This document shows positions 1-64,000 of a DNA stretch of 64,000 bases, piece by piece (the first letter of the stretch is position 1; each line of letters opens with the position of its first letter). A program made the position numbers and the translations under genes. The notes beneath the pieces were generated by a model. That model had not been told where the DNA came from. It worked only from the letters and a program-made list of their open reading frames with translations, and did no database searches. The stretch covers positions 2,368,001 through 2,432,000 of the forward strand of contig NC_015677.1 in assembly GCF_000215705.1 (NCBI RefSeq), read 5' to 3'. Source of the stretch: Ramlibacter tataouinensis TTB310 (GTDB lineage Bacteria; Pseudomonadota; Gammaproteobacteria; Burkholderiales; Burkholderiaceae_C).

Positions 1-844
1 GCGCGCCTGCATGCCCGGCCGCCCGGCGCCCGCCGCAGAAGTCGCTGTCGGAGCAGACGAACAGGCGGCGCCCGGCGTCGTCCACGATCATCTCGTCCAG
101 GAAGCTCTCGCGCGAGCCGCACAGCGCGCAGGCATGCTCCCAGCGCTGCACCTCGAAGGGATGGTCCTCGAAGTCCAGGCTGCGCACCTCGGTGTAGGGC
201 GGGATGGCGTAGATCCGCTTCTCGCGGCCAGCGCCGAACAGCTGCAGCGCCGGGCTCATGTGCATCTTGGGGTTGTCGAACTTGGGGATGGGCGACGGCG
301 AGGCGAGATAGCGGCCGCCCACCACCACCGGGTAGTCGTAGGTGCGCGAGATGGCGCCGAGCTGGGCGATGTCCTCGTACAGCTTGACGTTCATCAGCCC
401 GTACTCGGCCAGCGCGTGCATCCTGACCGCCTCGGTGCGGCGCGGCTCCAGGCGGAACAGCGGCTCGGGCATGGGCACCTGGTAGACCAGCACCTGCCGC
501 TCGGTCAGCGGCGCCTCGGGGATGCGGTGCCGCGTCTGGATCACCGTGGCCTGCATCGTGCGCTCCGTCGTGGCCACGCCGGTGGTGCGCTCGAAGAAGC
601 GGCGGATGTTCACCGCGTTGGTGGTGTCGTCGGCCCCCTGGTCGATCACCTTGAGCACGTCCTGCCGCCCGATCAGGCTGGCCGTGACCTGGATGCCGCC
701 GGTGCCCCAGCCGTAGGCGAAGGGCATCTCGCGCGAGCCGAAGGGCACCTGGCAGCCCGGCACCGCCACCGCCTTGAGCATGGCCCGGCGGATCATCTTC
801 TTGGTGCGCTCGTCCAGGAAGGCGAAGTTGTAGTGCGAGTCCAT
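1..844 (-). CDS. phnJ: Carbon-phosphorus lyase subunit PhnJ (partial, 3' end outside window)
   Basis: PhnJ is the radical-SAM subunit of C-P lyase and cleaves the C-P bond of ribose-1-phosphonate-5-phosphate. About 281 codons are visible and the frame is still open at the window edge; the E. coli protein is 281 aa. The cluster cysteines are seen at C239, C242, C264 and C270. This C-x2-C-x21-C-x5-C spacing matches the known E. coli cluster ligands shifted by two residues. The N-terminal part carries FGSREMPFAYGWGTGG, typical of the family. The ATG at 844 follows the phnI stop by two bases, so it is translated with phnI. The missing C-terminus and phnK onward must lie to the left. Confidence 0.96.
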   Translation of the reverse strand, partial: MDSHYNFAFLDERTKKMIRRAMLKAVAVPGCQVPFGSREMPFAYGWGTGGIQVTASLIGRQDVLKVIDQGADDTTNAVNIRRFFERTTGVATTERTMQATVIQTRHRIPEAPLTERQVLVYQVPMPEPLFRLEPRRTEAVRMHALAEYGLMNVKLYEDIAQLGAISRTYDYPVVVGGRYLASPSPIPKFDNPKMHMSPALQLFGAGREKRIYAIPPYTEVRSLDFEDHPFEVQRWEHACALCGSRESFLDEMIVDDAGRRLFVCSDSDFCGGRRAAGHAGA

Positions 845-846
845 GG

Positions 847-1953
847 TCAGGCCACCTTTTTGTCGTCGGCACGCTGGCGCGCATGCTCGGCGCGCAGCCT
901 GCGCACCAGCTCCAGCTCGGACTGGAAGTCCACGTAGTGCGGCAGCTTCAGGTGCTGCACGAAGCCCGAGGCCTCCAGCACGTCGGCGTGCGAAAGCACG
1001 AACTCCTCGTCCTGCGCCGGCGCCACCACCGGCTCGCCCAGCTCGCCCGCGCGCAGCGCCCGGTCCACCAGCGCCATGGCCATGGCCTTGCGCTCGCTGC
1101 CGCCGAAGGCCAGGCCGTAGCCCTGCGTGAACTGCGGCGCCACGTCGCGGCTGCCGGCGAACTGGTTGACCATCTGGCATTCGGTGACCTCGACGTCGCC
1201 GATGTCCAGCGCGAAACCCAGCTCGTCGGCCACCAGCTCCACCGCCACCTCGCCGCGCCGGATCTCGCCGGCGAAGGGATGGCCGTTGGCGTAGCCGCGC
1301 TGCGTCGAGTAGCCCATGGCCAGCAGCCAGCCCTCGTCGCCGCGCGCCAGCGCCTGCAGGCGCAGCGGCCGGTCGGCAGGGAAAATCAGCGGCTCGCGCG
1401 TCAGGTCGCCCGGTTCGGCGTCCGCCCGCGGCTGCGGCGTCTCGATCAGGCCTTCGCGCGCCATCAGCGCCTGCACCCGGGGCATGGCCTGGGGCAGGGG
1501 CTCGGCGGCGGGGGTCAGGGCGGGCGCGGCGCCGTCCGGCGCGCCGTCGGCCAGCAGCGCGAAGTCCAGCAGGCGCTGCGTGTAGTCGTAGGTCGGCCCC
1601 AGCACCTGCCCGCCCGGCACGTCTTTGAAGGTGGCCGAGATGCGGCGCGCCAGGTGCATGCGCGCGGTGTCCAGCGGCTGGGCGTAGCCGAAGCGCGGCA
1701 GCGTGGTGCGGTAGGCGCGCAGCAGGAAGATCGCCTCCACCAGGTCGCCGGCCGCCTGCTTGATGGCCAGGGCCGCCAGCCCGGGGTCGTACAGCGAGCC
1801 CTCGGCCATGACCCGGTCCACGGCCAGGGGCAGCTGCTCGCGCACCTGCGCCACCTGCAGCTCGGCCACCGCCGCGTCGCCGCGGCGCTGCTGCGCCAGC
1901 AGGCGCCAGGAGTTCTCGATGGCGGCGGCGCCGCCCTTGACCGCAACGTACAT
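847..1953 (-). CDS. phnI: Carbon-phosphorus lyase complex subunit PhnI
   Basis: 368 aa (E. coli 354). PhnI is the nucleosidase-type core subunit that, with PhnG and PhnH, places the phosphonate on C1 of ribose from ATP. The start is set at MYVAVKGG (ATG at 1953), a recognisable family N-terminus. An upstream extension in the same frame is only read-through of phnH in another frame. One base separates the phnH stop from this ATG. The stop lies two bases before phnJ. Cytoplasmic; part of the phnGHIJ operon. Nothing is truncated. Confidence 0.95.
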   Translation of the reverse strand: MYVAVKGGAAAIENSWRLLAQQRRGDAAVAELQVAQVREQLPLAVDRVMAEGSLYDPGLAALAIKQAAGDLVEAIFLLRAYRTTLPRFGYAQPLDTARMHLARRISATFKDVPGGQVLGPTYDYTQRLLDFALLADGAPDGAAPALTPAAEPLPQAMPRVQALMAREGLIETPQPRADAEPGDLTREPLIFPADRPLRLQALARGDEGWLLAMGYSTQRGYANGHPFAGEIRRGEVAVELVADELGFALDIGDVEVTECQMVNQFAGSRDVAPQFTQGYGLAFGGSERKAMAMALVDRALRAGELGEPVVAPAQDEEFVLSHADVLEASGFVQHLKLPHYVDFQSELELVRRLRAEHARQRADDKKVA

Positions 1954-1954
1954 C

Positions 1955-2557
1955 TCAGACTCCTTCCAGGCGGCTGATGCGGGTGGTGCGCGGCAGGCCC
2001 ATGACCTGGTCGCCGCAGGTGAAGAACACATCCACGCCCTGGGGAAAGGCGGCATGGTTGGCCTGCCACTGGGCCCAGAAGCGCTCGGGCAGGCCGGCCG
2101 GGGCGATGGCCTGGCGTTCGCGGATGCCCGGCCCGTGCGCCTGCAGCACCGGCCCGCCGGCCAGCGAAGGCAGTTCGACGATCAGGGTGCAGGACCCCTC
2201 CGGCGACGCCAGGCTGCCGGCCGTGAAGCCGTCCAGCGCGGCCAGGCGCTGCGCATCCCGCACCACGGCGAAGGCGGCCTCCCGCGGCGAGGCGGCGACG
2301 CGCGCGCCGGTGTGGAAGCGCAGCCACTGCTGCAGCGCGGCATCGGGCTGCTGCCACCACACGGGCGTGTCCTCGTCGGCCAGGGCCAGCAGCAGGTGGG
2401 ACAGCGCGGGCCCCAGCGCCAGGCCGGCGATGGGTGCGCCCACCGCGTGCACGCGACCGGGGCGCGACAGCGCCTCCAGCGCGGCGCGGAAGGCCCGCTG
2501 GGCGTCGCGCACGGGATCGGCGAGGCCAGGGAGGGGCGCGGCGGCTTCCACGCTCAT
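1955..2557 (-). CDS. phnH: Carbon-phosphorus lyase complex subunit PhnH
   Basis: 200 aa (E. coli 194). PhnH is a PLP-fold-like structural subunit of the C-P lyase core complex. The N-terminus (PGLADPVRDAQRAFRAALEA) and the C-terminal segment FFTCGDQVMGLPRTTRI are typical of the family. The ATG at 2557 overlaps the phnG stop by four bases (ATGA), which fixes the start. The following phnI begins one base after the stop. The protein is expected to work only as part of the PhnGHIJ assembly. Confidence 0.95.
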   Translation of the reverse strand: MSVEAAAPLPGLADPVRDAQRAFRAALEALSRPGRVHAVGAPIAGLALGPALSHLLLALADEDTPVWWQQPDAALQQWLRFHTGARVAASPREAAFAVVRDAQRLAALDGFTAGSLASPEGSCTLIVELPSLAGGPVLQAHGPGIRERQAIAPAGLPERFWAQWQANHAAFPQGVDVFFTCGDQVMGLPRTTRISRLEGV

Positions 2558-3012
2558 GCCGCCTCCCCGCGCACCATGGTGAAGAACTCCACGCGCGAGG
2601 CCGCCGCCTCGCGGCTGCGCGCCTCGCGGGCCTGCGCCTGGGCGCGGGCGAGCGGCTCCACCACCTCGTCCATCAGCGCCGGTGCCAGCGCTTCGTCCTG
2701 CAGCAAGGCGTCGAACAGCGCGATCAGCTCGGCCTTGCGCCGGTCGCGGCCCAGGGTGTAACCCACGCCCAGGCGCGTGCCCATGCGCACCGCGCAGCGC
2801 GTCACCGTGGCCTCGCCCAGGTTGAAGGCGTCGCCGGTGCCCCCGACCCGGCCGCGCAGCATCACCATGCCGGTCTCGGCGCCGCGCAGCCACTCGTGCG
2901 CGGGCCAGGGCGCGCAGCGGGCGGCGGCCTGGTCGAGCTGGTCGCGGCCGGCCCGCGCCAGCACCGCCAGCCAGCGCCGGCGGCGTGTTTCAGGGCGTTC
3001 ACAAGCTGTCAT
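2554..3012 (-). CDS. phnG: Carbon-phosphorus lyase complex subunit PhnG
   Basis: 152 aa (E. coli 150). First gene of the leftward C-P lyase operon and partner of PhnH/PhnI in the core complex. The N-terminal RRRRWLAVLARA and the central FNLGEATVTRCAVR are family features. The start at 3012 gives the usual length. No Shine-Dalgarno sequence is visible upstream, and a palindromic regulator-like site ends only five bases before the ATG, so the transcript may have a very short leader. A longer in-frame start at 3048 is possible but less likely. Confidence 0.93.
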   Translation of the reverse strand: MTACERPETRRRRWLAVLARAGRDQLDQAAARCAPWPAHEWLRGAETGMVMLRGRVGGTGDAFNLGEATVTRCAVRMGTRLGVGYTLGRDRRKAELIALFDALLQDEALAPALMDEVVEPLARAQAQAREARSREAAASRVEFFTMVRGEAA

Positions 3013-3017
3013 ACGGA

Positions 3018-3027
3018 TGTCTAGATG
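3018..3027. promoter_or_regulatory. Candidate PhnF operator between phnG and phnF
   Basis: The 79-bp divergent gap between phnG and phnF contains TGTCTAGATG, centred on the palindrome TCTAGA. GntR/HutC-type regulators, to which PhnF belongs, commonly bind sites of the form TnTATAGACA or GTCTAGAC. Its place between the regulator gene and its likely target fits autoregulation and repression of phnG. This is inference from position and shape; no second copy was seen in front of phnC. Confidence 0.4.
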
Positions 3028-3091
3028 GGTTCGTAGAGTCGCGGGCATGCCCGCCGCGACCGCCACTTCAACCCCGCAACATGACCGACTG

Positions 3092-3850
3092 ATGACAGAC
3101 CACCTCCACTTCGCACCGCCCGCGCGCCGCAGTGGCGTGTCGGTATGGCGCCAGATCGCCGACACCCTGGCCGAGGACATCCGCAACCGCCGCTACAGCG
3201 ACACCGGCCGCCTGCCCAGCGAAACCGAGCTGTCGGCCCGCTTCGGCGTCAACCGCCACACGCTGCGCCAGGCGGTCAACGCCCTCCAGTCGGAGGGTCT
3301 GCTGCGCGTGGAGCAGGGACGCGGCATGTTCGTGCAGCAGGCGCTGGTGAGCTATCCGCTGTCGCGCCGCACGCGCTTCTCCGAGAACCTGCAGCGGCAG
3401 GGCCTGCTGCCGGCCAAGCAGTGGCTGACCGCGCGCAGCCAGCCGGCCGGCGAGCGGGTGGCGCGCGAGCTGCGGCTCGCGCCCAAGGAGCCCGTGCTCA
3501 TGGTCGAGAACCTCAGCGAGGCCAACGGCCAGCCCCTCAGCCTGATGACGGCCTACTACCCCGCGGCGCGCTTCGGCGCCATGCTGGAGATGCTGGGCGA
3601 GGGCACCAGCACCACCGAGGTCCTGCGCCGCCTGGGGGTGGAGGACTACCTGCGCGCCGAGAGCCGCATCACCACCCAGATGCCCAGCGAAGAGACGGCG
3701 CGGCTGCTGCGCCAGCCCGTCACCCGGCCGCTGCTGTGCGTGGAAAGCCTGGACGTGGACCTGCAGGGGGTGCCGATCAAGTTCGGGGAGACCGTGTTCT
3801 GCGGCGACCGGGTGCAGCTGTGCGTGTGCATGGACCAGACGGCCCCATGA
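3092..3850 (+). CDS. phnF: GntR/HutC-family phosphonate regulator PhnF
   Basis: 252 aa. It has an N-terminal GntR winged helix (about residues 15-85, with LPSETELSARFGVNRHTLRQA) and a C-terminal UTRA ligand-binding domain (about 100-245). It probably represses the phn genes when no phosphonate is present. The start at ATG 3092 gives the typical length. A short reading frame at 3081-3092 ends just at this ATG and may couple translation. The gene is divergent from phnG and overlaps the next gene by ATGA, so regulator and accessory enzymes form one transcript. Confidence 0.93.
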   Translation: MTDHLHFAPPARRSGVSVWRQIADTLAEDIRNRRYSDTGRLPSETELSARFGVNRHTLRQAVNALQSEGLLRVEQGRGMFVQQALVSYPLSRRTRFSENLQRQGLLPAKQWLTARSQPAGERVARELRLAPKEPVLMVENLSEANGQPLSLMTAYYPAARFGAMLEMLGEGTSTTEVLRRLGVEDYLRAESRITTQMPSEETARLLRQPVTRPLLCVESLDVDLQGVPIKFGETVFCGDRVQLCVCMDQTAP

Positions 3851-4539
3851 ACCGGTACGCCGTCTACTTCGCCCCGGCCGTGGGCTCGCCCTGGTGGGAC
3901 TTCGGCGCCGGCTGGCTGGGGCGCGACGAGCTGCGCGACGCGCCGCTGGCCCAGCCTGCCGTGCCCGGCTTCGACGCCGGCCAACTCGCGCAACTGACCG
4001 GGGAACCGCGACGCTACGGTTTCCATGCGACGCTCAAGGCGCCGTTCCGGCTGCGCGAGGGCGCCACCGAGACGCAGCTGCGCGACCGCCTGCGCCTGCT
4101 GGCCGGTCGCCTGCGCCGCCTGCCGCTGGGCGGGCTGGTGCCGCGGCACATGGAAGGCTTTGTCGCGCTGGTGCCGGCCCGTGCCCCACCGGGGCTGGAT
4201 GCGCTGGCCGCGCAGTGCGTCACGGACCTGGACGGCCTGCGCGCCCCGCTGACCGAAGCCGAGATCGCGCGCCGCCAGCCCCGGCGGCTGGACGCGCGCG
4301 GCCGCGAGCTGCTGGCCGCGCACGGCTACCCGCACGTGCTGGAACGCTTCCGCTTCCACATGACGCTCAGCGGTCTGGTCGATGCGGCCACGGCCGCCCG
4401 GCTGATGGTGCACCTGCCGCCGGCGCTGGACCGCCTGGACACCGGGCACCCGCTGCTGCTGGACCGCCTGTGCCTGTTCGGCGAGCCACGGCCCGGCGCG
4501 GCCTTCGTGCGGTTGCACGAGGAGGAGCTGGCGCCATGA
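3847..4539 (+). CDS. DUF1045 phosphonate-metabolism protein, 2H phosphoesterase fold
   Basis: 230 aa. Two HxTx motifs are visible, H60-A-T62-L and H171-M-T173-L, the signature of the 2H phosphoesterase superfamily. DUF1045 proteins are known as companions of C-P lyase clusters. A plausible role, by inference, is opening the ribose 1,2-cyclic phosphate left after C-P cleavage, the step done by PhnP in E. coli; no phnP is seen in this window. It overlaps phnF and phnN by 4 bp each, so the three are co-translated. Confidence 0.85.
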   Translation: MNRYAVYFAPAVGSPWWDFGAGWLGRDELRDAPLAQPAVPGFDAGQLAQLTGEPRRYGFHATLKAPFRLREGATETQLRDRLRLLAGRLRRLPLGGLVPRHMEGFVALVPARAPPGLDALAAQCVTDLDGLRAPLTEAEIARRQPRRLDARGRELLAAHGYPHVLERFRFHMTLSGLVDAATAARLMVHLPPALDRLDTGHPLLLDRLCLFGEPRPGAAFVRLHEEELAP

Positions 4540-5096
4540 AGCAAGGACGGGCCCCCTCCGGCTGCTGGGTCATGGCCTGCGGCCCCTCGGGCGCCGGCAA
4601 GGACAGCCTGCTGGCCTGGGCCGAGGCCGCGCTGGCGCGCGAGCCGCGCATCGTGTTCGCGCGCCGGCTGGTCACGCGCGCCACGCACCCCGGTTCGGAC
4701 CACGACGAGGTCTCGCCCGCGGCCATGCGGGCGCTGGGCGAGTCCGGCGGCCTGGCCTGGCACTGGGAGGCGCACGGCCACCAGTACGGGGTGCGCGCGG
4801 CCTACGCCGACCTGGTGGCGCAGGGCCGCATCGTCGTGGTCAACGGCTCGCGCGAGCACGTGGCCGGCCTGGCCGGCCGCGCCGACGTGCGCAGCGTGCT
4901 CATCACCGCGCCGGCCGAGGCGCTGCGGCAGCGGCTGCTGGCGCGAGGCCGCGAGCCGGCCCAGGCGGTGGCCGGCCGCCTGCACCGCAATGCGGCGCTG
5001 CCCGCCCTGGCGGCCGACCTGGTCCTGGTCAACGACGGACCGCTGGAACGTGCCGCCGGCGCGCTGCGCGACTGGCTGCGGGAGCTGGCCGCATGA
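4536..5096 (+). CDS. phnN: Ribose 1,5-bisphosphate phosphokinase PhnN
   Basis: 186 aa, the usual size. It phosphorylates ribose 1,5-bisphosphate to PRPP, returning the sugar released by the C-P lyase route to metabolism. The P-loop GPSGAGKD lies at residues 16-23, and RLVTRATHPGSDHDEVS follows as in guanylate-kinase-like folds. The ATG overlaps the preceding stop (ATGA), and the stop overlaps the phnO start in the same way. Cytoplasmic. Confidence 0.93.
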   Translation: MKQGRAPSGCWVMACGPSGAGKDSLLAWAEAALAREPRIVFARRLVTRATHPGSDHDEVSPAAMRALGESGGLAWHWEAHGHQYGVRAAYADLVAQGRIVVVNGSREHVAGLAGRADVRSVLITAPAEALRQRLLARGREPAQAVAGRLHRNAALPALAADLVLVNDGPLERAAGALRDWLRELAA

Positions 5097-5521
5097 CGCC
5101 CGCGGTCCGCCCGGCTGGGCCCGGCGACGCGCCGGCCGTCATCGCCCTGCTCGCCCAGCTCGGCTATCCCGGCGGCGAGGCCTTCGTGCCGCGCCGGCTC
5201 GCCGAGCTGGCGGCCCACCCGGACGCGCTGCTGCTGCTGGCCGAGGCCGGCGGCGAGGTGCTGGGCCTGATCTCGCTGCACTTCATCCCGCAGCTGGCGC
5301 TGCCCGGCGACTTCTGCCGCATCAGCTACCTGTGCGTGCACGAGCGGGCGCGCAGCCTGGGGCTGGGCGCGGTGCTGGAGGCGCATGCGGTGGAGCAGGC
5401 GCGCCGCCGCGGCTGCGACCGCATCGAGCTGCACAGCCACCAGCGCCGGGTGGATGCGCACCGCTTCTATGCGCGGCAGGGCTACCGGGAGTCGCCCAAG
5501 TACCTGCTCAAGACGCTGTAG
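5093..5521 (+). CDS. phnO: GNAT acetyltransferase, PhnO-like aminoalkylphosphonate N-acetyltransferase
   Basis: 142 aa (E. coli PhnO 144). Single GNAT domain, with the acetyl-CoA-binding region around VHERARSLGLGAVLEAHA and the C-terminal HRFYARQGYRES motif. In C-P lyase clusters PhnO acetylates aminoalkylphosphonates, which makes aminomethyl compounds usable or less toxic. It is the last gene of the phnF transcript. Its 3' end overlaps the convergent HD-domain gene by 14 bp. A different amine substrate is possible. Confidence 0.85.
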   Translation: MTPAVRPAGPGDAPAVIALLAQLGYPGGEAFVPRRLAELAAHPDALLLLAEAGGEVLGLISLHFIPQLALPGDFCRISYLCVHERARSLGLGAVLEAHAVEQARRRGCDRIELHSHQRRVDAHRFYARQGYRESPKYLLKTL

Positions 5522-6077
5522 CCGAAAAGCCCAGCCGCGCCCGCGCCCGCTCCAGCACTGGCTGCCAGTGATGCCAGCCGGGCGTCTCGCGCGTCGGGCT
5601 CTTGGCCTGGTCGTCCCAGCGCCGCAGCTGCACTGCGTCGCGGGCGAAAGGCTGTCCGATGAAGTGCGCGGCCTCCGGTCCGGTGAAGGCGCCGCCCTGC
5701 AGCTGCAGGCTGCGCCGGGAGGCCGGCGACAAGGCATCCCCATAGCCCGGCTCGACGGCGCACAGGTAGCGCTTGGCCGCCACGTGCAGGCGGATCGGCT
5801 CCAGCACCGCGTCCGGGAAGTAGCCGCGCAGGAACGGCAGGGCCCGCCACTCGTGCAGGTCGTCCTTGCCCGCGGCCGATCCGGGCAGGTGGTCGGCCAG
5901 CAGGTGGCCCAGGTCGTGCAGCAGCGCCGCGGCGACCAGCGCGTCGCCCGCGCCGGCCTGCTGCGCCAGCAGCGCGCACTGCAGGGCGTGCTGCTCCTGG
6001 TTGATGGCTTCCCTGCCGTAGCGGGCCGCGCCCGCGGTGCGGTAGAGGTACACGATCTGCTCGATGTTCAAGGCCAT
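5508..6077 (-). CDS. HD-domain protein of phosphonate operons (PhnZ-like)
   Basis: 189 aa. HD-fold protein with H30, the pair H54-D55, H58 and a late aspartate (D155/D156). PhnZ-type di-iron oxygenases also have a tyrosine and glutamate near the N-terminus that sense substrate; Y20 and E23 stand at the matching spacing here. PhnZ cleaves 2-amino-1-hydroxyethylphosphonate oxidatively to glycine and phosphate after PhnY. No phnY is present in the window, so the true substrate is open. Last gene of the phnCDE transcript, 9 bp after phnE. Confidence 0.82.
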   Translation of the reverse strand: MALNIEQIVYLYRTAGAARYGREAINQEQHALQCALLAQQAGAGDALVAAALLHDLGHLLADHLPGSAAGKDDLHEWRALPFLRGYFPDAVLEPIRLHVAAKRYLCAVEPGYGDALSPASRRSLQLQGGAFTGPEAAHFIGQPFARDAVQLRRWDDQAKSPTRETPGWHHWQPVLERARARLGFSATAS

Positions 6078-6086
6078 GGCCGTTCC

Positions 6087-6893
6087 CTAGATCAATGCCT
6101 TGCGGATGCGCGCCGAGACCAGGTCGATCGCGGTCACGGTGAGAACGATGATGATCATCACGGCGCAGGTCTGGGCGTACTGGAAGCCGCGGATGATCTC
6201 CCACAGCACCACGCCGATGCCGCCCGCGCCCACCATGCCGACCACCGAGGCCGAGCGCACGTTGGACTCGAAGCGGTAGAGCGAGTAGGAGATCCACAGC
6301 GGCAGCACCTGCGGGATGACGCCGTAGAGGATCTCCTCCAGCACGTTGGCGCCGGTGGCGCGGATGCCCTCGACCGGCTGCGGGTCGATGGCCTCCACCA
6401 CCTCGGAGAACAGCTTGGCCAGGATGCCGGTGGTGTGCACGAACAGCGCCAGCACCCCGGCGAACGGCCCCAGCCCCACGGCCACGATGAACAGCATGGC
6501 GAACACCATCTCGTTGATGGCGCGCGCCGCGTCCATCAGGCGCCGCACCGGCTGGTGGATCCAGGCCGGCGCGATGTTGGCCGAGGACAGCAGACCCAGC
6601 GGCACCGCGCAGACCACCGCCAGGAAGGTGCCCCACAGCGCGATCTGCACCGTCACCAGCATCTCCTGCAGGTACATGCGCCACTCGCGGAAATCGGGCG
6701 GGAAGAAGCTGGAGGCGTACTCGGCCATGTTGGCCGAGTCGCGCAGCAGGTCCAGCGGCCTCATGTCGGCGCCCTTCCAGCTGGCCGCCAGCAGCGCCAG
6801 CAGGACACCCCAGCCCAGCAGGGCCGCCAGGTTGGCGCGCGGCGGCGCGGGCACGGCCGGCTGCACGACGGAAAGGTGGGCCTGGGCGGTCAC
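6087..6893 (-). CDS. phnE: Phosphonate ABC transporter permease PhnE
   Basis: 268 aa. Integral membrane subunit of the phosphonate importer. Hydrophobic segments occur near residues 22-40, 78-105, 130-155 and 240-258. The permease loop is seen at [21 protein letters not shown], and a glycine-rich stretch [13 protein letters not shown] follows. It lies 13 bp after phnD. Only one permease gene is present, so it probably acts as a homodimer. Confidence 0.94.
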
Positions 6894-6906
6894 GGTCCTG
6901 CGCGCC

Positions 6907-7869
6907 TCAGAGCTGCTTGCCCAGGTCGGCCAGCTTCTTGTCGATCTCGGCCAGCCTGGCCTGCTTCTCGGCCGCGGGCAGGCCGGCGTCGGCCTCCAGC
7001 TTGTTGCGGTCCCTGAACAGTTCGAGCTGCCGGATGGGGACCAGCTGCGCGTTGGTCGAGGGCTTGAAGCCGGACAGCTTGGAGATCTTCATCAGCGTGT
7101 CCTTCTCCTGCGCGCCTCCCTGGCCATAGCCGTAGAAGAAATCCTTGAGCTTGCGCTTGTCCGGCTCGGGCAGGTCCTTGCGCATCACCAGCGGGTCCAG
7201 CGGGATCAGCGGCGAAGTCCAGACGACGCGCAGCTGGCCGTGCTTGTCGGCCATGTTCGCCTTGAGCTTGTCCATGGCCTCGCTGTTGCAGGTGGCCACG
7301 TCCACCTGCCTGTTGGCCACCGCCAGGGCGTTGGTCTCGTGGTTGGCGCTGCGCACCAGCTTGAAGGCCGTCTTGGGGTCCACCTTGTTCTGGGCGAACA
7401 CGTAGTAGCCCGGCACCAGGAAGCCCGAGGTGGAATTGGGATCACCGTTGCCGAAGCTCAGGCTCTTGGCGTTCCTGAGCACATCGTCCAGGCTCTTGAG
7501 CGGGCTGTCCCTGTGCACCAGCAGGTGCGAGTAGTAGCCCTGGGTGCCGTCGGCGTTGACCATCTGCGCAAAGACTTCGCCGCCGGCGCGGTCCACCGCC
7601 TCCATGGCCGACTTGTTGCCCATCCAGGCCAGGTGCACCTTGCCGAAGCGCATGCCCTCGATGATGCCGGCGTAGTCGGGCGCGAAGAACGCGTTGACCT
7701 TGTAGCCGGTCTTGCGCGCCATGTCGTCCAGCAGCGGCTGCCACTGCGACTTGAGGTTCTGGCTGGACTCGGTGGAGATGATGCCGAAGGCGATCTCCTT
7801 GGGCTCCTGGGCAACGGCCGTGGAGGCCAGCGCAGCGGCCAGCAGGCCGGTGGCGATGTGCTTGAACAT
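6907..7869 (-). CDS. phnD: Phosphonate-binding periplasmic protein PhnD
   Basis: 320 aa. The first about 20 residues ([20 protein letters not shown]) form a clear Sec signal peptide, with cleavage likely before QEPKEI. The mature protein shows PhnD features: [19 protein letters not shown] and the segment [16 protein letters not shown] that contacts phosphonate. It delivers phosphonates to PhnCE. The gene follows phnC by 35 bp with a purine-rich ribosome site (AAGGAG) just before the ATG at 7869. Confidence 0.95.
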
Positions 7870-7904
7870 GGTTTGGCTCCTTGTGACGGTGTAAGGGAAA
7901 GAGG

Positions 7905-8765
7905 TCAGGCCGCCCGGGGCAGCGGATCGGCCCAGGACGGGGTGGCGGCCGGCTCGCGCCGCTCCTGCAGCGAGCTGATGGAGTCGCCCAGCGACAGGAT
8001 TTCGTCGGCCTCGGCGCCGTACAGCTCGCGCAGCAGCGCGGGCGTGAGCGCGGCGGACGGCCCGTCGTAGACGACGCGGCCCTGGTGCAGCGCCACGGTG
8101 CGCGGGCAGTACTTCATGGCCACGTTCACCTGGTGCAGCGAGACGACGACGGTGCAGCCGTCCTCCTGGTTCAGGCGCCTGAGGATGTCCATCACGCGGC
8201 GCGAGGATTCCGGGTCCAGCGAGGCGATGGGCTCGTCGGCCAGGATGACGCGCGCGCCCTGCACCATGGCGCGGGCGATGGCGGCGCGCTGCTGCTGGCC
8301 GCCCGACAGGGTGGAGGCACGCTGGTGGCAGCAGTCGGCGATGCCCACCCGGCGCAGCGCCTCGGTGGCGCGCTGCCGCTCCTCGCGACTGAAGCGGCGC
8401 AGCAGGCTGCGCCACGCGGGCATGCGGTGCAGCGCGCCGGCCAGCACGTTCACCAGCACCGGCAGCCGGTCCACCAGGTTGAACTGCTGGAACACGAAAC
8501 CGACGCCGGCGCGCACGCGCCGGATGTCGCGGGTGATGCGGCCGTCCTCCTGCACCACGCGGCCGCCCAGCTCGACGCGGCCCGTGCCGCCGTCGGCCGC
8601 CATCAGGCCGGCCAGATGCCTCAGCAGGGTGGACTTGCCCGAACCCGAGGCACCGATGAGCGCCACCATCTCGCCGGGGTGGATGTCGAGGTCTATGCCT
8701 TGCAGCGCCTTGCGGCCGTTGGCGAAAGTCTTGTCGAGTGCACGCACCCGGATCGCAGCATCCAT
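7905..8765 (-). CDS. phnC: Phosphonate ABC transporter ATP-binding protein PhnC
   Basis: 286 aa. ATPase subunit of the phosphonate importer, with Walker [11 protein letters not shown]-loop FQQFNLV, signature LSGGQQQR, Walker B VILADEP and the switch histidine in [10 protein letters not shown]. The ATG at 8765 has AAAGGAG placed six bases upstream and is preferred over a start twelve codons earlier. First gene of the leftward phnCDE-HD transcript. A tail of about 35 residues beyond the ATPase core (rich in Pro/Ala/Arg) is of unknown use. Confidence 0.94.
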
Positions 8766-8883
8766 GGGAGCTCCTTTCGAGTTCCGGCGGATGCTGGGCA
8801 CTCAATGTGACGTTTTGATGGCAGCCCCAGCCTCTTCCATCCGCGTTCACAATGCCGCCACCATCGACCTGCTGAGGAATCTC

Positions 8884-10014
8884 TTGAGCGCAGCTGCCAA
8901 CGCACCACCACCCGCCCCGGCCCGGGACGCGCGCCTCGCGGCCGCCATGCTCCTGGCCGCCGTGCTCGGCAGCGGCTGCGCCAGTGCAGCCGGCGCTTGC
9001 GACGCGCCATTCGCCGCCTCGCCGCAGTTCGACGCCGACAGCTGCCGCTTCCGCAACCCGCCCAACCCGCATGCGCGCCCCCACAGCAGCGGCTGGCAGA
9101 TCTGGACGCGCATCCTGCTGGAGAAGAAGCAGGGCACGGTGCCGGTCGACCCCATCCCGGTGCGGCGGCTCGACCGCGCCGCGCTGGACGCGCTGGATGC
9201 GGGCGCCAGCCACATCGTCCGGCTCGGGCACTCGTCGCACCTGCTGAAGCTGCGCGGGCGGTGGTGGCTGATCGACCCGGTGTTCGGCGAGCGCGCCTCG
9301 CCGTTCTCGTTCGCCGGCCCGCTGCGCTTCCATCCGCCGCCGCTGGCGCTGGCCGACGTGCCGCCCATCGACGGCCTGGTGCTCTCTCACGACCACTACG
9401 ACCACCTGGACGTGGTGACCATCGAGGCGCTGAAGGAGCGCGTGCAGCGCTACTACGTGCCGCTGGGCGTGGGCGAGCGGCTGCGCCGCTGGGGCATCCC
9501 GGCCGAGCGCATCCAGGAGATGGACTGGTGGCAGCAGGCGCGCGCCGGCGAGGTGACGCTGACGGCCGCGCCGGCGCACCACTTCTCCGGCCGCACGCTG
9601 TGGGACCGCGACAGCACGCTGTGGGCCTCGTGGGCCCTCGACAGCGGCGGCGAGCGCATCTTCTACAGCGGCGACACCGGCTACCACCCCGCGTTCGGCG
9701 AGATCGGCCGGCGGCTCGGCCCCTTTGCCATCGCGCTGATGGAGAACGGCGCCTACAACCCGCGCGACTGGCCCTCGTCGCACATGGTGCCCGAGGAGAC
9801 GGTGCGGGCCTTCAAGGACCTGGGCGCGCGAACGCTGTACCTGGTGCACAACAGCACCTTCGACCTGGCCTTCCATCCCTGGCGCGAGCCGCTGGACCGG
9901 GTAGCGGACATCGCCGAACGCGAGGGCCTGGCCCTGGCCACGCCGGAGATCGGGGAGGTGCTGACTCTGGGCAGGCCGCGGACCAACCATCGGTGGTGGA
10001 AGGATCTGCGTTAG
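8884..10014 (+). CDS. Exported metallo-beta-lactamase-fold hydrolase (NAPE-PLD/UlaG-like)
   Basis: About 376 aa. The metal motif LSHDHYDHLD, a later APAHH histidine pair, SGDTGYHP and the C-terminal LVHNSTFDLAFHPWREP match the NAPE-PLD/UlaG-like branch of the MBL fold, whose members hydrolyse phosphodiesters or lactones. A hydrophobic N-terminus ending in LGSGCAS points to export, perhaps as a lipoprotein. Three in-frame starts exist (ATG 8818, TTG 8884, ATG 8947). TTG 8884 has GAGGA at good spacing and puts two arginines before the hydrophobic stretch. Divergent from phnC; a role in phosphonate or phosphodiester use is possible but unproven. Confidence 0.75.
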   Translation: MSAAANAPPPAPARDARLAAAMLLAAVLGSGCASAAGACDAPFAASPQFDADSCRFRNPPNPHARPHSSGWQIWTRILLEKKQGTVPVDPIPVRRLDRAALDALDAGASHIVRLGHSSHLLKLRGRWWLIDPVFGERASPFSFAGPLRFHPPPLALADVPPIDGLVLSHDHYDHLDVVTIEALKERVQRYYVPLGVGERLRRWGIPAERIQEMDWWQQARAGEVTLTAAPAHHFSGRTLWDRDSTLWASWALDSGGERIFYSGDTGYHPAFGEIGRRLGPFAIALMENGAYNPRDWPSSHMVPEETVRAFKDLGARTLYLVHNSTFDLAFHPWREPLDRVADIAEREGLALATPEIGEVLTLGRPRTNHRWWKDLR

Positions 10015-10053
10015 ATAGTGTTCTCTTCTTGCGCTTCGCGGGTGGGCGGCACG

Positions 10054-10130
10054 GGGCGCCCTCCTCCGCTCATGTCCCCCGGGGCGGCTGCGCCGCCCCT
10101 CCTCCTTTACTTCGCTGCGGCGGGCACCCC
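10054..10130 (+). repeat. Hairpin element, copy 1 (conserved flanks, variable palindromic core)
   Basis: A 77-bp unit of conserved flank CGCTCATGTCCCCC, a perfect hairpin core GGGGCGGC-TGC-GCCGCCCC, then conserved flank CTCCTCCTTTACTTCGCT ending in GGGCACCCC. It lies in inverted orientation to a second copy 73 bp to the right, between two convergent genes. The flanks match copy 2 almost base for base while the core differs completely in sequence but not in shape. It may act as a transcription terminator or be a mobile extragenic palindrome. Confidence 0.75.
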
Positions 10131-10203
10131 GCACCGCCCACCCGCTACGGCTGACGGCGCGCGACCGCGGAACGCCCGCTCGCACCGCAGGATTCGGTGG
10201 CTG

Positions 10204-10283
10204 GGGTGCCCTGCGTAGCGAAGTAAAGGAGGAGGTCAGGGCATCGCCCTGACCGGGGGACATGAGCGGAGCAGGGCGCCCCG
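10204..10283 (-). repeat. Hairpin element, copy 2 (inverted relative to copy 1)
   Basis: Read on the minus strand, this copy starts GGGGCGCCCTGCTCCGCTCA, continues with the shared flank, then has its own core GGTCAGGGC-GAT-GCCCTGACC (9-bp perfect stem), then the shared CTCCTCCTTTACTTCGCT flank and GGGCACCCC. Together the two copies form a long inverted repeat of about 230 bp between the MBL-fold gene and the sulfate-binding gene, well placed to stop transcription from both sides. Confidence 0.75.
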
Positions 10284-10329
10284 GCCGCCGAATCTCGCCA
10301 ACCAAGCCAGAGCGCGAATACCAACGAGA

Positions 10330-11343
10330 CTACTTGCGCGTGTAGATCTGGTCGAACACGCCGCCGTCGGCGAAGTGCTCCCTGGCCACCTTGTCCCAGC
10401 CGCCGAAGGCCTGGGCGATGGTGAACAGCGGCAGCTTGGGGAACCGGGACGAGTACCTGGCCTGGGCCTGGGTCGACACCGGACGGTAGAAGTGCTTGCC
10501 GATGAGGTCCTGCGCCTCCTCGGTGTACAGGTACTTGAGGTAGGCCTCGGCCACGGCCCGCGTGCCCTTGCGGTCCACGTTGCGGTCCACCACCGCCACC
10601 GGGGGCTCGGCCAGGATGGAGGCCGAGGGATAGACCACGTCCACCCTGGAGCCGAATTCCTTTTCCAGCAGGTAGGCCTCGTTCTCCCAGGAGACGAACA
10701 CGTCGCCCTGGTTGCGCTGGGCGAAGGTGACCGAGGAGCCGCGCGCCCCGGTGTCCAGCACCGGCACGTTGCCGTACAGCCGGGCGACGAAGTCCCGGGC
10801 CTGGGCCTCGCCGCCGTACTTGCGCCGGGCCCATTCCCAGGCCGCCAGGTAGTTCCAGCGCGCGCCGCCCGAGGTCTTGGGGTTGGGCGTGATCACGCCG
10901 ATGCCGGGCTTGACCAGGTCGTCCCAGTCGCGGATTGCCTTGGGGTTGCCCTGACGCACCACCAGCACGATGGTGGATGTGTAGGGCGAGGCATTGTTCG
11001 GCAGGCGCTTCTGCCAGTCCCTGGCCAGCCAGTTGCCGTTGGCGTGCAGGGCGTCGATGTCGCCGGCCAGGCCCAGCGTCACCACGTCGGCCTCCAGCCC
11101 GTCGATCACCGAGCGCGCCTGCTTGCCCGAGCCGCCGTGCGACTGCTTGATGGCCACGTCCTGGCCGGTGCCGGCCTTCCAGTGCCGCGCGAAGGCGCGG
11201 TTGATGTCCACGTAGAGCTCGCGCGTGGGATCGTAGGAGACGTTGAGCAGGGCCACGGCCGGCTGGGCCCCGGCCTTCAGGGACAAGGCGCTGCCCAGGG
11301 CGGCGGCCAGGGGAATCTTGATAAAGTCGCGACGCAGGCTCAT
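10330..11343 (-). CDS. sbp: Sulfate/thiosulfate ABC transporter periplasmic binding protein
   Basis: 337 aa. Family features of Sbp/CysP are clear: [13 protein letters not shown] near the mature N-terminus, [17 protein letters not shown], and [18 protein letters not shown], the residues that hold sulfate. The N-terminus (LRRDFIK followed by a hydrophobic stretch) resembles a twin-arginine signal, unusual for this family. It brings sulfate to a CysTWA transporter, but no permease or ATPase gene is adjacent. The divergent upstream gap contains a TTATCCGCATAA palindrome shared with cysI. Confidence 0.93.
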
Positions 11344-11431
11344 GGGGGATCCGCACTCGGTGCTGTTGGGGTCGATGCGGCGGATTCTGGAAGCCACTCT
11401 CCGCAACTGGAACGATCGAGTTGTCAGTTGT

Positions 11432-11443
11432 TTATCCGCATAA
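11432..11443. promoter_or_regulatory. Palindrome TTATCCGCATAA, candidate CysB-type site (sbp/yggX)
   Basis: The 130-bp gap between the divergent sbp and yggX genes holds TTATCCGCATAA, a palindrome of form TTATnCGnATAA. The same form (TTATCCGAATAA) is found before cysI. LysR-type sulfur regulators such as CysB bind AT-rich imperfect palindromes, so a shared sulfur-control site is a reasonable inference. It lies about 89 bases before the sbp start. Confidence 0.45.
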
Positions 11444-11473
11444 GCTAATCAGACACCTACCACAGGAGCCGCC

Positions 11474-11746
11474 GTGGCCCGTACCGTCCAATGCATCAAG
11501 CTCGGCCGCGAAGCCGAGGGCCTGGATTTCCCGCCCTACCCTGGCGAGCTGGGCAAGCGCATCTACAACAGCGTGAGCAAGGAAGCCTGGGCCGCCTGGC
11601 TCAAGCAGCAGACCATGCTGGTCAACGAGAACCGCCTGAACCTGGCGGACCAGCGCGCCCGCGAGTACCTCAAGCGCCAGATGGAAAACCATTTCTTCGG
11701 CAGCGGCGCCGACACCGCGGCGGGCTACGTGCCGCCCAGCGCCTAG
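11474..11746 (+). CDS. yggX: Fe(2+)-trafficking / oxidative-damage protection protein YggX
   Basis: 90 aa, the normal size. The sequence begins [20 protein letters not shown], with the conserved Cys7 of the YggX family, and contains [22 protein letters not shown]. It is a small cytoplasmic protein linked to iron trafficking and protection of Fe-S clusters. Translation starts at a GTG (11474) with CAGGAG upstream; no ATG gives a full-length protein. The gene lies next to Fe-S-dependent sulfur enzymes and 7 bp before mnmC. Confidence 0.95.
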
Positions 11747-11753
11747 CGCACGC

Positions 11754-13598
11754 ATGGCCGAGCCGGTCGAGTGGGTGGACGGCACGCCGCGCAGCAGCCG
11801 CTGGGCCGACGTCTACCGCAGCGCCTCCGGCGGCCTGGAGCAGGCACTGCAGGTGTTCCTGGGCGGCTGCGGCCTGCCGGCCGCCTGGGCCGGCCAGCGC
11901 CAGTGGCGCATCCTGGAGACCGGCTTCGGCCTGGGCCTGAATTTCCTGGCGGCCTGGCAGGCCTGGCGCGACGACGCGCGGCGGCCGGGCCTGCTGCACT
12001 TCGCCTCCATCGAGGGCTTCCCGGTCGCGGCCGCCGACCTGCTGCGCAGCGCCCGGGCCCACCGGGACCTGCAGCCGCTGGCCGATGAACTGGCGGCCCA
12101 GTGGTGGGGCTTAGTGCCCGGCGTGCACCGGCTGGTGTTCGAGGGCGGCCGCGTCACGCTCACCCTGTGCGTGGGCGACGTCGGCCAGATGCTGCGCGAG
12201 CTGGCCTTCGCCGCCGATTCGGTGTTCCTGGACGGCTTCAGCCCGGCGCGCAACCCCGCTATGTGGGCCCCGCCCACCCTGCAGGCGGTGGCACGGCTGT
12301 GCCGGCCCGGCACCCGCCTGGCGACCTGGACGGCGGCCGGCCAGGTGCGGCAGGACCTGGCGGCCTGCGGCTTCGAGGTGACGCGCGCCGAAGGCCTGCC
12401 GCCCAAGCGGCACCGGTTGGAAGCCCGCTACCGCCCGGGCGATGGCGATGGATCCGGCCCGGACATTCCCGGCCCCGGCAGCTGCATCGTCGTGGGCGGC
12501 GGCCTGGCCGGCGCGGCGGCCGCGGCCTCGCTGGCCCGCCGCGGCTGGCAGGTGCAGGTGCTGGATGCGGCGCCGGAGCCGGCGGCCGGCGCCTCGTCCC
12601 TGCCCGCCGGGCTGATGGCGCCCCATGTGTCGGCCGACGACAACCTGCTGTCGCGCCTGTCGCGCTGCGGCGTGCGCATCAGCCTGCAGCAGGCGCGGGC
12701 CCTGCTGCGCGAAGGCCAGGACTGGGCACCCAGCGGCGCGCTGGAGCGGCGCGCCAAGCCCTGGGCCGCGCACGCCTCGGTCCAGGACTTCGCCCACGAC
12801 TGGAGCCACGCGGCCGAGCCGGCGCGCAAGCGCGAGGGCCTGCTGGCCGAGAGCGTGCCGGCGGTCTGGCATGCGCGCGCCGCCTGGATCCAGCCGGCGG
12901 CCCTGGTGCGGGCCTGGCTGGCCCAGCCCGGCATCCGCTGGCGCGGCGGCCACCGGGTGGCCGGCCTGCACCGGACGGCGCAGGGCTGGCAGGCGCAGGA
13001 CGCGCAGGGCGGCGTGCTCGCCGAAGGCGCCGTGGCCGTGCTGGCGGCTGCCCTGGGCAGTGCGGCTCTGGCGAGTGGCCGGCTGTGGCTGCAGCCGGTG
13101 CGCGGCCAGGTGTCCTGGGCGCCGCAGGCGCCCGGCCTGCCGCTGCCGCCCTTTGCGCTCAACGGCAACGGCCATTTCCTGCCAGCCGTGCCCACGCCCG
13201 AAGGTCCCGCCTGGATGACCGGCTCGACCTATGGCCGGGGCGACACCGACCTGCAGCCGCGCCCGGCCGACCACGGGCTCAATCTCGACCGGCTGCAGGC
13301 GCTGTCGCCGGCGCTGGGCCTGGCCCTGGCGCCGGCCTTTGCCGCCGGCCGCGTGCGCGCCTGGACCGGCGTGCGCTGCGCCAGCCACGACCGGCGCCCG
13401 CTGGTGGGCGAGCTGGCGCCCGGCCTGTGGGTCAGCACCGCCATGGGCTCGCGCGGGCTGACCTTCGCCGCCCTGAGCGGCGAGCTGCTGGCCGCGCGCC
13501 TGCATGCCGAGCCGCTGCCGCTGGCCCAGGGCCTGGCAGCCGGGCTGGACGTGGCCCGGCAGCAGGCGCCCGCGCCCTTATCCGGCATCAGCTCATGA
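11754..13598 (+). CDS. mnmC: Bifunctional tRNA mnm5U34 methyltransferase / FAD oxidoreductase MnmC
   Basis: 614 aa. The N-terminal part (about 1-230) is a SAM methyltransferase, with ETGFGLGLNFLAAW and the catalytic-region DGFSPARNPAMW. The C-terminal part (about 245-600) is a DAO-type FAD enzyme that begins with IVVGGGLAGAAAAASLARRG and ends with AMGSRGLTFAALSGELLAA. It converts cmnm5U to nm5U and then to mnm5(s2)U in the wobble position of tRNA. The ATG at 11754 follows yggX by 7 bp and the two are likely co-transcribed. Cytoplasmic; full length. Confidence 0.95.
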   Translation: MAEPVEWVDGTPRSSRWADVYRSASGGLEQALQVFLGGCGLPAAWAGQRQWRILETGFGLGLNFLAAWQAWRDDARRPGLLHFASIEGFPVAAADLLRSARAHRDLQPLADELAAQWWGLVPGVHRLVFEGGRVTLTLCVGDVGQMLRELAFAADSVFLDGFSPARNPAMWAPPTLQAVARLCRPGTRLATWTAAGQVRQDLAACGFEVTRAEGLPPKRHRLEARYRPGDGDGSGPDIPGPGSCIVVGGGLAGAAAAASLARRGWQVQVLDAAPEPAAGASSLPAGLMAPHVSADDNLLSRLSRCGVRISLQQARALLREGQDWAPSGALERRAKPWAAHASVQDFAHDWSHAAEPARKREGLLAESVPAVWHARAAWIQPAALVRAWLAQPGIRWRGGHRVAGLHRTAQGWQAQDAQGGVLAEGAVAVLAAALGSAALASGRLWLQPVRGQVSWAPQAPGLPLPPFALNGNGHFLPAVPTPEGPAWMTGSTYGRGDTDLQPRPADHGLNLDRLQALSPALGLALAPAFAAGRVRAWTGVRCASHDRRPLVGELAPGLWVSTAMGSRGLTFAALSGELLAARLHAEPLPLAQGLAAGLDVARQQAPAPLSGISS

Positions 13599-13634
13599 CC
13601 GGCCGCAGGGCCGCGCCAGCCTTGGCGTATATGC

Positions 13635-13646
13635 TTATCCGAATAA
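13635..13646. promoter_or_regulatory. Palindrome TTATCCGAATAA, candidate CysB-type site before cysI
   Basis: The 106-bp gap before cysI contains TTATCCGAATAA, followed by AT-rich sequence (AATAAAAAAATCG) that stands out from the GC-rich surroundings. It shares the form TTATnCGnATAA with the site before sbp. It lies about 60 bases before the cysI ATG, a normal activator distance. Inferred to be the sulfur-limitation control site of the cys operon. Confidence 0.5.
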
Positions 13647-13704
13647 AGCGCGAATAAAAAAATCGTTTGTTTCCATAAAGACCCTCCTTAGAGTCCCACC
13701 CCTC

Positions 13705-15531
13705 ATGTACCACTACACCGAGTTCGACAAGCACTTCGTGCGCGCCCGTGCGGCCCAGTACCGCGACCAGCTGGAGCGCTGGCAGGCTGGCAGGCTCACG
13801 GACGACGAGTTCCGGCCGCTGCGCCTGCAGAACGGCTGGTACATCCAGCGCTATGCGCCCATGCTGCGCATCGCCGTGCCCTATGGCGACATCTCCAGCA
13901 CCCAGCTGCGCACGCTGGCGAAGATCGCCCGCGAGTACGACCAGCCCGATGCCGAGCTGCTGCGCCAGGCGCAGGACAAGCAGCTGGCCCTGGGCGAGGT
14001 GCCGGTGCCCGGCGGCACGCCGGTGGCGACGCGGCTCAAGCACGGCTACGGCCACTTCACCACCCGCACCAACGTCCAGTTCAACTGGATCCCGATCGAC
14101 AAGTCCGCCGAGGTGATGGAGCTGCTGGCCGGCGTGGACATGCACGGCATCCAGACCAGCGGCAACACCATCCGCAACATCACCACCGACGAGCTGGCCG
14201 GCATCGCGGTCGACGAGGTGGCCGACCCGCGGCCCTTTGCCGAGATCCTGCGCCAGTGGAGCACCCTGCACCCGGAATTCGCCTTCCTGCCGCGCAAGTT
14301 CAAGGTGGCACTCAACGGCACGAAGGAAGACCGGGCCGCGCTGGGCTGGTACGACATCGGCCTGCAGCTGGTGAGGAACGAGGCCGGCGAGCTGGGCTTC
14401 AAGGTGCTGGTGGGCGGCGGAATGGGCCGCACGCCCATCATCGGCACCGTGGTGCGCGCCTTCCTGCCGTGGCAGCACCTGCTGAACTATGTGGAGGCCT
14501 GCATCCGGGTCTACAACGAGTACGGCCGCCGCGACAACCTGTGGAAGGCACGCATCAAGATCCTGGTGAAGGCCGAGGGCCAGCGCTACATCGACAAGGT
14601 TGAGGAGGAATTCCGCGCCATCGTCGAGCGCGACGGCGCGCCGCACACCCTGACCCAGGCCGAGTACGACCGGGTGGCCGCGTCCATCGTGGCGCCGGCC
14701 CTGAAGGCGGTGGCGCGCAAGGGCGCCGACGCGCAGGTGCACCAGATCGTGCGTGCCGACGCCGAGGCCGACCCGCTGTACCGCCGCTGGCTGGAGCGCA
14801 ACGTGCGAGCGCACAAGAACCCGCAGCTGCGTGCGGTGACGCTGTCGTTCAAGCGCCTGGGCTACGCGCCCGGCGACGCCACCGCCGAGCAGATGGAGTT
14901 CGCCGCCGACCTGGCCGAGCGCTTCTCGGCCGGCGAGGCGCGCCTGACCCACGAGCAGAACCTGCTGCTGCCCTGGGTGCACCAGGACGACCTGCCGCAG
15001 CTGTGGGCGGCCGCCCGCAAGGCCGGCCTGGCCAAGCCCAACATCGGCCTGCTGACCGACATGATCGCCTGCCCGGGCGGGGACTTCTGCTCGCTGGCCA
15101 ACGCGCGCTCGCTGCCGATCGCCGAGGCCATCACCCAGCGCTACCAGGACCTGGACGAGGAGTTCGACCTGGGCGACATCCGCCTGAACATCTCGGGCTG
15201 CATCAACTCCTGCGGCCACCACCACGCCGGCCACATCGGCATCCTGGGCGTCGACAAGGACGGCAAGGAGTGGTACCAGGTCACCCTGGGCGGCAGCGAC
15301 GGCACCGACCTCTCCGGCCCTGCGACGCCGGGCAAGGTGGTGGGCCCGTCCTTCTCCGCCGCCGAGGTGCCGGTGGTGATCGAAGCCGTGCTCGACACCT
15401 ACCGCCGCGAGCGCCAGGCCGGCGGCGACGGCAGGTCCGAAACCTTCACCGCCACGCTCAAGCGCGTGGGCATCGAGCCGTTCAAGGCCGCCGCCAACGG
15501 CGCCCGCTTCGTGGAACGGGAGACCGCATGA
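13705..15531 (+). CDS. cysI: Nitrite/sulfite reductase, siroheme/[4Fe-4S] hemoprotein (CysI type)
   Basis: 608 aa. It reduces sulfite to sulfide with six electrons. It has two repeats of the ferredoxin-like/siroheme fold. The cluster and siroheme cysteines are C456-x5-C462 and C499-x3-C503 (CPGGDFC and CINSCGHHHAGHIG). The start MYHYTEFDKHFV at ATG 13705 is the standard N-terminus; an upstream extension in frame belongs to mnmC. No cysJ flavoprotein follows, so electrons probably come from ferredoxin; fdxA and its reductase lie 3.4 kb downstream. First gene of the cys operon. Confidence 0.93.
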   Translation: MYHYTEFDKHFVRARAAQYRDQLERWQAGRLTDDEFRPLRLQNGWYIQRYAPMLRIAVPYGDISSTQLRTLAKIAREYDQPDAELLRQAQDKQLALGEVPVPGGTPVATRLKHGYGHFTTRTNVQFNWIPIDKSAEVMELLAGVDMHGIQTSGNTIRNITTDELAGIAVDEVADPRPFAEILRQWSTLHPEFAFLPRKFKVALNGTKEDRAALGWYDIGLQLVRNEAGELGFKVLVGGGMGRTPIIGTVVRAFLPWQHLLNYVEACIRVYNEYGRRDNLWKARIKILVKAEGQRYIDKVEEEFRAIVERDGAPHTLTQAEYDRVAASIVAPALKAVARKGADAQVHQIVRADAEADPLYRRWLERNVRAHKNPQLRAVTLSFKRLGYAPGDATAEQMEFAADLAERFSAGEARLTHEQNLLLPWVHQDDLPQLWAAARKAGLAKPNIGLLTDMIACPGGDFCSLANARSLPIAEAITQRYQDLDEEFDLGDIRLNISGCINSCGHHHAGHIGILGVDKDGKEWYQVTLGGSDGTDLSGPATPGKVVGPSFSAAEVPVVIEAVLDTYRRERQAGGDGRSETFTATLKRVGIEPFKAAANGARFVERETA

Positions 15532-15908
15532 TCAAGATCATCGCCGCCGGCGCCGCCGCGCCGCAAGACGACAAGCTGAACGTCCTGGTGCTGGCCAACG
15601 ACGCCGACCCGCTGGCCGCGCCGCTGGACGGCGTGGACTGCGTCGAGCTGAACTTCCCTAAGTTCACCGACGGCCGCGCCTTCACCCAGGCCCGCCTGCT
15701 GCGCCAGCGGCGCGGCTTCACCGGCGACATCCGCGCCACCGGCGACGTGCTGATCGACCAGCTGGTGCAGATGTGGCGCACCGGCTTCTCCAGCGCAGTG
15801 CTCAAGGAAGGCAAGGACCCGGCCGACGCCGAACGCCAGTTCGCCCGCTACGCCGCCTTCTACCAAGGCGACGCCGTGGTGCCGCAGCCGCGGTTCGCGC
15901 GGGGCTGA
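15528..15908 (+). CDS. DUF934 protein, companion of sulfite reductase
   Basis: 126 aa. DUF934 proteins are encoded next to this kind of sulfite reductase in many proteobacteria, and a role in sulfite reduction is assumed, but no reaction is proven. The typical segment VELNFPKFTDGRAFTQARLLR and the following DIRATGDVLIDQL are present. There are no cysteine clusters, so it is not itself an Fe-S protein. ATGA overlap with cysI; cysH follows after 4 bp. Confidence 0.88.
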   Translation: MIKIIAAGAAAPQDDKLNVLVLANDADPLAAPLDGVDCVELNFPKFTDGRAFTQARLLRQRRGFTGDIRATGDVLIDQLVQMWRTGFSSAVLKEGKDPADAERQFARYAAFYQGDAVVPQPRFARG

Positions 15909-15912
15909 CCGC

Positions 15913-16653
15913 ATGGGCGCCATCGACCTGCACGCGCGGGCGTCCAAGGATTTCGACGCCAGGCTGGCCGAGACCCAGGCGCTGCTGGTCCAGGCGGCGG
16001 CCGGATACCGACCGCTGACCCAGGCCTCCAGCCTGGGCGCGGAGGACGTGGTGATCACCCACCTGATCCACCGGCTGGCACTGGACATCCCGGTGTTCGT
16101 ATTGGACACCGGTCTGCTGCATGCCGAGACGCTGGCGCTGCTGGAACGCACGAAGGCGATTTCCCGCGCGCCGGTCACCGTCTACCAGCCGGTGCAGGAG
16201 TCCGTGGTGCAGTTCGTCGGCCGCGAAGGCCAGGAAGCCATGTACCGCAGCATCGAGCTGCGCAAGGCCTGCTGCCAGATCCGCAAGGTCGAGCCGCTGG
16301 AGCGCGCCCTGGCCGGCCAGAAGGCCTGGATCACCGGCCTGCGCCGCGAGCAGTCGGCCGCGCGCGCCGAGGTGCCGCTGGTCGACGCCGGCGAGGCCCG
16401 CGTCAAGTTCAACCCCCTGGCCAACTGGACCTGGGGCGACGTCTGGCACTACATCGCCGCCCACGGCGTGGACTACCACCCGCTGCACGACCGGTTCTAC
16501 CCCAGCATAGGCTGCGCGCCCTGCACCCGGGCCATCAGCCTGGGCGAAGACTTCCGCGCCGGCCGCTGGTGGTGGGAAGCGGACCAGGAAGGGGGAGCCG
16601 CCAAGGAATGCGGCCTGCACGTGAAGAAGAAGGACGAGGTCACCACGGCATGA
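15913..16653 (+). CDS. cysH: Assimilatory adenylylsulfate (APS) reductase CysH
   Basis: 246 aa. It reduces APS to sulfite and AMP with thioredoxin or glutathione. The [4Fe-4S] ligand cysteines C120-C121 and C201-x2-C204, absent from PAPS-type enzymes, are present. The catalytic cysteine is C233 in KECGLH. The N-terminal SSLGAEDVVITHLI is the PP-loop-like nucleotide site. The cluster identifies it as an APS rather than PAPS reductase, which agrees with the lack of an APS kinase here. Its stop overlaps the cysD start (ATGA). Confidence 0.94.
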   Translation: MGAIDLHARASKDFDARLAETQALLVQAAAGYRPLTQASSLGAEDVVITHLIHRLALDIPVFVLDTGLLHAETLALLERTKAISRAPVTVYQPVQESVVQFVGREGQEAMYRSIELRKACCQIRKVEPLERALAGQKAWITGLRREQSAARAEVPLVDAGEARVKFNPLANWTWGDVWHYIAAHGVDYHPLHDRFYPSIGCAPCTRAISLGEDFRAGRWWWEADQEGGAAKECGLHVKKKDEVTTA

Positions 16654-17582
16654 ACGCAAGAGCCGAACCGCAGCTGCTGGGCCAGCTGAGCAACCGCCAC
16701 CTGGACGCGCTGGAGGAGGAGGCCATCTTCGTGCTGCGCGAAGTGGCGGCCGCCTTCGAGCGGCCCACCCTGCTGTTCTCCGGCGGCAAGGACTCGCTGG
16801 TGCTGCTGCGGTGCGCGGAAAAGGCCTTCGGCGCCGGCCGTATCCCCTACCCGCTGCTGATGATCGACACCGGCCACAACTTCCCCGAGGTCACGCAGTT
16901 CCGCGACCAGCGCGCCAGGGAGCTGGGCGCCGAGCTGATCGTGCGCAGCGTGGAAGACTCGATGAAGCGCGGCACGGTGCGCCTGGCGCACCCGGGCGAG
17001 TCGCGCAACGTGCACCAGTCGGTGACGCTGCTGGAGGCGATCGAGGAGTTCCGCTTCGACGCACTGATCGGCGGCGCCCGGCGCGACGAGGAGAAGGCGC
17101 GCGCCAAGGAGCGCATCTTCTCGCACCGCGACGGCTTCGGCCAGTGGCAGCCCAAGGCTCAGCGGCCCGAGCTGTGGACGCTGTTCAACACGCGCCTGGC
17201 GCCCGGCGAGCATTTCCGCGTGTTCCCCATCTCCAACTGGACCGAGCTGGACGTGTGGCAGTACATCGAGCGCGAAGCGATCGAGCTGCCCTCGATCTAC
17301 TACGCGCACCAGCGCCCGGTGGTCGAGCGCCGCGGCCTGCTGGTGCCGGTGACCGAGCTCACCCCGCCGCGCGAGGGCGAAGAGGTGATCACGCGCACGG
17401 TGCGCTTTCGCACCGTGGGCGACATCACCTGCACCTGCCCCGTGGAAAGCCCCGCGGCCAACGCCGCCCAGGTGGTGCTCGAAACCCTGTCGGTCGAGGT
17501 GAGCGAACGCGGCGCCACGCGCATGGACGACAAGACCTCCGAGGCCTCGATGGAAAAGCGCAAGAAAGACGGCTACTTCTGA
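16650..17582 (+). CDS. cysD: Sulfate adenylyltransferase small subunit CysD
   Basis: 310 aa. Catalytic subunit of ATP sulfurylase, forming APS from sulfate and ATP. The PP-loop SGGKDSLVLL lies near residues 44-53, and IGGARRDEEKARAKER and FPISNWTELDVWQYI are family motifs. It needs the GTPase CysN, encoded 4 bp downstream. The start at 16650 overlaps the cysH stop and removes an in-frame extension that runs back into cysH. Cytoplasmic. Confidence 0.95.
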   Translation: MNARAEPQLLGQLSNRHLDALEEEAIFVLREVAAAFERPTLLFSGGKDSLVLLRCAEKAFGAGRIPYPLLMIDTGHNFPEVTQFRDQRARELGAELIVRSVEDSMKRGTVRLAHPGESRNVHQSVTLLEAIEEFRFDALIGGARRDEEKARAKERIFSHRDGFGQWQPKAQRPELWTLFNTRLAPGEHFRVFPISNWTELDVWQYIEREAIELPSIYYAHQRPVVERRGLLVPVTELTPPREGEEVITRTVRFRTVGDITCTCPVESPAANAAQVVLETLSVEVSERGATRMDDKTSEASMEKRKKDGYF

Positions 17583-17586
17583 CCCC

Positions 17587-18834
17587 ATGGACGCACTGAA
17601 ATTCATCACCTGCGGCAGCGTGGACGACGGCAAGAGCACGCTGATCGGCCGCCTGCTGGTGGACAGCAAGGCCGTGCTGGCCGACCAGCTGGCCGGCGTG
17701 CAGCGCTCGGGCGAGACGGACCTGGCCCTCCTGACCGACGGCCTGTCGGCCGAGCGCGAGCAGGGCATCACCATCGACGTGGCCTGGCGCTACTTCGCCA
17801 CGCCCGCGCGCAAGTTCATCATCGGCGACTCGCCCGGCCACGAGCAGTACACCCGCAACATGGTCACGGCCGCCTCCGGCGCCGACGCGGCCGTGGTGCT
17901 GGTCGATGCCACCAAGCTGAAATGGCAGGACGCCGGCCCGGAGCTGCTGCCCCAGACGCGGCGCCACACCCTGCTGGTCAACCTGCTGCGCGTGCCCTCC
18001 ATCGTGTTCGCGGTCAACAAGCTCGACGCCGTGGCCGACCCGCGGCTGGCCTTCGGCCACATCCGCGCCGCGCTGGAGCGCTTTGCCACCGCCGCCGGCG
18101 TGGCGGTGCGGGCCACCGTGCCGATCGCGGCGCTCAAGGGCCAGAACGTGGTCGAGGCCGCGCCGGGCTGGTGCGGCTACGAAGGCCCCTCCCTGCTGCA
18201 GCTGCTGGAGCAGCTGGACGTGACGGCTGCCGAGGCCGGCGCGGCCTTCGCCTTCCCGGTGCAGTGGGTGGAGAAGTTCTCCTCCTCGTCCGACACCTCG
18301 CAGGGCCGGCGCGTATTCTGGGGCCGTGTGGCCGCCGGCACCGTGCAGCCGGGCCAGGCCGTGACCGTGCTGCCGAGCGGACAGCTGGCCACCGTGGCGC
18401 AGGTGCTGGACCACGTCCGGCAGCCGCGGCCCGGCGTTGCCGGCCACAGCGCCGGCATCGTGCTGGACCGTGAGGTCGACGTGTCGCGCGGCGACTGGCT
18501 GCTGGCCCCCGGCGCCTTCGAGCCGCGGCGCGAGCTGTCGGCCACGGTGGCCTGGCTGGACGAGGAACCGCTGGTCGCCGGCCGGGTGTACTGGGCCCTG
18601 CATGGCCACCGCTGGGTCAAGGCCAAGGTCAGGCGCATCGTCCACCGGCTGGACGTCAACACCCTGGCCGAGGCCGAGGCGGACCAGCTCGAGCCCAACG
18701 CCATCGGCCATGTCGAGCTGGCACTGCAGGAGCCGGTGGCTGCCCTGCCCTACGCGCGCTCGCGCACGCTGGGCGCGCTGGTGCTGGTGGACACGGCCAG
18801 CCACAAGACCTCGGGGGCGGTGCTGGTGCGCTGA
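17587..18834 (+). CDS. cysN: Sulfate adenylyltransferase large subunit (GTPase) CysN
   Basis: 415 aa. EF-Tu-like GTPase that drives CysD. G1 GSVDDGKST, G2 region REQGITIDVAWRYF, G3 DSPGHEQY and G4 NKLD are all visible, followed by two beta-barrel domains. It ends after the barrels with no fused CysC kinase, which fits direct use of APS by CysH. Last core gene of the cysI-cysN operon; a 66-bp gap with a possible promoter separates it from fdxA. Confidence 0.94.
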   Translation: MDALKFITCGSVDDGKSTLIGRLLVDSKAVLADQLAGVQRSGETDLALLTDGLSAEREQGITIDVAWRYFATPARKFIIGDSPGHEQYTRNMVTAASGADAAVVLVDATKLKWQDAGPELLPQTRRHTLLVNLLRVPSIVFAVNKLDAVADPRLAFGHIRAALERFATAAGVAVRATVPIAALKGQNVVEAAPGWCGYEGPSLLQLLEQLDVTAAEAGAAFAFPVQWVEKFSSSSDTSQGRRVFWGRVAAGTVQPGQAVTVLPSGQLATVAQVLDHVRQPRPGVAGHSAGIVLDREVDVSRGDWLLAPGAFEPRRELSATVAWLDEEPLVAGRVYWALHGHRWVKAKVRRIVHRLDVNTLAEAEADQLEPNAIGHVELALQEPVAALPYARSRTLGALVLVDTASHKTSGAVLVR

Positions 18835-18863
18835 ACCCGGTCGCGCCCCGGGGGCACGGCCGA

Positions 18864-18869
18864 TAGAAT
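18864..18869 (+). promoter_or_regulatory. Possible -10 element (TAGAAT) before fdxA
   Basis: TAGAAT lies 32 bases before the fdxA ATG in the only gap of the region, and could let the ferredoxin gene be expressed apart from the cys operon. No good -35 hexamer was seen at the right distance, so this is weak. Confidence 0.25.
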
Positions 18870-18900
18870 CGAGGGTTTCCCCCTGCTACAAGATCACAAC

Positions 18901-19230
18901 ATGACCCACGTCGTCACCGAACAGTGCATCCGTTGCAAGTACACCGATTGTGTGGACGTCTGCCCCGTGGACTGCTTCCGCGAAGGGCCCAACATGCTGG
19001 TGATCGACCCCGACGAGTGCATCGACTGCGCCGTGTGCATCCCCGAGTGCCCGGTGAACGCCATCTACGCCGAGGAGGACGTGCCCTCCGACCAGATCGC
19101 CTTCATCAAGCTCAATGCCGAGCTGGCCCAGGCACAGGGCTGGAAGAGCATCACCAAGCGCAAGCCGGCGCTGCCGGACGCCGAGGAATGGAAGGACAAG
19201 CCGGGCAAGATCGCCGAGCTGGCCCGCTGA
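18901..19230 (+). CDS. fdxA: 7Fe ferredoxin FdxA ([3Fe-4S][4Fe-4S])
   Basis: 109 aa. The N-terminal ferredoxin part reads [20 protein letters not shown] and later [18 protein letters not shown], the cysteine arrangement of Azotobacter-type 7Fe ferredoxins. A C-terminal tail of about 45 residues follows, as is usual. It carries low-potential electrons in the cytoplasm. The next gene, a ferredoxin-NADP reductase, starts inside its stop codon (TGATG), so the two are surely one unit. The position after cysN suggests they could feed the CysI sulfite reductase. Confidence 0.95.
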
Positions 19231-20291
19231 TGGCCCCTGCTCCCATCGAGACCGATGCCGTCATCGTGGGCGCGGGCCCGGTCGGCCTGTTCCAGGTCTT
19301 CGAGCTGGGCCTGCTGGAAATCAAGGCCCATGTGATCGACTCGCTGGCCTACCCCGGCGGCCAGCCCGTCGAGCTCTATCCCGACAAGCCGATCTACGAC
19401 ATCCCGGCCATTCCGGTGTGCACCGGCCGGCAGCTCACCGACGCGCTGCTCAAGCAGATCAAGCCCTTCGGCGCCACCTTCCACCTGGGCCAGACCGTGA
19501 CCACGGTGCGCCGGCAGGACGACGGCCGTTTCTTCGTCGAGACCGGCAAGGGCACACAGTTCCTGGCCAAGACGATCTTCATCGCTGCCGGCGTGGGCGC
19601 CTTCGAGCCGCGCACGCTCAAGGTGGACGGCCTGGACAGGTTCGACGGCACGCAGCTGTTCTACCGGGTCGGGAACCCGGCCGACTTCGCCGGCAGGCAC
19701 CTGGTGATCGTGGGCGGCGGCGACTCGGCGCTGGACTGGGCGCTGAACTTCGCCGCGGAAGGCTCGAACCGGGCCGCGAGCGTGACCCTCATCCACCGCC
19801 GCGACGTCCTCCAGGCGGCGCCGGCCTCGGTGGCCAGGATGCGGGAGCTGTGCGACGCCCGCGAGATGCGGTTCATCGTGGGCCAGGTCACCGGCTACGA
19901 GGAGAAGGACGGCCGCCTGACCGGCGCCAAGGTCACCGGCCCGGACGGCGTGACGCGCGTGGTGCCGCTGGACATGCTGCTGGTGTTCTTCGGCCTGTCG
20001 CCCAAGCTGGGCCTCATCGCCGACTGGAGCCTGGAGATCGAGCGCAAGCAGCTGGTGGTGGACACGGAAAAGTTCTCCACCAGCATCCCCGGCATCTTCG
20101 CCGTGGGGGACATCAACACCTATCCCGGCAAGAAGAAACTGATCCTGTCGGGCTTCCACGAGTGCGCCCTGGCCGCCTTCGGCGCCGCGCCCATCATCTT
20201 CCCCGAGAAGGGCAAGATCCCGCTGCAGTACACCACCACCTCGACCAGGCTGCACAAGGTGCTGGGGGTGGAGTCGCCGGTGTTCGATTAG
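19230..20291 (+). CDS. Ferredoxin/flavodoxin-NADP+ reductase, thioredoxin-reductase-like type
   Basis: 353 aa. Two-dinucleotide-domain flavoprotein: FAD site [17 protein letters not shown] near residues 10-28 and NADPH site [14 protein letters not shown] near residue 160. It lacks the CxxC of thioredoxin reductase, the mark of the FNR subfamily also found in Bacillus YumC. It passes electrons from NADPH to ferredoxin. The start overlaps the fdxA stop (TGATG). The C-terminal end overlaps the convergent thiG stop by 4 bp. Confidence 0.93.
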
Positions 20292-21076
20292 AGAACGAAC
20301 GGCCGGCCGGTGACCGGCGTGGTGGCCACCGCCATCTCCTGCTTGGCCATGATGCCGGCCTCCCAGGCCAGGCGGCCGCTTTCGATGCCCAGCTTGAACG
20401 CGCGTGCCATGGTCACCGGGTCGTGCGCCAGCGCCACGGCGGAATTGACCAGCACCGCGTCGAAGCCCAGCTCCATGGCCTGCACCGCGTCGCGCGGCGA
20501 GCCGATGCCCGCGTCCACCACCAGCGGCACGTCGGGCAGGCGCGCGCGCAGGGTGCGCAGCGCCGTGGGATTGAGCAGCCCCTGGCCCGAGCCGATGGGC
20601 GCGCCCCAGGGCATGAGGATGCGGCAGCCGGCATCCAGCAGCCGCTGGCAGGTGACCAGGTCGTCGGTGCAGTAGGGGAACACCTCGAAGCCGTCCCGGG
20701 TCAGCTCCCGGGCCGCCTCCACCAGTTCCCAGGGGTCGGGCTGCAGCGTGTACTCGTCGCCCACCACCTCCAGCTTGATCCAGTGGGTGCCGAACACCTC
20801 GCGCGCCATCTGCGCCAGAGTGACCGCCTCGCGCGCCGTGGTGCAGCCGGCGGTGTTGGGCAGCAGGCGTGCACCGGTCTCGCGGATGAAGCCGTAGAAG
20901 GCGTCGCCGCCCGTGCTGCCGGCCGAGAGCTGGCGCCGCAGGCCGACGGTGATGACCTGGGTGCCGGAGGCCTGCACCGCCTCGCGCAGCACCTGCGGAG
21001 AGGGATAGCTGGCGGTGCCCAGGAAGAAGCGGCTTTGCAGCTCGACGCCGCCGATGTGGAAGCCCATGGTGTTCAT
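20288..21076 (-). CDS. thiG: Thiazole synthase ThiG
   Basis: 262 aa. It forms the thiazole phosphate ring from deoxyxylulose 5-phosphate, dehydroglycine and ThiS-thiocarboxylate. The TIM-barrel motifs include [20 protein letters not shown] with the Schiff-base lysine, and [30 protein letters not shown] at the phosphate site (quoted in pieces from about residues 188-216). Last gene of the riboswitch-led operon. Its ATG overlaps the thiS stop by 4 bp. Full length and cytoplasmic. Confidence 0.96.
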
Positions 21077-21276
21077 CCTCCGGTGATGGGTTCGAAGGTC
21101 ATGACGGCGTCGCCGTCGCGCAGCACGACCTCGGGCCGGCGCGCGCGCGGCACGAAGTCGCCGTTGACGGCAGTGGCCAGCGCGGCCGGCGCCTCGGGCA
21201 GCGAGGCGATCAGGCTCGCCAGCGTCGCGCCGTCCTCCAGCGGGACGCGTTCGTGGTTCAGGGTGATGGCGATCAA
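21073..21276 (-). CDS. thiS: Sulfur carrier protein ThiS
   Basis: 67 aa. A ubiquitin-like sulfur carrier ending in the required Gly-Gly (EPITGG), which is adenylated and thiocarboxylated before giving sulfur to ThiG. It also has VNGDFVPR and [10 protein letters not shown], typical of the fold. It overlaps thiO upstream and thiG downstream by 4 bp each. No thiF is present in the operon, so the adenylating enzyme must be encoded elsewhere. Confidence 0.95.
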
Positions 21277-22304
21277 GCGAAGGACTCCATGGCGGTCTCC
21301 ACCAGGCCCGGCGCGATCAGCCAGCCGTGGCGGAACAGGCCGTTGATGCGCACCAGGCCGGGCGCCAGCTCCAGGCCGGGCTGGTTGTCGGGCAAGGCAG
21401 GACGAAGGTTACTCTCGGTGTGCACGATGCGGGCCTCGGCCAGCGCGGGCACGATGCTGTGGGCGGCGGCCAGCAGCTCGACGGTGGAGCGCAGCGACAC
21501 CGGTGAGCGGTCCTCGCTCTCGATCTCGCTGGCGCCCACCACCACCAGGTCGGGCGCGCGCGGCACCAGGTAGACGCGGTGCCGCGCGTGCAGCAGCCGC
21601 ACCGGCCGGCCCAGCCCCACGCCCGGGGCCTGCAGCCAGAAGATCTCGCCGCGCACGCCGCGCACCGGCAGCTGCGGCCGCGCGCCCAGGCCGCGCACGT
21701 CGATGGCGCAGTCGAAGGAGCGCCACTGCCCGGCGATGCGCAGCCGGCCCGGCTCCACCGCCTCGACCGGGGTGTCCCAGTGCCAATGAGCGTCCGCAGC
21801 GCCTGCCGCCAGCGCCTCCATGGCCTGCACGGCGTGGATCTGGCCCTCCTGGGGCAGCAGCCAGGCCTGCACGCCCGGGCGCAGCGCCGGCTCCAGGCCG
21901 GCCAGCTGCGCCGCACTGAGCGGCTGCGGCGCCTGGCCCGCCGGCGCCTTGCGCGCCAGCAGGTCCAGCAGGCGACGCGCGGCGCCCGTGTCTTCCCGGT
22001 GCGCCACCAGCAGGCTGCCCTGCTGGCGGAATTCCACCGGCAGCGGCAGCTCGCCGATGATCTGCGGCCACAGCTGCAAGGAGCGCAGGCCCCACCGCAG
22101 CACGCGCTCGTCGGCGGTCTCCAGCTCGGCCAGCGGGCTGAGCATGCCGGCCGCGGTCCAGCCGGCGGCGCCGCGTGCCTGCGCCGAGCGCGCCGGGTCG
22201 TGGACGTGGACCTCGTGGCCTTCGCGCAGCAGGCGCACGGCCAGCAGGCGGCCCAGCAGCCCCGCGCCGGCGATGCCGATGCGAAGACGCGCGGACTTGG
22301 TCAT
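21273..22304 (-). CDS. thiO: Glycine oxidase ThiO
   Basis: 343 aa. FAD-dependent oxidase making dehydroglycine for ThiG. The N-terminus carries the dinucleotide motif [20 protein letters not shown], and the C-terminal part contains [13 protein letters not shown] and [13 protein letters not shown], typical of ThiO and D-amino-acid oxidases. Presence of ThiO rather than ThiH implies oxygen-dependent thiazole synthesis. Overlaps thiE and thiS by 4 bp each. Confidence 0.93.
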
Positions 22305-23344
22305 GCGGCGGGCTCCAGGGTCGGGTGCGGCCAGGCCGGCGCCAGGCCATCACGCTCCTGGCGGCCGAGCTCGAAGGCCTCCTTCAGCGCCGGCACGGTT
22401 TGGCGGGGGTCGGGCCACAGCCCGCGCAGCACGCACACGCCGTCGGCGCCGCTGCGCGCAGCCGAGCGCACCTGCCTGGGCGTAAGGATGCCGCCGATGG
22501 CCACCACTGGCCGGCCGGCGGCCCGGCACCACCAGGCCAGGTTGTCCAGGCCCTGCGGGCGCCAGGGCATGTCCTTGGTGACGGTGGGCCAGACCGGTCC
22601 GCAGGCCACGTAGCGCGGCGCCAGGCCGATGGCGCAGCACAGCTCCCACACGGCATGCGAGCTCACGCCCAGCTGCAGGCCGGTGGCGCGCAAGGCGGCG
22701 CGGCCCTCGTCACTCAGCGCGGCCAGGTCCTCCTGGCCGAGGTGCACCGCCTGCGCCCCCAGCTCGGCGGCCAGGCGCCAGTGGTCATTGACGAACAGCG
22801 TCGCGCCCGCGGCCCGCGTGGCGGCGATGCCCTCGCGCAGCTGCGCGCGCAGGCCGGCCTGCCAGGCCGCGTCGGCATCGCCGGGCTGCTTGATGCGCAG
22901 CTGCACGGTAGCTATGCCCGCCGCCAGGACCTGGCGCAAGGCAGGCACGCTGTCCACGATGGCGTAGAGCCCGAGCGGCGCAGGGACCGCGGCGGGCGGC
23001 GCGACAGCCGCAGGTGGCCATGCATCCCAGGACAACAGCGGCAACCGCAGCGGATCGCTGCCCGCCAGGGCCAGCAGCACCGCGTCGGCCGCGACGAAGC
23101 CCTGCCCCCGGGCGCCGTCCCACGCGGCCGCGAGTTCGCCGGCCGCAAGGTTGGAGCGGCCCCGCACCCAGCCGGTGGCATGCACGCTGTCCAGCCAGTG
23201 CAGGTCCTGCCCGGGACCGCCGTACATCAGCACGGCCGCTGCGCCACGCTCCCGCAGGCCGCGCGACGTTGCCGGCCACGTGTCCTGGTTGGCCTGGCCC
23301 GCCAGCTCGACCCGGCATTCCTGCCTTCGCATCGTGTTGCTCAT
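22301..23344 (-). CDS. thiE: Thiamine-phosphate synthase ThiE with an N-terminal ThiD-like remnant
   Basis: 347 aa, about 130 longer than ordinary ThiE. The C-terminal part (about 125-335) is a normal ThiE, joining HMP-PP and thiazole-P: NDHWRLAAELGAQAVHLGQEDL (in pieces), GPVWPTVTKDM, and VVAIGGI. The first about 120 residues resemble the C-terminal part of ThiD kinases (VLMYGGPGQDLHWLDSV..., WDGARGQGFVAADAVLLA), but the GTGC anion-hole motif is lost. A complete ThiD is encoded upstream in the same operon, so this part is probably a non-catalytic remnant. The ATG at 23344 overlaps the SDR stop by 4 bp. Confidence 0.9.
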   Translation of the reverse strand: MSNTMRRQECRVELAGQANQDTWPATSRGLRERGAAAVLMYGGPGQDLHWLDSVHATGWVRGRSNLAAGELAAAWDGARGQGFVAADAVLLALAGSDPLRLPLLSWDAWPPAAVAPPAAVPAPLGLYAIVDSVPALRQVLAAGIATVQLRIKQPGDADAAWQAGLRAQLREGIAATRAAGATLFVNDHWRLAAELGAQAVHLGQEDLAALSDEGRAALRATGLQLGVSSHAVWELCCAIGLAPRYVACGPVWPTVTKDMPWRPQGLDNLAWWCRAAGRPVVAIGGILTPRQVRSAARSGADGVCVLRGLWPDPRQTVPALKEAFELGRQERDGLAPAWPHPTLEPAA

Positions 23345-24123
23345 CGCATCACCCTCCCGCCGTCGACCAGCAGCACCTGGCCGGTGATGAAAGCGCCCCA
23401 GCTCGAGGCCAGGAACAGCACCGGCCCGGCCACGTCCTCGGGCCGGGCCAGGCGCCGCAGCGGCGTGGCCGCCATGAGGGCCTCGCGGAACGAGGCGCGC
23501 GTCGCCGAGCTGCCCTGCGTGGGATGCACCAGGCCGGGCGCGACGCAGTTGACGCGCACGCCCAGCGGGCCGACCTCGGCCGCCAGGTGCCGGCTGAAGC
23601 CCACCAGCGCCGCCTTGGCCGTGCCGTAGTCGTGGTAGGGCACCACCGGGTCCTCCACCAGGTCGCTCACCAGGTTGACGATGGCGCCCTGGGCCCGCGC
23701 CTGCAGGTGCGGCAGCGCCGCGCGGCACAGGTGGAAGGCCGCGCCCACCGAGCCCTCGTACTGCCGCAGGTAGTCGGGCCAGGCCAGGCGCTCGAAGGGC
23801 ACGCGCCGCTCCGGGTCGAAGCTGTAGGGCGCGAACGCGTTGTTGACCAGCACGTCCAGGCGGCCGCATTCCTGCACCACCTGCGCCACCAGCGCCTCCG
23901 CCTGGGGTGGCGAGGTGACGTCGGCCTGCAGGGCCAGGGCGTCGCCGCCCTCCTCCCGGCAAGCCCGCACCACGGCCTGCGCGGCCTCGTGGCTGCGCAG
24001 GTAGTTCACCGCCACCGTGGCGCCCTGCCGCGCGAAGGCGCGCGCGATGGCAGCCCCGATGCCACGCGAGGCGCCGGTGACCAGCACCACCTGGCCCGCG
24101 AAATCCATGCCGTGCGTGCCCAT
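23341..24123 (-). CDS. Short-chain dehydrogenase/reductase (FabG-like) in the thiamine operon
   Basis: 260 aa from ATG 24123; a TTG two codons earlier, overlapping the preceding stop, is the alternative. NAD(P)-binding TGASRGIGAA is near residues 16-25, and the catalytic S153, Y166 and K170 (YGTAK) are intact. The usual NNAG reads NNAF. It reduces or oxidises a carbonyl; substrate unknown. Its place between an importer plus LuxE/LuxC-like pair and thiE suggests it takes the aldehyde made by LuxC to an alcohol. A plain fatty-acid 3-ketoacyl reductase is the competing reading. Confidence 0.85.
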   Translation of the reverse strand: MGTHGMDFAGQVVLVTGASRGIGAAIARAFARQGATVAVNYLRSHEAAQAVVRACREEGGDALALQADVTSPPQAEALVAQVVQECGRLDVLVNNAFAPYSFDPERRVPFERLAWPDYLRQYEGSVGAAFHLCRAALPHLQARAQGAIVNLVSDLVEDPVVPYHDYGTAKAALVGFSRHLAAEVGPLGVRVNCVAPGLVHPTQGSSATRASFREALMAATPLRRLARPEDVAGPVLFLASSWGAFITGQVLLVDGGRVMR

Positions 24124-24125
24124 GG

Positions 24126-25115
24126 TCAATGCCCCGGCAGCAGGTCGCCGGCGACGACCTGGGAAATATCGATGGGCCGCTGCACCAGCCCGAGCTGGCG
24201 GTACACGTCGGCGGCCCGCTGCAGGGTGGCCACGTCCAGCGCGCCCAGGCCTTCCCGTCGGGTGCGGTCCGACACCGTCGCGGCGTTGCGCAGCTGGATG
24301 ATCTCCAGCGCCAGCGCCGGGTCGCTGGCGTCGATGGCGCGCAGCGCGGCCAGCCGGGCGGCCTCGGCCGGCTGCGCGATCATCCAGGCCGCGCTGTCGC
24401 GGTAGGCCCGCAGGAAGCGGCGCAGCAGGTCCTTGCGGCGCTGGTAGGTCTCCTCGCGCACCACATACAGGTCGCTGGACACGTTGAGGAAGCGGCCCAC
24501 CTCCATCACGTCCACCTCGCCGATGCCGCGCCGGCGGCCGATCGCCAAGCCGGTGTCGGTGGCCGCGGTCGCATCCACCTGGCCCTGCAGCAGCGGCGCG
24601 AAGTTGAGCAGGCCGGTGACCACCACGGTCACGTCGGCCTCGCTCAGGCCCACCTGGTGCAGCAGCACCTGCAGGTTCTGGCGCGTGCCGCTGGCCAGGC
24701 TGTAGACGCCGATGCGCTTGCCCTTGAGGTCGGCGGGCTGGCGGATGCCGCTGCGCCGCAGCGAGACCACGTTGAACACGTTCTGCGGGTAGATGTCGTA
24801 GATGGCGCGCAGCTTCTCGCCCTTGTCCAGCGCGGCGAAGAACGAGCCGGGGTCGGTGAAGGCCACGTCGGCCTGGCCGCCGAGGAGGTTGCGCACCGCA
24901 TCGCCGCCGCCGGCGCCCGGCACGTACTCCAGCGTGATGCCCTGGGCGCGGTAGAAGCCCTTGTCCGCATCCACCAGCAGCGGAACGACTTCGGTGATGG
25001 GCTTGCTCCAGCCGGCCACCACCAGCCTGTCGAGGCGAGCCGGCGCCTGCGCGCGCACCGGCGAGGACAGGCCCGCCATGGCGGCGGCAAGCAGGAGGTG
25101 GCGGCGCAAGGTCAT
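24126..25115 (-). CDS. ABC transporter substrate-binding protein, NMT1/THI5-like (ThiY type)
   Basis: 329 aa. A signal peptide (MTLRRHLLLAAAMAGLSSPV, then RAQA) directs it to the periplasm. The mature part shows NMT1/THI5-family features: LLVDADKGFYRAQGITLEYV, GGGDAVRNLLGGQADVAFTD, and LKGKRIGVYSLASGTRQNLQ. Relatives bind formylated or free thiamine pyrimidines (ThiY), or sulfonates and nitrate (SsuA, NrtA). The riboswitch-led operon favours a thiamine-related ligand, which the sequence cannot name. Separated from the permease gene by 22 bp, the widest gap in the operon. Confidence 0.88.
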   Translation of the reverse strand: MTLRRHLLLAAAMAGLSSPVRAQAPARLDRLVVAGWSKPITEVVPLLVDADKGFYRAQGITLEYVPGAGGGDAVRNLLGGQADVAFTDPGSFFAALDKGEKLRAIYDIYPQNVFNVVSLRRSGIRQPADLKGKRIGVYSLASGTRQNLQVLLHQVGLSEADVTVVVTGLLNFAPLLQGQVDATAATDTGLAIGRRRGIGEVDVMEVGRFLNVSSDLYVVREETYQRRKDLLRRFLRAYRDSAAWMIAQPAEAARLAALRAIDASDPALALEIIQLRNAATVSDRTRREGLGALDVATLQRAADVYRQLGLVQRPIDISQVVAGDLLPGH

Positions 25116-25137
25116 GGGAGGATCCTTCTTCTCTGGC

Positions 25138-25896
25138 TCAAAACGATGCGTAGGCGCGCAGCAGGCGGCGCTCCAGCCACAGGGTGAGCTGGTAGGCCAG
25201 CAGCCCCAGCAGCGCGACCAGCACCAGCACGGCGAACATCAGCGGCGTGTCCATGCTGCCCTGGGCCGCGATGATCAGCGCGCCCAGGCCCTGGCTGGCG
25301 CCGATGAACTCGCCGACCACCGCGCCCACCAGGGCCAGCACGACCGCGATGCGCAGGCCCGCCAGGATGGCCGGCAGACCGCTGGGGAGCTTGAGCCGCC
25401 ACAGGGTCTGGACCCGGCTGGCGCCCAGCATGCGGAACAGCTCCAGCCGCTCGGGACGCACCTGCGACAGGCCGGTCAGCGTGTTCTCCATCAGCGGGAA
25501 GAAGCAGATCAGCGCGGTGATGACCACCGTGGGGACCAGGCCGAAGCCGAACCAGACGATGAACAGCGGCATCAGCGCGAGCTTGGGGACCACCTGGCTG
25601 ACCACCAGGTAGGGCATGAGCAGCCGGCGCAGCGGCGCCACCTCGGCCAGCAGCGCGCCCGCGGCGAAGCCGAAGGCGCCGCCCAGGGCCAGCCCCAGCA
25701 GCAGCTCGGCGCCGGTGGCGCGGATGTGCGGCCAGAAGAAGCCGCTGGCCAGGCCCTTCCACAGCGATGCGGCGACCGCACCCGGCGCTGGCAGCACCAG
25801 GGCCGACAGCCCGAGGCCGACGGCGCAGGCCTGCCAGAGAGCCAACAGTGACAGCAGCAGCGCCAGGCTGCCGGCCGCGGCGCGCCAGGACGTCAT
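25138..25896 (-). CDS. ABC transporter permease of the thiamine operon
   Basis: 252 aa. About six hydrophobic segments, and the permease loop FRMLGASRVQTLWRLKLPSGLP near residues 155-178 (quoted in parts), place it in the SsuC/TauC/ThiX class of BPD permeases. It forms the channel for the binding protein encoded just downstream. The ATG at 25896 overlaps the ATPase stop by 4 bp. An in-frame extension far upstream is only the ATPase gene read in another frame. Confidence 0.9.
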   Translation of the reverse strand: MTSWRAAAGSLALLLSLLALWQACAVGLGLSALVLPAPGAVAASLWKGLASGFFWPHIRATGAELLLGLALGGAFGFAAGALLAEVAPLRRLLMPYLVVSQVVPKLALMPLFIVWFGFGLVPTVVITALICFFPLMENTLTGLSQVRPERLELFRMLGASRVQTLWRLKLPSGLPAILAGLRIAVVLALVGAVVGEFIGASQGLGALIIAAQGSMDTPLMFAVLVLVALLGLLAYQLTLWLERRLLRAYASF

Positions 25897-26624
25897 GCGC
25901 TCACCTCCAGGCCGAGCGCCTCGCGCACCTGGGCGCAGCCGGCACCGAACGCGGGCGTGTCGCGGGTGCGGGCCGCCGGCGGCACCGTGAACGAATGCGA
26001 CAGGCGCCCGCCCGCCATCACCGACACCCGGTCGCCCAGGAACACCGCCTCGGCGATGTCGTGCGTCACGAACAGCACCGTCGTGCCGTGCTCGCGCGCC
26101 AGGCCCAGCAGGTCGCGCTGCAGCTCCTCGCGCGTGATCGCGTCCAGGGCGGCGAAGGGCTCGTCCAGCAGCAGCAGCGGCGGTTGCGGCAGCAGGGCCC
26201 GCGCCAGCGCCACCCGGCTCTGCTGGCCACCCGAGAGCTGGCCCGGGCGGTGCATGGCGCGGTCCGCGAGCCCGAGCCGGGCCAGCAGCGCATCGGCGCG
26301 CGCCATGTCCTGGGCCGTGGGACGGCGCTTCAGGGACACCGGCAGCAGCACGTTGTCGCGTGCGCTCAACCAGTCCAGCAACGTCGGCGCCTGGAACACG
26401 AAGCCGGTGCGTTCGTGGGCCGCGGTCGCCGGCCCGCCCCACAGCACCTGGCCGCGCGTGGGCGCGAGCAGCCCGGCGGCCAGCTTCAGCAGCGTGGTCT
26501 TGCCGCAGCCGCTGCGGCCCACCAGGCAATGGATGTCTCCCGCCGCCAGCGCCAGCTCCACACCCTCCAGCACCGGCCGGCCGGGATGGGCGAACGACAC
26601 GCCGGCCAGGCGCAGGAAAGTCAT
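25893..26624 (-). CDS. ABC transporter ATP-binding protein of the thiamine operon
   Basis: 243 aa. Walker A GRSGCGKTT, Q-loop VFQAPTLLDWLSARDN, signature LSGGQQSR, Walker B LLLLDEP and switch histidine VTHDIAEA are complete. The closest class is the SsuB/TauB/ThiZ family of small-molecule importers. It energises the permease and NMT1-type binding protein next to it. The start at 26624 overlaps the luxC-like stop by 4 bp, which ties uptake to the acid-reducing genes. Confidence 0.92.
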   Translation of the reverse strand: MTFLRLAGVSFAHPGRPVLEGVELALAAGDIHCLVGRSGCGKTTLLKLAAGLLAPTRGQVLWGGPATAAHERTGFVFQAPTLLDWLSARDNVLLPVSLKRRPTAQDMARADALLARLGLADRAMHRPGQLSGGQQSRVALARALLPQPPLLLLDEPFAALDAITREELQRDLLGLAREHGTTVLFVTHDIAEAVFLGDRVSVMAGGRLSHSFTVPPAARTRDTPAFGAGCAQVREALGLEVSA

Positions 26625-28090
26625 TCCCCGCCCTCCTGGGCATACGGCGCCAGCCGGTCGGCGGCCTGCTCGGCGGCCTGCTCGATCTCGACCACGTGCA
26701 CCAGGTCCGCCAGGTTGAAGCGGCCATCGTGGTGCCAGCCGGCCTCGGGCCGCGTCATGGCCCCCAGGGGCGCGATGCGCGTGACGCCCACGCCGCCCAG
26801 CAGCTCCGCCAGGCGGTACAGGCGCTCGGGCGTGGTGGCCAGGCCCACGGTCTGCAGGAAAGGCGATTGCGGCTCCAGCAGCGGCGCCACGTCCTCCAGG
26901 GCGTCCACGGCGCACACCAGCACGCAGCGGTGGCCGGCCGTGGGGGCGACGGGCCGCATCTCGTCGCTGAAAGCCACCGACCACTGCGAAGCATCGTCCC
27001 CCAGCAGCTCGCCGGCGGGACCCAGCAGCTGCCACTCGGCGGACTGGCGCCAGGCGGCGACGGACGCCGACTCCTCCAGCGTCAGCCGGCGGCGCGGATG
27101 GCGCCGCTGCAGCTGGGACAGCTCGCCCGACAGGTAACGCGCGAAGGCGCGCGGCTTGATGGCGCCGCCCCGCTCCACGTACAGCCGGTGCGGCGAGTAG
27201 CAGCCCTGCTGCTCGTGGCGCACCAGGTCCCGCGCGGCGCGGCGCGCGGCGGCCGGCCCGCGCTGGCTGTCCAGTGCCTCGCGCCCGACCAGGGCCAAGC
27301 CCAGCTTGTGGCCATAGCCCAGGAAGCGCGTGCTGGCCGGCAGCTGGTTGCGCAGCTGCACCAGGGTGTCGTTGCCGCCGTAGGCGAGCACCGTGTCGGC
27401 CTCCTGGGCCAGCACCGTGCCCGCCCCGCCGTCGCCCCCCTTCCACCACACGATGGCCAGGCAGTCGGCCAGGGCGGGCGCCACCTCGGCCAGCAGTTGC
27501 GCGAACAGGCTGGCGAACACCGGTTCGGCGCTGGGCAGCTTGCCGATGTTGCCCGCCTTGACCAGCAGGCCGCAGGCCAGGCTCCACAGCGGCAGGCCGG
27601 GCACGTTGCCGGCCCAATGGTGCGCCAGCAGCGAAGGGCCGAAGGCCCGGATCGCGCCGCCCTTGACCGCCGGCTGGAAGCCGTCCAGCACCTTGGGGTT
27701 GGCGAAGTCCTGCGCCACGAAGCGATGCAGCTGCGGCGCGCGGAAGGTCTGCAGGTAGCTGGACAATCCCAGCCGCAGCAGCTCGGGGTCGTCGCCGGTG
27801 ACCACCGGCAGCAGATCGTCCAGCTGCCGGCGCACGGGGTCGGCGGCATCGAGCAGGCGGGCGACGACGCGATCCAGCACCTCCACGATCTGCGTCACGG
27901 GCAGCGGGCGCAGGCGCTCGCGCGCCGCCTGGCGCACCTGCCGGGCCAGCGCGCGCATCTGCGCCTCGGTGAGCAGCGGCACCTCGACCTCGAGCCGGCG
28001 GCCGTGCGCCTCGAACGGCAGCAGCTGCCACTGCACCGCATCGGCCGCTCCTGGCGGCAGGTAGCCGGCCCGCAGGCGCGCGCCGTTCAT
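26621..28090 (-). CDS. luxC: LuxC-like acyl reductase in the thiamine operon
   Basis: 489 aa, the same size as LuxC of luminous bacteria (about 480). LuxC takes an acyl group onto a cysteine and reduces it to an aldehyde with NADPH. The probable catalytic cysteine is C297 in EQQGCYSPHRLYVE; GNVPGLPLWSLACGLLVKAG (161-180) and the C-terminal HHDGRFNLADLVHVVEIE are also family-like. The substrate acyl group is unknown. It overlaps its activating partner (LuxE-like) upstream and the ABC ATPase downstream by 4 bp. No luxA, luxB or luxD is near, so luminescence is not suggested. Confidence 0.88.
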   Translation of the reverse strand: MNGARLRAGYLPPGAADAVQWQLLPFEAHGRRLEVEVPLLTEAQMRALARQVRQAARERLRPLPVTQIVEVLDRVVARLLDAADPVRRQLDDLLPVVTGDDPELLRLGLSSYLQTFRAPQLHRFVAQDFANPKVLDGFQPAVKGGAIRAFGPSLLAHHWAGNVPGLPLWSLACGLLVKAGNIGKLPSAEPVFASLFAQLLAEVAPALADCLAIVWWKGGDGGAGTVLAQEADTVLAYGGNDTLVQLRNQLPASTRFLGYGHKLGLALVGREALDSQRGPAAARRAARDLVRHEQQGCYSPHRLYVERGGAIKPRAFARYLSGELSQLQRRHPRRRLTLEESASVAAWRQSAEWQLLGPAGELLGDDASQWSVAFSDEMRPVAPTAGHRCVLVCAVDALEDVAPLLEPQSPFLQTVGLATTPERLYRLAELLGGVGVTRIAPLGAMTRPEAGWHHDGRFNLADLVHVVEIEQAAEQAADRLAPYAQEGGE

Positions 28091-29187
28091 GGCCGGGCCG
28101 CCTCCAGGAAGGCCTGCACCGCCAGCGAGCAGCCCTTGGCCTCGGCCCCCTCGGCCCGGCCGAGGAGCAGGAAGCCGCCCGGCACGGCGACGCCCACGTC
28201 CTCGGTCAGGATCGTGGTGGCCGAGTTGAAATTGGCCAGGTCGCAGTGGGCCAGCACGCCGCGCTCGCCCGGCGCGACCTCGCGGCCGGTGAGCGGGTCC
28301 AGCACCCGGGTGCGGATCCAGTGCGGCCCCGACTTGACCGAAGGGACCGCCGCATTGCCATCGTCGTACAGCTGCGAGCTGAGCTCGGTCATGCCGTACA
28401 TGTTGATGCAGCGCGCCCGCGGCACGCCGAACGCCTGCGCCAGGCCGTCGTAGAACTCGTCCAGCGGCACCTCGCGCGCCTGCTGCTTGTAGCCGCCGGT
28501 GTCCAGGATGCGGCTGCCGGCCGGCAGCGTGAACGCGATACCGCGCTCGCGCAGCGCGTCCAGCAGGTGCACGAAGCTGAAGCTGGCGCCCATGAGCGCG
28601 ATGGCTTCGCCGGCGGCGACGGCGTCCCCCAGCGCCCGGCACACGCCTTCGACGTCCAGCCCGCCCGCGGCGCTCACGTAGGCGCGGCTACCGGGCGCGC
28701 CGAAGCTGCGGCTGGCCAGCGACAGGTAGCGCGCCAGCGAGGAATTGGGCAGTTCGCCTTCGTCGGGGAACAGCGTCGCCATGCGCATGCGCGGCGCCCC
28801 CTGCATGAAGCGGCGCGCGAAGTTGCGGCGCATGGACAGGTCCCACACGGCGATGACGGGATGGTGGTTGCGGCCCCGCACCTCGCCGCGCGTGGTCCCG
28901 CTGGTCATGAAGACGCGCTCGCACTCGTCGGGCGGCACGCAGCTGAGCGTGGAGTCCTTGAAGGCGCTGATCGGTACCGGCGGGATGTCGCGCCAGCCCG
29001 CCAGCCGGCGCGGCGTGAGGCCGCGGCGCTGGCAGAAGCGCCGGTACGGCTCGTCGTGGGTGTACTGCAGCGTGAACAGCTGCGCCGCCACCTCGTCGAA
29101 CTCGGCGTCGGTGCAGCCGTCCTGGGCCAGGAAGGCCAGCAGCCGCTCGATGGCTTGCTGCAGCTCGGGGAGTGCGGAACCCGTCAT
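28087..29187 (-). CDS. luxE: LuxE-like acyl-protein synthetase in the thiamine operon
   Basis: 366 aa (LuxE about 370-380). LuxE activates a carboxylic acid with ATP as acyl-AMP, moves it to its own C-terminal cysteine and hands it to LuxC. The nucleotide motif TSGTTRG is at residues 95-101, MYGMTELSSQLYD is a typical later adenylation motif, and a cysteine 14 residues from the end (C353, in AKGCSLAVQ) sits where the acylated cysteine of LuxE is. Second gene of the TPP-riboswitch operon, overlapping thiD by 4 bp. Substrate unknown; a carboxylated thiamine precursor is my inference. Confidence 0.88.
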   Translation of the reverse strand: MTGSALPELQQAIERLLAFLAQDGCTDAEFDEVAAQLFTLQYTHDEPYRRFCQRRGLTPRRLAGWRDIPPVPISAFKDSTLSCVPPDECERVFMTSGTTRGEVRGRNHHPVIAVWDLSMRRNFARRFMQGAPRMRMATLFPDEGELPNSSLARYLSLASRSFGAPGSRAYVSAAGGLDVEGVCRALGDAVAAGEAIALMGASFSFVHLLDALRERGIAFTLPAGSRILDTGGYKQQAREVPLDEFYDGLAQAFGVPRARCINMYGMTELSSQLYDDGNAAVPSVKSGPHWIRTRVLDPLTGREVAPGERGVLAHCDLANFNSATTILTEDVGVAVPGGFLLLGRAEGAEAKGCSLAVQAFLEAARP

Positions 29188-30044
29188 GGCAATGGGAGCA
29201 GCCGCATGGGCTGCGGCGCATAGGAATGGTTCAGCGGCCCGCTGCCCGCGCCGGTGCGCACCGCAGCGCCGGCCCGCAGCGCCCCGCGGACGTAGTCGCG
29301 GGCCTGCTGCACGGCGTCGGGCAGCGCGTGGCCGAGTGCGAGCTGGGCCGCGATGGCGCTGGACAGGGTGCAGCCGGTGCCGTGGGTATTGGCCGTGGCG
29401 ATGCGCGCGCCACGCAGCCACAGCGGCTGCATGGCCTGGTCCAGCAGCAGGTCGCTGACGCTGTCGCCGGCCAGGTGGCCGCCCTTGAGCAGCACGGCCT
29501 GCGCGCCCATGGCGATCATCCGGCGGGCGGCGGCTTCCATCTCGTCCTCGTCGCGCACGGGGTGCCCGGCCAGCAGCGCCGCCTCGTCCAGGTTGGGCGT
29601 GACCAGCACGGCGCGGGGGAACAGTTCGCGCACCAGCGAGGCCACCGCCGCCGGGTCGATCAGCCTGGCGCCGCTGGTGGCCACCATGACCGGATCGAGC
29701 ACCACCGGCCGCAGGCGGTGGCGGTCGACCGCGGCGGCCACCGCCCCGATCGTCGCCGCGGAATGCAGCATGCCGATCTTGACCGCGTCCACGCCGATGT
29801 CCTCGACCACGGCGTCGATCTGGTCGGCCAGCACGTCCAGCGGCACCGCATGGATGGAGCGCACGCCCACCGTGTTCTGCGCGGTCAGCGCGGTGATCGC
29901 CGTCATGCCGAAGCAGCCCAGGGCGGCGATGGCCTTGAGGTCGGCCTGGATCCCGGCGCCACCGCCGGAATCGGAGCCGGCGATGGCCAGCACGCGCGGG
30001 TAGCGCGAGGCGGCAGCAACAGGAGCGGTAGCGGTGGGAGCCAT
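29184..30044 (-). CDS. thiD: Hydroxymethylpyrimidine (phosphate) kinase ThiD
   Basis: 286 aa. It phosphorylates HMP and HMP-P to HMP-PP. AGSDSGGGAGIQADLK is at residues 22-37, DPVMVATSG in the middle, and the anion-hole motif THGTGCTLSSAIAA near residue 225 is intact. First gene of the operon, directly behind the TPP riboswitch. The ribosome site (AAGGA) lies inside a hairpin at 30050-30078, so translation of thiD is probably what the riboswitch controls. Reads as fully functional, unlike the remnant fused to ThiE. Confidence 0.96.
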   Translation of the reverse strand: MAPTATAPVAAASRYPRVLAIAGSDSGGGAGIQADLKAIAALGCFGMTAITALTAQNTVGVRSIHAVPLDVLADQIDAVVEDIGVDAVKIGMLHSAATIGAVAAAVDRHRLRPVVLDPVMVATSGARLIDPAAVASLVRELFPRAVLVTPNLDEAALLAGHPVRDEDEMEAAARRMIAMGAQAVLLKGGHLAGDSVSDLLLDQAMQPLWLRGARIATANTHGTGCTLSSAIAAQLALGHALPDAVQQARDYVRGALRAGAAVRTGAGSGPLNHSYAPQPMRLLPLP

Positions 30045-30049
30045 GGACG

Positions 30050-30078
30050 TCCTTCGGGCATGTGCGTGCTCCGAAGGA
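30050..30078 (-). promoter_or_regulatory. Ribosome-site-sequestering hairpin of the TPP riboswitch
   Basis: On the minus strand TCCTTCGG pairs with CCGAAGGA (8-bp stem, 13-nt loop). The 3' arm contains the thiD Shine-Dalgarno AAGGA, five bases before the ATG. This is the expected form of a translational expression platform: ligand binding would favour the hairpin and block initiation. There is no U-run, so it is not a terminator. Confidence 0.7.
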
Positions 30079-30112
30079 ACGGTCCGCCGCGGCCCTGGGC
30101 GGGCTGCGGCAG

Positions 30113-30193
30113 GTGCTCTCCTTACGCCGGTTTGAACCGGTTCAAGTTCACGGGTCTGGATCTCAGCACGCTGGCGCGTACACCCCGGAGCAC
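30113..30193 (-). ncRNA. TPP riboswitch (THI element)
   Basis: On the minus strand the conserved core is present: CTGAGATCCAGACCCGTGAA, followed by CTTGAACCGGTTCAAACCGG and CGTAAGGAG. The ends GTGCTCC and GGAGAGCAC pair as stem P1. It lies 70 bases before thiD, the first of eleven overlapping genes down to thiG. Binding of thiamine pyrophosphate should turn the whole operon down, including the transporter, luxE/luxC-like and SDR genes. Confidence 0.95.
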
Positions 30194-30284
30194 GGGCATT
30201 GTGGCACACCGGTCCGTCGGCCCGGTCTGGAGGACCGCAATGGAACTTTGGTCATGGACGGGCTGGGGGCCCGGAAGATGGGGC

Positions 30285-30290
30285 TATAAT
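30285..30290 (+). promoter_or_regulatory. -10 element (TATAAT) of the tRNA-Asn promoter
   Basis: A consensus TATAAT followed by CGTGGGC lies 11 bases before the tRNA 5' end, well placed for a stable-RNA promoter. No clear -35 hexamer was recognised at 16-18 bases upstream. Confidence 0.6.
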
Positions 30291-30301
30291 CGTGGGCTCA
30301 T

Positions 30302-30377
30302 TCCCCGATAGCTCAGTCGGTAGAGCGCCGGACTGTTAATCCGTAGGTCCCTGGTTCGAGCCCAGGTCGGGGAGCCA
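30302..30377 (+). tRNA. tRNA-Asn (anticodon GTT)
   Basis: 76 nt with encoded CCA. The acceptor stem TCCCCGA pairs with TCGGGGA; D arm GCTCAGTCGGTAGAGC; anticodon arm CGGAC-TGTTAAT-CCG with GTT at the centre; T arm CCTGGTTCGAGCCCAGG. All stems pair without mismatch. A strong terminator follows 10 bases later, so this is a single-tRNA transcript. Confidence 0.98.
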
Positions 30378-30387
30378 GACAAGGGTC

Positions 30388-30419
30388 AAAGGAGCTGCGT
30401 GCAAACGCAGCTCCTTTTT
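30388..30419 (+). terminator. Rho-independent terminator after tRNA-Asn
   Basis: GGAGCTGCG and CGCAGCTCC form a 9-bp perfect stem around TGCAAA, followed by TTTTT. It ends the tRNA transcript. Confidence 0.93.
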
Positions 30420-30703
30420 CTTTGTGCGAACCCAAGCGCTGCCTGTTTTTTGAGCAATCCGCAGCGCGTCAGTATCCACGGGCTCTTGCGCCGAGGCCAT
30501 GGGCCTTTCGCACAGATTTGTCCACAGTTCCTGTGAGAAACGTCTGGCAAGTCGCTCGCCGGGCGTCCTACAGCCCAGCTAGAGGCCATGGCTGCGGCGT
30601 GCGCATGCGCGCCGGCCACAAGCGACGACCTCCCCAGGGCCTAAGGTACAGAATCTCCAAGTCATGCCGGCATTCCGCCGGCGCTACCCGCGCGAGGTGA
30701 GCT
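30420..30703 (+). other. Intergenic stretch with a hairpin before the next gene
   Basis: 284 bp with no convincing gene on either strand. Near its end are a TACAGAAT sequence (30648-30655), a possible -10 region, and a perfect hairpin GCCGGC-ATTCC-GCCGGC at 30666-30682, 21 bases before the GTG of the next gene. Nothing else was recognised. Confidence 0.4.
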
Positions 30704-31090
30704 GTGCCCGACGACAAATCCGTACTCGTGATCGGCCTGGAACCCACGCTGATCGATTTCTCCGCCCCCGAGTTCGCGGGTACCGGCATGGATGCCGCCA
30801 AGGTACGGGCCGGGCTCCAATCCTCTGCCGACGCCTTGACCCGCCTGGGCTACGGCGTGCAAATGTGCCTGACCGATTTCGGCGAGACCGCAGAGCGGGT
30901 GGTTCGGGACCAACTCCGGCGCAGGCCATTCGGCTGCGTCGTGATCGGAGCGGGGATCCGGACGATGCCCAGCACGTTCCTGCTCTTCGAGAAACTGGTG
31001 AACGTGGTGCATGAAAACGCGCCCCAGGCCAGGATGTGCTTCAACACCCAACCGGGCGATACCGCCGAGGCGGTGCAGCGTTGGCTCTGA
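30704..31090 (+). CDS. Conserved small protein of unknown function, Rossmann-like N-terminus
   Basis: 128 aa from a GTG with GAGGTGAG upstream. The N-terminal VLVIGLEPTLIDFS and central FGCVVIGAGIR look like beta strands of an alpha/beta fold. A leucine/phenylalanine-rich helix FLLFEKLVNVV and NTQPGDTAEAVQRWL at the end complete it. No catalytic motif or transmembrane segment is seen. I do not recognise a named family. A hairpin lies in its leader. It stands alone between a tRNA and a convergent small gene. Confidence 0.7.
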   Translation: MPDDKSVLVIGLEPTLIDFSAPEFAGTGMDAAKVRAGLQSSADALTRLGYGVQMCLTDFGETAERVVRDQLRRRPFGCVVIGAGIRTMPSTFLLFEKLVNVVHENAPQARMCFNTQPGDTAEAVQRWL

Positions 31091-31105
31091 GCGCGCCTCG
31101 CGCCC

Positions 31106-31306
31106 TCAGGCCTTGAACACGACTTCCACCGCGGCGGCGTCCAGCTGCCCGCGCAGCCAGGCTTCTCCGCCGAGCAGCTGGAACTTGGCATGCTGGGCGG
31201 GTTCCAGCTTCACGGTGACCGGGACCAGGGCGGGCTTCCGGGCCGCCTTGGGCTTCTTCGCCGGCGCTGGTGCCGGCGGCTTGGCGCGGCCACCCATTCC
31301 GAACAT
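31106..31306 (-). CDS. Small basic protein of unknown function
   Basis: 66 aa from ATG 31306 (a start 13 codons earlier is possible). A Lys/Pro/Ala-rich first half (AKPPAPAPAKKPKAARKPA) is followed by a compact end (VTVKLEPAQHAKFQLLGGEAWLRGQL, in parts) that could form a ribbon-helix-helix-like DNA-binding fold. That reading is a guess from the pattern strand-turn-helix. It ends 15 bp from the convergent gene at 30704-31090. Confidence 0.6.
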   Translation of the reverse strand: MFGMGGRAKPPAPAPAKKPKAARKPALVPVTVKLEPAQHAKFQLLGGEAWLRGQLDAAAVEVVFKA

Positions 31307-31416
31307 CGTTTGACTCCTGAAGACGGGACAGCTTCTGCAGCGCAATGTCGCACCGCATGCCGGCGCCGCCTGTAGGACGCGCGTGGCTCCTCGGGTCGGC
31401 GCGGGCGGTCGGCCGC

Positions 31417-33585
31417 TCAGAAGCCGCTCTCGCGCACCAGCACCACGGCCAGCCGCTCGAGCAGCCCCGGCAGCCAGGCATGCGCCTGGCCGGTGATCAC
31501 CACCTCGGACAGCGCCATGCGCAGGCTGGCCGGGCGGCCGTCCAGGGCGATGCGCACCCGGTACAGCGCGTCCCGCGGCGCGTGCTCGGCCGCGCTGGCA
31601 CTGCCGGCTGCAGCGGCGCTGCCTTCGCGCGGCACCACCACGATGGAGCCTCCCTTGTTGGCGTCCAGCATGGCATGCGGCAGCATGGTCGTGCGCGTGG
31701 CATCGACCTCGACCACGCGCCCGACCAGCGCCTCGCGCGAGCGGGTCTGCAGGTACACCCGGGCCGCATCGCCCACCCGCACCCGGGCCATGTCCTCCTC
31801 AGCGACGAAGGCCTCCACGGTCCAGCGCGAGGGGTCCACCAGGATGGCCAGCGGCTGCCGCGGCTGCACCCACACGCCGCCCGCCAGCTGCGGGTCCAGG
31901 TCGGTCAGCACGCCGGCGAACGGCGCCACCAGCTGCAGCCGCTGCTGCTCGCCCTGGAACAAGCTGGCCTCGGCCAGGTAGCGGTCCTGCTGGTGTTGCA
32001 GCTGCTGGCGCCGCTCCTCGCCGTCGGCGAAGCCGCTCAGGCCGATCAGTTCGCGGGCGCGGGCATCGGCCAGGCTCAGGGCCCGCTGCGCCGACAGCGC
32101 CAGCTCGGGCGACTGCAGCGCGAACAGCGGCTGGCCCTGGGTCACCGCGCCTTCCTGGGGCACCACGGCCAGGCGCGCGGCCAGCGGCGAGTGGATCACC
32201 TGCTGGCGCTCGGCGTGCACCCAGCCGCTGGCCCGAACGCCGGTCTGCCAGGGCAGCAGCACCACCAGCAACAGCGCCGCCAGCAGCGCCCCCGCCCAAC
32301 GCTTGCGCGAGCGCCGGATCTCGCCCTTGCGCTCGCGCCAGACGCACAGCTCGGCCCACACCGGCCGGCCGATGAACCAGACCAGCTCCACCGCCATCAG
32401 GAAGAGCCCCAGCAGCTTGAAGGCGAAGTGGTAGACCAGCAGAGCGATGCCCAGGAACACGGTCAGGCGGTAGGCCCAGGTCACCAGCGCGAACGCGATC
32501 AGCATCGCGTTGCCGCGGCCGGGCAGGCGCTCGGGCCAGGGCTCGTCGAAACCCAGCAGCGTGCGGCGCATCCAGGTCCGGGCCAGGGCGCCGCTGCGCT
32601 CGTGCAGGTTGGGCAGGTCCAGCAGGTCGCTGAGGATGAAGTAGCCGTCGAAGCGCATGAACGGGCTGGCGTTGACCAGCAGCGTCAGCACCCAGCTGGT
32701 GGTGGCGAGAAAGAACAGGGCGTTGCGCACGGCGCCGTCGGGCGCCAAGCTCCAGGCCAGCGTCGCCAGGCCGGCCAGCGCCAGCTCGGTCACCATGCCG
32801 GCGCTGGCGATGGCCAGCCGCTGGCGCGAGCGGTGCAGCTTCCAGCTCTCGCCGGTGTCGGTGTAGAGCATGGGGAACAGCACCAGCAGGGCCACGCCCA
32901 TGTGGGCGACGCGCACGCCGTAGCGCGTGGCGGTCAGCGCATGCCCCATCTCGTGCAGCGCCTTGGCGAACACCAGTGCCACCGTGTAGCCCAGCATGCC
33001 CGACCAGGTGAGCTGCTCCACCACCGTGCCGGCGAAGGTCTCCCACTGCCGGCCGGCCAGCACCAGGCCGGTGAGCGTCAGGGCGGCCAGCGCCCAGGCC
33101 GTGGTCCGGCTGAAGACCCAGTCCACATACGGCAGCAGGCCGGCCAGCCAGACCTGGGGCCGCACCAGCGGGATGCGGAAGAACAGGTAGTGGTGCAGCA
33201 GCCATTGCAGCGGCGAGGTTTGCATCCGGGCCGCGCGATCGCGCAGCCGGTCCACGGCCTGCGCCGTGTCGGCGCGCACCAGGCTGTTCTGCTCCAGGAA
33301 GCCGGCCAGCTCGTGGACGTCGTCCTCGTCGATGCTGAGCGTGGTTTCCTCGTTGACCGAGTCCGCGATGTCCCGCGCGGAGCCCAGCGACCAGCGCAGC
33401 AGCACTTCGAAGTCCAGCCAGCCGATGCGGAAGAAGCGGTTGGTGAGCGGGTCCTGCACGGTCCAGGCCGGCGAGCCGTCGCGGTTGGCGGCGGCGGGCA
33501 GCAGGCGCAGTTCCTCCCGCAGGGTGGGCAGCCGCGGCGATCCCGCGGTGGCGATGGCCATCGCCGTGCTCACAGGCCGGTCCAT
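31417..33585 (-). CDS. M50 metalloprotease fused to a HlyD-like adaptor domain
   Basis: 722 aa. The N-terminal about 110 residues resemble a PqqD-like domain (WTVQDPLTNRFFRIGWLDFE). A multi-spanning part with the M50 zinc motif H211-E-M-G-H215 and the distal ligand region NASPFMRFDGY follows. After about residue 440 comes a periplasmic adaptor part (VRASGWVHAERQQVIHSPLAARLA, in parts) with a short coiled coil and a C-terminal beta domain. The start at 33585 overlaps the previous stop by 16 bp; ATG 33561 is the alternative. Last gene of the giant-protein locus. It may process or hand over the exported protein; no ABC ATPase accompanies it. Confidence 0.85.
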   Translation of the reverse strand: MDRPVSTAMAIATAGSPRLPTLREELRLLPAAANRDGSPAWTVQDPLTNRFFRIGWLDFEVLLRWSLGSARDIADSVNEETTLSIDEDDVHELAGFLEQNSLVRADTAQAVDRLRDRAARMQTSPLQWLLHHYLFFRIPLVRPQVWLAGLLPYVDWVFSRTTAWALAALTLTGLVLAGRQWETFAGTVVEQLTWSGMLGYTVALVFAKALHEMGHALTATRYGVRVAHMGVALLVLFPMLYTDTGESWKLHRSRQRLAIASAGMVTELALAGLATLAWSLAPDGAVRNALFFLATTSWVLTLLVNASPFMRFDGYFILSDLLDLPNLHERSGALARTWMRRTLLGFDEPWPERLPGRGNAMLIAFALVTWAYRLTVFLGIALLVYHFAFKLLGLFLMAVELVWFIGRPVWAELCVWRERKGEIRRSRKRWAGALLAALLLVVLLPWQTGVRASGWVHAERQQVIHSPLAARLAVVPQEGAVTQGQPLFALQSPELALSAQRALSLADARARELIGLSGFADGEERRQQLQHQQDRYLAEASLFQGEQQRLQLVAPFAGVLTDLDPQLAGGVWVQPRQPLAILVDPSRWTVEAFVAEEDMARVRVGDAARVYLQTRSREALVGRVVEVDATRTTMLPHAMLDANKGGSIVVVPREGSAAAAGSASAAEHAPRDALYRVRIALDGRPASLRMALSEVVITGQAHAWLPGLLERLAVVLVRESGF

Positions 33586-34916
33586 TCGCGCAGGGCCGCG
33601 ATCGGCCGGCGCAGCAGGAAGTAGCCCAGCACGGCCCAGTCGCCCGCGATGCGGGCGGTGCCGCGCAGGCCGATGCGGGCCGCCGGCTCGCCTTCGCCGA
33701 AGCGGCCGCGCAACCGGTAGGAGGAGATGCCGTCGGGGCCAGGCACGGCCTGGTAGCTGGTCTGCAGCAGTGTGGCCGCCAACGGGTCCAGCGGCTTGAC
33801 GTGCAGGAACAGCCGGATCGGCGCGCCGGGCTCCAGGTTGAGCGCGTCGGTGACCGGCAGCCACACCAGCACCCCCGCATCGCGCGGGTCGGCCAGCTGC
33901 ATCACGCGCTCGCCGGTCTGCACCGGCCGGCCCAGCCAGTCGTTCGGGTCGCCGTAGATGGCCACGCCGTCGCGCTCGGCGCGCACCACCACGCGCTCCA
34001 GCGATTGCTCGACCAGGGCGAGCTCGGCTTCCTTCTCCCGGACGCGGCCCATGGCGGCCGCCAGCTCGCCCTTGCTCTTGAGATCGTCGAAAGCGCGCTG
34101 CTGCGCGGTCAGCAGGTCCGCGCGCGCCACCGACAGTGCGCCGCGAGCCACCTCGCGCCGGCTGCCCAGGGCGCCGTCGTCCAGCGAGAACAGCCGGTCG
34201 CCGGCCTTCACCGGCGCATTGGGCGCGACATGGAAGGCGCTGATCACGCCGTCCTGCGGCGACGCGACGGCCATGGCGCTGAGCGCCACCACCTCGGCCG
34301 GCGCCAGCGCCGACAGGCGCACCGGGATCAGCAGCGCCGCCAGCACGGCCAGCGCCACCCAGCCCGCGGCGCGGCGGCTCACCAGCCGGCGCAGCCCGGC
34401 CCGCACGCGCAGGGGCTTTTGCGCAAGCGCATGCAGGCAGTAGCCGTAGGTCCGGTGCAGCCGGTCCAGCGCGGCCACCTCCCCGTCCTGCCAGGGCGTC
34501 TCGCGCGCGTACAGGACCACGCCCTCCTCGCCGCCCGGTCCCAGCAAGACGGCCAGCAGCAGGTGCTCGGGCAGCCACTCTTCCCAGCCTTCCACCAGGC
34601 CGGCCGGCGCGTCGGGAAAGTCCAGCCGCACGCAGCCGCCGCCGGCGGGCCGCACGGCCGGCACGAAGCTGGCCAGCCAGACGGCGAAGGGCGAATCCTC
34701 CGCCACGCTGGCCAGGCCGGAGGCCGTGGTGAGCTTCAGCCGCCCGCCGGCGCCGCTGGTGAACAGGGCCGCCTGCCGGAAGGCCACCAGCCGCAGGGTC
34801 TCGTTGACCATCGTGAACCCCAGGGCCTGGGGCGTGGCGGCCTCCAGCGCCCGCTGCTCCAGGTGCAGCAAGGCGGCCAGCACCGCGGGCGCGGCCTGCT
34901 CCAGCGCGTCATCCAT
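33570..34916 (-). CDS. HlyD-like periplasmic adaptor with N-terminal GAF-like cytoplasmic domain
   Basis: 448 aa. Residues about 10-165 resemble a GAF domain (TMVNETLRLVAFRQAALF, EDSPFAVWLASFVPAV). One membrane segment follows (GWVALAVLAALLIPVRLSAL, about 186-205), then a HlyD-type adaptor: lipoyl half-motif ASPQDGVISAFHVAPNAPVKAGDRL, a coiled coil, a second half and a beta-barrel. The GAF part could let the adaptor sense a cytoplasmic signal. The ATG at 34916 has GAGGAG eight bases upstream; the GTG two codons earlier is less likely. It lies between a second adaptor and the M50 fusion. Confidence 0.85.
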   Translation of the reverse strand: MDDALEQAAPAVLAALLHLEQRALEAATPQALGFTMVNETLRLVAFRQAALFTSGAGGRLKLTTASGLASVAEDSPFAVWLASFVPAVRPAGGGCVRLDFPDAPAGLVEGWEEWLPEHLLLAVLLGPGGEEGVVLYARETPWQDGEVAALDRLHRTYGYCLHALAQKPLRVRAGLRRLVSRRAAGWVALAVLAALLIPVRLSALAPAEVVALSAMAVASPQDGVISAFHVAPNAPVKAGDRLFSLDDGALGSRREVARGALSVARADLLTAQQRAFDDLKSKGELAAAMGRVREKEAELALVEQSLERVVVRAERDGVAIYGDPNDWLGRPVQTGERVMQLADPRDAGVLVWLPVTDALNLEPGAPIRLFLHVKPLDPLAATLLQTSYQAVPGPDGISSYRLRGRFGEGEPAARIGLRGTARIAGDWAVLGYFLLRRPIAALREWTGL

Positions 34917-34928
34917 GGGCACGGCTCC

Positions 34929-35768
34929 TCAGCGCAGCGAGCCCAGGTCGGCGACGCCGCTCATGCCGGGCAGCAACTCCGCATGCTCCTTGCTCACGGC
35001 CGCCTCCAGCTCGATGGTCTGGCTCACCGGGTCGACCCGGCTGTTCACCGCCATCACCCGGGCTTCGTAGCTGCGGCCGGTCTCGTCGATGGCGACGTTG
35101 AACGCGCTGCCCACGCGCAGCCGCACGAGCATGCGCGAGGGCGCGTTCAGCCGCAGCCGCAGCGGGCCGCTCTTGACCAGGTCCACCATGGGCTGGCCCG
35201 GGGTGACGCTCATGTGCGGGCGCACGTGCACCTTGGCGACGCGGCCGGCCCAGGGCGCCTTGATCGTGCATTGCGCCACCTGGGCCTTCTGCAGCTCGAC
35301 CTGGCCGCGCGCCTTGGCCGCCGCGCTGGCCGCCAACGCCACCTCCACCTCGCTGGCCTGCTCCAGGCCCTGCATGCGGATCTTGCCCTCGTGCGCCTCC
35401 ACCGCGCCGGCCAGCTCGGCCCTGGCCATGGTCAGCCGCGCCCTGGCCTCCTGGCAATCGAAGCCGACCAGGATCTGGCCGGCGCTGAAGGTCGCGCCCA
35501 GCGACAACTGCAGCTGCTCGATGCGGGCCGTCACCGGGCTGGACAGCGTGGTTTCGCGGTCGGCCACCAGGAGCACGCGCACGATGTCGGCCCCGGCGGC
35601 GGTCATGGAGGCCGTCGAGGCGGCGGAGGGCATGGCGCTGAAGCCCACCTCGTCCTGGCGGGCCGGCACAGCGGCTGGCCGCACCTCCGCCTGCGCGGCC
35701 GCGGCGGCAGCCAGCAGGACCAGTCCCGCCCACCAGCGACGGGCGTCGATCCTGATTCTGTCGCTCAT
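34929..35768 (-). CDS. Periplasmic adaptor (membrane fusion protein) with signal peptide
   Basis: 279 aa. The N-terminal WWAGLVLLAAAAAAQAEV is a Sec signal. The mature part has the lipoyl-type halves (VTARIEQLQLSLGATFSAGQIL and CTIKAPWAGRVAKVHVRPHM, in parts), a short alpha-hairpin rich in Ala/Gln, and a beta domain. It is of the RND-adaptor type but no RND pump is encoded nearby. Its start overlaps the TolC-type gene by 4 bp, so it is likely the periplasmic link to that channel. Confidence 0.87.
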   Translation of the reverse strand: MSDRIRIDARRWWAGLVLLAAAAAAQAEVRPAAVPARQDEVGFSAMPSAASTASMTAAGADIVRVLLVADRETTLSSPVTARIEQLQLSLGATFSAGQILVGFDCQEARARLTMARAELAGAVEAHEGKIRMQGLEQASEVEVALAASAAAKARGQVELQKAQVAQCTIKAPWAGRVAKVHVRPHMSVTPGQPMVDLVKSGPLRLRLNAPSRMLVRLRVGSAFNVAIDETGRSYEARVMAVNSRVDPVSQTIELEAAVSKEHAELLPGMSGVADLGSLR

Positions 35769-37651
35769 GGCTGCGCCTCGCGCGCCGCCGCGGCCAGCCA
35801 GGTCCGCAGCTCGGGCAGCTTGGAGGTCAGGGCGGCGGCCAGCGTGGCCTCGTAGACCGAGCCGCGCGCCTGGGGCGGCAAGGTGCTGGCGTACTGCGCC
35901 TCCCCCTTGACCTCGCCGCGGCCATTGGCCATGGCGATGACCCAGCGCGCCCGCTCCAGGCCATCGCGGAATTCGCGCTGCAGGGTGAACGTCAGCGGCA
36001 CGCCGCGGGCGGCGTCCACCTCCATCTCGTTGCGCCTGAACACCTCGCCGATCTGCGCCCGCATGCGCGCCTGCAGCACGGGGTCGTCCACGCCGACCAG
36101 CCGCACCGAGACGGCCGGCGGATGGCCGAACAGGTTGGACGTCATCTTGAGCGTGTCCTGCTCGGTGGCCCTCAGGTGGGCGCGCACGCGCTCGGCCAGC
36201 CGGGGGATGTCGTCCTGGTGGAAGTTGTCGGGCAGCGGATCGAAACCCAGCGAGTTGTACAGCCGGCCGAAGGCGATCTGGGCGCCGGCGTAGGCGTTGG
36301 CCCGCTGGTAGCTGCCCAGCACGGACCGCGCCTGGGTGCGGATGACTTCCAGTTCGCTGTCCAGGCGCGCGGCGACGGACGCCCGCGCATAGTCGGCCAA
36401 GCGCTTGTCGACCTGGGCGGCGGTGTCGGCCAGCTTGAAATCCTCCACCGCCAAGCGGTAGCGCTCCACGCTGATGCGCAGCTGGGTCATCACCGCCATG
36501 GACAAGGCCATGCGCCGGGCCTCGTCGGTGCGCACCTGCTGGTCCTGCGCCGAGCGCAGGGACGGCAGGGCCAGCAGCTGCAGCAGGTTCCAGGAGATGC
36601 GGGCACTGCCCTGCGTCCAGGCGCTGTTGAACAGCAGGTCGTTGGAGCTGTACTGCCGCCCCGCTTCCAGGCTGATGCCCGGCAGCATGCCCAGCAGCTG
36701 CCGCCGCGCCTCGTCGGCGGTGATGCGCTTCTTGAAGTCCTCCTCGCGCAGCTCGGGGCGCTGCAGCAGGGCCAGCTCCTCCAGCTGGCGCACGTTGCCG
36801 GGAACGGCCGGCAGGCGTGCCTCGGCCGTGTCGGCGACGGTGAAGGGCACGCCGGGCTCGACGTTCATCAGCGCGGCCAGCTCGCGGTTGGCGAACTCCA
36901 GGTCCTGGCGGCGCTGGTTCAGCAGGGAGATCGCGTCCAGCAGCGCGCGCTGGTAGTTCAGGGCCTGGGCGGGCGAGATGACGCGCTGGGTCTCGGCCTC
37001 GCGCGAGCGGGCCAGCGCCAGGTGGGCGCGCTCCAGCACCTCCTGCGTCTGCGCCGCCAGCCGCTGCGCGCCCAGGGCGCGCCAGTACGCGGCGCGCACG
37101 TCCTGCACCATGTTCTGCACCACCTTGCGGCGGCGTTCCTCGGCGACCAGGTACTGGTCGGCCTGCTGGCGCGCGCGGTAGTACGACACGCCGAAGTCCA
37201 GCACGTTCCAGGAGAACTCGGCGCTGGCCGTGGCGTAGTTGCGCTCCTCCGAGGTGGACGGGCGCAGCGACTGGACGCGGTCGACGATGCCGATGCTGGT
37301 GCCGCCCGAGTCATTGCTGCGGTCGCGGTAGCCGGCCGAGGCCAGCAGCTTGGGCAGCATGTCGTAGCCGGCGTAGTCGTTCAAGCCCAGCGCCAGAGCC
37401 GACTCCATCTTCTTGAGCCGGTAGTCCAGGTTGTACTTGAGGGTGCGGGCGATGGCTTCTTCCAGCGTCACCGGGCCGGCGATGGGCGCCTGGCCCACGT
37501 GCATGCCCTGGGTGTCGGCCTTGACGCGCTGGCGCACCTCGTCCTGGGTGGCCTGCCGGGGCGTGACGGAGCAACCCGCGACGATGGCGGCCACCGCCAG
37601 CAAGGACAGCTTGGCCGCAAGGGAGGGGATTCGGATGGGGGACTGATGCAT
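35765..37651 (-). CDS. TolC-family outer-membrane channel lipoprotein
   Basis: 628 aa. The signal peptide ends in AIVAGC, a lipobox, which supports ATG 37651 over starts further upstream. Two outer-membrane-efflux repeats with long coiled-coil helices follow (about 60-490). A C-terminal extension of about 140 residues beyond the TolC core (TSNLFGHPPAVSVRLVGVDD onward) may form an extra periplasmic domain. It provides the exit duct for the neighbouring giant protein. A gap of only 65 bp after the giant gene suggests one transcript. Confidence 0.9.
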   Translation of the reverse strand: MHQSPIRIPSLAAKLSLLAVAAIVAGCSVTPRQATQDEVRQRVKADTQGMHVGQAPIAGPVTLEEAIARTLKYNLDYRLKKMESALALGLNDYAGYDMLPKLLASAGYRDRSNDSGGTSIGIVDRVQSLRPSTSEERNYATASAEFSWNVLDFGVSYYRARQQADQYLVAEERRRKVVQNMVQDVRAAYWRALGAQRLAAQTQEVLERAHLALARSREAETQRVISPAQALNYQRALLDAISLLNQRRQDLEFANRELAALMNVEPGVPFTVADTAEARLPAVPGNVRQLEELALLQRPELREEDFKKRITADEARRQLLGMLPGISLEAGRQYSSNDLLFNSAWTQGSARISWNLLQLLALPSLRSAQDQQVRTDEARRMALSMAVMTQLRISVERYRLAVEDFKLADTAAQVDKRLADYARASVAARLDSELEVIRTQARSVLGSYQRANAYAGAQIAFGRLYNSLGFDPLPDNFHQDDIPRLAERVRAHLRATEQDTLKMTSNLFGHPPAVSVRLVGVDDPVLQARMRAQIGEVFRRNEMEVDAARGVPLTFTLQREFRDGLERARWVIAMANGRGEVKGEAQYASTLPPQARGSVYEATLAAALTSKLPELRTWLAAAAREAQP

Positions 37652-37716
37652 GGCGAAGGAAGAAGTCACCGACTCGTGGGAAGGATGGAGGACGGGAAAA
37701 AGGCGCATGGACACCC

Positions 37717-40700
37717 TCACTGGCGTTGGGCGGGGACGGGCGGCGCATCGGCCGCGGCGGCGCGCGGCAGCCGCGCGCGGAAGTCCTGGGCATTGCGGCT
37801 CAGCTGGGATGCGAAGCCCTCGGCGGCACGGCGCACCGGCAGCGGCTGGCGTTCCGGTGCGACGGCCTGCGCGGCAACGGCAGCGGTATCGACGCCGCGC
37901 TCCGGCTGCGCGACGCGCACGGCTTCCCTGTCCTGCGCAGCCGCCGACCGCGGTTCGGACGCGCCCCTGGCCGGCGCGGCGGGTTTGGCGGCGGGGGTTC
38001 CCAGCGCGAACGGATCGAACAGCGTGGTCGCGCCCACCGCGGCCGAGTTGAGCGAGTCCGCGCGCAGGCCGCGCGCCAGCGATTCGAGGCGGGAGGCCCG
38101 CACGACCTCCTGCACGAACACGCTGTGCTCGGGCGTGAGCGACTGGTGGCGCACCGCACGCTGCACGAACAGGCTGGACGACGCTTCTGCCAGCTCGCGT
38201 GCCGCCAGGCCCCTGGAGCCGAACTGCAGGCCCTGCGCGAACCCGAGGTCGGTGCCCAGCCCCTGCAGCAGCTCGGCCTGGGTCGCGCTGTCGGCCTGCA
38301 CGGCGCGCAGCCCGGCGCTCAGCTCCATTTCGCTGCGCGACTCGCCCACGCTGAACAGCACGTGCAGCGCGGGAACGGCCACCCTGTCGAAGCCCGGGCG
38401 CTGGTGCAGGACTGCCGGCGGGCTGTCGTCGCCGGGTTCGGGCAGGTCGTCGGCCACCACCAGCGTCAGCGTGCCGGTGCTGCTGCCGCCCTGGCCGTCG
38501 CTGACCACGTAGCGGATCGTCACCACCCCGCTGGCGTTGAGCGCGGGCGTGAAGCTCAGGGTGCCGTCGGGACTGACGGTGACGCTGCCCAGCGCGGGAT
38601 CGTCCAGGACGGCGCTGGTCACGCTCAGCGCGTCGCCGTCCGCATCGCTGTCGTTGGCCAGCACCGCGATGCCGCCCAGCGGCTGGTTGACGCCGGTGGT
38701 CGCCACCTCGCCCGCCACCCGCGGCGCGTCGTTGACGGCGCTCACCTGGAAGCTGACGGTGGCGGTGGCGCTGCCGCCCCGGCCGTCGGTCACGGTGTAG
38801 CGGAAGCCGGCCGGCCCGTTGTAGTCGGGAGCCGGCGTGAACACCACGGCGCCGCCGACCAGGCGCACGCTGCCGCCCATCGCGTCCTGCACGCTGACGA
38901 TGCTCAGCGCATCGCCGTCGCCGTCGCTGTCGTTGGCCAGCAGGTCGCTGCTGGAGACCGTGAGCGAACCGTCTTCGGGGATGGCGCCCAGCACCTCGCC
39001 CTGGACCTGCGGCACGAAATTGGCGCTGGCCACGGAAACGGTCACGCTCGCGGTCTCGCTGGCGCTGCCCGTGCCCACCGTGTAGCTGAAGCTGGTGCTG
39101 CCGCTGTAGTTGGCGGCGGGCGCGAAGACCAGCTGGCCGCCGGCCGTGAGGCTGACACTGCCGTTGGCCACCGCGACCGGCGCGCCGCCGGCCGTGATGG
39201 CCTGCCCGTTCACGGCCGTGATTGCGCGTCCGCCGTCCTCGAAGCTGTCGTTGGCCAGGACATCGATGACGACCGGCGTGTCCTCCACGGCGCCCACGCT
39301 GTCGGCCCGGATGTCGGCGACGGCGGCGATGTTCAGCGCCACCGCGTCGGTGTCCACCAGCCCGGTCGAGTCCGTGGTGCTCAGGGTCAGCGTGGCGGCG
39401 CCGGCGCGGTCGACCACGGGGCTGTAGACCAGGCCAGCCAGCGCCGCGTTGATCTGGGCCGCGCTGCCGCTCAGGGTGAGCAGCGCCGTCCCGTTGCCGC
39501 TGACGGCCGCGCCGCCGCCCAGGGGGACGTTGACGCTGCCACTGTCGACGCTGACGGTGGTGGTGAGGTTGCCGCCGTCCGCATCGGCGACACGCAGCCC
39601 CGCGATGGCCCGCGGCGCGTCTTCCGTCACGCCCTGCGCGCCGGGCACGGCCTGGACCGGCGCGTCGTCGACGGCCGTCACCGCCAGGCTGACGGTGGCC
39701 GTGGTGCTGCCGCCCTGCCCGTCGCTGACCGTGTAGGTGAAGCTGGCCGGGCCGTGGTAGTCGGCAGTGGGTGTGAACACCACGTTGCCACCGACCAGGG
39801 CGACCGTTCCGCCGACAGCGTTCTGCACGCTGGTCAGGGTCAGCGCCTGGCCGTCCGCATCGCTGTCGTTGGCCAGCAGCGTGGCCGCCGGGATGGTGAC
39901 GGCCTGGTCTTCCTGCGTGGGCGCCAGCAGGTCGGCGCCCGCCACGGGGGTGTCGTTGACGGCGCTGACGTTGAAGCTGATGCGCGCGGGCGCGCCGGCG
40001 AAGGCGCCGGCCGTGTCCTGCACGCTGAAGTCGAAGCCGGCGTACGGGGCGCCATTGCCGTCGGCGCCCGGCACGAACACCAGCCGGCCGGCGGCGATGT
40101 CCGCCGCGCTGACCACCTGGCCTGCGGTGACGGCGACGCCGTCCAGCAGCAGCTGGCCGGCGGCCGGTGCCGTGTCGATGCGCACGTTGGCCAGGCCCTG
40201 GCCCAGGTCCGGGTCGCTGAAGCCGAAGTCGGCGATCGCCAGTGCGCGCGTGCCGTCCTCCGGCAGGTTCAGCGTCGTGCCGGTGCCACTCGGGGCGGTA
40301 TTGGCGCCGACGTTCACCGTCAGGGTGCCGGTGGCGCTGGTCGTGCCGTCGTTCACCGTGTAGCCGATGATCGCCGTTCCGCTGAAGTTGAGGGCGGGCG
40401 TGAAGTTCAGGCTGCCGTCGGCGTTGCGGGTGACCGTGCCCTGCGCCGGATCGACGGTCGCGGCCGTCACGCTCAGCGTGTCGCCGTCCGCATCACCGTC
40501 GTTGGCCAGCACGTCGATGTTGTTCAGGGGCGTGTTGACCGGCGTGGAAGCCAGGTCGGCCCCGGTTTGCGGCACGTCGTTGACGGAGCTGACCTGCAGG
40601 CGCACGGTCGCGGTGGCGCTGCCGCCCTGCCCGTCGCTCACCGTGTAGGTGAAGCTGGCCGGCCCCTGGTAATGGGCCGCGGGGGTGAACACCACGTTGC

Positions 40701-43700
40701 CGCCCGACAGCACCACCGTGCCGCCCACCGCATCCTGCACGCTGGTGAGGGTCAGCACGTCGCCGTCGGCATCCCTGTCGTTGGCGACCAGCAGGCTGGC
40801 AGCGATGGTGGCCGGCGTGTCCTCGTCGGTCGAACCCACCGTGTCGTCGGCCGCCACCGGCGCATCCTGCACCCGGGTGACCTCGAAGGTCATGGTGCTG
40901 CGCGTCGCGGCAAAGGCGCCGGCCGAGTCCTGCACCGTGAACTCGAAGCTGTCGTACGGCATGCCGTTGCCGTCGGCGGCCGGCACGAAGACCAGCCGGC
41001 CGGCGGCGATGTCCGCGGCGCTGACGACCTGTCCGGCGACCACCGGCAGGCCGTCCAGCAGCAGCAGCTCGCCCTGCCGGGGCACCACGTCGAAGCGCAC
41101 GGCGCCCAGGGTCTGGCCCAGGTCCGGGTCGATGAAGGGGAAGTCGCGCACAGCCAGCGTCAGCACGCCGTCTTCGGGCAGGCTGAGCGTGTTGGCGCCG
41201 CCGGTGGGCGCAGCGTTGGCGCCCACGTTCACCGTCAGCGTGCCGCCGGTGCTGCCGCCTTGCCCATCGTCCGCGACGTACTGGATCACCACCGGCCCGC
41301 TGACGTCGAGCGCCGGCGTGAAGCGCAGCGTGCCGTCGGCGTTGATGCTGACGCTGCCCTGCGCAGGGTCCTGCAGCGTCGCCTCGGTCACGCGCAGCGT
41401 GTCGCCGTCGATGTCCGTGTCGTCCGCCAGAACGTCGACGTCGATGGGCGTGTTGATGGGGGTGGACGCCACGTTGTCGCCGGCCACGGGCGCGTCGTTC
41501 ACCGGGCTGACCTGCAGGCGCACGGTCGCGGTGGCGCTGCCGCCCTGGCCGTCGATCAGGGTGTAGGTGAAGCTCGCGTCGCCGTGGTAGTTGGCCGCGG
41601 GCGTGAACACCACGTTGCCATCCACCAGCGCCACCGTGCCGCCCACCGCGCCCTGCACGCTGGCCAGGGTCAGCGTGTCGCCGTCGGCATCGTCATCGTT
41701 GGCCAGCAGTGCGGCGCCGGCGATCGTCGCCGCCTGGTCTTCCTGGATCGCCGGCAGCGTGTCGTCCGCGGCCACCGGGCCATCCTGCACCGCGGCCACG
41801 GCGAAGCTGATCCGGGCGGGCGCGCTGGAATAGGCGCCGGCCGTGTCCTGCACGCTGAAGTCGAAGCCGGCGTAGGGCGCGCCGTTGCCCTCGGCCGCCG
41901 GCACGAACACCAGCCGCCCGTCCGCGATGTCCGCCGCGCTGACCACCTGGCCGCCGGTGATGGCGATGCCGTCCAGCAGCAGCTGGCCGGCCGCCGGTAT
42001 GGTGTCGATGCGCACGTTGGCCAGGCTCTGGCCCGAGTCCGGGTCGCTGAAGCCGAAGTCGGCCACCGCCAATGCGCGCGTGCCGTCCTCGGGCAGGCTC
42101 AGCGTCGCGCCGGCGCCGGTGGGCGCGGTGTTGGCACCGACGCTCACGGTGAGCGTGCCGTTGGTGCTGCCACCCTGGCCGTCGCTCACCGTGTAACGGA
42201 TCACCACCGGCCCACTGACGTTGTTGGCCGGCGTGAAATTCAGGCTGCCGTCCGCGTTGACGCTGACGGTGCCCTGGGTCACGGGATCCAGCGGCGTGAC
42301 CGTGACGGTCAGCGTGTCCTCGTCCACATCGCTGTCGTTGGCCAGGACGTCGATGTTGAGCAACGGCGTGTTCACCGGGGTCGAGGCCAGGTCATTGGCC
42401 ACCCGCGGCGCGTCGTTGACCGCATTGACCTGCAGGTTCACCGTCGCCGTGGCGCTGCCGCCTTTGCCGTCGATCACCGTGTAGCTGAAGCTGGCCGGGC
42501 CGTTGAAGTCGGCCGCCGGCGTGAACACCACGTTTCCGTTCACCAGGTTCACCGTGCCGCCCACCGCGTCCTGCACGCTGGCGATGCTCAGCGTGTCGCC
42601 ATCCGCATCGCGGTCGTTGGCCAGCAGCACAGACGCCGCGATCGTGACGGCTTGGTCCTCGCGGGTCGAGCCCACCGTGTCGTCAACCGCCAGCGGCGCA
42701 TCCTGCACCGCGGTGACGTTCAGGCTCATGGTGCTGCGCCCGGTGGCGAAGGCGCCACCCGAATCCTGCACCGTGAACTGGAAGCTGGCGTAGGGGGCAC
42801 CGTTGCCGTCGGGCGCGGGCACGAAGACCAGGCGGCCGGCGGCGATGTCGGCGGCGTTGACCACCTGGCCGGCCACCACCGGCAAGCCGTCCAGCAGCAG
42901 CAGCTGGCCGGCCTCGGGGGCGACGTCGATGCGCACCGCGGCCAGCGCCTGGGTGGGGTCGGGATCGGTGAAACCGAAATCGGCCACCGTCAGGGTACGA
43001 GCCGAGTCCTCGGGCAGGCTCAGCGTGTTGCTGGTGCCGCTGGGCGCGATGTTGTCGCCGACGTACACCGTGAGCCGGCCGGTGGCGCTGCCGCCCTGCC
43101 CGTCGCTGACCGTGTAGTCGATCAGCACCGGCCCGCTGACGTTGCTGGCCGGCGTGAAGCGCAAGCTGCCGTCCGCGTTGATGCTGACGCTGGCCCGGGT
43201 CGGATCCACGACCGTCGCCGTGGTCACGCGCAGCATGTCGCCATCGATGTCAATGTCGTTGGCCAGCACGTCGATGGTGAGCGGCTGGTTCTGCGGCGTC
43301 GACGCCACGTCGTCTTCGACCTCGGGCAGGTCGTTCACCGGGCTGACCTGCAGGCGCACGGTCGCGGTGGCGCTGCCGCCCTGGCCGTCGATCACGGTGT
43401 AGGTGAAGCTCGCGTCGCCGTGGTAGTTGGCCGCGGGCGTGAACACCACGTTGCCGTCCACCAGCGCCACCGTGCCGCCCACCGCGCCCTGCACGCTGGC
43501 CAGGGTCAGCGTGTCGCCATCCACGTCGCTGTCGTTGACCAGCAGGCTGTCCGCCGACACCGTGGCGGCCTGATCCTCGGGAGTGGCTGCCAGGATGTCG
43601 TCGGTCGCCACGGGTGCGTCCTCCGCCGCCGCGACGACGAAGCTGATGCGTGCGGGCGCACTGGCGTAGGCGCCAGCCGTGTCCTGCACACTGAACTCGA

Positions 43701-46700
43701 AACTGGCATAGGGCGCGCCGTTGCCCTCGGCCGCCGGCACGAACACCAGCCGCCCGTCCGCGATGTCCGCCGCGCTGACCACCTTGCCCGCCATCACGGC
43801 CGTGCCGTTGAGCAGCAGCTGGCCGGCCGCCGGTACGGTGTCGATGCGCACGTTGGCCAGGCTCTGGCCCCTGTCCGGGTCGCTGAAGCCGAAGTCGGCC
43901 ACGGCCAGGGCGCGCGTACCGTCCTCGGGCAGGCTCAGCGCGGCATTGGCGCCGGTGGGCGCGTTGTTGGCGCCCACGCTTACCGTCAGCGTGCCGTCGG
44001 TGCTGGCCGTGCCGTCGCTGACCGTGTAGCGGATGGTCGCCATGCCGCTGAAGTTGGCAGCCGGCGTGAAGTTCAGGCTGCCGTCGGCGTTGATGCTCAC
44101 CGTGCCTTGCACGGGGTCCACCAAGGCGGCGGTGACGATCAGTGCGTCGCCGTCCGCGTCGCTGTCGTTGGCCAGCACGTCGATGCCCGCCAGCGGCGTG
44201 TTCACCGGGGTCGAGGCCAGGTCATTGGCCACCCGCGGCGCGTCGTTGACCGCATTGACCTGCAGGTTCACCGTCGCCGTGGCGCTGCCGCCTTTGCCGT
44301 CGATCACCGTGTAGCTGAAGCTGGCCGGGCCGTTGAAGTCGGCCGCCGGCGTGAACACCACGTTTCCGTTCACCAGGTTCACCGTGCCGCCCACCGCGTC
44401 CTGCACGCTGGCGATGCTCAGCGTGTCGCCATCCGCATCGCGGTCGTTGGCCAGCAGCACAGACGCCGCGATCGTGACGGCCTGGTCCTCATTGATGGGG
44501 CCGACCGGATCGCCTGCCACGGCCACGGGCGCATCGTTGACCGGCGTAACGTTCAGCTCCAGCTGGTTGCTCGCGGGATCGAAGGCGCCGGCTGCGTCCT
44601 GCACGCTGAAGCTGAAGGTCGTGTAGGGCGTGCCGTTGCCGTCGGCCGCCGGCACGAAGACCAGCCGGCCCGCATTGATGTCATCGGCGCTGACCAGCTG
44701 GCCCTGGACCACGTTCACGCCGCCCAGGGTCAGGCGGCCCGCCGCGGGCGTGCTGTCGATGCGCACGTTGGCCAGGACCTCCTGCCCCGCGTCGGCGTCG
44801 GAGAAGCCGAAGTCGGCGGCCGTCAGGGTCAGCGTCGCATCCTCGGCCAGCGTGAGCGTCCTGTCCTGCCCGGAGGGAGGCGTATTCGCGCCCACGTTCA
44901 CCGTCAGGGTGCCGGCCGTGCTGCCGCCCTTGCCGTCACTGACGACGTAGTTGATGAGCACGGGCCCGCTGACGTTGAGGGCAGGCGTGAAGTCCAGGCT
45001 GCCGTTGAGGTTGACGACCACGGTGCCTTGCGCCGGGTCCTGCAGGACCGCACTGGTCACGGTCAGCGTATCGCGGTCGGCATCGCTGTCGTTGGCCAGC
45101 ACCTGGATGTTCGCCAACGGCGTGTTCAGGGGTGTCGACGCGAGGTCGTTGCCGACCTGGGGCGCGTCGTTGACTGCCGTGACCGTCAGCGTGGCGGCCG
45201 CCGTGACGCTGCCGCCCCGTCCATCGATCACCGTGTAGGTGAAGCTGGCCGGGCCGTTGTAGTTGGGCGCGGGCGTGAACACCACGTTGCCGCCCACCAG
45301 CTCCACCGTCCCCCCGACCGCATCCTGCACGCTGGCGATGACCAGCATGTCGGCATCCGCGTCGCTGTCGTTGGCGAGCAGGGTTGCCGCCGGGATCGTG
45401 ACGGGCTGGTCCTCGGGCGTCGTGGCCACCGCGGAATCGTTGCCGGCGACCGGGATGTCATTGACCGACGTGACGATGAGGTTGACGTTGGCCGTCTCGT
45501 TAACGCCACCCGCAGTGACGGTGTAGGTGAAGGCCGCCGAGCCGGTGTAGTTGGCCGCCGGGGTGAACACCAGCTGGCCGCCCGCATTCAGGCTTACCGC
45601 GCCGTTGGCGACGGCCACCGCCGGGCCGCCCGCCGTGAGGGCTTGGCCGTTGACGGCCGTGATCGTGCGCCCGGCATCCTCGAAGCTGTCGTCGGCCAGC
45701 ACGTCGATCGTGACCGGCGTGTCTTCGGCCGTGGTCGCGCTGTCATCGGCGATGTCGGCCACCGGGGCCACGGTGATGGCCACCGTGTCGGTGTCGCTGC
45801 CGCCAGCGTCATCGCTGGTAACCACCGTCAGCGTGGCCGCGCCGTTGTAGTCGGGCGCGTTGATGTAGCTCAGCCCCGCCAGGGCGGCATTGATCTGGCC
45901 GGCCGTGCCGGTGAGCGTGACGCTGGCCGTGCCATTGTGGGTGATGAGCGCCCCACCCCCTGCGCTGACGCTCACCGTGCCGTTGCTCACGCTCACCGTG
46001 GTGGTCAGGTTGACGCCCGCGCCGTCCACGTCCGACACGCTGATGCCACCGATGGCCAGCGGCGTGTCCTCGTTCGTGCTCTGCGCGCCCGGCACGGTGT
46101 TGACCGGCGCGTCGTTGACGGCGGTGACGGTGACGCTGACCGTGGCCGTTTCGGTCACTCCGCCGGATGTGACGGTGTAGCTGAAGGCGGCCGGGCCGTT
46201 GTAGTGGGTTGCCGGCGTGAACACCAGCCGACCATCCGCACCGAGGCTCACGCTGCCGTTGGTGACGCCCACCGCGGGACCGCCGGCCGTGATGGCCTGG
46301 CCGTTGACGGCCGTGATGGTGCGCCCGGCGTTCTCGAAGCTGTCGTTGGCCAGCACGGCTATGGTCACGGCCGTGTCTTCGGCCGTGGTCGCGCTGTCGT
46401 CGGCGATGTCGGCCACCGGAGCCACGGGGATCGCCACCGTGTCCGTGTCGCTGCCGCCCGCGCCGTCACTGGTGACCACCGTCAAGGTGGCCGGGCCGTT
46501 GTAGTCCGGCGCGTTGGTATAGCTCAGACCTGCCAGCGCTGCGTTGATCTGCGCGGCCGTGCCGCTCAAGATGAGGCTGGTCGTGCCGTTGCCCGTGAGG
46601 CTCGCGCCGTTGGCATTGGCCACGCTCACGGCGCCGTTGCTCACGCTCACGGTGGTGGTCAGGTTCACGCCCGCGCCGTCCACGTCGGCCACGCTGATGC

Positions 46701-49700
46701 CGGCGATGGCCAGCGGCGTGTCCTCGTCCGTGCTCTGGGCGCCCGGAACTGTATTGACCGGTGCGTCGTTGATCGCGGTGACCGTCACGTTGACCGTGGC
46801 TGTCTCGGTGGTGCCTCCGGAGGTGACGGTGTAGGTGAAAGCCACCAGGCCGTTGTAGTTGGCAGCGGGGGTGAACACCAGCTGCCCGCCAGCGCTCAGG
46901 CTGACGCTGCCGTTGGTGACGCTGACCGCCGCGCCGCCGGCCGTGAGGGCCTGGCCGTTGACAGCGGTGATGGTGTGCCCGGCGTTCTCGAAGCTGTCGT
47001 TGGCCAGCACGTCGATGGCGACCGGCGTGTCTTCGGCCGTGCTCGCGCTGTCGTCGACGATGTCGGCCACGGGAGCCACCGTGATCGCCACCGTGTCGGT
47101 GTCGCTGCCACCCGCGCCGTCGTTGGTGACCACCGTCAAGGTGGCCGGGCCGTTGTAGTCCGGCGCGTTGGTGTAGCTCAGGCCGGCCAAGGCGGCGTTG
47201 ATCTGCGCGGCCGTGCCGCTCAGGATGAGGCTGCCCGTGCCGTTGCCCGTGAGGCTCGCGCCGTTGGCGTTGGCCACGCTCACGGTGCCGTTGCTCACGC
47301 TCACCGTGGTGGTCAGGTTCACGCCCGCGCCGTCCACGTCGGCCACGCTGATGCCGGCAATGGCCAGCGGCGTGTCCTCGCTCGTGCTCTGCGCGCCCGG
47401 CACCGTGTTGACCGGAGCATCGTTGACGGCGGTGACCGTCACGTTGACGTTGGCTGTTTCGGTGACACCGCCGGACGTGACGGTGTAGGTGAAGGTCGCC
47501 GGGCCGTTGTAGTTGGCCGCTGGGGTGAATAGCAGTTCGCCGTCAGCATTCAAGCTCACGCTGCCGTTGCCGACGTTCACCGCCGGCCCACCAGCCGTGA
47601 GAGCCTGGCCGTTGACGGCTGTGATCGTGCGCCCCGCATCCTCGAAGCTGTCGTTGGCCAGCACGCTGATCGTCACGGCCGTGTCTTCGGCCGTGGTCGC
47701 GCTGTCGTCCGCGATGTCGGCCACGGGGGCCACCGTGATGGCCACCGTGTCCGTGTCGCTGCCGCCGGTGCCGTCGCTGGTCACCACCGTCAGGGTGGCC
47801 ACGCCGTTGTAGTCGGCAGCATTGGTGTAGCTCAGACCCGCCAGAGCGGCATTGATCTGCGCGGCCGTGCCGCTCAGGATGAGGCTGCCTGTGCCGTTGC
47901 CGCTGAGGGTTGCGCCACCAGCACTGGCCACGCTCACGACGCCGTTGCTCACGCTCACCGTGGTGGTCAGGTTGACGCCAGCACCGTCCATGTCGGCCAC
48001 GCTGATGCCAGGGATGGCCAACGGCGTGTCCTCGTTCGTGCTCTGCGCGCCCGGCACCGTATTCACCGGCGCGTCATTCACCGCCGTGACAGTGACATTG
48101 ACGTTGGCCGTTTCCGTGACTCCACCGGACGTGACGGTGTAGGTGAAAGCCGCCGGGCCGCTGTAGTTTGCCGCCGGCGTGAACACCAGCTGGCCTTGCG
48201 CGTTCAGGCTCACGGTGCCGTTGCTCACCGCCACCGCCGCAGCTCCGGCCGTGACGGCCTGGCCGTTGATCGCCGTGATCGTGCGCCCGGTGTCCTCGAA
48301 GCTGTCGTTGGCCAGCACGCTGATCGTCACGGGCGTGTCCTCGGCCGTGGTCGCGCTGTCGTCGGCGATGTCGGCCACCGGAGCAACCGTAATGGCCACC
48401 GTGTCGGTGTCGCCGCCGCCGGTGCCGTCGTTGGTGACTAACGTCAAGGTGGCCGGGCCGTTGTAGTCCGGCGCATTGGTATAGCTCAGACCTGCCAGCG
48501 CCGCGTTGATCTGCGCGGCCGTGCCGCTCAGGATGAGGCTGGCCGTGCCGTTGCCACTGAGGCTCGCATCACCGGCATTGGCCACGCTCACGGTGCCGTT
48601 GCTCACGCTGACCGTGGTGGTGAGGTTGACGCCCGCACCGTCCACGTCGGCCACGCTGATGCCGGCGATGGCCAAGGCTGTGTCTTCGTTGGCCGTCTGG
48701 GAGCCGGGCACGGTGTTGACCGGAGCATCGTTGACGGCGGTGACCGTCAGGTTGACGTTGGCTGTCTCGGTGACATCACCGGACGTGACCGTGTAGGTAA
48801 AAGCCGCCGGGCCGTTGTAGTTGGCGCCAGGCGTGAATACCAGCTGGCCACTGGTGTTGAGGCTTACCGCGCCGTTGGCCACCGCCACCGCCGCACCGCC
48901 GGCCGTGATCGCCTGGCCGTTGACGGCGGTGATCGCGCGCCCGGCGCTCTCGAAGCTGTCGTTGGCCAGCACGCTGATCGTCACGGCCGTGTCCTCGGCC
49001 GTGGTCGCGCTGTCGTCCTGAATGTCGACCACTGGGGCCACGGTGATCGCCACCGTGTCGGTGTCGCTGCCGCCCACGCCGTCGCTGGTGACCACCGTTA
49101 GGGTGGCCGCGCCGTTGTAGTCGGCAGCGTTGGTGTAGCTCAGACCGGCCAGAGCGGCGTTGATCTGCGCGGCCGTGCCGCTCAGGACGAGGCTGCCCGT
49201 GCCGTTGCCCGTGAGGCTCGCGCCGTTGGCGTTGGCCACGCTCACGGCGCCGTTGCTCACGCTCACCGTGGTGGTCAGGTTCACGCCCGCGCCGTCCACG
49301 TCGGCCACGCTGATGCCGGCGATGGCCAGCGGTGTGTCCTCGTTGGTGCTCTGCGCACCGGGCACCGTGTTGACCGGCGCATCGTTGACCGCCGTGACCG
49401 TGACGTTGACGTTGGCTGTCTCGGTCACGCCCCCCGATGTGACGGTGTAGGTGAAGGTTGCCGGGCCGGTGTAGTTGAGGGCCGGGGTGAACACCAGCTG
49501 GCCACCGGCGTTGAGGTTGACCGTGCCGTTGGTGACCGCCACCGCGGCGCCGCCGGCCGTGATCGCCTGGCCATTGACGGCGGTGATGGCGCGCCCGGCG
49601 TTCTCGAAGCTGTCGTTGGCCAGCACGCTGATCGTCACGGCCGTGTCCTCGGCCATGGTCGCGCTGTCGTCCGCGATGTCGGCCACCGGCGCCACCGTGA

Positions 49701-52700
49701 TCGCCACCGTGTCGGTGTCGCTGCCGCCGGCACCGTCGCTGGTAACCACTGTTAGCGTGGCTGCGCCGTTGTAGTCGGCCGTGTTGGTGTAGCTCAGGCT
49801 CGCCAGAGCAGCGTTGATCTGGCCGGCCGTGCCGGTAAGCGTGATGCTGGCCGTGCCGTTGTTGGTGATGACCGCCCCGCCCCCGGCGCTGACGCTCACG
49901 ACGCCATTGCTCACGCTCACCGTGGTGGTCAGGTTCACGCCCGCGCCGTCCGCATCGGCCACGCTGATGCCAGGGATGGCCAGCGGCGTGTCCTCGCTCG
50001 TGCTCTGCGCGCCCGGCACCGTGTTGGCCGGCGCATCGTTGACGGCGGTGACAGTGACGCTGACGTTGGCTGTCTCGGCCGTGCCGCCCGAGCTGACGGT
50101 GTAGTTGAAGCTGGCCGGACCGTTGTAGTTGGCGGCTGGGGTGAATAGCAGTTCGCCGTCAGCATTCAAGCTCACGCTGCCGTTGCCGACGTTCACCGCC
50201 GGGCCGCCGACGGTGATCGCCTGGCCGTTGACGGCCGTGATGGTGCGCCCGGCATTCTCGAAGCTGTCGTTGGCCAGCACGCTGATCGCCACGGCCGTGT
50301 CCTCGGCCGTGCTCGCGCTGTCGTCCTGGATGTCGGCCACCGGAGCCACCGTGATGGCCACCGTGTCCGTGTCGCTGCCGCCGGCGCCGTCACTGGTCAC
50401 CACCGTCAGGGTGGCCGCGCCGTTGTAGTCGGCGTTGTTGCTATAGCTCAGACCTGCCAGAGCAGCATTGATCTGCGCGGCCGTGCCGCTCAAGGTGACG
50501 CTCGCCGTGCCGTTGTCGGTGATGACCGCCCCGCCCCCGGCGCCGACGCTCACCGTGCCGTTGCTCACGCTCACCGTGGTGGTCAGGCTCACGCCCGCGC
50601 CGTCCACGTCGGCCACGCTGATGCCGGCGATGGCCAGCGGCGTGTCCTCGTTCGTGCTCTGTGCGCCCGGCACCGTGTTGACCGGCGCGTCGTTCACGGC
50701 AATGACCGTGACGGCGACATTGGCAGTGGAAGTGAGGCCCTGCCCGTCCTTCACGGTATAGCTGAAGCTGCCCGTGCCGCTGAAGTCGGCGGCGGGGACG
50801 AACACCGCCATGCCGCCCACCAGGCTCACGCTGCCGCCAACGGCATCCTGCACGCTGAGGATGGACAGCCCGCCCTCCGCATCGGTGTCGTTGGCCAGCA
50901 GCGTCGCCGCGTCCAGCTCCAGGGAGGTGTCCTCCGTGGTCGTGACACTGTCGGCACCCGCGACCGGCGCATCGTTGCTGCCGTCGATGGTGATGGTCAG
51001 GGTGACGGTGCTGGTGTCGCCATCCCCGTCCGTGATGGTGTAGGTGAAGGTCTCGGTCAGCGTCTGGCCGGCCTGCAGCCGGTTCACCGCGTCCAGTGTG
51101 TTGTCGAGCTCGTAGCTGTAGTTGCCATCCGCCTGGAGCGTCAGGCGGCCGTAGCTGCCCGCCACCGGCGCGCCCACGCCGCCCGCGAGTACGGCGGATC
51201 CGGCGGCCACGGCCGTCACGGCGCCGGCTGCCGCCGCGCCGTCGGCACCGAGCAGGTCGTTGGGCAGGACGTTGCCGGTCACCGGGTTGATCCCGTCCTC
51301 GACAGCACTTGCCGTGTCAGCGACCGCTTCGGGGCGATCGTCCACGATGGCGATGTTGAGGTTCCTGGGACTGGCAGTAGCCGTATCGTTGCCTAGGCTG
51401 TCCTTAACGGACACTGCGAAGCTCGCGGTCACGTCGGCCGCGCTCGCGACGGCGGTGTTCAGCTCGTACCGGTAGCCGACCACGCCGGTCGAGGCGTCGA
51501 AGCTGATCAGCTGAAGGGTGCCGGCGGCGCCCACGCCGCCACCAACGACGGTTACCGGCGTGGTGTTCAGTGTGGCCAGCTGGGCACCGGAAACGGTGGA
51601 TCCTCCCACGCGCAGCTCGTCGATAGAGGTGCCTGCGATGGTCAGAATCTGAAAGTTGCCGGTGAAAACCTCGCCATTACCCGCGGCATTTGTGCCACCC
51701 AGGTTGAGGTCGGACTCCAGCACGCTGCCGTCTGAGCCGGCCACGGCGCCGTCGCCCAGGCCGACCACGGCCGGTACGCCCACGATGTTGACGGTCAGCG
51801 TAGTCGTGGCACGGTCGCCGTCGCCGTCCGTCACCTCGTAGGTAAAGGTGTCACTCAGGCTACGTCCGCCCACCAAGGCTTGGACGGCTGTGTTGTTGTA
51901 ATCCGGCGTGTACGTATAGCTGCCGTCGGCCTGCAGCACCAGTGCGCCGTAGGCGCCTGGTACCGAGCCGCCGACACCGCCAGCGCTTACTGCGCCCGTG
52001 CCGGCCGCCACACCCGTGACGACCGCCACGGGTGCGCCATCCGCGCCGAGGGTGTCGCGGTTGCCGTCAGTGGTGTTCGGATCGGTGCCACCCGTGCCCG
52101 TGACCACGTTACCCGACGCCACGCTGCTCGGGTTGCCGGCCGTGTTGGTGACGTCGTCCACATCCGCCACCGGAGCAGGTGCATCGTCCACGATGTCGAT
52201 GCCCAGCGTGGCCGGCGCGTACACGTCGCCGTCCACGTCAGTGGCTACTATGGTGAATGTGTCGCGCGCGGTGGCATTGCCGCTGTGATCGGCGGCCGTG
52301 GTCAGGGTATAGGAATAGCTGACGCGGCCGGTGGCGCCGTCGTACCCGCACAGGGTCAGCGTGCCGTTGCTGCCGCTGACCGTGATGGGCGCGCCGGCAC
52401 TCGCCGAGAGCTGGGCGACGCTGATGGTTGTGCCGTTGAGGGTCAGAGAGCCCAGCTTATCGGCCGGGCCCAGGACGAAGCTGCCCGAGGCCCGCTCGCC
52501 GGTACCGCCGGGGGTGCTGCCGGTGGCGAGGTCGCTCTCCCGCACCTGGGCGTCGGCACCGGCCGGGCCGTCAGCCAGGCCGCCGATGGTCAAAGTGTCA
52601 TCGGCGGGCGTGATGCTGAAGGTCAGGTAGTTGGCCGTCGGGTCGTTTTCCTGGCCGCCGGCGGCCGTCCCGCCATCGTCGCGCACCTGGAACCCCAGCC

Positions 52701-55700
52701 TGCCGAGGGCGTTGCCGTTGGCGTTGACGGCGGGTGTGTAGACCAGCTGGCCGCCGTTGATGGCAGCGGCCGATACGAAGTCGCCCACGCGCACCGGGGC
52801 GCCGTTCAGGGTGTAAACACCTTGGCTGGCAGCAGGCAGGTCGCTGATCCAGATACCGGCGAAGGCGTCTGCCGCCGGAGCATCGGCCGGATCGGCGAAA
52901 CCGAAATCGGCGACGGTCAGCGTGTAGGACGTGTCTTCGCTGATGGTGACCGTGCTGTCAGTGCCCGTCGGCGCATCGTTGACTGCCGTGACGGTGACGT
53001 CGACGTTGGCCGTTTCCGTGACCCCGCCAGACGTGACGGTGTAGGTGAAAGCCGCCGGGCCGGTGTAGTTGGCCGCCGGGGTGAACACCAGCTGGCCGCC
53101 CGCATTGAGGCTCACCGTGCCGTTGGCCACGGCCACCGCCGCACCGCCGGCCGTGATCGCCTGGCCGTTGACGGCCGTGATCGTGCGCCCGGCGTTCTCG
53201 AAGCTGTCGTTGGCCAGCACGGCGATGGTGACCGGCGTGTCTTCGGCCGTGGTCGCGCTGTCGTCTGCGATGTCAGTCACGGGGGCCACCGTGATGGCCA
53301 CCGTGTCGGTGTCGCCGCCGCCAGCGTCATCGCTGGTGACCACCGTCAGCGTGGCCGCGCCGTTGTAGTCGGCCGTGTTGGTGTAGCTCAGGCCCGCCAG
53401 AGCAGCGTTGATCTGCGCGGCCGTGCCGCTCAGGATGAGGCTGCCCGTGCCGTTGCCCGTGAGGCTCGCGCCGCCGGCGTTGGTCACGCTCACGGCGCCG
53501 TTGCTTACGCTGACCGTGGTGGTCAGGTTCACGCCCGCGCCATCCACGTCGGCCACGCTGATGCCGGCAATGGCCACCGGCGTGTCCTCGTTGGTGCTCT
53601 GCGCACCGGGCACGGTGTTGACCGGCGCGTCGTTGACCGCGGTAACCGTCACGTTGACGTTGGCCGTCTCGATGGTGCCGGCGGAGCTGACGGTGTAGCT
53701 GAAGCTGGCCGGCCCGTTGTAGTTCAGTGCCGGGGTGAAGATCAGTTGCCCACCGGCGTTCAGGCTCACGCTGCCGTTGCCGACGTTCACCGCAGGGCCG
53801 CCGACGGTGATGGCCTGGCCGTTGACGGCCGTGATCGTGCGCCCGGTGTTCTCGAAGCTGTCGTTGGCCAGCACGCCGATCGTCACGGCCGTGTCCTCGG
53901 TCGTGCTCGCGCTGTCGTCCTGGATGTCGGCCACCGGAGCCACCGTGATGGCCACCGTGTCGGTGTCGCTGCCGCCGGCGCCATCGCTGGTGACCACCGT
54001 CAGGGTGGCCACGCCGTTGTAGTCAACGCTGTTGGCGTAGCTCAGACCCGCCAGAGCAGCATTGATCTGCGCAGCCGTGCCGCTCAAGGTGACGCTCGCC
54101 GTGCCATTGTCGGCGATGACCGCCCCGCCTCCGGCGCTGACGCTCACCGTGCCGTTGCTCACGCTCACCGTGGTGGTCAGGTTCACGCCCGCGCCGTCCA
54201 CGTCGGCCACGCTGATGCCGGCGATGGCCAGCGGTGTGTCCTCGTTGGTGCTCTGCGCACCGGGCACCGTGTTGACCGGCGCATCGTTGACCGCCGTGAC
54301 CGTGACGTTGACGTTGGCCGTCTCGGTCACGCCCCCCGATGTGACGGTGTAGGTGAAGGTTGCCGGGCCGGTGTAGTTGAGGGCCGGGGTGAACACCAGC
54401 TGGCCACCGGCGTTGAGGCTGACCGTGCCGTTGGTGACCGCCACCGCGGCGCCGCCGGCCGTGATCGCCTGGCCATTGACGGCCGTGATCGCGCGCCCGG
54501 CGTTCTCGAAGCTGTCGTTGGCCAGCACGCCGATCGTCACGGCCGTGTCCTCGGCCGTGCTCGCGCTGTCGTCGGCGATGTCGGCCACCGGAGCCACGGT
54601 GACGGCCACCGTGTCGGTGTCGCTGCCACCCGCGCCGTCATTGGTGACCACTGTCAAGGTGGCCGCGCCGTGGTAGTCAGCGGTGTTGGTGTAGCTCAGA
54701 CCGGCCAGCGCCGCGTTGATCTGCGCGGCCGTGCCGCTCAGGATGAGGCTGCCCGTACCGTTGCCCGTGAGGCTCGCGCCGTTCGCATTGGCCACGCTCA
54801 CGGTGCCGTTGCTCACGCTCACGGTGGTGGTCAGGTTCACGCCCGCGCCGTCCACGTCGGCCACGCTGATGCCGGCGATGGCCAGCGGCGCGTCCTCGTT
54901 CATGCTCTGCGCGCCCGGAACGGTGTTGGCCGGCGCGTCGTTGACGGCGGTGACGGTGACGGTGACGGAGGCCGTCTCGATAACACCGCCCGAGCTGACG
55001 GTGTAGCTGAAGCTGGCTGTGCCGTTGTAGTTGGCAGCGGGGGTGAACACGAGCTGTCCGCCCGCCGTCAGGCTGACCGCGCCGTCGGTGACATTCACCG
55101 CAGTGCCGCCGGCGGTGATGGCCTGGCCATTGACCGCCGTGATCGCGCGCCCGGCGCTCTCGAAGCTGTCGTTGGCCAGCACGCTGATCGTCACGGCCGT
55201 GTCTTCGGCCGTGGTCGCGCTGTCGTCCGCGATGTCGGCCACCGGCGCCACCGTGATCGCCACCGTGTCGGTGTCGCTGCCACCCGCGCCGTCATTGGTG
55301 ACCACCGTCAAGGTGGCCGCGCCGTGGTAGTCAGCGGTGTTGGTGTAGCTCAGACCGGCCAGCGCCGCGTTGATCTGCGCGGCCGTGCCGCTCAGGATGA
55401 GGCTACCCGTACCGTTGCCCGTGAGGCTCGCGCCGTTCGCGTTGGCCACGCTCACGGCGCCGTTGCTCACGCTCACGGTGGTGGTCAGGTTCACGCCCGC
55501 GCCGTCCACGTCGGCCACGCTGATGCCGGCGATGGCCAGCGGCGTATCTTCAGTGGCCGTTTGCCCCCCAGGCACCGTGTTGACCGGCGCGTCGTTGCGG
55601 GCCGTGACGGTGATGTTGACGTTGGCCGTCTCCGTGACCCCGCCGGAGGTGACCGTGTAGCTGAAGCTGGCCGGCCCGTTGTAGTTCAGAGCCGGGGTGA

Positions 55701-58700
55701 AGACCAGCTGCCCACCGGCGTTCAGGGTCACGCTGCCGTTGGTGACGTTCACCGCCGCACCGCCGGCCGTGATCGCCTGGCCGTTGACGGCCGTGATGGT
55801 GCGCCCGGCGTTCTCGAAGCTGTCGTTGCCCAGCGCGCCGATCGTCACGGCCGTGTCCTCGGCCGTGGTCGCGCTGTCATCCCGGATGTCAGCCACCGGC
55901 GCCACCGTGATGGCCACCGTGTCCGTGTCGCTGCCGGCGCCGTCGCTGGTGACCACCGTCAGGGTGGCCGGGCCGTTGTAATCGGCGGTGTTGAGGTAGC
56001 TCAGGCCCGCCAGAGCGGCATTGATCTGCGCGGACGTGCCGCTCAGGGTCAGGCTGGCCGTGCCGTTGCCACTGAGGCTTGCACCGTTCGCGCTGGCCAC
56101 GCTCACCGTGCCATGGCTCACGCTCACCGTGGTGGTCAGGTTGACGCCTGCGCCGTCCACGTCTGCCACGCTGACGCCGCTGATGGCCTTAGCCGTGTCT
56201 TCGCTGGCCGTCTGTGCCCCCGGCACCGTGTTGACCGGCACGTCGTTCACTGCCGTGACCGTGACGTTGACGTCGGCCGTTTCCGTGACGCCGCCGGAAG
56301 TAACCGTGTAGGTAAAAGCTGCCGGGCCGTTGTAGTTGGCAGCGGGGGTGAACACCAGTTGGCCGCTGGTGTTGAGACTTACCGTGCCGTTGACCACCGC
56401 CACCGCCGCGCCGCCGGCCGTGATCGCCTGGCCGTTGACGGCCGTGATCGTGCGTCCGGCGTCCTCGAAGCTGTCGTTGGCCAGCACGGCTATGGTCACG
56501 GCCGTGTCTTCGGCCGTGGTCGCGCTGTCGTCCTGGATGTCGGCCACCGGTGCCACGGTGATGGCCACCGTGTCCGTGTCGCTGCCGGCGCCGTCGCTGG
56601 TGACCACCGTCAGGGTGGCCGAGCCGTTGTAGTCGGGCGCGTTGGTGTAACTCAGGCCGGCCAAGGCGGCATTGATCTGCGCGGCCGTGCCGCTCAGGAT
56701 GAGGCTGCCCGTGCCGTTGCCGTTAATGCTCGCGCCGTTGGCGTTGGCCACGCTCACGGTGCCGTTGCTCACGCTCACGGTGGTGGTGAGGTTGACGCCC
56801 GCACCGTCCACGTCGGCCACGCTGAGGCCAGCGATGGCCAAGGCTGTGTCTTCGTTGGCCGTCTGGGAGCCGGGCACGGTGTTGACCGGCGCGTCGTTGA
56901 CCGCCGTGACGGTGACGTTGACGTTGGCCGTTTCCGTGACCCCGCCGGAGGTGACCGTGTAGGTGAAGGTCGCCGGACCGTTGTAGTTGGCGGCTGGGGT
57001 GAACACCAGCTGGCCGCCCGCATTGAGGCTTACCATGCCGTTGGCCACTGCCACCGCCGCGCCGCTGGCCGTGATCGCCTGGCCGTTGACGGCGGTGATC
57101 GCGCGCCCGGCGCTCTCGAAGCTGTCGTTGGCCAGCACGGCTATCGTCACGGGCGTGTCTTCGGCCGTGGTCGCGCTGTCGTCCTGGATGTCGGCCACCG
57201 GCGCCACGGTGATGGCCACGGTGTCCGTGTCGCTGCCGCCCGCGCCATCGATGGTGACCACCGTCAGGGTGGCCGGGCCGTTGTAGTCGGTCGTGCCGGT
57301 GTAGGTCAGGCCCGCCAGCGCCGCGTTGATCTGGCCGGCCGTGCCGCTGAGCGTGACGCCGGAAGTGCCGTTGCCGGAGACGGAGGCGCCCAGGAGGATG
57401 GTGGCCACCGTCAGGGTTCCGTTCGTGACGCTCACCGTGGTGGTAAGCATCATGCTGTCCACGTCGCCCACGCTCACGGAGCCGATCGCGAGCGGCGTGT
57501 CCTCGCTGCCGCTGACGCTGGGCGGCACGCTGTTGGCCGGCGCGTCGTTCACCGCCGTCACGTTGACGAAGACGTTGCCGTTCTCGGTCGCGCCGCCGGA
57601 GGTCACCGTGTAGGTGAAGGCCGCCGTTCCGGTGGAGTTGGCCGCCGGCGTGAACACCAGCCGGCCCGAGGTGTCCAGGGCGACGGTGCCGTCGTTCACC
57701 GCCACGGCGGGGCCGCCGGCCACCAGGGCCTGCCCGTTCACCGCGGTGACGGCGCGCCCGGGGTTCTCGAAATTGTCGTTGGCCAGCACGTCCAGTGTGA
57801 CCGGCGTGTCCTCGGCCGTGGTGCCGTTGTCGTTGTTGGTGTCGTTGACAGCCGAGACGCCGAGATTCAGCGTGTTGGTGTCGGACACGCCCGCCTTGTC
57901 CGTGGCCACGAGGGTCAGCACCGCCACGCCGTTGAAATCGGCCGTCGGCGTGTAGGTGATGCTTCCCAGGGCGGCGTTGATCTGAGCGGAGGTGCCGGAC
58001 AGGGTCAGCGTCGACGAGCCGTTCGCGCCAGCGCTGATGGTGGCGCCGCCCCCCAGCGAGACGCTGACGCCGCCATTGGTCACGCTCAGCTGCACCGTCG
58101 CCAGGTTGCCGTCCGCGTCGCTCACCGAGCTGCCGGTGATGACCAGGTTGGTGTCCTCCACCGTGCCGAGCTGCAGGCCGAACGCGCTGTTGGGCGCGCG
58201 GTTGTTCACGCCGAAGTCGATGCCCAGCGCGCTGCCGCCGATGCGCGTGATGTCGGCCGAGCCGTTGGTGGCGCCGCCGGTCGTGGAGGCGGCGCTGCCC
58301 AGGACATTGCCGGTGTCCGTCACCCGGACGATGTAGTTCCCCGGCAGGACGTTGGTGAACAGGTAATCGCCGTTCGCGTTGGTGGTGTCCGTGGCCAGCA
58401 CGCGCTCGCCGGCATCGACCACGCCGTCGTTGTCGACGTCGTCGATCAGCTGCACGGTGACGCCCGCGACACCGGTGTCGCCCGCGTCGAACACGCCGTT
58501 GGTGTTGTTGTCGTCGAAGACCTTGTCGCCGATCGTGCCGGTGGCCGGCACCCAGCCGGCCGCGTCGGACAAGGTCGCCAGTGCGGTCGTGCCGTTGGTG
58601 GTGATCTGGATCGCCGATCCGGTCACCGCACCCGTCGATGGGTTGTACTGCTGGATGGTGTCGGCCAGGCGGTAGGTGGCGCCGCCGGCGCTCTCGCCCG

Positions 58701-60102
58701 CCTGGGAGTTGGTGTTGTTCACGGCCAGCGTGCCCAGCACCGCGCCGGTGGTCGCGTTGTAGCGGGTGACGGCGGCGGTCGTGATGCTCACCAGGGTGTT
58801 CGTGGCGCTGTGGTAGCCCAGGTCGCCCCAGTCGTTGGTGCCCGTGACGGGTGAGAGGAAGGTGGCGACCGAACTCACGGTCCGCCCGCCGCCGCTGAAG
58901 GTGATGCGGTAGATGGTGTCGTCGCTGGTGACGCCGGTGCCCGCCTGCACGCCGTTGTTCTCGATGCCCAGGTACAGCGTGCCGTTGGCGAAGGTGGCCG
59001 CGCCGCTGCCCACGCCCGTGGCGCCGACCGCGATGCTGGCGCCGGCGCCGTTGTTGGTCAGGTTCGAGTCGATGACGATGTGCCGCTGCGCGTCGGTCAG
59101 GCCGGCGGTGGCGTAGTCGTACGCGAACAAGGCAACGTTGGTGTTGACCGCGTTGCTGTCCATGTAGTAGATCAGCCCGTTGGCCTGGTCGACGGCCAGC
59201 GAGTTGATGGTCGCCGACACCGTGATGCCGCCCACGGTGGCCGGCACCGTGGTGATCAGCGTCGCCTTGCCCGTGGTGATGTCGATGCTGTAGATGTTGC
59301 GGCCCGACACGCCCAGCAGCGCGCCGCTGCCATTGGCCGCCGTCGCATCCAGCAAGCCGTTCCAGTCGGAGGCGCTGACCGACAGCGTCTCGACGGTTCC
59401 CAGGGAGTTCTCGAGGACCCAGTTGCCCCCCAGCGCCTGCGCGCCCGTGTCGTCCACGGAAGCGGAAACATCGGCGCCGGTGGCCTGCGACAGCGCTTCG
59501 ACGAAGGCCTGGCCCGCCTGCCCGGCTCCCACGTCGCAGCCATACACCAGCAGATCGCCGCCTTCGGCCAACGCCCCCTGGATGGCCTGCAGCTCGTCCG
59601 CGTACCGGTCCATGCTGCCCGTGTCCAGCACCGCCGTGCCCAGGCGAAGCTGGCCTTCGCTGCCGTGGCTGAGGATGTGGATGGCCGTGATGTCGCTGCG
59701 GCCCTCCAAGGCCTCGGCGATCTGCTCCATGCCGTCCCGGCTGGCGTCCAGCACCACGACCTCGGCCGTGCGCCCGTGCAGGTAGGGTTGCACGTCCTGC
59801 ACCGCGGCGTCCACGAAGATGATCTCGCGCGACGTGCCGCTGGGAGCAGGCGCCGGTTCGACCGAAGGTCCGGCGTCCGGATCCTGCGCATCCTGCTGGC
59901 CCTGTGCCGGATGGAAGGCGGGTACGTCCGCAACCGGCTCGGTTTCGGCCGCCTGCGCCGCAGGGGCGCCCTGGTCGGTGGACTTTTCCAGCGTATCGGC
60001 CGTCATGGCGGCGGCGGCAGCGTCGAAGACGATGCGCGGCTCGAGCGCCAGACGCTGGGCCGCGGCCCGGTGAACCTTGGGGAGACTCCGACTTTTACGC
60101 AT
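37717..60102 (-). CDS. Giant DUF4347 surface/secreted protein with Ig/cadherin-like repeats (7461 aa)
   Basis: 22.4 kb uninterrupted frame, roughly 730 kDa. The N-terminus ends its leader-like part with LALEPRIVFDAAAA, common to this class. DUF4347 spans about residues 94-250, with SHGSEG and YGCDVGAG. A beta-propeller-like stretch (about 255-515) and an SdrB-like domain (about 520-620, DKVFDDNNTNGVFDAGDTG) follow. Next are 7 type-A repeat units of about 218 aa, a middle part of T1SS-143/VCBS-like domains (about 2360-3130), 8 more type-A units, then 6 type-B units of about 305 aa to about residue 7220. The last 240 residues are Ala/Pro-rich. No RTX nonapeptides (GGxGxD) are seen. Likely a calcium-stiffened adhesin or S-layer-like filament, exported by the four downstream gene products. 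Its own leader and promoter lie at 60103-60360. Confidence 0.93.
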   Translation of the reverse strand: MRKSRSLPKVHRAAAQRLALEPRIVFDAAAAAMTADTLEKSTDQGAPAAQAAETEPVADVPAFHPAQGQQDAQDPDAGPSVEPAPAPSGTSREIIFVDAAVQDVQPYLHGRTAEVVVLDASRDGMEQIAEALEGRSDITAIHILSHGSEGQLRLGTAVLDTGSMDRYADELQAIQGALAEGGDLLVYGCDVGAGQAGQAFVEALSQATGADVSASVDDTGAQALGGNWVLENSLGTVETLSVSASDWNGLLDATAANGSGALLGVSGRNIYSIDITTGKATLITTVPATVGGITVSATINSLAVDQANGLIYYMDSNAVNTNVALFAYDYATAGLTDAQRHIVIDSNLTNNGAGASIAVGATGVGSGAATFANGTLYLGIENNGVQAGTGVTSDDTIYRITFSGGGRTVSSVATFLSPVTGTNDWGDLGYHSATNTLVSITTAAVTRYNATTGAVLGTLAVNNTNSQAGESAGGATYRLADTIQQYNPSTGAVTGSAIQITTNGTTALATLSDAAGWVPATGTIGDKVFDDNNTNGVFDAGDTGVAGVTVQLIDDVDNDGVVDAGERVLATDTTNANGDYLFTNVLPGNYIVRVTDTGNVLGSAASTTGGATNGSADITRIGGSALGIDFGVNNRAPNSAFGLQLGTVEDTNLVITGSSVSDADGNLATVQLSVTNGGVSVSLGGGATISAGANGSSTLTLSGTSAQINAALGSITYTPTADFNGVAVLTLVATDKAGVSDTNTLNLGVSAVNDTNNDNGTTAEDTPVTLDVLANDNFENPGRAVTAVNGQALVAGGPAVAVNDGTVALDTSGRLVFTPAANSTGTAAFTYTVTSGGATENGNVFVNVTAVNDAPANSVPPSVSGSEDTPLAIGSVSVGDVDSMMLTTTVSVTNGTLTVATILLGASVSGNGTSGVTLSGTAGQINAALAGLTYTGTTDYNGPATLTVVTIDGAGGSDTDTVAITVAPVADIQDDSATTAEDTPVTIAVLANDSFESAGRAITAVNGQAITASGAAVAVANGMVSLNAGGQLVFTPAANYNGPATFTYTVTSGGVTETANVNVTVTAVNDAPVNTVPGSQTANEDTALAIAGLSVADVDGAGVNLTTTVSVSNGTVSVANANGASINGNGTGSLILSGTAAQINAALAGLSYTNAPDYNGSATLTVVTSDGAGSDTDTVAITVAPVADIQDDSATTAEDTAVTIAVLANDSFEDAGRTITAVNGQAITAGGAAVAVVNGTVSLNTSGQLVFTPAANYNGPAAFTYTVTSGGVTETADVNVTVTAVNDVPVNTVPGAQTASEDTAKAISGVSVADVDGAGVNLTTTVSVSHGTVSVASANGASLSGNGTASLTLSGTSAQINAALAGLSYLNTADYNGPATLTVVTSDGAGSDTDTVAITVAPVADIRDDSATTAEDTAVTIGALGNDSFENAGRTITAVNGQAITAGGAAVNVTNGSVTLNAGGQLVFTPALNYNGPASFSYTVTSGGVTETANVNITVTARNDAPVNTVPGGQTATEDTPLAIAGISVADVDGAGVNLTTTVSVSNGAVSVANANGASLTGNGTGSLILSGTAAQINAALAGLSYTNTADYHGAATLTVVTNDGAGGSDTDTVAITVAPVADIADDSATTAEDTAVTISVLANDSFESAGRAITAVNGQAITAGGTAVNVTDGAVSLTAGGQLVFTPAANYNGTASFSYTVSSGGVIETASVTVTVTAVNDAPANTVPGAQSMNEDAPLAIAGISVADVDGAGVNLTTTVSVSNGTVSVANANGASLTGNGTGSLILSGTAAQINAALAGLSYTNTADYHGAATLTVVTNDGAGGSDTDTVAVTVAPVADIADDSASTAEDTAVTIGVLANDSFENAGRAITAVNGQAITAGGAAVAVTNGTVSLNAGGQLVFTPALNYTGPATFTYTVTSGGVTETANVNVTVTAVNDAPVNTVPGAQSTNEDTPLAIAGISVADVDGAGVNLTTTVSVSNGTVSVSAGGGAVIADNGTASVTLSGTAAQINAALAGLSYANSVDYNGVATLTVVTSDGAGGSDTDTVAITVAPVADIQDDSASTTEDTAVTIGVLANDSFENTGRTITAVNGQAITVGGPAVNVGNGSVSLNAGGQLIFTPALNYNGPASFSYTVSSAGTIETANVNVTVTAVNDAPVNTVPGAQSTNEDTPVAIAGISVADVDGAGVNLTTTVSVSNGAVSVTNAGGASLTGNGTGSLILSGTAAQINAALAGLSYTNTADYNGAATLTVVTSDDAGGGDTDTVAITVAPVTDIADDSATTAEDTPVTIAVLANDSFENAGRTITAVNGQAITAGGAAVAVANGTVSLNAGGQLVFTPAANYTGPAAFTYTVTSGGVTETANVDVTVTAVNDAPTGTDSTVTISEDTSYTLTVADFGFADPADAPAADAFAGIWISDLPAASQGVYTLNGAPVRVGDFVSAAAINGGQLVYTPAVNANGNALGRLGFQVRDDGGTAAGGQENDPTANYLTFSITPADDTLTIGGLADGPAGADAQVRESDLATGSTPGGTGERASGSFVLGPADKLGSLTLNGTTISVAQLSASAGAPITVSGSNGTLTLCGYDGATGRVSYSYTLTTAADHSGNATARDTFTIVATDVDGDVYAPATLGIDIVDDAPAPVADVDDVTNTAGNPSSVASGNVVTGTGGTDPNTTDGNRDTLGADGAPVAVVTGVAAGTGAVSAGGVGGSVPGAYGALVLQADGSYTYTPDYNNTAVQALVGGRSLSDTFTYEVTDGDGDRATTTLTVNIVGVPAVVGLGDGAVAGSDGSVLESDLNLGGTNAAGNGEVFTGNFQILTIAGTSIDELRVGGSTVSGAQLATLNTTPVTVVGGGVGAAGTLQLISFDASTGVVGYRYELNTAVASAADVTASFAVSVKDSLGNDTATASPRNLNIAIVDDRPEAVADTASAVEDGINPVTGNVLPNDLLGADGAAAAGAVTAVAAGSAVLAGGVGAPVAGSYGRLTLQADGNYSYELDNTLDAVNRLQAGQTLTETFTYTITDGDGDTSTVTLTITIDGSNDAPVAGADSVTTTEDTSLELDAATLLANDTDAEGGLSILSVQDAVGGSVSLVGGMAVFVPAADFSGTGSFSYTVKDGQGLTSTANVAVTVIAVNDAPVNTVPGAQSTNEDTPLAIAGISVADVDGAGVSLTTTVSVSNGTVSVGAGGGAVITDNGTASVTLSGTAAQINAALAGLSYSNNADYNGAATLTVVTSDGAGGSDTDTVAITVAPVADIQDDSASTAEDTAVAISVLANDSFENAGRTITAVNGQAITVGGPAVNVGNGSVSLNADGELLFTPAANYNGPASFNYTVSSGGTAETANVSVTVTAVNDAPANTVPGAQSTSEDTPLAIPGISVADADGAGVNLTTTVSVSNGVVSVSAGGGAVITNNGTASITLTGTAGQINAALASLSYTNTADYNGAATLTVVTSDGAGGSDTDTVAITVAPVADIADDSATMAEDTAVTISVLANDSFENAGRAITAVNGQAITAGGAAVAVTNGTVNLNAGGQLVFTPALNYTGPATFTYTVTSGGVTETANVNVTVTAVNDAPVNTVPGAQSTNEDTPLAIAGISVADVDGAGVNLTTTVSVSNGAVSVANANGASLTGNGTGSLVLSGTAAQINAALAGLSYTNAADYNGAATLTVVTSDGVGGSDTDTVAITVAPVVDIQDDSATTAEDTAVTISVLANDSFESAGRAITAVNGQAITAGGAAVAVANGAVSLNTSGQLVFTPGANYNGPAAFTYTVTSGDVTETANVNLTVTAVNDAPVNTVPGSQTANEDTALAIAGISVADVDGAGVNLTTTVSVSNGTVSVANAGDASLSGNGTASLILSGTAAQINAALAGLSYTNAPDYNGPATLTLVTNDGTGGGDTDTVAITVAPVADIADDSATTAEDTPVTISVLANDSFEDTGRTITAINGQAVTAGAAAVAVSNGTVSLNAQGQLVFTPAANYSGPAAFTYTVTSGGVTETANVNVTVTAVNDAPVNTVPGAQSTNEDTPLAIPGISVADMDGAGVNLTTTVSVSNGVVSVASAGGATLSGNGTGSLILSGTAAQINAALAGLSYTNAADYNGVATLTVVTSDGTGGSDTDTVAITVAPVADIADDSATTAEDTAVTISVLANDSFEDAGRTITAVNGQALTAGGPAVNVGNGSVSLNADGELLFTPAANYNGPATFTYTVTSGGVTETANVNVTVTAVNDAPVNTVPGAQSTSEDTPLAIAGISVADVDGAGVNLTTTVSVSNGTVSVANANGASLTGNGTGSLILSGTAAQINAALAGLSYTNAPDYNGPATLTVVTNDGAGGSDTDTVAITVAPVADIVDDSASTAEDTPVAIDVLANDSFENAGHTITAVNGQALTAGGAAVSVTNGSVSLSAGGQLVFTPAANYNGLVAFTYTVTSGGTTETATVNVTVTAINDAPVNTVPGAQSTDEDTPLAIAGISVADVDGAGVNLTTTVSVSNGAVSVANANGASLTGNGTTSLILSGTAAQINAALAGLSYTNAPDYNGPATLTVVTSDGAGGSDTDTVAIPVAPVADIADDSATTAEDTAVTIAVLANDSFENAGRTITAVNGQAITAGGPAVGVTNGSVSLGADGRLVFTPATHYNGPAAFSYTVTSGGVTETATVSVTVTAVNDAPVNTVPGAQSTNEDTPLAIGGISVSDVDGAGVNLTTTVSVSNGTVSVSAGGGALITHNGTASVTLTGTAGQINAALAGLSYINAPDYNGAATLTVVTSDDAGGSDTDTVAITVAPVADIADDSATTAEDTPVTIDVLADDSFEDAGRTITAVNGQALTAGGPAVAVANGAVSLNAGGQLVFTPAANYTGSAAFTYTVTAGGVNETANVNLIVTSVNDIPVAGNDSAVATTPEDQPVTIPAATLLANDSDADADMLVIASVQDAVGGTVELVGGNVVFTPAPNYNGPASFTYTVIDGRGGSVTAAATLTVTAVNDAPQVGNDLASTPLNTPLANIQVLANDSDADRDTLTVTSAVLQDPAQGTVVVNLNGSLDFTPALNVSGPVLINYVVSDGKGGSTAGTLTVNVGANTPPSGQDRTLTLAEDATLTLTAADFGFSDADAGQEVLANVRIDSTPAAGRLTLGGVNVVQGQLVSADDINAGRLVFVPAADGNGTPYTTFSFSVQDAAGAFDPASNQLELNVTPVNDAPVAVAGDPVGPINEDQAVTIAASVLLANDRDADGDTLSIASVQDAVGGTVNLVNGNVVFTPAADFNGPASFSYTVIDGKGGSATATVNLQVNAVNDAPRVANDLASTPVNTPLAGIDVLANDSDADGDALIVTAALVDPVQGTVSINADGSLNFTPAANFSGMATIRYTVSDGTASTDGTLTVSVGANNAPTGANAALSLPEDGTRALAVADFGFSDPDRGQSLANVRIDTVPAAGQLLLNGTAVMAGKVVSAADIADGRLVFVPAAEGNGAPYASFEFSVQDTAGAYASAPARISFVVAAAEDAPVATDDILAATPEDQAATVSADSLLVNDSDVDGDTLTLASVQGAVGGTVALVDGNVVFTPAANYHGDASFTYTVIDGQGGSATATVRLQVSPVNDLPEVEDDVASTPQNQPLTIDVLANDIDIDGDMLRVTTATVVDPTRASVSINADGSLRFTPASNVSGPVLIDYTVSDGQGGSATGRLTVYVGDNIAPSGTSNTLSLPEDSARTLTVADFGFTDPDPTQALAAVRIDVAPEAGQLLLLDGLPVVAGQVVNAADIAAGRLVFVPAPDGNGAPYASFQFTVQDSGGAFATGRSTMSLNVTAVQDAPLAVDDTVGSTREDQAVTIAASVLLANDRDADGDTLSIASVQDAVGGTVNLVNGNVVFTPAADFNGPASFSYTVIDGKGGSATATVNLQVNAVNDAPRVANDLASTPVNTPLLNIDVLANDSDVDEDTLTVTVTPLDPVTQGTVSVNADGSLNFTPANNVSGPVVIRYTVSDGQGGSTNGTLTVSVGANTAPTGAGATLSLPEDGTRALAVADFGFSDPDSGQSLANVRIDTIPAAGQLLLDGIAITGGQVVSAADIADGRLVFVPAAEGNGAPYAGFDFSVQDTAGAYSSAPARISFAVAAVQDGPVAADDTLPAIQEDQAATIAGAALLANDDDADGDTLTLASVQGAVGGTVALVDGNVVFTPAANYHGDASFTYTLIDGQGGSATATVRLQVSPVNDAPVAGDNVASTPINTPIDVDVLADDTDIDGDTLRVTEATLQDPAQGSVSINADGTLRFTPALDVSGPVVIQYVADDGQGGSTGGTLTVNVGANAAPTGGANTLSLPEDGVLTLAVRDFPFIDPDLGQTLGAVRFDVVPRQGELLLLDGLPVVAGQVVSAADIAAGRLVFVPAADGNGMPYDSFEFTVQDSAGAFAATRSTMTFEVTRVQDAPVAADDTVGSTDEDTPATIAASLLVANDRDADGDVLTLTSVQDAVGGTVVLSGGNVVFTPAAHYQGPASFTYTVSDGQGGSATATVRLQVSSVNDVPQTGADLASTPVNTPLNNIDVLANDGDADGDTLSVTAATVDPAQGTVTRNADGSLNFTPALNFSGTAIIGYTVNDGTTSATGTLTVNVGANTAPSGTGTTLNLPEDGTRALAIADFGFSDPDLGQGLANVRIDTAPAAGQLLLDGVAVTAGQVVSAADIAAGRLVFVPGADGNGAPYAGFDFSVQDTAGAFAGAPARISFNVSAVNDTPVAGADLLAPTQEDQAVTIPAATLLANDSDADGQALTLTSVQNAVGGTVALVGGNVVFTPTADYHGPASFTYTVSDGQGGSTTATVSLAVTAVDDAPVQAVPGAQGVTEDAPRAIAGLRVADADGGNLTTTVSVDSGSVNVPLGGGAAVSGNGTALLTLSGSAAQINAALAGLVYSPVVDRAGAATLTLSTTDSTGLVDTDAVALNIAAVADIRADSVGAVEDTPVVIDVLANDSFEDGGRAITAVNGQAITAGGAPVAVANGSVSLTAGGQLVFAPAANYSGSTSFSYTVGTGSASETASVTVSVASANFVPQVQGEVLGAIPEDGSLTVSSSDLLANDSDGDGDALSIVSVQDAMGGSVRLVGGAVVFTPAPDYNGPAGFRYTVTDGRGGSATATVSFQVSAVNDAPRVAGEVATTGVNQPLGGIAVLANDSDADGDALSVTSAVLDDPALGSVTVSPDGTLSFTPALNASGVVTIRYVVSDGQGGSSTGTLTLVVADDLPEPGDDSPPAVLHQRPGFDRVAVPALHVLFSVGESRSEMELSAGLRAVQADSATQAELLQGLGTDLGFAQGLQFGSRGLAARELAEASSSLFVQRAVRHQSLTPEHSVFVQEVVRASRLESLARGLRADSLNSAAVGATTLFDPFALGTPAAKPAAPARGASEPRSAAAQDREAVRVAQPERGVDTAAVAAQAVAPERQPLPVRRAAEGFASQLSRNAQDFRARLPRAAAADAPPVPAQRQ
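38430..45430 (-). repeat. Type-B repeat array of the giant gene (about 0.91 kb units, 6 copies)
   Basis: Each unit has three Ig/cadherin-like subdomains: one starting LPEDGTRALAVADFGFSDPD, one with EDQAVTIAASVLLANDRDAD, one with ASTPVNTPLLNIDVLANDSD. Spacing of equivalent points is about 906-930 bp. Part of one unit is an exact copy of another: 42364-42651 equals 44194-44481 (288 bp, offset 1830). DxDxD-rich loops suggest calcium binding. Confidence 0.88.
45430..50720 (-). repeat. Type-A repeat array, block II (654-bp units, 8 copies)
   Basis: Eight tandem units, each about 218 aa, with VNTVPGAQSTNEDTPLAIAG, then SDTDTVAITVAPVADIADDS, then VLANDSFENAGRTITAVNGQ. Equivalent points recur every 654 bp (for example 46544, 47198, 47852, 48506, 49160, 49814, 50468). 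Copies are highly alike in DNA, including synonymous sites. Confidence 0.9.
50720..53000 (-). repeat. Non-tandem middle section of the giant gene (T1SS-143/VCBS-like domains)
   Basis: Here the 654-bp rhythm stops. Distinct domains appear: two with an ESDL motif (VRESDLATGSTPGGTGERAS and VLESDLNLGGTNAAGNGEVF), typical of the T1SS-143 repeat of type-I-secreted agglutinins, and two VCBS-like domains ending in TDGDGDRATTTLTVNI and TDGDGDTSTVTLTITI. It separates type-A blocks I and II. Confidence 0.75.
53030..57600 (-). repeat. Type-A repeat array, block I (654-bp units, 7 copies)
   Basis: Seven units of the same kind as block II, with equivalent points at 53408, 54062, 54716, 55370, 56021 and 56672; two units are one codon shorter (651 bp, GAGSDTD instead of GAGGSDTD). 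A degenerate unit (about 57600-58200, NDNGTTAEDTPVTLDVLAND) leads the array. Confidence 0.9.
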
Positions 60103-60360
60103 TTCCGTGCTTCCGTTACGCAGGGACTACGGGCGCAACTGAACAACAGATGCACGACGGCTTCAATTTCGTGCCGGTGTCGGGTGCCGCTTCAACCGGT
60201 ACGACGAGGTACCAGAGGCGACGTGACGGCTGAAGCGTTTGGCCGCTGGGCGACTCTTCTTCGGACTCCAGCACCTTACGTCGCCGTTCAGGCGGCACAC
60301 GCAACGGTGCACTCCCTATCCGCGGCGGGATTATCGGAAAACTGATGAGTCACAGGGTAG
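60103..60360 (-). promoter_or_regulatory. Long, possibly structured 5' leader and promoter region of the giant gene
   Basis: 258 bp between the giant gene and the upstream terminator, without a convincing gene. It contains several complementary pairs: GGCGACGT (60217-60224) with ACGTCGCC (60278-60285) enclosing 53 nt, GGTAC with GTACC (60199-60214), and CCGGT with ACCGG (about 60174-60200). No match to a riboswitch class I know was found, but glycine- or c-di-GMP-type RNAs should be tested. The ribosome site before the ATG at 60102 (GGAAGCACGGAA) is modest. Confidence 0.4.
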
Positions 60361-60362
60361 GA

Positions 60363-60400
60363 AAAAAAGAGCCCCGCAATTGGCTTGCGGGGCTTTACTT
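60363..60400 (-). terminator. Rho-independent terminator behind the binding-protein gene
   Basis: On the minus strand AAGCCCCGCAAGCCAATTGC then GGGGCT and TTTTTTT: a GC stem GCCCCGCAA/TTGCGGGGC followed by a seven-T run. It closes the transcript of the frameshifted binding-protein gene and isolates the giant gene, which therefore needs its own promoter. Confidence 0.92.
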
Positions 60401-60411
60401 TCGAGCACTTT

Positions 60412-61640
60412 TTATTTAGTGGCGTCAGCGGTGCCCTCCTGCTTGCGGCGGATGACACCGGCCCGGCGCTCGTCCTCCTTGTAGAAGTAGCCCCGCTCCT
60501 GGTTCCGCCAGGTGCCCAGCCACAGCATGTTCGCCGAGATGGCGTCGTGGTCCGTCGGCGAGAACGCCCGCTCGTACGTCGTCACCACGCCACGGTAGGT
60601 GTTGCTCGGGTTTTCCAGCGCCTTCTTGAGGCCGGCGCCGGACAGGTCGCCCTTGGAGTCGAACATGGCGCGCAGCAGCAGGTGGACGCTGTCGTAGGTC
60701 TGGGCGGCGGACATCATGGAGCCGATGGGCTGCTCCTTGCCCAGCTTGCCATACGAGCGCAGAAAGGTGCTGTTGCGCTCGAGGAAGGGATTGGGCAGCA
60801 CGGTTTGCACCATCAGCGCACCTTCCACCTTGCCGGCCGACTTGTCGAAGGCCGAGGCGTGCGACAGCCCCCAGGGGCCGAACTGCGGCACCTTCCAGCC
60901 GACCGCCGCACGGCTGGCCGAGATCACGCCGGACTCGGGTCCGACAGTCCACCCGATCAGCGAGTCGGCGCCGGACGCCTTGAGCTGGCGCATTTCCTCC
61001 TCCAGGCTGGTCACCCCCACCTTGAAGCGCACCACCGCCTGTGGCTTGAGGTTGGCGCGGCCCAAGGCGGCTTCCAGGTCCTTGAGGCCGGCATCGCCGT
61101 AGCCGGTGGAGTCCACCAGCAGTGCCACCTTGTTCAAGCCGCGCTTGACGATCTCGTCCACCAGGAACTGGGTCTGCAGCTGGTCGCGCGCCGAGGTGCG
61201 GAAGACGTAGCTTTCGGCCGGCGGGTACTTGGCCGTGATGGCCGTGCCGGTGGCGCAAGGCACGATCAGCACGTGCCTGTTGGCCTGGAACACGTCCAGC
61301 GCCTTCATGGCCACCCGGTGTTGCAAAAGCCTATCGTGGCCGTGACTTTCTCCTTGAGCACCAGCTCTTCCGCGTGCTTGAGGCCCTGGTCGTTGTTGGC
61401 CGCGTCGTCGCGCACCACCAGTTCCAGCGGGCGGCCCAGGTAGCCGCCGACCTGGTTGATCTCGTTGACCGCCACCTGGGCGCCGACGCGCGCACTGTTG
61501 CCCATGTCGGACGAGCCGCTGGTCAGCGGGAACACCAGCCCGATGCGGATCGGCTTGGGCCCGCCCTGGGAGGCCGCCATCAGGGGGGCGACCAAGGCGA
61601 AAGCCACGGGAGCAAAACGGAACCAACGGGACATCATCAT
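60412..61640 (-). pseudogene. Branched-chain-amino-acid-type ABC substrate-binding protein, broken by a 1-nt frameshift
   Basis: Periplasmic-binding protein of the LivK/Peripla_BP_6 type. The first 109 codons from ATG 61640 (GGAGG at good spacing) encode a signal peptide and KPIRIGLVFPLTSGSSDMGN up to TATIGFCNTGWP-stop. The rest continues in another frame as VAMKALDVFQANRHVLIVPC to the stop at 60412. The full span of 1229 nt is one base short of 410 codons. The break lies at about 61312-61318, in a CCCGG run (minus strand ACACCGGGTGG, where ACACCGG-n-GTGG is expected). Both halves are otherwise well kept, so the lesion is recent or a sequence error. A later internal start could give only a leaderless fragment. 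Confidence 0.88.
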
Positions 61641-61778
61641 GGAGACCTCCGGCAGGACGTCGAGGCAAGAGAGGCGAGAGAAGACCATCTTGCGGATGAG
61701 CCATCTCTTCGAAAAGCGGGGTTTTCCATCAGTTGCCCGCTTGAGGCGGGCCGGATCGCGCGGCTATGCTTGGCCTTC

Positions 61779-62525
61779 ATGCGGCTTCCGTGGCTGGATC
61801 CAGGCGATCCCTTTCCCAATCCCTCGCAGGCCTGGGGGCCTGAGCAGGCTGCGCCCGGGCTGCTGGCCGCCGGCGGCGCACTGGACGTGGACAGCCTGTG
61901 CCGAGCCTATGCTGGCGGCATCTTCCCCTGGTTCAGCGAGGGCCAGCCCATCCTGTGGTGGAGCACCGATCCGCGCATGGTGCTTTTCACCGACGAGTTC
62001 AGGCTGCACCGCTCGCTGCGCAAGACGCTGTCCCGCTTCATCGAAACCTCCGGTTGCGAGCTGCGCATCGACACCGTCTTCGACGCGGTGATCCGCGCCT
62101 GCGCCGGCAGTCCGCGCGAAGGCCAGGCAGGCACCTGGATCGTGCCGGACATGGTGAAAGCCTACACGGCTCTGCACCGGGCCGGCCACGCGCACAGCGT
62201 CGAGACCTGGATCGACGGCGAGCTGGCGGGCGGGCTGTACTGCGTGGCGATGGGACAGGCGGTGTTCGGCGAGTCCATGTTCACGCGGCGCACCGATGCC
62301 TCCAAGATCGCGCTGGCCGGGCTGGTGGCGTTTTGCCGCCACCACGGCGTGCGCCTGATCGACTGCCAGCAGAACACCCGGCACCTGGCATCGATGGGAG
62401 CACGCGAAATCCCGCGGTCGGACTTCGTGGCGCAGGTGGCCCACAACAGGTTGAAACCGGCCCTTCGCTGGCGATTCGACCCCGTATACTGGCACGACCT
62501 CCTGCTGCCGAGGCCCTCCGCGTGA
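61779..62525 (+). CDS. aat: Leucyl/phenylalanyl-tRNA-protein transferase Aat
   Basis: 248 aa. It adds Leu or Phe to proteins with N-terminal Arg or Lys, marking them for ClpS/ClpAP. The motif [20 protein letters not shown] is near residues 47-66, and [20 protein letters not shown] and [20 protein letters not shown] follow. The ATG at 61779 gives the normal length. The stop overlaps the GTG of bpt (GTGA), so the two N-degron transferases are co-translated. Cytoplasmic. Confidence 0.96.
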
Positions 62526-63268
62526 CGCACCTCAAGGACCTTCCGCTCCAGACACTGCAGTTCTACGCGACTGCGCCCTACCCGTGCAGCTACCTGCCCG
62601 GCAAGCAGGCGCGATCGCAGGTGGCCACGCCCAGCCACCTGATCCACAACGACGCGTACTCCGACCTGGTGACCAGCGGCTTCCGCCGCAGCGGCATGTT
62701 CACCTACCGGCCCTACTGCGACGGTTGCCGCGCCTGCGTCCCCTTGCGCGTGCTGGCCGACCGCTTCAAGCCCGACCGCAGCCAGCGACGCGCCTGGGCC
62801 CGCCATGGGAACCTGCAGGCCCGCGTACTCAAGCTGTGCTTCGTGCCCGAGCACTACCACCTGTACTTGCGCTACCAGAACGGCCGCCACGCCGGCGGCG
62901 GCATGGACCACGACAGCATCGACCAGTACACGCAGTTCCTGCTGCAAAGCCGGGTCAACTCGCGGCTGGTGGAGTTCCGCGAGAGCCGGCCCGATGGCTC
63001 GCCCGGGCCGCTGCGCATGGTGTCCATCCTGGATGTCCTGGGCGACGGCCTGTCGGCGGTCTACACCTTCTACGAACCGGACCCCACCGCCAGCTACGGC
63101 ACCTACAGCGTGCTGTGGCAGATCGAGCAGGCGCGTCAGCTCAAGCTGCCCCACGTGTACCTGGGCTACTGGATAGGCCAGAGCCCGAAGATGAGCTACA
63201 AGGCGCGCTTCCAGCCGCACGAGGTGTTGCTCGACGGCATCTGGACCGCGGGCTCCGGGCCCCGCTGA
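62522..63268 (+). CDS. bpt: Aspartate/glutamate leucyltransferase Bpt
   Basis: 248 aa from a GTG inside the aat stop. Bpt adds Leu to proteins starting with Asp or Glu, the second bacterial N-degron branch. Family motifs: [36 protein letters not shown] with the conserved cysteines, and [20 protein letters not shown]. No better ATG lies nearby. The aat-bpt pairing is usual in proteobacteria. Cytoplasmic. Confidence 0.95.
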
Positions 63269-63280
63269 CGTTTCACAAGA

Positions 63281-63308
63281 TAAAATCGGGCAATTCCGCC
63301 GATTGCCC
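63281..63308 (+). promoter_or_regulatory. Possible -10 (TAAAAT) and palindrome before the IclR gene
   Basis: TAAAAT at 63281-63286 could be a -10 element. GGGCAAT and ATTGCCC (63288-63308) form a 7-bp palindrome with a 7-nt loop that abuts the ATG, where a repressor or hairpin would block initiation. No Shine-Dalgarno is visible. Autoregulation, common in IclR proteins, is a possible reading. Confidence 0.35.
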
Positions 63309-64000
63309 ATGAGAAAGTCTTCCGCCCCTGCCACGCCGACCATCCAGGTCATCGAGCGCATGTTCGCGCTGATCGACGTGCTGGCGTCACGAGAGGAGCC
63401 GGTCGCGCTCAAGGAGATCAGCGAGCGCACCGGCCTGCATCCCTCCACCACGCACCGCATCCTCAACGACCTGGCCGCCGGTCGCTTCGTCGACCGGCCG
63501 GAGCCCGGCTGCTACCGCCTGGGCATGCGCCTGCTGGAGCTGGGAAACCTGGTCAAGGGCCGGCTGAACGTCCGCGACGCCGCGCTGGTGCCCATGCGCG
63601 AGCTCCACAAACTGATCCAGCAGCCCGTCAACCTCAGCATGCGCCAGGGGGACGAGATCGTCTACATCGAGCGCGCCTACAGCGAACGCTCGGGCATGCA
63701 GGTGGTCCGGGCCATTGGCGGCCGTGCGCCGTTGCACCTGACTTCCACCGGCAAGCTGTTCCTGGCGGCGGACGATCCGCCGCGCGTGCGCGCCTATGCC
63801 ACCCGCACCGGCCTGGCCGGCCACACCCGCAACAGCATCACGCAGTTGGCCGCTCTTGAGCGGGAACTGGCGAAGGCGCGGCAGTACGGCATCGCGCGAG
63901 ACAACGAGGAGCTGGAGTTGGGGGTGCGGTGCATGGCGGCCGGCATCTACGACGACCAGAGCCGGCTGGTGGCAGGGCTGTCGATCTCGGCCCCCGCCGA
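63309..64000 (+). CDS. IclR-family transcriptional regulator (partial, 3' end outside window)
   Basis: 230 codons are visible and the frame is open at the edge; the family is about 250-270 aa. The N-terminal winged helix (about residues 12-75) has VALKEISERTGLHPSTTHRI and LNDLAAGRFVDR. The ligand domain follows, with YRLGMRLLELG, VYIERAYSERSGMQVVRAIG and LHLTSTGKLFLA, then NEELELGVRCMAAGIYDD. The effector cannot be told, and the target genes may lie to the right. It starts 40 bp after bpt. Confidence 0.93.
   Translation, partial: MRKSSAPATPTIQVIERMFALIDVLASREEPVALKEISERTGLHPSTTHRILNDLAAGRFVDRPEPGCYRLGMRLLELGNLVKGRLNVRDAALVPMRELHKLIQQPVNLSMRQGDEIVYIERAYSERSGMQVVRAIGGRAPLHLTSTGKLFLAADDPPRVRAYATRTGLAGHTRNSITQLAALERELAKARQYGIARDNEELELGVRCMAAGIYDDQSRLVAGLSISAPA

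Follow-up and report, generated by a model that had tools for sequence, protein, structure and literature searches.

A TPP-riboswitch cassette with LuxE/LuxC acid reductase and SDR genes as a probable salvage route for the pyrimidine of thiamin

A thiamin operon of Ramlibacter tataouinensis TTB310 points to a probable, so far unrecognised form of vitamin B1 salvage, in which a TPP-riboswitch cassette, partly plasmid-borne, would use LuxE/LuxC as an ATP- and NAD(P)H-dependent carboxylic acid reductase and an SDR oxidoreductase to convert 4-amino-2-methylpyrimidine-5-carboxylate into HMP. We consider it very likely that the cassette performs TPP-controlled salvage from acid to alcohol that feeds thiamin synthesis; thiamin-regulated salvage of the pyrimidine half of the vitamin through LuxE/LuxC and the SDR is probably the best explanation, and the 5-carboxylate named above is the substrate that we favour, with somewhat more reserve.

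The window analysed is a stretch of 64,000 nt of the complete genome (G000), and its positions are used below. Its minus strand carries 11 genes between 20288 and 30044, in the reading order thiD-luxE-luxC-ATPase-permease-SBP-SDR-thiE-thiO-thiS-thiG, downstream of a TPP riboswitch aptamer (RF00059) at 30102..30197 on the same strand (55.0 bits, gathering score 54.3); the gene set, order and leading riboswitch described by an earlier, sequence-only reading are thus all recovered. Pfam and NCBIfam profiles match thiD, the HMP/HMP-P kinase gene (29184..30044, ATG at 30044; TIGR00097, 316.9 bits, cut-off 204.95); a luxE-like acyl-adenylate/acyl-protein synthetase gene (28087..29187; PF04443, 82.5 bits); a luxC-like acyl reductase gene (26621..28090; PF05893, 276.5 bits); the ATPase (25893..26624; PF00005) and BPD permease (25138..25896; PF00528) of an ABC importer; an NMT1/THI5-like periplasmic binding protein, or SBP (24126..25115; PF09084); and an SDR oxidoreductase with conserved Y168/K172 (23341..24129, start TTG at 24129 or ATG at 24123; PF13561). 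They likewise match thiE, encoding thiamin phosphate synthase with an N-terminal extension of about 115 aa (22301..23344; PF02581 at residues 132-308 of 347), the glycine oxidase gene thiO (21273..22304; PF01266, with TIGR02352 at 241.7 bits, slightly below its cut-off of 250.8) and thiS (21073..21276, TTG start; PF02597); the thiazole synthase gene thiG (20288..21076) is identified by a PF05690 match at G000:C1:2388315-2389055 (E 1e-101). Stop/start overlaps of 4 bp, reported earlier as nearly universal, can be read at 9 of the 10 gene junctions, those between SBP and SDR and between thiO and thiS requiring TTG starts; the permease-SBP junction is a 22-bp gap. Profile searches of the operon genes also confirm that luxA, luxB and luxD are not among them.

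The catalytic residues assigned earlier to the Lux-type pair hold up: S96-G97-T98 and C353 of LuxE are invariant in 101 of 101 sequences and C297 of LuxC in 102 of 102, the window proteins included in both sets. Among the closest known systems is the LuxC-LuxE fatty acid reductase of bioluminescence (PDB 7xc6), with which the cassette shares both protein families and the active cysteines of LuxE and LuxC (E 5.5e-20 to its LuxE and 4.2e-12 to its acyl-protein thioester reductase); LuxE C353 aligns with the active Cys of 7xc6 LuxE in a GCSL motif. By analogy, ATP- and NADPH-dependent reduction of an acid to an aldehyde is expected in the cassette too. The window operon differs in being headed by a TPP riboswitch and devoid of luxA, luxB and luxD; the cassette has an SDR where bioluminescence has an aldehyde-consuming luciferase, and the substrate proposed for it is an aromatic pyrimidine. 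The cassette LuxC proteins form a clade separate from that of seven unlinked LuxC proteins, and database records label this LuxC/LuxE subfamily "acyl-CoA reductase" and "long-chain fatty acid--CoA ligase". A further parallel is the two-protein carboxylic acid reductase GriC/GriD of the grixazone pathway, where one protein is described as adenylating an amino-substituted aromatic acid that its partner reduces to the aldehyde (PMC10179220); the likeness drawn here is one of described chemistry, and that pair belongs to secondary metabolism, with 3-amino-4-hydroxybenzoate as substrate.

The association is not peculiar to this genome. The luxE-luxC-sdr set, mostly with an ABC importer, is a TPP-controlled cassette that turns up repeatedly, in Burkholderiales, Azospirillum, Pantoea and Bacilli, and hence in Beta-, Alpha- and Gammaproteobacteria as well as Bacilli; the restriction to a single genome that the sequence-only reading had named as refuting is not what is seen. 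Gene set and riboswitch occur together at 100 or more of the examined loci, a recurrence beyond chance. Four partly overlapping sets of loci were scanned for an aptamer at the operon head, which is present for 25 of 26 in the family, 79 of 80 from GTDB, 11 of 11 on plasmids and 10 of 10 in a further set from Bacilli. It also heads stand-alone cassettes that contain no thi genes; it was found at none of seven distant LuxC loci. The exceptions among close relatives are L074, which is cut by a contig end, and L027 (38% identity, in a genome, G093, that is 55% complete), which has luxC and the ATPase but lacks an aptamer and, over the 0.8 kb upstream, a luxE. The window aptamer is the sole TPP site in its genome at E <= 0.001 and scores 78.4 bits with model R1, which was built from 14 sequences that include the window. 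These aptamers presumably regulate as known TPP riboswitches do. The 27 family carriers are what remains of 34 LuxC matches once seven weak ones (E 1e-18 to 1e-25) are set aside, G093 being kept despite its missing luxE; loci were examined for five of the seven weak-LuxC genomes and, out of 27 plasmid records, for 11.

The thiamin genes elsewhere in the carriers point to the pyrimidine. Searches of the complete R. tataouinensis genome found ThiG but no thiC, no TenA (PF03070) and no convincing ThiM (the two weak cross-matches score 24.6 and 20.8 bits, under a cut-off of 27). Among 299 genomes, 13 have thiG and lack thiC (34 of 235 ThiG matches, with E above 1e-50, being counted as cross-matches), and eight of these 13, from seven genera, carry the cassette, in counts made without phylogenetic correction. 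Four others have a CytX-like putative HMP transporter, with zero overlap between the two (all CytX matches lie below the curated NCBIfam cut-off, and 11 of 70 weaker than 1e-50 were dropped); the remaining genome, G131, has neither and is 87% complete and 6% contaminated. CytX is, like the cassette, TPP-headed, in G272, G029 and G001 (aptamer at 52.5 bits in the last, slightly under the cut-off), and would feed pyrimidine to genomes of the same kind; it differs in being a single permease for HMP itself, with no enzymes, and it and the cassette are mutually exclusive in these genomes. This pattern, of hosts that lack thiC and make thiazole and of exchange with an HMP transporter, fits a supply of HMP and backs the preference for a pyrimidine voiced earlier, but thiC is also present in 18 of the 27 family carriers, so the cassette is often an addition rather than a replacement. 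For loci L061-L140 the thiC search covered 47 of the 80 underlying genomes.

The import genes are compatible with a pyrimidine-type cargo, as had been proposed. The best fold match of the SBP is the FAMP-binding protein 3ix1, presumably ThiY of ThiXYZ, and five loci from Bacilli have a permease of the nucleobase type (NCS2) where the ABC importer would stand. The SBP superfamily is broad, however: profile comparison of sequences ranks the uncharacterised 3qsl first among solved proteins and also matches binders of taurine and sulfonate. In TPP-regulated salvage of FAMP and related aminopyrimidines, ThiXYZ imports the compound, and YlmB and TenA convert it to HMP by amide hydrolysis and deamination. 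The route proposed here would likewise pair TPP-regulated ABC import of a pyrimidine breakdown product of thiamin with its conversion to HMP, through an SBP whose best fold match is ThiY, but would use acid reduction instead, in a genome where TenA was searched for and not found. The SBP also shares fold and Pfam family (PF09084) with the THI5 HMP-P synthase of the NMT1 family; THI5 is a suicide enzyme, whereas the window SBP is a predicted binding protein encoded beside ABC genes.

These observations suggest a pathway whose substrate, reaction order and products we infer as follows. At low TPP the riboswitch would permit expression of the operon, and the ABC importer, or the NCS2 permease in some Bacilli, would bring in a pyrimidine in oxidised form, for which 4-amino-2-methylpyrimidine-5-carboxylate is the likeliest candidate. 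LuxE would convert the acid with ATP into an acyl adenylate, from which the acyl group would pass, probably via LuxE Cys353, to Cys297 of LuxC; LuxC would reduce it with NAD(P)H to the aldehyde and the SDR would reduce the aldehyde to HMP, for phosphorylation by ThiD and coupling by ThiE with the thiazole made by ThiO/S/G. The comparative evidence supports the non-biochemical parts of the same scheme as it was first put forward, with import of an acid, reduction by LuxE/LuxC and then the SDR to HMP, and a pyrimidine carboxylate favoured.

The pair might instead serve the thiazole half, reducing 4-methylthiazole-5-acetate, a breakdown product of thiamin, to hydroxyethylthiazole for ThiM. Three Bacilli loci (L128, L169 and L191) have thiW, a predicted thiazole importer, and/or thiM next to the cassette and could be used by this reading too; ThiM at E < 1e-50, however, occurs in just 2 of the 26 carriers searched for it and for TenA (all but G093), the window genome not among them, which disfavours the hydroxyethylthiazole product that had been kept as an alternative. 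The cassette is moreover enriched where thiC is missing and thiG kept, the reverse of what a thiazole source predicts, and the SBP fold is nearest an aminopyrimidine binder; we regard this route as unlikely. Import of thiamine acetic acid and its reduction to thiamine, a repair of the whole vitamin, seems improbable as well: it would leave unexplained both the co-operonic ThiD, ThiE and thiazole genes in a thiC-lacking genome and the mutual exclusion with CytX, and a charged thiazolium is an unpromising cargo for nucleobase permeases of the NCS2 family.

Homology to the 7xc6 reductase would allow the pair to act on a fatty or unrelated acid and to sit in thiamin operons incidentally, but TPP aptamers accompany nearly all close relatives, even the cassettes free of thi genes, and are missing from the distant LuxC loci, and the window proteins score far under the NCBIfam lux equivalog cut-offs (LuxE 69.2 of 550 bits, LuxC 65.9 of 750), which makes this highly improbable. 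A different pyrimidine acid or conjugate, such as a homologue or N-substituted derivative of the pyrimidine-5-carboxylate, would keep the same overall logic; the pyrimidine-side evidence fits it equally well. We give it a small chance, against which stands the fact that 4-amino-2-methylpyrimidine-5-carboxylate would reach HMP in two reductions with no enzyme beyond the luxE-luxC-sdr core, which stands alone on three Pantoea plasmids.

If salvage of the pyrimidine carboxylate is correct, carboxylate reduction is a chemically new branch of thiamin salvage, a LuxC/LuxE subfamily now named for fatty acid and acyl-CoA chemistry gains a vitamin function, and predictions of auxotrophy from thiC alone need correction. 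An overlooked environmental thiamin catabolite would also be predicted: oxidised thiamin pyrimidine would probably be a genuine vitamer that members of soil, plant and fermented-food communities exchange, and the cassette would be the sole pyrimidine source yet visible in thiazole makers without ThiC of the kind seen here.

The sequence-only reading had placed eleven genes behind a single TPP riboswitch, and this is borne out: one TPP aptamer lies at 30197-30102 on the minus strand (55.0 bits against a gathering score of 54.3), and thiD, luxE-like, luxC-like, ABC ATPase, permease, NMT1/THI5-like binding protein (SBP), SDR, thiE, thiO, thiS and thiG are all in place in that order within 20288-30197 of the same strand. 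The claim that nearly all of these genes overlap by 4 bp also stands, this being a possible reading at 9 of the 10 junctions, at two of which (SBP-SDR and thiO-thiS) it needs TTG starts; a gap of 22 bp separates the permease from the SBP. The catalytic residues that had been named are correct, with S96-G97-T98 and C353 of LuxE showing no variation in 101 sequences and C297 of LuxC none in 102; C353 sits in a GCSL motif common to the LuxE of 7xc6. The LuxE fold search ended in a tie among matches, and the SBP profile also matched non-thiamin proteins. The window ThiE (22301-23344) is extended at its N-terminus by ~115 residues that match no Pfam family, its TMP-TENI domain occupying residues 132-308 of 347.

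The window genome is complete (4.07 Mb, one contig) and has a single TPP site. Both ThiG and ThiL are present; thiC is absent in a search whose control was positive in 13 of 14 genomes, and this genome has no convincing match to ThiM, no match to PF03070/TenA, no CytX (a putative HMP transporter) at E <= 1e-20 and no PnuC-type transporter. Given ThiG and these absences, the thiazole half of thiamin should be self-made and the pyrimidine needed from outside, and the visible candidates for its supply are the operon importer and three operon enzymes.

Searching the 299 family genomes for LuxC yielded 34 matches, of which 27 are close (E < 1e-90); contexts were fetched for the 26 close matches besides the window. 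The same order, luxE-luxC-ATPase-permease-SBP-SDR, is found in 23 of the 26, and two more (L040, L043) begin with it and then reach a contig end; the last, L027, from a 55%-complete genome (G093), has luxC and the ATPase with luxE missing in the 0.8 kb upstream. The Rfam gathering score is reached by a TPP aptamer in 13 of the 25 cassette contexts. With an aptamer model (R1) built from those 13 and the window aptamer, a same-strand aptamer scoring at least 61.6 bits lies upstream of luxE or thiD-luxE in all 25, including all 12 outside model building. The proposed survey of LuxC and LuxE homologues near thi genes or TPP riboswitches gives an aptamer in 25 of 26 family contexts, L027 having none with R1, and adjoining thi genes in only 8 of 25. 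Around distant LuxC proteins R1 likewise finds no aptamer in any of five contexts, the best score being 14.0 bits (E 0.11). At L027 (G093:C72, 813-3108) the luxC-ATPase pair is divergent and the LuxC identity 38%.

The arrangement extends well beyond the family. A GTDB genome scan with LuxE, from which the best 80 of 300 relatives were kept (some from the same genomes as the family set), returned among these 80 Ramlibacter, Variovorax, Polaromonas, Curvibacter, Comamonas, Acidovorax, Delftia, Achromobacter, Bordetella, Thauera, Neobacillus niacini and others. All six genes are present in 75 of the 80 loci, the remaining five ending at contig edges, and 79 have a same-strand TPP aptamer, the contig of the 80th beginning inside thiD. 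A distance of 27-252 nt separates the aptamer from the aligned start of the thiD (29 loci) or luxE (50) that follows it; at L128, the exception, thiW stands between aptamer and cassette. In the Variovorax loci L091, L094 (on a plasmid), L096 and L114 the aptamer precedes luxE by ~250 nt, a greater distance than at most other loci, and L088 (2242-2491) has two divergent aptamers back to back, the other one facing thiO-thiS-thiG.

A LuxC relative occurs in 27 of 72,556 plasmid records (Pantoea 13, Azospirillum 9, and one each in Priestia, Niallia, Pseudomonas, Lactiplantibacillus and Levilactobacillus). R1 finds an aptamer in all 11 plasmid regions examined, and the Rfam gathering score is met in 7 of the 8 scanned, L168 falling below. 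Two tandem aptamers precede thiW, an NCS2 permease, luxE, luxC and sdr on a 1.44-Mb Niallia plasmid (L169, 5645-5941). On Pseudomonas silvicola plasmid p1 (L170, 7937-11215), luxE, luxC and sdr each appear as two tblastn pieces behind the aptamer, which suggests frameshifts or sequencing errors. Among 398 Bacilli genomes there are 13 LuxC matches; one close match is Neobacillus, and an aptamer heads the operon at all ten further close loci (L187-L196), eight of them meeting the Rfam gathering score and the weaker ones giving 29.1 (L191) and 23.1 bits (L196) with R1, while the two distant loci have no TPP aptamer. L195 (7957-8259) has two divergent aptamers back to back, the other one facing a PF09819 gene, which we take to be YkoE-type. 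In a LuxC tree with flagged long branches, 39 TPP-linked proteins split from 7 unlinked ones with support of 99/96; L027, on a long branch, falls on the TPP-linked side.

The constant core across loci is luxE-luxC-sdr, which stands alone on three Pantoea plasmids and at two Bacilli loci (L194, L195). Most other loci, including three Azospirillum regions and Priestia, add the ABC importer; an NCS2 permease (xanthine/uracil type) takes its place on the L. plantarum and L. brevis plasmids (whose proteins are identical), the Niallia megaplasmid and Bacilli L187 and L188. Bacilli locus L190 reads TPP-thiO...thiG-thiF-luxE-luxC-ABC-sdr. Each of the 18 cores checked from plasmids and Bacilli keeps LuxE Cys353, LuxC Cys297 and SDR Tyr168/Lys172, and 17 keep the LuxE SGT motif. 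Since G272, a genome of the window's genus, has thiD-thiE-thiO-thiS-thiG without the six genes, the cassette has been gained or lost as a block.

Across the 299 family genomes the cassette is present in 8 of 13 thiC-/thiG+ genomes, compared with 18 of 188 thiC+/thiG+ (Fisher p 2.3e-5), 1 of 94 thiC-/thiG- (3.4e-8; the one being the doubtful G093) and 0 of 4 thiC+/thiG-. CytX-like genes occur in four of the five cassette-less thiC-/thiG+ genomes (G272, G001, G029, G142) and in none of the eight carriers, the chance of no overlap being 0.007; the fifth, G131 (87% complete, 6% contaminated), has a PnuC-type gene. At >= 90% completeness and <= 5% contamination, ten thiC-/thiG+ genomes remain, six with the cassette and four with CytX. 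Of the 47 GTDB carriers searched, 19 lack thiC: 18 of 23 whose cassette has thiD joined to it versus 1 of 24 whose cassette does not, with the caveats that the first group is mostly one clade and that genome completeness is not known. A simple replacement story is countered by the retention of thiC in most family carriers and by CytX in 5 of the 18 thiC+ family carriers. G198, also of the window's genus, has a PnuC-type transporter and no thiC, thiG or cassette matches; its locus L158 (11744-13873) holds a TPP-headed TonB-dependent receptor, likely an outer-membrane thiamin receptor.

Salvage of the thiamin pyrimidine is established, and HMP, AmMP and FAMP are named as salvageable vitamers (PMC10881298). 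The literature searched yielded no report of Lux-type enzymes reducing a carboxylated pyrimidine. The mechanism that we propose starts from the observed gene sets, control element, conserved residues and replacement pattern: an acid would be imported, LuxE would adenylate it at the expense of ATP and then transfer the acyl group, LuxC would carry out the reduction step, the SDR would reduce the aldehyde, and ThiD and ThiE would complete thiamin phosphate. In carriers that also have thiC, the cassette would offer a cheaper alternative that TPP can repress.
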